DNA from: Gemmatimonadota bacterium
Lineage (GTDB): Bacteria; Latescibacterota; UBA2968; UBA8231
NCBI GenBank assembly: GCA_002712305.1
Contig: PATE01000057.1
Location: 1 to 17,378 of the forward strand
Direction of reading: 5' to 3'
DNA length: 17,378 nucleotides
Shown: piece after piece, positions 1 to 17,378 of the stretch
Layout of the letters: each line of letters begins with the position of its first letter
Numbering within the stretch: the stretch's first letter is position 1
Notes under the pieces: generated by a model
What the model was told of the DNA's origin: nothing
The model's input: only the letters and a program-made list of their open reading frames with translations
Databases searched by the model: none
Made by a program: the position numbers and the translations under genes

Positions 1-953
1 ACCTGCTGAATATGCTGTTTGCGGGCATCCCCGTCGGGCAGATCTTCAGCGATCAGTCCCGCGTAGATCTCGATACCACTGAGAGGATTGCGCATCTCAT
101 GTGCCACGCCCCCGAGCATTTGCCGCAGTTGTGCATCGCGGGCCAGGATTTTCTGCCGCATCTCCTCCATCGTTTCACCGAGCATGCCGATCTCATCGGT
201 CGCCTCGATATGCACGGCGCGTTCCAGATTGCCCCGTCCGATCTCACGAGCTGCTGTGACGAGCCGCTTGACGGGACGCGTGATGTGACGCGCGACCCCC
301 ACGGCAACCACGAGGGTCACCAACGCCCCCAAAGCGGCAAAGAGAACGACCGAACGCTTGAAACCGAGGATCGCCTCCATGTAGCTGGCGCCGATGTCGA
401 CCCCCACGCCGGCGATCACATCTCCCGTGCGCGGATGGATGATCGGCGCATACCCCGTCATGTGGTGGACACCAGTATCTTCGTCGATGAACCGGCGCGT
501 ATGGGTCACCTGGCCCTGAAACGCCTCGCGGACCTTTTCGCGATGGAAGCGGTCGTGCTGTACTTCGTGCACGTCGCGGCCAATGCGTGCTCCCGGTCGT
601 GTATCCAGAAGTCCCCGACCCGAGGGATCAAAGACATAGATCCGGCGAGCCCCCAGGGCCTGGGAATCCCTGACCAGCTTACCCACCTCAATGTGATACC
701 AGTTGAAGTTTTCGTATCCAGGCTGAAGGAGTCGCAAGACTTGATGCTGGCTACTCAAACGAGACGCGATCAACTGGGTCTCGGCCATCAGATGTGTCGC
801 CAGTTGTCGCTCCAGACTGTCCAGCGCCTGTCGATAGAGGGTCCAACCACTGACGGCGAGCACGATCATGGAGAGGGCGACAAAACTCAGGACCAATCGT
901 CGACTGAGGGTGCCACGTCGTGGATGGCGAAGAAAACGGAACGCGGCATTCAC
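1..953 (-). CDS. Sensor histidine kinase, N-terminal part (truncated by left edge)
   Basis: Membrane sensor kinase of a two-component system; 317 residues are visible and the catalytic ATPase domain lies beyond the left edge. Seen in order: TM1 at about residues 20-40, an extracytoplasmic sensor domain at about 41-198 that looks like a single Cache/PAS-like fold (YVFDPSGRGLLDT, then a GVGVDIG end strand), TM2 at about 201-221, a HAMP linker at about 222-270 (HITRPVKRLV, TDEIGMLGE), and the HisKA dimerisation helix with the phospho-acceptor His285 in VAHEMRNPLSG. The GTG start at 953-951 shares bases with the TGA of the upstream CHAD/SMP-30 gene (GTGA), with GAGGTG a few bases upstream as ribosome site, so translation is probably coupled. 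An ATG at 949 is in another frame and closes after 19 codons. The response regulator is not in the window. The ligand cannot be told from sequence. Confidence 0.93.
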   Translation of the reverse strand, partial: MNAAFRFLRHPRRGTLSRRLVLSFVALSMIVLAVSGWTLYRQALDSLERQLATHLMAETQLIASRLSSQHQVLRLLQPGYENFNWYHIEVGKLVRDSQALGARRIYVFDPSGRGLLDTRPGARIGRDVHEVQHDRFHREKVREAFQGQVTHTRRFIDEDTGVHHMTGYAPIIHPRTGDVIAGVGVDIGASYMEAILGFKRSVVLFAALGALVTLVVAVGVARHITRPVKRLVTAAREIGRGNLERAVHIEATDEIGMLGETMEEMRQKILARDAQLRQMLGGVAHEMRNPLSGIEIYAGLIAEDLPDGDARKQHIQQ

Positions 954-2881
954 AAGGACACCTCGACCTGTGAACAAAACTCCGCACGACCGCGGACACC
1001 GGGGCGCAGATGGAACAGTGAGCCCGCCAGAGGGCCATTCGCCGCACGATCGTGCCCCCCTGCGGTGGTCACGTACAGATCTTCCAGATCCGGTCCCGCG
1101 AAGGTGGCGCAGGACACCTTCTGCGTCGGAAACTCGACCCGCAGCAACTGTTCCCCCGTCGGGCTGTATCGCACCAGACAGGCGCCGTCCCACCGTGCGC
1201 ACCAGACGCATCCCTCTGCGTCGACGGTCATCCCGTCAGGCACACCCGCCTCGTCCCGCGTGTCGGCAAACACGGCGCGGCTGCGCAGATCCCCTGTGGC
1301 CTGGTCGTAGTCGAAGCGGGAGACTTGCTTGGTCCGTGAGTCGATGAAATACATCTGGTCGTTGGTTGGTGTGAATCCCATACCATTGGAACACCCGACC
1401 TCGTCGAGCAGTTCCGTGAGACTCCCATCCAGGTCGAGACGATACAGCCGACCTCCGACAGCTGCGGTGGGCATGGTACCGCAGAAAACCCTCCCGAGGG
1501 GGTCGGCGATCACATCGTTGAAACGCGAGTCGCGTTCGGGTTCGATTCCGTCGATGAGCAACTGCAGATCCTGCCCCTCTCGCCAGACGCCGATCGCCCC
1601 ACCATCCATGAACAGCAGCAACGCACCATCCTGTTGAATGGTAAAACCGCCGATTGCACCCCCTTCGCGCTCGAAAACGACGGCGTTCTGTTGCGTCGCC
1701 GGATTGTAGCGATACAGACGGCCACGAGGGATGTCGACCCAATACAAAGCGGATTCCTCCGCGTGCCACAGGGGCCCCTCTCCGGTCTGACAAGGCAGGT
1801 CTACGACACACACCGGTTCCAGATCGCGGGAAACGGGTTCTCCGACAGTGACGGACGATGGGCCGCTGTCCGGATGCTGCGCGGGCGCCTCGATGAGCGA
1901 CGAGCCCTCGCCTGCCGCAGAAGACTCGCCGTCGATCTCGACCTTCAAAGACTCGGCCACGTGGACAGAGACCACGCGCTGTGGCCGCCAGCTCTCCCAG
2001 TATTGGCCGAGCCGTCGTAGAAAAAGGGCAGGCTTCTCGGCATAGATTTTCCCACCGAGCACGCGGCATTCCTCTTGCACGCGTCGACGCCTCGCATAGA
2101 TCGCCACGATCATCCCTTGTCGCTGGTCGCCTGCCAGCATCTGGGCCGGCATCTGCTCTCTGATCACCTGGGAGAGTACGGCGCAGTCATGATCAAGACC
2201 CAAAAAATCGCCCAGTTTACCGAGTTCTTCCTCCAGTGATCGCATCGGCCCTGGCCAGATCGGACCCAGCATCTGCGTGTGATAGGTCAGATACTTCACA
2301 CGCTTGCGCCAGTCGTGGAGGGATTTGACCGAAGGTCGCCAACAGCACTCGTCGTATTCGGCGCGCCCCCGGGTATAGACTCGGCCAATGCCACCCGCCA
2401 GATCAGGCCAGTCGCAACCCTCCAATGGCCAGTCATCAATACGAGCCTGAGCGACCTGCAGGCCCCGAGCGATCTCCATAAACGTCTCATCCTGCGGGCC
2501 TTGTGCCTCGTAGGCGTCTCCGTGGCGGCGAATCAGCCATGCATGCACAGCTCCCACAGAGGGCGCCAGATCGGTGGGCAGGTCTTCATACACCGACTCG
2601 AGGGTAGAGACCAGGACCGTCGCATCGCGCAGATTCGACAGTTGGGCCGCCGCCTGACGATACGTGTCATTCTCGTGGCCAGAGTGAGCTTTCCCGAGAG
2701 GCGCTCGCACCAGGCGGACGAGGCCCCGCATCCGCTTCATAGACTTGCGAGCCGAGTGCACGTCGTCGTCACGGTTGTCACTGCCGTGAACAAGACGACT
2801 TACGGCACGGGACAGCTGTTCATGGGCGACGCGGCGGACCGAAGCCTCGACCGTCTCGTCTACCTGAAGGCAGTAGGCCAT
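950..2881 (-). CDS. CHAD domain fused to SMP-30/gluconolactonase-type propeller
   Basis: A 643-residue two-domain protein without a signal peptide. Residues about 1-300 are a CHAD domain, an alpha-helical fold rich in conserved basic residues known to bind inorganic polyphosphate: VHSARKSMKRMRGLVR at 41-56 and LHDWRKRVKYL at 188-198 are the two paired histidine/arginine/lysine helices. A variable linker (about 305-355) leads to an SMP-30/gluconolactonase/LRE-like six-bladed propeller at about 357-635. Its metal and substrate residues are visible: Glu368 in GEGP, Asn455 in RFND, Asn499 in SNGMGF and Asp549 in VPDGMT. The lactonase half probably hydrolyses a sugar or related lactone (inference). 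CHAD and SMP-30 normally occur as separate proteins, so the fusion is odd. The downstream histidine kinase overlaps its stop. No strong Shine-Dalgarno sequence precedes the ATG, but the start fits the CHAD N-terminus. Confidence 0.93.
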   Translation of the reverse strand: MAYCLQVDETVEASVRRVAHEQLSRAVSRLVHGSDNRDDDVHSARKSMKRMRGLVRLVRAPLGKAHSGHENDTYRQAAAQLSNLRDATVLVSTLESVYEDLPTDLAPSVGAVHAWLIRRHGDAYEAQGPQDETFMEIARGLQVAQARIDDWPLEGCDWPDLAGGIGRVYTRGRAEYDECCWRPSVKSLHDWRKRVKYLTYHTQMLGPIWPGPMRSLEEELGKLGDFLGLDHDCAVLSQVIREQMPAQMLAGDQRQGMIVAIYARRRRVQEECRVLGGKIYAEKPALFLRRLGQYWESWRPQRVVSVHVAESLKVEIDGESSAAGEGSSLIEAPAQHPDSGPSSVTVGEPVSRDLEPVCVVDLPCQTGEGPLWHAEESALYWVDIPRGRLYRYNPATQQNAVVFEREGGAIGGFTIQQDGALLLFMDGGAIGVWREGQDLQLLIDGIEPERDSRFNDVIADPLGRVFCGTMPTAAVGGRLYRLDLDGSLTELLDEVGCSNGMGFTPTNDQMYFIDSRTKQVSRFDYDQATGDLRSRAVFADTRDEAGVPDGMTVDAEGCVWCARWDGACLVRYSPTGEQLLRVEFPTQKVSCATFAGPDLEDLYVTTAGGHDRAANGPLAGSLFHLRPGVRGRAEFCSQVEVSL

Positions 2882-2925
2882 GGATGGAGAATGGCTCGAG
2901 TCAAAGGGGGCTCAACACTGAGCGC

Positions 2926-2954
2926 AAGATACCCAGGACTCCAGGGAGTGTCCA
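2926..2954 (-). promoter_or_regulatory. Candidate sigma70-type promoter for the CHAD/SMP-30 gene
   Basis: On the minus strand TGGACA (2954-2949) and TATCTT (2931-2926) are separated by 17 nt. This gives 5/6 and 4/6 matches to the housekeeping consensus, 45 nt upstream of the ATG at 2881. Found by eye; no other evidence. Confidence 0.33.
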
Positions 2955-3009
2955 GACACAACCTGCTGTGGCTACAGGTACTTGGCCCACTTTTCGCAGA
3001 TAGAAGGAC

Positions 3010-3038
3010 TTGGCATGTCGGGTCTGCGTCGTTATCTG
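3010..3038 (+). promoter_or_regulatory. Weak candidate promoter for the MbnP-like lipoprotein
   Basis: TTGGCA at 3010-3015 and TATCTG at 3033-3038 with a 17-nt spacer; the -35 is good and the -10 poor. It lies 62 nt before the ATG at 3101, in the 219-nt gap between divergent genes at 2882-3100. That gap otherwise shows no gene or clear structure. Confidence 0.22.
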
Positions 3039-3100
3039 TTGCACGTCGGTGCAGAGCCAACAGACCGGTGCGATTCACTCTCATCCAACTGATACCGATT

Positions 3101-3823
3101 ATGAAATGGGTTCTACCCTTTGCCTTGCTGCTCCTCACCTCGTGCGGGGACGACCACGATATGGCGGATGTCACCGTCTCTTTCCGTCACGTCGTCGAAG
3201 AGTCACCGCTGGTCTTGAACCTGGTCGACTATGGCAACGAGGTCGGCGAGAGCTACAACGTGACCCGTCTCGAATACATCCTGACCGACATCGTCCTGAT
3301 GCGTGACGATGGCACGAGCGTCAACTTGCGCGATGTGTTCTATGTCCGTGTGCCAGAGAATGAAACAGGTGATGGAGCAGATGAGACGACGCGCTTTCTC
3401 ACCCGGCGGATCCCGGGTGGTTCCTACAGCGCCGTCTCTTTCCGTTTTGGCGTTCCCGCCGGAGCGGCGTTTGGTGACTTACCCAACGAGGTGAATCTGA
3501 ACCAGATGGAATGGCCCGTTCCCATGGGCGGCGGCTATCACTACATGCGTATAGAAGGGCTCGTCGAGGGCGGTGCCGAACCGCTTCTGGCGCACCTGGG
3601 TCCATCGCGTGGCGGGGACTTCTCCTTCGTCGTGGAGCTACCCATCGATCTGTTCGTCGATGGTGAGCAAACGCAGGTGCAGATCACGATGGATGTGGAT
3701 CGGTGGTGGCAACCAAACATCTACACCTTCACCGGTCGCGGCATGATCATGGGAAACCCTCAGGTACAGGCACTGCTGTCGGACAACGGACCAGGCGTGT
3801 TCAGCGCGGCATCGATCCCTTAG
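3101..3823 (+). CDS. MbnP-like lipoprotein
   Basis: A 240-residue protein. Residues 1-14 are a short lipoprotein signal ending in the lipobox LTSC, so Cys15 would be lipidated and the protein envelope-anchored. The body matches the MbnP-like (methanobactin-partner) domain pattern by eye: an opening VSFRHVVEESPLVLN, a Tyr-rich stretch YNVTRLEYILTDIVL at 53-67, and the family block MEWPVPMGGGYHYMRIEG at 136-153. Family members are periplasmic and associated with copper or with a diheme MbnH enzyme that oxidises a tryptophan of MbnP. No MbnH-type cytochrome is visible here, so the partner, if any, is elsewhere. The frame is open far upstream to 2279, but that part is antisense to the CHAD gene; the ATG at 3101 directly precedes the signal sequence and is the supported start. 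It ends 7 bp from the convergent aminotransferase. Confidence 0.82.
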   Translation: MKWVLPFALLLLTSCGDDHDMADVTVSFRHVVEESPLVLNLVDYGNEVGESYNVTRLEYILTDIVLMRDDGTSVNLRDVFYVRVPENETGDGADETTRFLTRRIPGGSYSAVSFRFGVPAGAAFGDLPNEVNLNQMEWPVPMGGGYHYMRIEGLVEGGAEPLLAHLGPSRGGDFSFVVELPIDLFVDGEQTQVQITMDVDRWWQPNIYTFTGRGMIMGNPQVQALLSDNGPGVFSAASIP

Positions 3824-3830
3824 GACACAA

Positions 3831-5051
3831 TCAGTGAGTTGCCCCCTCCGCTGACAGCTTTGTCAGCGCCGTCAGCAGGAGATCGACCTCTTCCTCAAGC
3901 AGATAGAAGGGCAGCGAGGCACGCAGCCCTTCGTGGGAATGGGGCAGGGGTTTGATCACGATGTTCCAGCGATCGCGCAGCGCGTTGGCCAGATCAGCAC
4001 CCGTCCAACCCGCCAAGCCGAAACTGACCAGGGCGGCCGACTCTTGGAACGCCGTGGGCGTGAATAGCTCTGCACCCTCAACCTGTGCCAGCCCCTGCTT
4101 CAGCCTCGTCGTCAGCGATCCCACGCGATCCCAGATCGCCTCAGGGCCAATCTCGGTCAACCAGTCACACGCGCAGGCCCATGCATGCACCAGAGGCCAG
4201 GACCAGGGACCGAATTGGAAGCGCTCGGCGGAGGCGTGCAGTTCGTACGTGTTGGCGTTGAAGTCCAGCCACTTCTCGCCGCGACCGCCCGCATAGGTGA
4301 CGCGGATCGTGTCGAGCATCTCCGACCGCACCCACAAGGCCCCCGCCGCATAGGGGGACATCATCCATTTGTAGGACAGCAGGCCCGCGTAGTCACACTG
4401 CAGATCGCGCAGACGATACGGCACGACGCCACAGGAATGGGCCAGATCCAGAAAACTCGAAATGCCCCGCTCGCGAGCCGCGTGGCACTGCGCTTCGACA
4501 GGAAACCGATAGCCCAAATCTGTGGTGACATGGCTCAGCGCGAGTAGTCTCGTCCGCCCCCCATCCATGGCCTGAACTGTGGCGGCGACCGCCTCTTCTG
4601 GTGTATCTGAGAGGGGCACTTTGACGATCTCTACGCCCGACAGATCCCGCAGATGCAGACAGGGTAGCAGCAGTGCCGCCTCTTCATCGGCGGAGATCAC
4701 GATGCGGTCCCCCGGCTGCCAGTCCATCCCGCGCAACACCGTCTGAAAGCCCTCGCTCACCCCCCGCATCAGAGCCAGTTCGTCGGCACTAACGTCGAAG
4801 AAGCGGGCGATGGTCTCCATGGACCGGCGACGACGCGGATATTCCTCTTCGGGATAGATCACATGCAGCGGTCCACGAACCAGCAACTCTTCCATGAGGC
4901 GAATGTGCTCACGCGCCACCGGCTCAGGCGTGATCGATACACCCCCGTTCTGAAACCACACGTAGTTGGCCAGCGCCGGGAATTGCGCGCGGATGGCATG
5001 AAGGTTGATCCCCTGCCCATCGGTCTGCGGCGTGCTCAAACCAACCCCCAC
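3831..5051 (-). CDS. Class V PLP-dependent aminotransferase (isopenicillin-N-epimerase/cysteine-desulfurase-like)
   Basis: A 406-residue fold-type I PLP enzyme. Visible marks: N-terminal NGGVSITP (residues 35-42), the phosphate-anchoring region GVSEGFQTVLRGMDWQPGD (97-115), His174 in LSHVTTDLGYRFPV, the cofactor-nitrogen Asp202 in FLDLAHSCG with His205, the Schiff-base Lys228 in LLSYKWMMSPYAAG, and Arg377 near the C-terminus as carboxylate binder. Length and order fit the class V group that includes isopenicillin-N epimerase-like, kynureninase-like and desulfurase-like enzymes; the substrate cannot be assigned. It is the last gene of the five-gene set. The GTG at 5051 overlaps the PhyH gene by 16 bp; an in-frame TTG at 5039 would make a TTGA overlap with the PhyH stop, has a GGGGG tract at better spacing, and is a real alternative start. 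Confidence 0.92.
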   Translation of the reverse strand: MGVGLSTPQTDGQGINLHAIRAQFPALANYVWFQNGGVSITPEPVAREHIRLMEELLVRGPLHVIYPEEEYPRRRRSMETIARFFDVSADELALMRGVSEGFQTVLRGMDWQPGDRIVISADEEAALLLPCLHLRDLSGVEIVKVPLSDTPEEAVAATVQAMDGGRTRLLALSHVTTDLGYRFPVEAQCHAARERGISSFLDLAHSCGVVPYRLRDLQCDYAGLLSYKWMMSPYAAGALWVRSEMLDTIRVTYAGGRGEKWLDFNANTYELHASAERFQFGPWSWPLVHAWACACDWLTEIGPEAIWDRVGSLTTRLKQGLAQVEGAELFTPTAFQESAALVSFGLAGWTGADLANALRDRWNIVIKPLPHSHEGLRASLPFYLLEEEVDLLLTALTKLSAEGATH

Positions 5052-5821
5052 AGACGCTGACGATCTTCAGGCCAGTCCGACCAACCCGGATGAATGTGTT
5101 TCAGCGCCTCCAGATCGCGCGTTCGACCTCCCGCCGGATAGTAGTTCCACCCCATTGCCCGTCGAGGGCCGGCGGCTGTCTTCACACCCGTCGCATGCCA
5201 CGTGGACGGTGTCCACACCAGGGTCCAGCGCGGATCGAGGACGACCTCGACCTCATGCGGGTGTCGAGCGAAACACATCTCTGGCGTCTCATCGTGGGTG
5301 CCTGTGGCCAGCTCCAGCTGCAGCAATTCGTCGGCGACCTCGTCGGGAGGCCGGTTCTGCGAGCCGGGCAACACCCGCAGAGGGGCATTGCTCGTGTCGT
5401 GTCGATCCAGGGCGGTGCGAAACGAGACCTGCTGAGCGTCGGGGCCGCCGTCGGTGTGCCACTGCACCTGTTGTTGGGGCCGGCCATCTTCGCCGATCAC
5501 CGCCACCGCAGAGCCTAGACCGACTGCCCCGATGTGGACGGTCTCGGTACCGAGGATTCGCCGCGCCCCGTCGAGCAACTCCGGGTGCTCCACCATCTGC
5601 AGCAGGGGTTCTCCCACCATCAACCACTGACAGGCGAGTCGATTGAATCCCTGCGGAAACTCCGTGGCCTCCCATTCGGGTTCGATATCCTGCTGCGCCC
5701 GATCCACGGCCCGAACACCCTCGGCGCCCAGCGGATTTGGGATCAGAAAGAAGCCGTTGCGTTTGAAGTGGTTGATCTGGCCGTCAGTTATCACCAAGCC
5801 TTGCTCAGGAGATGGACTCAT
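5036..5821 (-). CDS. Phytanoyl-CoA dioxygenase (PhyH) family protein
   Basis: A 261-residue Fe(II)/2-oxoglutarate-dependent oxygenase of the PhyH family, cytosolic. The facial triad is intact: His122 and Asp124 in QWHTDGG, and distal His209 in TPSTWHATGV. Arg220 or Arg221 in GPRRAMGWNY is placed to bind the 2-oxoglutarate carboxylate. The N-terminus (ITDGQINHFKRNGFFLIPNPL, residues 11-31 in part) is the standard PhyH opening, and LRVLPGSQN at 148-156 is the family's loop after the core strand. The substrate is unknown; PhyH members in bacteria hydroxylate many small molecules. The ATG at 5821 overlaps the stop of the enolase-superfamily gene by 4 bp (ATGA) and the 3' end overlaps the aminotransferase, supporting one transcript in which hydroxylation is one step. 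Confidence 0.94.
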   Translation of the reverse strand: MSPSPEQGLVITDGQINHFKRNGFFLIPNPLGAEGVRAVDRAQQDIEPEWEATEFPQGFNRLACQWLMVGEPLLQMVEHPELLDGARRILGTETVHIGAVGLGSAVAVIGEDGRPQQQVQWHTDGGPDAQQVSFRTALDRHDTSNAPLRVLPGSQNRPPDEVADELLQLELATGTHDETPEMCFARHPHEVEVVLDPRWTLVWTPSTWHATGVKTAAGPRRAMGWNYYPAGGRTRDLEALKHIHPGWSDWPEDRQRLWGLV

Positions 5822-6897
5822 GCGGCGGCCACCGTCATGCCCTGCAGGGCGGCCTCGCCGATCTCGACGCCCAACCCGGGCGCCTCGAAGGGATACAGAT
5901 AGCTGCCTTCGGCGCGTACGCGCTGCTTGGCAGGCGATGTCGTGTACAGGACCGGCCCCATCGGATCACAGGGTAGACTGATCTGTGGTGAAGAAATCCC
6001 CACCGCCACCTGTGCACTCACGCCTAGTGTCGATTCCTGGTCGGTGCCGATGAGGCATTTCATGCCCGCTCCCTCACCAAAGGCAAGGATCCGTTTGATG
6101 TTTGTCGGCCCCGCCGCGACACAGGCCACGTTGAAGGCATTGCAGGCTTCAAAGTGGGCTGCCTCGTACGCTTGCTGCAACGTGTTGATGTGCCACGTGA
6201 CTGGCAGATCCACTCGCCGGGTAAACTGCGCCGACGCACGCATGTCCCGACTGGGCTGTTCAAAGTGAAAGGGATCATGGTGGCGCAGCGTATCCCCATA
6301 CCTGACCGCCTCCTGCCAGTCCTTGAAGCGACCCGAAAAGTCGATGGACTTCAGCTTCAGTGCGTCGCCATGGCGGCTCTTCATCTCGGTGAGAAAACGG
6401 TTGTCCAGCTCCGCATCTCCGGAGACATAGTAGCGAAACAGATGATGACCGAGATCGACGAGGCGCTGCAGGTAGGAGGCGGCATTCTCGAAATCGTCCC
6501 GGACCTGCCAGCCGAAGATCGGATAACAGGCATACAAGCGGTCGCGCACCTTGCCACCGAGCATCTGATAGACCGGCACGCCCTGAACCTTGCCATTCAG
6601 ATCGTAGAGTCCAAGATCGATGGCCGATGCCACATGCCCGTCCGACACCGAAGAGGGCCACGAACGAGATTGCATGAATTCGCTCAGCTCCACAATCTGT
6701 CTGGCGTCTCGGCCCACCAGATGCTCGTTGAGCGCCTGCGCCAGGGCCGGCACATCGTCACTTCGAGAATCGGAGGCTTCTCCCCAACCGATGGGTGCAT
6801 CACCGTCGACATGGATCTTCACCAGAACGTGTCCAGAGATGTATCCGTAGAATCGCGGTGTTTCGATCTGGATCACTTCGATCTTCTGAATCTTCAT
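5818..6897 (-). CDS. Enolase-superfamily protein, mandelate racemase/muconate lactonizing enzyme-like, unusual active site
   Basis: A 359-residue protein with the enolase-superfamily layout: N-terminal capping domain (about 1-115, with VLVKIHVDGDAPIGWGE), then a beta/alpha barrel. By eye the barrel strand ends are RYYVSG at 155-160, SIDFSG at 184-189, HFEQP at 211-215, TWHINT at 234-239, and GTDQESTLGVSAQVAVG at 284-300. Asp186 and Glu213 fit the first two Mg ligands. The lysine pair K-x-K expected at the second strand is replaced by R-Y-Y, and the third ligand position appears to be His236 rather than Asp/Glu. Family enzymes abstract a proton alpha to a carboxylate; this one may do different chemistry or be structural (inference). 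It follows the degenerate M14 gene after 93 bp (6898-6990, where I see nothing definite) and overlaps PhyH by 4 bp. Confidence 0.9.
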   Translation of the reverse strand: MKIQKIEVIQIETPRFYGYISGHVLVKIHVDGDAPIGWGEASDSRSDDVPALAQALNEHLVGRDARQIVELSEFMQSRSWPSSVSDGHVASAIDLGLYDLNGKVQGVPVYQMLGGKVRDRLYACYPIFGWQVRDDFENAASYLQRLVDLGHHLFRYYVSGDAELDNRFLTEMKSRHGDALKLKSIDFSGRFKDWQEAVRYGDTLRHHDPFHFEQPSRDMRASAQFTRRVDLPVTWHINTLQQAYEAAHFEACNAFNVACVAAGPTNIKRILAFGEGAGMKCLIGTDQESTLGVSAQVAVGISSPQISLPCDPMGPVLYTTSPAKQRVRAEGSYLYPFEAPGLGVEIGEAALQGMTVAAA

Positions 6898-6990
6898 GTT
6901 CTCATCTCATTCGTTGGTTTCTTGGTCGCCAATCGCCGCCAATTCACCTGCCGCCTCGCATCCTCGCCGCCCCATAGGGAATCTCAACCG

Positions 6991-8205
6991 TCACCCGGGA
7001 ACAATGGACGGCGCTGGCCCCTGGGCGACCCACTCATCTCCGGCGAGGGCCTTGGCCAGCGTCATCGTCGCAGAGGCTGCGTGCCATGCAGTCGACTCCT
7101 GGCTCACACTGTAGATCTGGTAACAGTAGGCCAGCGTTCCGAGACGCTCTGCCAGATTGGTGAACTTCCCCGCCTCACACAAGGGGGTCGAGCGTTCGAT
7201 CGGTGTGACGCGCCAATCGAGGTTCAGGGCCAGCAGGGCCTCATTGACGCGTTCCAGGTCGCCATGTCGTTCTACGTCGAACCACTCGGCGGCCATGGGG
7301 TTGAGCTTGTGCGAACGAACGTCCTGATAGTGTGTGTGAAACTCGAGGTATCCCGCCGGTCTAAGCGCCTCGCTGTGGCGCCACAACGCCTCGGATTCAA
7401 TGGGCACGTCGTCGTCGCCCGCCAGCAGACGGCCGAAACTGAACATCGGCACTTGCCCACACCCATTGGTGCAGGATCGGCCTTCGGCGGTTCCATCTGG
7501 ATTGGGCAACGGGATCAGCACGAAGCGGAATCGATCCAACAGTCTCTTCGACAGTGCGCTGCCATCGTTGAGTGCGTGAGCCACCCCCAGAACCGGCTGC
7601 GCTGCAGGCTCTGCCGGCTGCATGGTCGCACTCACGAGAATCACCTCATCCGCCGGCGCACCGTCGGCCTTTCGTGAATCGAGGCACAGCAGTGGACGCC
7701 CGCCGGCCGTCGTGCCCACCTGGTCGACCTCAAAGGGGCCGGTTTGCGTCAACATCTGCATCTCGGTTTCGACGTCGGCGCTGCTGACATACGGCTTGTT
7801 GGCCACCTGCACTGTGGCGCCCGCCGGAACATCAACGTCGAGTTCGACATACTCGTCCCTGACAAACCGGGTATGTCCTTCACCGATAGGCCACCAGCGA
7901 CCGTCGCGTTTCTCCCAGTAGGGCGGATCCATGTACGATTTCCCATTCGTCTGACTGAACAGGAATCTCAGCGTCACCCGCTGGTCGACGCCGGCCGACG
8001 ATGTAACGCGCACATGGCACGCGTACTCTCGCGGCACACCAGAGCCGCCGAAATGCTCCTCGAGCGCGGCGGTAAACCATTCAGATACCGGCTCGGACTG
8101 GATGGCGATTTCATAGACGCCGTCAGTCACTTCCACACCTCCTGCGCTACCGGTGTCGAAGTCGCTGTCGATGGCGATCTGTGGCTGGGAATCTTCAAAT
8201 CTCAT
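6991..8205 (-). CDS. M14-like protein of the cytosolic carboxypeptidase type with a substituted zinc site
   Basis: A 404-residue protein. Residues about 1-145 form the beta-rich N-terminal domain seen before M14 domains of the cytosolic-carboxypeptidase type, ending in VQVANKPYVSSADVE. The peptidase fold follows: VDQVGTTAGGRPLL (160-173), then the position of the zinc motif HxxE reads QPAE (Gln196-Glu199), then IPLPNPDGTAEGRS (231-244), LEFHTHYQ with the later zinc His at 290 or 292, and YSVSQES with Glu370 as the possible catalytic Glu. The first zinc histidine is therefore replaced by glutamine, so catalysis is doubtful. It starts with ATGA overlapping the stop of the intact M14 gene, suggesting the two are made together. 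It could be a binding partner or regulator of that peptidase, or use an altered metal site. Confidence 0.82.
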   Translation of the reverse strand: MRFEDSQPQIAIDSDFDTGSAGGVEVTDGVYEIAIQSEPVSEWFTAALEEHFGGSGVPREYACHVRVTSSAGVDQRVTLRFLFSQTNGKSYMDPPYWEKRDGRWWPIGEGHTRFVRDEYVELDVDVPAGATVQVANKPYVSSADVETEMQMLTQTGPFEVDQVGTTAGGRPLLCLDSRKADGAPADEVILVSATMQPAEPAAQPVLGVAHALNDGSALSKRLLDRFRFVLIPLPNPDGTAEGRSCTNGCGQVPMFSFGRLLAGDDDVPIESEALWRHSEALRPAGYLEFHTHYQDVRSHKLNPMAAEWFDVERHGDLERVNEALLALNLDWRVTPIERSTPLCEAGKFTNLAERLGTLAYCYQIYSVSQESTAWHAASATMTLAKALAGDEWVAQGPAPSIVPG

Positions 8206-9881
8206 GTTCGCACCTCGATCACGTCAGCCAGGGCAAGTCGCACCGTACCCGCCCGCTGACTGCGCACTTCAATCGTGCCCTGTGGTCTGCCTTCTAAACG
8301 CACGACCCACTCGACCTTACGACGCTGTCTCTCTGAAACCCCGTCCCCGCGCCACGGTCCACCGCCAAACCCGGCCAGTTGCCCCAGGTACTCGATCTCT
8401 TGCCCCGAAACGATCGTTCCCGCTCCATCGAGTTCGATCCGTGCCTCCACATCGGTCACCTGTTTCTGTTTCAGCGCCTGCTCGGTGACATGAGTCGGGA
8501 AATATCCGTCGTTGTGCACGTCGATGGCGATCCGGAAAACACCCTCTGCGATACTCTCCACCTCATGCACCGACACACGCAACTGCGGCGACGCCTGGGC
8601 ATGAGCGATGAGAAAACGCGTCTCCATGGCACACGTGTCGGCCAACATCGACTCGGGCGCATTGTTGCGCAGCAGACGACGCCAGCCGCCGATCTCTACC
8701 GGTCCCAGCTGAGGATGATCGAAGGGGCGCCAGTCGAAGAAACCCTCTCCTCCAAGTTCGTCGTCATTCCATGTCAGCAGCGCCAATTCGACCTGCTCGA
8801 GACCGTCGAGATCGCGCTGCTTGTTCATCTCACTCAACGCCAGGTAGTCGCGCCCGGAACGCGCTCGCAGATCCCACAACTCGACCGTGTAGGCCACGAG
8901 GCCGCGAAACTCATAACACCAGCAGCCAAAGTCACCGTGAATCGCGTAGACGTCGTCGTTGAGCGTGTAGTCGGAGAACAGGACATAGCCCGTTTCCTCG
9001 ACACCGAGACGCCCGATCTCCCAGATGCGACGCAGATCCTCTGGCGGCATCTGTTTGTCCGTCTGGGTTGAGGGCGGCCGGATGATCGACTCCATCCCGG
9101 TGTGCAGGGAGTGGGCCCCACAAAGATTTGGATGGGCCGTCACGAATGCCGCCAGTGCCCGGGTTTCGGGCTCCGACATGGGATACTCTCCCGCGCCAGA
9201 CTGCTGGGACTCAGGCTGCCAGTTAGCACCGAAGTTCCGATTGAAATCGAGCTCCTGCTTCGGTGGCGCCACCCCCACCTCGACCCCGTCGAAGTCGTGG
9301 ATCAGCCCCTCGGGAAAGACGCGGAAGTACGTGCCTCCGTGATCGTGAAAACGCCGGGGCACCAGAAGGCGCGGGTCGGACGACGAGACTTTCCACCCCC
9401 CCCCGGGATCCACCATCCGCATCGACAGGATCTGGCCATTGCCATCGACATCTTCCATGTGAAGCCCCGAACGGGCCTCCTCGCGTGGATACATCCGCGT
9501 GCCGGAGCGCACCCAGCCGACGCCCGATAACACGTGCTCCACACCATCGGGACTGATCATGGGGATGACGTAAAGGGCTGTGGTATCGACAAGCCGGGTG
9601 ATCGTTTCGTCATCCCCGTATTTCGACAACACAGTCCAGGCAAAATGGAGTGCCGCCATGGACGCGGTCACCTCACTGCCGTGTATGTTGCCGTCCACGA
9701 GAAATCCCGGCTTGTCCCGAGGCTCACCGGCACCGGTGATCGTCATCGCCCAGATCTCGCGTCCCTCGTGACTCGTACCGATCGATTCGAGTGAAGCCGT
9801 ATCGAATTCGCGCTCGAGATTCTTGAGGAGTGCTGTCAGTTCGTCGTATCGCAGGTATCGATCAAATACTGGCGCGTCCAT
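8202..9881 (-). CDS. M14 family zinc carboxypeptidase
   Basis: A metallocarboxypeptidase of family M14, 559 residues from the ATG at 9881. The active site is complete: zinc ligands His67 and Glu70 in GNIHGSE, the substrate-binding pair Asn214-Arg215 in DFNRNFG, the third zinc ligand His260 in SLHTGM, and the catalytic Glu334 in YTVELWD. The opening (FDRYLRYDELTALLKNL, then SIGTSHEGREIW) is typical for the family and begins right after this ATG. The frame is open to a GTG at 9941 (579 residues), but the extra 20 residues look non-coding and a possible -10 box (TATCAT, 9933-9928) lies between. Residues about 400-559 are a beta-rich C-terminal extension of unknown role. No signal peptide is visible, so it is probably cytosolic. 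It is first in the five-gene set. Confidence 0.94.
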   Translation of the reverse strand: MDAPVFDRYLRYDELTALLKNLEREFDTASLESIGTSHEGREIWAMTITGAGEPRDKPGFLVDGNIHGSEVTASMAALHFAWTVLSKYGDDETITRLVDTTALYVIPMISPDGVEHVLSGVGWVRSGTRMYPREEARSGLHMEDVDGNGQILSMRMVDPGGGWKVSSSDPRLLVPRRFHDHGGTYFRVFPEGLIHDFDGVEVGVAPPKQELDFNRNFGANWQPESQQSGAGEYPMSEPETRALAAFVTAHPNLCGAHSLHTGMESIIRPPSTQTDKQMPPEDLRRIWEIGRLGVEETGYVLFSDYTLNDDVYAIHGDFGCWCYEFRGLVAYTVELWDLRARSGRDYLALSEMNKQRDLDGLEQVELALLTWNDDELGGEGFFDWRPFDHPQLGPVEIGGWRRLLRNNAPESMLADTCAMETRFLIAHAQASPQLRVSVHEVESIAEGVFRIAIDVHNDGYFPTHVTEQALKQKQVTDVEARIELDGAGTIVSGQEIEYLGQLAGFGGGPWRGDGVSERQRRKVEWVVRLEGRPQGTIEVRSQRAGTVRLALADVIEVRT

Positions 9882-10114
9882 GGGTTCCACAGGGCGTTGG
9901 TTTGGGAAAAGAGCAGATGGGCCGACAATGATAGGGCACACACGTCCTTTCCACAGGCGGTCAGATTCCGAGGGCGATGGCTGGACGCTTGACAGACCCG
10001 GCGGTCACGTCGCAGGCTAGATCCAGCGTTCCACAAGCATCGCGACAACGAACCCTCTGAGCCTGTCGAGAACATGATCCTCAACGAAGACCGCCCACAC
10101 CTTAGATCGAGCCG
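9882..10114. promoter_or_regulatory. Divergent intergenic region between the M14 operon and the P-loop kinase
   Basis: A 233-nt gap that must hold the promoters of both directions. On the minus strand TATCAT at 9933-9928 is a 5/6 match to a -10 box, about 47 nt before the M14 ATG, with only a poor -35. On the plus strand TTGACA at 9989-9994 is a perfect -35 but no good -10 follows at 16-18 nt. No hairpin, riboswitch or gene recognised. Confidence 0.3.
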
Positions 10115-11176
10115 ATGGATACGCGATTGATCCTTGTGGAAGGTTGTCCCGGTTCGGGCAAGTCCTCCACCGCCCAGTTCCTGGGTCGCCAATTGCAGCG
10201 CGCTGGCCACACCTGTCGTTGGTATTACGAAGAGGAGCGGCCCCATCCTCTGGCAGCCCTCAAAGGGATTGATCGGTCCAAGGGCTATCGGGAGTTCGGC
10301 ACGGCGGCCCTCATCCGCTGGCGCGACTTCGTGAGGCGTGCCCGCCGATCGAAAGAGATCACCATTGTCGAGAGTCATTTCTTTCAAAACCTGATCACCC
10401 CCTTGCTGCGCGCCAATGTGAAACCGGAGCGCATCGGCAAGGTCGTTCACAAGATGGCGGAATTCGTCGCGCCCCTCCGGCCCATGATGGTCTATCTGCA
10501 CCAACCCGACTATGCCACCACGATGCGTCGAATCCTCGATGAGCGAGGCGCAAGAATTGAACACTACATCCGCCTTTCCGAAAACAGCGCTTACGGCAAG
10601 CGTCACGGCCTTGAGGGATTCGACGGACTCGTCCAGAACTGGGTCGACACACGAACTCTCATGGAGCAACTGATAGAGGACCTGGAGTTCCCCACGCTCA
10701 GTATCGACAACAGTGCAGGCGACTGGTCGGCATACCTTGAGCAGATCGGTGAGTTCCTGTCGACCCCGTTCCAACCCGCCCCGGCCTTGAGTGCCGACGC
10801 ATTGCCGGCGTACGCCGGCACTTACACCTACCGAAGCAATACGGCACCCCGCCGTGCCGCCGGCACAACTCGATTCGGGAGGATGAACGTCAACCGCCGT
10901 GTCGGCGGGCTCCCCCGGTCGGTAGCGCTGCACCATCAGAAGGAAGTGGAGTTCACGATCTCGGTGGAGCAAGGCGAGTTGGTTCTGCGCGATTATGGCT
11001 GGCTGTGGCCGACGAATCGCTTGATTCCTATCGACAAGGACATCTTCGACATCCGCTCCTGGCCTTTCCAACTGCACTTTGAGCGGGAAGCCGGTGAGAT
11101 CGTCGCCGCGACACGCCAGAGCGAAACAACGCGGTGGCTGATCACGGGGCAGCGGTATCCCAGGTTACAGGTATGA
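10115..11176 (+). CDS. P-loop kinase-like NTPase fused to a beta-rich (DUF3471-like) C-terminal domain
   Basis: A 353-residue soluble protein. Residues 1-215 are a P-loop phosphotransferase-type domain: Walker A GCPGSGKSS at 10-18, then a strand ITIVESHFFQN at 82-92 in the Walker B/acceptor position (Glu86), and a Tyr/His-rich segment HYIRLSENSAYGKRHG at 150-165. The phosphate acceptor cannot be told. After a linker (about 216-228) residues 229-350 form a beta-rich tail beginning LPAYAGTYTYR, with ELVLRDYG, NRLIPIDKDIFDI and FQLHFEREAGEIV. This resembles the small lipocalin-like DUF3471 domain often found at the end of beta-lactamase-like proteins (by eye, moderate confidence). The linker/tail junction is encoded by a perfect 18-bp palindrome at 10803-10820. 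The stop overlaps an ATGA that looks like the original start of the acetyltransferase downstream. Confidence 0.82.
   Translation: MDTRLILVEGCPGSGKSSTAQFLGRQLQRAGHTCRWYYEEERPHPLAALKGIDRSKGYREFGTAALIRWRDFVRRARRSKEITIVESHFFQNLITPLLRANVKPERIGKVVHKMAEFVAPLRPMMVYLHQPDYATTMRRILDERGARIEHYIRLSENSAYGKRHGLEGFDGLVQNWVDTRTLMEQLIEDLEFPTLSIDNSAGDWSAYLEQIGEFLSTPFQPAPALSADALPAYAGTYTYRSNTAPRRAAGTTRFGRMNVNRRVGGLPRSVALHHQKEVEFTISVEQGELVLRDYGWLWPTNRLIPIDKDIFDIRSWPFQLHFEREAGEIVAATRQSETTRWLITGQRYPRLQV
10803..10820. repeat. Perfect 18-bp palindrome inside the kinase gene
   Basis: TGCCGGCG followed by its own reverse complement with TACG at the centre reads the same on both strands. It encodes the start of the C-terminal beta domain (LPAYAG). 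It may be a coincidence of GC-rich codons or a junction left by domain fusion. Confidence 0.6.
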
Positions 11177-11346
11177 CGGACACCTAACCTCTTCCGCTCT
11201 CTCGCCTCGCAGACACAGAGTATGCCTTTCTCCGGCATCCCGATCACTCGCAACACACCGAGTTCGGCGACTTCGTTCATGCGCCCCAGTTCCCTGACCG
11301 CTACGATGCGAACAAGGTTCTCGACTTCAGGTGTGGTCCCACCCAG
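11173..11346 (+). other. N-terminal 58 codons of the acetyltransferase, cut off by an in-frame TAA at codon 5
   Basis: An ATG at 11173 overlaps the kinase stop as ATGA and has AGGT seven bases upstream. It is in frame with the acetyltransferase: M-T-D-T, then TAA at 11185-11187, then an open stretch that reads like protein (LADTEYAFLRHPDHSQH, EFGDFVHAP, FPDRYDANKVLDF) and joins the downstream gene without a break. No ATG, GTG or TTG occurs in frame between the TAA and 11347. A single change of CAA to TAA would explain it. A sequencing error gives the same picture. Confidence 0.65.
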
Positions 11347-11922
11347 ATGCAGCGCGCCCTCCATGAGATCGCCGGTCGATTTCGAGTAACAGGCCTGTCC
11401 TACATGAATCTCTGCGGACACTGTAACGACACGTATGAGGCCTTGCTGCCCGCGATTCTCCCGGGCGACCGTCTCGAGTGCGAGTGGATGTTGGTGCACC
11501 GCCGCGATGCCACGCTGAAGAGCAATCCGGATGTGGAGATCGAAGTCGTAGAGCCCAACTCAGCCCGAGAAGATGAACTGCGAGCGGCTTGCTCAAAGCT
11601 GGCCAGACACGAGTACTACCGCACGTGTGACGCTCATCTTGAGGGCCCTCTCGTCTACGCACACCTCGACGGTGAGGTCGTTGGCACAGCAGGTTGGTTC
11701 ATCGCCGGCGGGTTAGCTCGTTTTCGCAGCATCCGTACCGTCGAACACCTGCGTCGCCGCGGCGTGGCGACCAGCATGATCCGCTTCATCCAACAACAGC
11801 CGCAGGTCCGAGAGCAGGATGGGCTTGTCATCTTCTGCGACACGGAGGACACGATTCATCTGTACGAACGTCTCGGTTTTGTACGGCACGGTTACCTATG
11901 GGCCTTGTTCCGCCCTCTTTGA
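11347..11922 (+). CDS. GNAT-family N-acetyltransferase (intact part)
   Basis: A GNAT acetyltransferase that would transfer acetyl from acetyl-CoA to an unidentified amine. From the ATG at 11347 it has 191 residues; the GNAT core is in the C-terminal two thirds: VYAHLDGEVVGTAGWFIAGG (about 102-121, strands 2-4), the acetyl-CoA pyrophosphate loop RTVEHLRRRGVATSMIRFI (about 129-147, the R-R-x-G-x-A signature), and FCDTEDTIHLYERLGFVRHGY (about 163-183, last strands). The start at 11347 has no convincing ribosome site and lies inside the domain. The natural start was probably the ATG at 11173 overlapping the kinase stop, which would give 249 residues, but a TAA at codon 5 interrupts that frame. 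The gene is thus either a fresh pseudogene, translated as a truncated form, or affected by a base error. Confidence 0.8.
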   Translation: MQRALHEIAGRFRVTGLSYMNLCGHCNDTYEALLPAILPGDRLECEWMLVHRRDATLKSNPDVEIEVVEPNSAREDELRAACSKLARHEYYRTCDAHLEGPLVYAHLDGEVVGTAGWFIAGGLARFRSIRTVEHLRRRGVATSMIRFIQQQPQVREQDGLVIFCDTEDTIHLYERLGFVRHGYLWALFRPL

Positions 11923-11999
11923 GATGAATCTTCTTGCTCTCACGCACACCCGAGCCTATCTCGTAGGGACCCTCACCTGAGGAAACCGGGAGCCCCAGT

Positions 12000-12386
12000 A
12001 TGCAGACGAACGAAGATCCGAAGGTCGTGATGAGGCCGGCCCCTCATCGCCTTCGAGTTGTTTTCGGCGAGCAGACCATCGCCGACAGCGCCCAAGCACT
12101 GGTCATGGATGAGACGGATCATCCGCCGGTGTACTACTTCCCCATGTCTGACGTGCGAATGGACCTGCTGGAACCTACTGACCTCGGCAGTACGTGACCG
12201 TGGAAAGGTGAGGCCAGGTACTGGTCTGTGAGAGTGAGCGATAAGGTGTCGGAGAATGCGGCATGGAACTATCCGGAACCTGTCGAAGCATGTCCCGACA
12301 TCGCCGAATACGTCGCCTTCTACTGGGATCGTGTCGACGCCTGGTATGAGGACGGTGAGCAACTACTGCAGCAGCCCACCCCTTAA
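12000..12386 (+). CDS. DUF427 (NTP_transf_9) family protein with in-frame TGA at the conserved cysteine; candidate selenoprotein
   Basis: Read from the ATG at 12000 (GGGAG seven bases upstream) the first 65 codons match the DUF427 opening: HRLRVVFGEQTIADSAQALV, then VYYFPMSDVRMDLLEPTD. A TGA at 12195-12197 follows T65. The same frame continues without another stop for 62 codons as PWKGEARYWSVRV, AAWNYPEPVEACPDIAEYVAFYW, to TAA at 12384-12386, giving the usual family length (128 residues). The TGA falls exactly where DUF427 proteins have the Cys of T-x-C-P-x-K-G. Two readings are possible: selenocysteine inserted at UGA, supported by a hairpin at 12211-12227, or a nonsense mutation of TGC/TGT leaving a 65-residue fragment. 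The biochemical role of DUF427 is not established. It sits in a plus-strand run between the acetyltransferase and a small membrane protein. Confidence 0.78.
12211..12227 (+). promoter_or_regulatory. SECIS-like hairpin just after the in-frame TGA
   Basis: AGGCCAG, loop GTA, CTGGTCT form a 7-bp stem (one G-U pair). The stem begins 13 nt and the loop 20 nt after the TGA at 12195-12197. Bacterial SECIS elements are known as short stems directly after the UGA with G and U in the apical loop at about this distance. In E. coli fdhF an AGGU sequence occupies almost the same place, shifted by one nucleotide. A bulged U as in fdhF is not evident. Short stems also arise by chance in GC-rich DNA. Confidence 0.42.
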
Positions 12387-12446
12387 GCGCGTTGATCGAT
12401 TGATCGCAGCGCACAGGCCAGTTCAGCCTCTGCGTACGAGGAACCC

Positions 12447-12830
12447 ATGCGACGCCTGCGACAGCTTCACCTTCTTCTGGGCTGCTCCTTTGCCCCCTTC
12501 CTCATCTACTTCGCCCTGTCGGGGGCGTGGCAGACACTGAGTTGGAACGAGGCCGACAAGAAGGACGCACCTCAGAACGTCTACTCGCAACTGTCAACGC
12601 CGCACATGTACCAGACCATGCCCGGTGGAATCCCGAAGATCGAGCGGTCCCACATGTTCAAGTGGTTTGCCGTGCTCATGAGTTTTGGCTTCGTCGCCAC
12701 GGCGGTCCTCGGCGTGTATATGGCCTGGCGTATGGCGGCGCAGCGAAGATGGGCCATCGTCTGCCTGGTGGCAGGTGTGGTCCTGCCCATGGCTTTCATG
12801 TGGAGTACGCTACGCCCCGGCGTCCCCTGA
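12447..12830 (+). CDS. Small membrane protein, PepSY-associated-TM-like
   Basis: A 127-residue membrane protein. Three hydrophobic spans are visible: about 8-27 (LLLGCSFAPFLIYFALSGAW), about 72-95 (KWFAVLMSFGFVATAVLGVYMAW) and about 101-121. The opening MRRLRQLHLLLGCSFAPFL and the ALSGAWQ turn resemble the first membrane helix of PepSY-associated transmembrane proteins, where a histidine precedes the helix, but the PepSY domain itself is missing. A polar loop (about 33-70) lies between the first two spans. The start at 12447 has GAGGA five bases away. The last 21 bp overlap the end of the convergent propeller gene. No function can be assigned. Confidence 0.8.
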   Translation: MRRLRQLHLLLGCSFAPFLIYFALSGAWQTLSWNEADKKDAPQNVYSQLSTPHMYQTMPGGIPKIERSHMFKWFAVLMSFGFVATAVLGVYMAWRMAAQRRWAIVCLVAGVVLPMAFMWSTLRPGVP

Positions 12831-14498
12831 GCGAAGGGCCCTGCTGATCTGCTCCACATCCAGGGCGCCGTCGCCGATGACGACCGCCTCGATCGATCCT
12901 TCGAATCTCGCCGCGCTGTCTGCAAACTGACCGATCGCAATCTCCGCGTCACTCCGTTGTAGGGCCCCCGAACCCACGATCTCGGTCACGACAGCGCCGT
13001 CGACGATCAGACGAAGTGCGCCCTGACTGTAGACCCCAGCGACCTCATGTGCCCCCGGGCCCAGCGCCTGGTGAGCAGCGGCACTGATGGGACCCCGGTC
13101 CGTATTGACGATGAAGCTCGGGCCGGGAACAGCTGCGCAGAGTCCGCCATTGTGACCATAGTCGCTGTGGCGGAGGGCAAAGGTGCCTTCGGCCAGTGTG
13201 TCGTAGCGCAGGATTCGGCCATGGAACTCGTCGTCGTCACACACGGGTGCTCCATACAGAAATCGTCCGTCAAACACGCCCCCGTTGTAGCCGATCGTCT
13301 TCATACCTCCCACATGCCCGGCGTCGCAGGCAGTCCAGTTCGCTGCATCGTCGAAGTCGCCGAGTGTGTCGAAGCGAAGGAAGTTTGAATGGTGCTTGCC
13401 TTGTGGGTTGTTCCAGGGCATGAAATACGCGTATCGCCCGTCGAAAAGCCCACCGTCGAAACCACCAGTGTCCAAACCGGCCGTTCCACTCACGTCACGA
13501 GTTGACCAGCTCTCATCGTCAGAAAAATCACCATTCGTATCACATCGGACGATCACGCCGTGGCTGTAGGCCACCAGGTAGAGATAACGCCCATCGAACA
13601 CGGCCCCCACAAACCAACCATCCTTCCGAAACCTGCTCACATCATAGCTGTGCCAGCTGCCGGAATCCTCGAAACGTCCACGTGTGTCAAAGCGCAGCAC
13701 GAGTCCATTGCTCAGGGGCACGAAATACACATAGCGCCCATCGACGGCGGCGCCGTCGAAGTTTGTGGCACGCTCTGACAGAGGCTTGCTGTCGAAGCGC
13801 TGCCAACTGTCTGGATTCGCAAACTCCGAATGGGTGTCGTAACGCATGAACTGGCCACTGTGTTTGTCTTCCAGGATGGACTCGTAGGTAGACGTACCTT
13901 CATACCCCGGAGGGAAATAGACGAACCGACCATCGAAGGCGATACCTTGGTGGGAGTGGATCATCCCCATGTCGTAGGATTGCCAGCTGGCGCGATCTTT
14001 GAAACCAGAGCGTGTGTCGTAACGCAACACACGGCTGTGATACTGATGCCCCTCGTCCTGCGGCGAGAAGTAGACATATCGCCCATCGAAAGCAGCGCCA
14101 TAGTAGTTGACCGTACGCAGGTGGGTAACATGCTCAACATCGAAGGCCGTGTAGCTGCTCGGGTCGTCAAAATCACCGAGCGTGTCGTAGCGCAGTACGC
14201 GGCCGTGCACAGAATCGCGCAGCCTGGAATCCCGGTTGGGCGAGAAGTAGATGTAGCGCCCATCAAAAACGCCGCCCATGTATCCGGCACAGACGAGCCC
14301 GTCAGTATGCGTAGCATCGTAGGAGGAGAAGGCGTCGAAATCAGACGCCAGCGTCCACTGCGCCACGAGAGCCTGACTGCGCTCTGCGCCTGAACCTGTG
14401 GATCGAAACCGCACGGCGACGGTGAGTTGGTCGGAAAGCTCGATCGCAGGCACGCGGCCGGTGGTGATCTGTTGCTGTGAGAGATGGATCATTGGCAT
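12810..14498 (-). CDS. Seven-repeat beta-propeller inserted into a LamG-like jelly-roll domain
   Basis: A large repeat protein, 562 residues from the ATG at 14498 (GGAA seven bases upstream). The frame is open to a TTG at 14567, but those 23 residues look non-coding. In numbering from 14567, residues about 88-460 hold seven units of 50-60 residues with the core G-x-x-F-D-G-R-Y-x-Y-F-x-P, then L-R-Y-D-T-x-G-x-F, then S-W-x-x-Y-D. The last unit lacks the S-W-x-x-Y-D strand, while residues 75-86 (SDFDAFSSYDAT) before unit 1 supply one, as in propeller ring closure. Outside the ring, residues 40-71 (LTVAVRFRSTG, ALVAQW) and 464-580 (GAHEVAGVYSQGALRLIVDG, AEIAIGQF, FEGSIEAVVIGDGALDVEQI) together look like one LamG/concanavalin-type jelly roll split by the propeller. 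No signal peptide. Possibly glycan or surface binding (inference). Confidence 0.87.
   Translation of the reverse strand: MPMIHLSQQQITTGRVPAIELSDQLTVAVRFRSTGSGAERSQALVAQWTLASDFDAFSSYDATHTDGLVCAGYMGGVFDGRYIYFSPNRDSRLRDSVHGRVLRYDTLGDFDDPSSYTAFDVEHVTHLRTVNYYGAAFDGRYVYFSPQDEGHQYHSRVLRYDTRSGFKDRASWQSYDMGMIHSHQGIAFDGRFVYFPPGYEGTSTYESILEDKHSGQFMRYDTHSEFANPDSWQRFDSKPLSERATNFDGAAVDGRYVYFVPLSNGLVLRFDTRGRFEDSGSWHSYDVSRFRKDGWFVGAVFDGRYLYLVAYSHGVIVRCDTNGDFSDDESWSTRDVSGTAGLDTGGFDGGLFDGRYAYFMPWNNPQGKHHSNFLRFDTLGDFDDAANWTACDAGHVGGMKTIGYNGGVFDGRFLYGAPVCDDDEFHGRILRYDTLAEGTFALRHSDYGHNGGLCAAVPGPSFIVNTDRGPISAAAHQALGPGAHEVAGVYSQGALRLIVDGAVVTEIVGSGALQRSDAEIAIGQFADSAARFEGSIEAVVIGDGALDVEQISRALRSGDAGA
13158..14300 (-). 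repeat. Seven tandem propeller-blade repeats (about 150-180 bp each)
   Basis: The blade units are also visible in DNA: phrases encoding FDGRYxYF and LRYDT recur seven times (for example the minus-strand reading of cgcccatcgaa and gtgtcgtaacgc). Spacing varies because the loops after YFxP differ in length, so this is protein-level repetition rather than a recent DNA duplication. Confidence 0.8.
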
Positions 14499-14620
14499 AT
14501 CAGTTCCGACTCGATTCGGTGAAGCACATTCACAGCAGCAGGATTCCGGAGTGTGCATCGTTGGCAAGATAGCAGGGGTGCAAACCCTGCCACACCGGCG
14601 TCGGCATGTGCCAGCTCACG

Positions 14621-14648
14621 TTGACGGGTCCGACAATCATCATATCGT
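14621..14648 (+). promoter_or_regulatory. Candidate sigma70-type promoter for dsbB-dsbA
   Basis: TTGACG (14621-14626) and TATCGT (14643-14648) with a 16-nt spacer, 37 nt upstream of the dsbB ATG. This gives 5/6 and 4/6 matches to consensus. It lies in the gap between the divergent propeller gene and dsbB (14499-14685). Confidence 0.4.
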
Positions 14649-14685
14649 CTACCAGGAGTCTTCACCAACCCACGGGGAACCTGAT

Positions 14686-15144
14686 ATGGAAAAAGCCGAT
14701 GCTCCCGAAACGGGCGAATCCGGGTCATCAGATGAAGACTGGATGCTGCTGTTCGCGGCCTGGCTCGTGGTCACGATTTCAGCCCTGGGCAGCCTGTTTT
14801 TCAGCCAGGTCATGGATTTCGCTCCCTGCATACTGTGCTGGTATCAGCGGATCTTCCTGTTCCCGATGGTAATCGTCCTCGGACGGGCCCTGTTCCCTCT
14901 CGATCGTCACGTCGCGAAATACGCTCTTCCCCTGGCCATGGGCGGCTGGTTGCTGGCTGCCTATCACAATCTCCTCTACCACGGTGTGATCCCGGCGAGC
15001 ATGCAGCCCTGCACACACGGCGTGTCGTGTACGGAGGAGTATGTTGACCTGTTCGGGTTCCTCTCGATTCCGATGTTGTCCCTGCTCTCGTTTACTTCGC
15101 TGATCGCCCTCTTGATCGTCTTCAGAAGGAGAAGTCTGCATTGA
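14686..15144 (+). CDS. dsbB: Disulfide bond formation protein DsbB/BdbC-type
   Basis: A 152-residue four-helix membrane protein that reoxidises a DsbA-like partner and passes electrons to quinone. Membrane spans lie at about 19-41, 57-71, 78-98 and 121-146. Both redox pairs are present: Cys48-Cys51 in APCILCWYQR (the family's CxxC-W-x-Q-R signature) and Cys109-Cys115 in QPCTHGVSC in the second periplasmic loop. The spacing is that of the compact BdbC type. An acidic, non-family N-terminal tail of about 17 residues precedes the first helix. The ATG at 14686 has GGGGAA upstream; the frame is open back to 14398 but that part is antisense to the propeller gene. The stop overlaps the TTG start of the dsbA-like gene (TTGA). 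Confidence 0.95.
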   Translation: MEKADAPETGESGSSDEDWMLLFAAWLVVTISALGSLFFSQVMDFAPCILCWYQRIFLFPMVIVLGRALFPLDRHVAKYALPLAMGGWLLAAYHNLLYHGVIPASMQPCTHGVSCTEEYVDLFGFLSIPMLSLLSFTSLIALLIVFRRRSLH

Positions 15145-15794
15145 AGCGCAATGTGTTCATCGGAGTCTGCCTGGTACTGATCGTGGGCTTCTATGCAGCG
15201 GCCACGGCCTATCGCGCGTGGCGCGTATCCGAACTCGGATTCATGGCCGAATCGAATGCGTCGCTCTTTATCAGGCCCCACTCACCCACGCTGGGGGATG
15301 ACGGTGCCCGTGTATATCTGGTGAAATTCACGGATCCCGCCTGCGAGACGTGTGCGTCTTTCTCGAAATTCACGAAAGATGCCCTGGCGGCCTTCCCCGG
15401 ACGCATTAAGCTGGTCATTCGTTACGCGCCCTTCCACATGGGGGCAGAAGGGGCCGTCCGAATTCTCGAAGCGGCCAAGAAGCAGGGAAAGTTCTGGGAA
15501 ACGTTGGATCTGCTGTATCAGAACCAGAGCACATGGACGCGCCATCACCAGGTGCTGGTGCATGAGATCTGGCCTCTGCTGCCGGAGTTGGGGCTCGACC
15601 TGGAGCGCCTCCGGCAGGACATGTCGAGTCCCGAAATCACGGCCATCATCGAGCAGGACAAGGCCGACGCAGAAGAGTTGGGGGTGCGAAAAACGCCGGG
15701 GTTCTTCGTCAACGGAAAACCCCTGGAGCCCTTCGGCGCTCGTCCGCTGGCAGAACTGATCAAAGCAGAGATTCGAGCGAACTATCCGGAGTGA
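15141..15794 (+). CDS. DsbA/BdbD-like thiol:disulfide oxidoreductase, membrane-anchored
   Basis: A 217-residue thioredoxin-fold oxidase, the partner of the DsbB just upstream. Residues about 5-23 are an uncleaved-looking signal anchor, then a short stalk, and the thioredoxin domain from about 57. The active site is Cys68-x-x-Cys71 in DPACETCASF. The helical insert lies at about 100-175 (AVRILEAAKKQGKFWETLDLL), and the cis-proline is Pro186 in VRKTPGFFVNG. This is the arrangement of the DsbA-like thioredoxin_4 group (BdbD type). The start is the TTG at 15141, overlapping the dsbB stop, with AAGGAG about ten bases upstream, so the two are cotranslated. The last bases face the convergent BlaI-type gene. 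Confidence 0.93.
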   Translation: MKRNVFIGVCLVLIVGFYAAATAYRAWRVSELGFMAESNASLFIRPHSPTLGDDGARVYLVKFTDPACETCASFSKFTKDALAAFPGRIKLVIRYAPFHMGAEGAVRILEAAKKQGKFWETLDLLYQNQSTWTRHHQVLVHEIWPLLPELGLDLERLRQDMSSPEITAIIEQDKADAEELGVRKTPGFFVNGKPLEPFGARPLAELIKAEIRANYPE

Positions 15795-15804
15795 GCGACC
15801 CGGA

Positions 15805-16164
15805 CTAACGTGTCATCCAACAGCTGGCGGATCTTGGCCAACTCTTCGGGCGATGCCTTCTTGGCGGACAACGCGCCGCAGAACCGCCGAAGACTTTTTC
15901 CACCAGAGCACCCGCGAGTGAGCGCTGGGTCTCCTGTTGGCCAACGGCGGCAGCGTAGATGTGGGCACCGCTCGACTCATCGCGCGAGACCAGCCCCTTG
16001 CCCGTCATCACCTGCAACGTTTTGAGGGTGGTCGTGTAGCGGATGCCACGCAGACGTGTCATCGCCTCGTGCACATCCCGGACAGAGCTGGGCCCCACCC
16101 GCCACAGGACATTCAGGATATCCAGTTCAGCGTCTGTCGCTTTTCGAGCATCATCGCCAGCCAT
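15805..16164 (-). CDS. BlaI/MecI/CopY-family repressor with frameshifted C-terminus
   Basis: A winged-helix repressor of the penicillinase-repressor family, 119 residues as read. The DNA-binding half is normal: LTDAELDILNVLW-type opening (ATDAELDILNVLWRVGPSSVRDVHEAM), recognition helix region RYTTTLKTLQVMTGKGLV (42-59) and wing RDESSGAHIYAA. The dimerisation half starts well (RSLAGALVEKVFGGSA, 81-96), then turns into a Pro/Arg-rich tail. Shifting frame within the GC run at about 15872-15879 restores a family-like end (LSAKKASPEELAKIRQLLDD) running to TAG at 15784-15782. One missing base explains this. The ATG at 16164 is chosen over an upstream TTG at 16206. A perfect operator palindrome lies upstream, so it is probably autoregulated. 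No BlaR/MecR-type sensor protease adjoins it. Confidence 0.85.
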   Translation of the reverse strand: MAGDDARKATDAELDILNVLWRVGPSSVRDVHEAMTRLRGIRYTTTLKTLQVMTGKGLVSRDESSGAHIYAAAVGQQETQRSLAGALVEKVFGGSAARCPPRRHRPKSWPRSASCWMTR

Positions 16165-16208
16165 TTTTCGTCTCTCGATCGGTTCAGATCCCTTGGACGA
16201 GCGCAATT

Positions 16209-16226
16209 GTACGACAATCGTCGTAC
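16209..16226. promoter_or_regulatory. Operator palindrome of the BlaI-type repressor, overlapping its -10 box
   Basis: GTACGAC, four bases, GTCGTAC: a perfect 7-bp inverted repeat with TAC/GTA ends of the kind bound by BlaI/MecI/CopY repressors. On the minus strand TACAAT (16211-16206), a 5/6 match to a -10 box, overlaps the operator by three bases and lies 42 nt before the ATG at 16164. Binding would therefore block transcription of the repressor itself. Confidence 0.7.
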
Positions 16227-16314
16227 TTCGCTGAAAATAGGTGTCAGTTCCGAAGGTCTACCGCTCGTTCGCGCCCTCCCGAGCGAGCCACCGGAAAGCT
16301 GATCGGTTGCTGCT

Positions 16315-17378
16315 CTACAGCGTGTACTGAGGAATCTTGAGCAGTTCCCCGTCCTTAAGGGCGGACTCGTGAGCCACGATGCCACTGACCGTCATGTTCA
16401 GCGACTGAGCAATGTCCACCAAGGGCGTGCGCTCCTGTAGAAGGGCCTCGACGAACTCGCTCATCAGTTGGCCGTGAGAGCCACCGTGACCGCCGGCTTC
16501 GACACCCGGTGGCAGGGGCGGCCGGGTGATGACGGGGGCCGCATCATCGGGGTTGCCGCTATTGAAGTCGCCGTAGAAAGTCCCCTTCTCAGTACGGATC
16601 CTACCCCTCTCGCCACCCATGCCGGGCGTATCCCAGCTCACACCCATACGGGCCATGCCACCTTCGCTTGTGCGGAACAGCGCGATCTCTGTGCCGAAGG
16701 GATTGCCGAAGCGATTGTTCTCCGCCTTCAGGTGGTCGATGGTGCTGGGATAACCCATGCAGGACACCTCGGTAAAGCTCCCACCCGTCACGCCGATGTA
16801 GTAGGCATTGGAGTGGGTGGGATACCACTGTGGCGGCAGCCCCGTGCGCCAGCCCTCGTGCGCGGCAAGAGGTGTGCCGAAGTAGTGCCAGTACTCCCCC
16901 TCGGCGTAGATCACTTTGCCCAACGCGCCGGATCGGTACATCTCTCGCATGCGGTGTAGGTCGTCATGGTAGTAGGAGGTCTCGAACATCATGTACTGCC
17001 GGCCTGAGGCTCGATAAGCTTCGTAGAGAGCGTCCGCATCTTCTAAGGAGCCGAACACGGCAGGCACAGCCGAGGCCACATGTTTACCGGCCTTCAATGC
17101 CGCAATGGCCAACCGCGCATGACTCGGCGCATCGGTGGCAATGAAGACCGCCTCTATCGTGTCGTCGGCGATCAGGCCCTCACACGACTCGTAGGTAGTT
17201 TCGCAACGGCAGGCGGTGGCCAACTTGGCACGCTTGTCTGGGTCGAGATCGGCCACGGCTGCGACGATGACGTTGGGGTGGTGCTGAAAGTGGAATGCCG
17301 CCCCAAAGCCACACACGCCCTGCCCAGCGATGCCAATGCGAATCCTTCGGTTGGAAACAGGCTCCCAGGTCTTGGCGG
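16315..17378 (-). CDS. Gfo/Idh/MocA-family protein, start beyond right edge
   Basis: A Rossmann-fold oxidoreductase-family protein; 353 residues are visible and the reading frame is open to the right edge (RRIRIGIAGQG then VCGFG, the NAD-binding G-x-G-x-x-G at 17340-17300). The acidic residue after strand 2 is Asp in VAADLDPDK-like VADLDPD. The C-terminal GFO_IDH_MocA beta domain follows (GKVIYAEGEYWHYFG, then FGTEIALFRTSEGGMARM, RIRTEKGTFYGDF). The normally conserved catalytic E-K-P after GKHV reads A-V-P (GKHVASAVPAVFG), and the usual D-x-x-x-H of the active site reads EVSCMGYPS, so ordinary dehydrogenase chemistry is doubtful. It may bind NAD and a ligand without oxidising it, or use other residues. 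It is transcribed towards the repressor gene, 88 bp from the operator. Confidence 0.9.
   Translation of the reverse strand, partial: AKTWEPVSNRRIRIGIAGQGVCGFGAAFHFQHHPNVIVAAVADLDPDKRAKLATACRCETTYESCEGLIADDTIEAVFIATDAPSHARLAIAALKAGKHVASAVPAVFGSLEDADALYEAYRASGRQYMMFETSYYHDDLHRMREMYRSGALGKVIYAEGEYWHYFGTPLAAHEGWRTGLPPQWYPTHSNAYYIGVTGGSFTEVSCMGYPSTIDHLKAENNRFGNPFGTEIALFRTSEGGMARMGVSWDTPGMGGERGRIRTEKGTFYGDFNSGNPDDAAPVITRPPLPPGVEAGGHGGSHGQLMSEFVEALLQERTPLVDIAQSLNMTVSGIVAHESALKDGELLKIPQYTL

What the first reader, a model, noticed from the sequence alone, without database searches (positions are those of the whole stretch)
12000..12386. Candidate new selenoprotein: DUF427 with UGA at the conserved cysteine and a SECIS-like hairpin
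Seen: an in-frame TGA (12195-12197) lies exactly where DUF427 proteins have the Cys of T-x-C-P-x-K-G. The frame then continues for 62 family-like codons to TAA, with no frameshift. A 7-bp stem with GUA loop (12211-12227) starts 13 nt after the TGA, and its AGGU lies one nucleotide away from the position of AGGU in the E. coli fdhF SECIS. Known: Cys-to-Sec replacement at a conserved redox Cys plus a hairpin right after UGA is the hallmark of bacterial selenoproteins. I do not recall DUF427 among described families. Inference: the protein is a selenoprotein and the DUF427 cysteine is catalytic. Rival: a nonsense mutation.
Basis: partly seen in the sequence, partly recalled or inferred. Interest (0 to 1): 0.85.

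Follow-up and report, generated by a model that had tools for sequence, protein, structure and literature searches.

The report
DUF427 selenoprotein, a new family
An uncharacterised bacterial protein family (DUF427) has members in which the conserved cysteine is replaced by the rare selenium amino acid selenocysteine, encoded by a UGA 'stop' codon; this adds a new family to the known selenoproteins and points to the likely reactive residue of a widespread protein of unknown function.

Summary
The finding holds up. The gene at 12000-12386 is a DUF427 (PF04248) gene with TGA exactly at the family's conserved Cys codon (12195-12197), read through for 62 family-like codons to TAA. The same TGA occurs at the same codon in 22 genomes: two of one genus (this window and G001) and 20 Dehalococcoidia-class genomes. 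Identity to the window product falls to 42%. The tree needs at least two separate Cys-to-Sec changes. The sequence after the TGA is under purifying selection. The hairpin after it meets the published bacterial SECIS model; in the window's group 17 nt are invariant although synonymous sites elsewhere vary freely, and a second group has a different hairpin with a compensatory C-G to U-A pair. The window's genome has tRNA-Sec, SelA, SelB and a SelD that is itself a UGA selenoprotein. Of 16 UGA-DUF427 genomes tested, 15 have tRNA-Sec and all 16 have selA. DUF427 is absent from the 2026 catalogue of 119 prokaryotic selenoprotein families, and no NCBIfam model matches. I call it a new selenoprotein family: known mechanism, new member. 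That Sec is the catalytic residue of a redox-type beta-tent enzyme is inference.

The parts
12000..12386 (+). DUF427 selenoprotein gene, 128 aa with Sec at residue 66, stop TAA
12054..12329 (+). PF04248 (NTP_transf_9 / DUF427) domain
12195..12197 (+). Sec UGA codon at the family's conserved Cys (T-x-C/U-P-W-K-G)
12211..12227 (+). SECIS-like hairpin, 7 bp; the 17-nt block 12210-12226 is invariant in six genomes
12218..12220 (+). apical loop GUA of the hairpin, 20 nt after the UGA, G first

Best explanation
The gene encodes a selenoprotein. SelB carries Sec-tRNA-Sec to the ribosome and binds the hairpin just after the UGA (12211-12227), so UGA 12195-12197 is read as Sec and a 128-aa single-domain DUF427 protein is made. 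The Sec replaces the conserved Cys at the end of a beta strand in a beta-tent fold, the fold of methionine sulfoxide reductase B. It most likely serves as the reactive, probably redox, nucleophile of the domain. Shown by computation: conserved UGA/Cys exchange, selection after the UGA, conserved hairpin, full Sec machinery. Inferred: actual Sec insertion, and the catalytic redox role (about 0.65). The substrate is unknown. The confidence below is for 'selenoprotein'.
For: TGA at the same codon in 22 genomes. In the 173 domain copies (about 19,000 codons) TGA otherwise appears only as the terminal stop and in one broken fragment; 107 copies have TGC or TGT at this codon. Window against G001 after the TGA: dN 0.086, dS 1.18. 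In the window's group four of five degenerate hairpin codons are invariant against 5 of 48 elsewhere, p 0.002; all six use AGG for an Arg that nearly all Cys forms write CGN. The second group keeps a different hairpin with C-G to U-A in three genomes. Regional folding energy averages -11.4 kcal/mol for TGA forms and -5.5 for Cys forms; 5% of Cys forms have a model hairpin at -7.5 or below. tRNA-Sec in 15 of 16 UGA genomes tested, selA in 16 of 16, SelB in the window's genome, SelD with UGA at its own Sec site in all seven genomes searched. Two separate origins on the tree. Fold: 3DJM, Z 17.8; beta-tent fold shared with MsrB according to PMC4287342.
Against: No protein-level proof. G103 has the UGA form and part of selA but no tRNA-Sec was found; its completeness is not known. 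The hairpins of L139, L145 and L150 do not fit the strict ungapped SECIS model, although bulged versions fold. For the window alone the plain folding energy is not unusual (p 0.53). The covariation control is mixed: cells with a double change 2/500 shuffles as high, pairs with one 140/500.
Confidence: 0.95

Rival explanations
1. Pseudogene: the TGA is a nonsense mutation of the Cys codon.
For: Nonsense changes do occur in the family: G019 has TAG and G595 has TGA at the conserved Trp codon, and G595 has also lost its Cys.
Against: 22 genomes keep TGA at one codon, with purifying selection after it and a conserved hairpin; TAA or TAG never occurs at this codon in the copies read.
Confidence: 0.02
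2. General UGA reassignment (for example to Trp or Gly) or plain readthrough, without Sec.
For: The frame is open through the UGA.
Against: UGA aligns with Cys, not Trp or Gly. UGA also ends ordinary genes, such as the GNAT gene (stop 11920-11922) and the G001 copy of this gene. tRNA-Sec, SelA, SelB and a Sec-form SelD are present.
Confidence: 0.02
3. A selenoprotein, but the Sec is structural or metal/selenium-binding rather than catalytic.
For: In tandem proteins one of the two domains often has Asp or Ser at this position.
Against: All 70 two-domain proteins read keep Cys or Sec in at least one domain. DUF427 systematically lacks the zinc site of related beta-tent domains (PMC4287342). Sec is usually found at reactive sites (established knowledge).
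Confidence: 0.25

Closest known systems
DUF427 / PF04248 Cys proteins (structure 3DJM)
   Same: Same domain and fold (Z 17.8); Cys at the Sec position
   Different: Window protein has Sec in place of Cys and a SECIS-like hairpin after the codon
Methionine sulfoxide reductase B
   Same: Beta-tent fold according to PMC4287342; reactive Cys or Sec (established knowledge)
   Different: No significant sequence similarity (PMC4287342); DUF427 lacks the zinc site; MsrB is not among the rows listed
Catalogued prokaryotic selenoprotein families (119, PMC13188914)
   Same: UGA with downstream hairpin, Sec/Cys homologue pairs, SelABCD machinery
   Different: No family on the list is DUF427/PF04248; most characterised ones have a thioredoxin-like fold, this one a beta-tent

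Membership tests
Bacterial selenoprotein | In-frame UGA aligned with Cys in homologues | tested here: met
Bacterial selenoprotein | SECIS hairpin: loop 3-9 nt, stem 4-16 bp, G in first two loop bases, 16-37 nt from UGA, energy -7.5 or lower | tested here: met
   Window: loop GUA, 7 bp, spacing 20, -7.7 kcal/mol; model from PMC13188914. Not all relatives fit the ungapped model
Bacterial selenoprotein | tRNA-Sec, SelA, SelB, SelD in the genome | tested here: met
Bacterial selenoprotein | Coding constraint continues after the UGA | tested here: met
Bacterial selenoprotein | Sec found in the protein | not testable with these tools
   needs 75Se labelling or mass spectrometry
DUF427 (PF04248) | Profile score above the curated cut-off | tested here: met
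   122.6 bits against 22.1
DUF427 (PF04248) | Beta-tent fold of 3DJM | tested here: met
   pLDDT 92, Z 17.8, rmsd 1.7 over 115 residues
Methionine sulfoxide reductase B | Sequence or fold match to MsrB | tested here: inconclusive
   Shared fold is from PMC4287342 only; MsrB is not among the rows listed

The most novel reading that the evidence does not exclude
DUF427 is a thiol/selenol redox enzyme family on the beta-tent fold, related in mechanism to MsrB, in which Sec evolved at least twice and tandem proteins always keep at least one active chalcogen site.
Probability: 0.45. Interest if true: 0.75.

Novelty: new member of a known kind. Interest (0 to 1): 0.62.

Why it matters
It adds a family to the bacterial selenoproteins, seen here in Dehalococcoidia-class genomes and in the window's genus. 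It singles out the likely reactive residue of DUF427, which has a solved structure but no known function. Such genes are probably annotated as truncated or missed.

Tried and rejected
Conserved operon: the window and G001 share no gene neighbours within about 7-8 kb, and no neighbour is shared across the groups. NCBIfam: no match. Literature search for DUF427 with selenoprotein: two papers, neither about a DUF427 selenoprotein; other DUF427 text hits checked are DUF4277 or DUF4278. RNAalifold over all 16 forms gave no common structure, because the groups use different hairpins; each group alone folds. MsrB did not appear in the rows of the fold comparison.

Full report
Observation. The sequence is as described. 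The product with TGA read as Sec is a full PF04248 domain (122.6 bits). It is the only PF04248 match found in the genome.

Relatives. A genome-contig scan found 79 loci. Six genomes including the window had TGA at the Cys codon and no other stop in the domain. Searches of 393 Dehalococcoidia-class genomes and of one order added more. Read base by base, there are 22 genomes: G000 (window), G001, G100-G103, G385, G324, G439, G282, G172, G367, G239, G342, G502, G618, G496, G497, G495, G498, G109 and G169. In G367 and G618 the gene lies on contigs of 2.5 and 2.9 Mb, so a fragmented assembly does not explain the TGA. The only other stops seen inside otherwise intact domains are TAG in G019 and TGA in G595, both at the conserved Trp codon; these look like real decay and serve as a contrast.

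Selection. After the TGA, window against G001 gives dN 0.086 and dS 1.18; before it, 0.18 and 1.33. A dead reading frame would not show this.

Hairpin. In the window's group (six genomes) the block GAGGCCAGGTACTGGTC is invariant, while 43 of 48 other degenerate codons with an invariant residue vary. The second group (14 genomes) has GACGCT/C ... AGCGTC, with a C-G to U-A exchange in three genomes; the 5' change is synonymous and the 3' change is Val to Ile. The published model (PMC13188914) is met by the window. The pair-count control on ten sequences is mixed and is not decisive alone.

Machinery. tRNA-Sec (UCA) was confirmed by ARAGORN in the window's genome and in 14 other UGA genomes. SelA was found in all 16 UGA genomes tested. 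SelB was searched in the window's genome only (350 bits). SelD in the window's genome carries UGA in TCG-U-AAK followed by a strong hairpin, an internal control that UGA is decoded as Sec there. G103 has no detectable tRNA-Sec. Several Cys-form genomes also have tRNA-Sec and three lack it. tRNA-Sec was not searched in the six genomes added last.

Evolution. The tree (15 UGA rows) puts the UGA forms in two places: a group of 13, mostly two-domain proteins, and G109 with G169 beside the Cys form of G199. The tree has few columns for its number of rows. The window and G001 copies sit within a group otherwise of Dehalococcoidia-class genomes, which suggests transfer between phyla, and they lack the second domain. 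In 70 two-domain proteins, Cys or Sec is kept in at least one domain; when the first has Asp or Ser the second has Cys, and when the second has Ser the first has Sec (a few rows of that table are mis-registered and were read by eye).

Structure. The model (pLDDT 92) matches 3DJM at Z 17.8 and other beta-tent domains (Mis18, Yippee, RIG-I, cereblon) at Z about 5-9. Sec is residue 66 at the end of a strand, beside nearly invariant K69 and invariant G70. The catalytic role is inferred from this, from conservation and from the usual place of Sec in proteins.

Novelty. DUF427 or PF04248 is not in the 2026 catalogue of 119 families, the 2022 review or the deep-Sep paper, and no held paper joins PF04248 with selenoprotein. 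Many catalogue entries have NCBIfam models and none matched. Supplementary files and GenBank annotations could not be searched, so an unreported annotation is possible.

Noticed in passing
L037, L120, L147 and other two-domain loci: Tandem DUF427 proteins with complementary loss of the Cys: Asp or Ser in one domain, Cys or Sec in the other; never both lost in 70 proteins.
   Followed up: partly
L023 696-956; L224 (G595:C160): DUF427 copies with a stop at the conserved Trp codon (TAG; TGA), the second also with Cys to Arg: apparent pseudogenes.
   Followed up: partly
L199 1528 (G000:C93): SelD of the window's genome is itself a UGA-containing selenoprotein; G000 also has a second, weaker SelD-like match without a stop (G000:C128:10544-11308).
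   Followed up: partly
window 14398-15794: Adjacent DsbB-like and DsbA/thioredoxin-like genes, about 2 kb downstream of the DUF427 gene.
   Followed up: no
L160 (G001:C88): The G001 copy has no gene neighbours in common with the window copy, although both are in one genus.
   Followed up: partly
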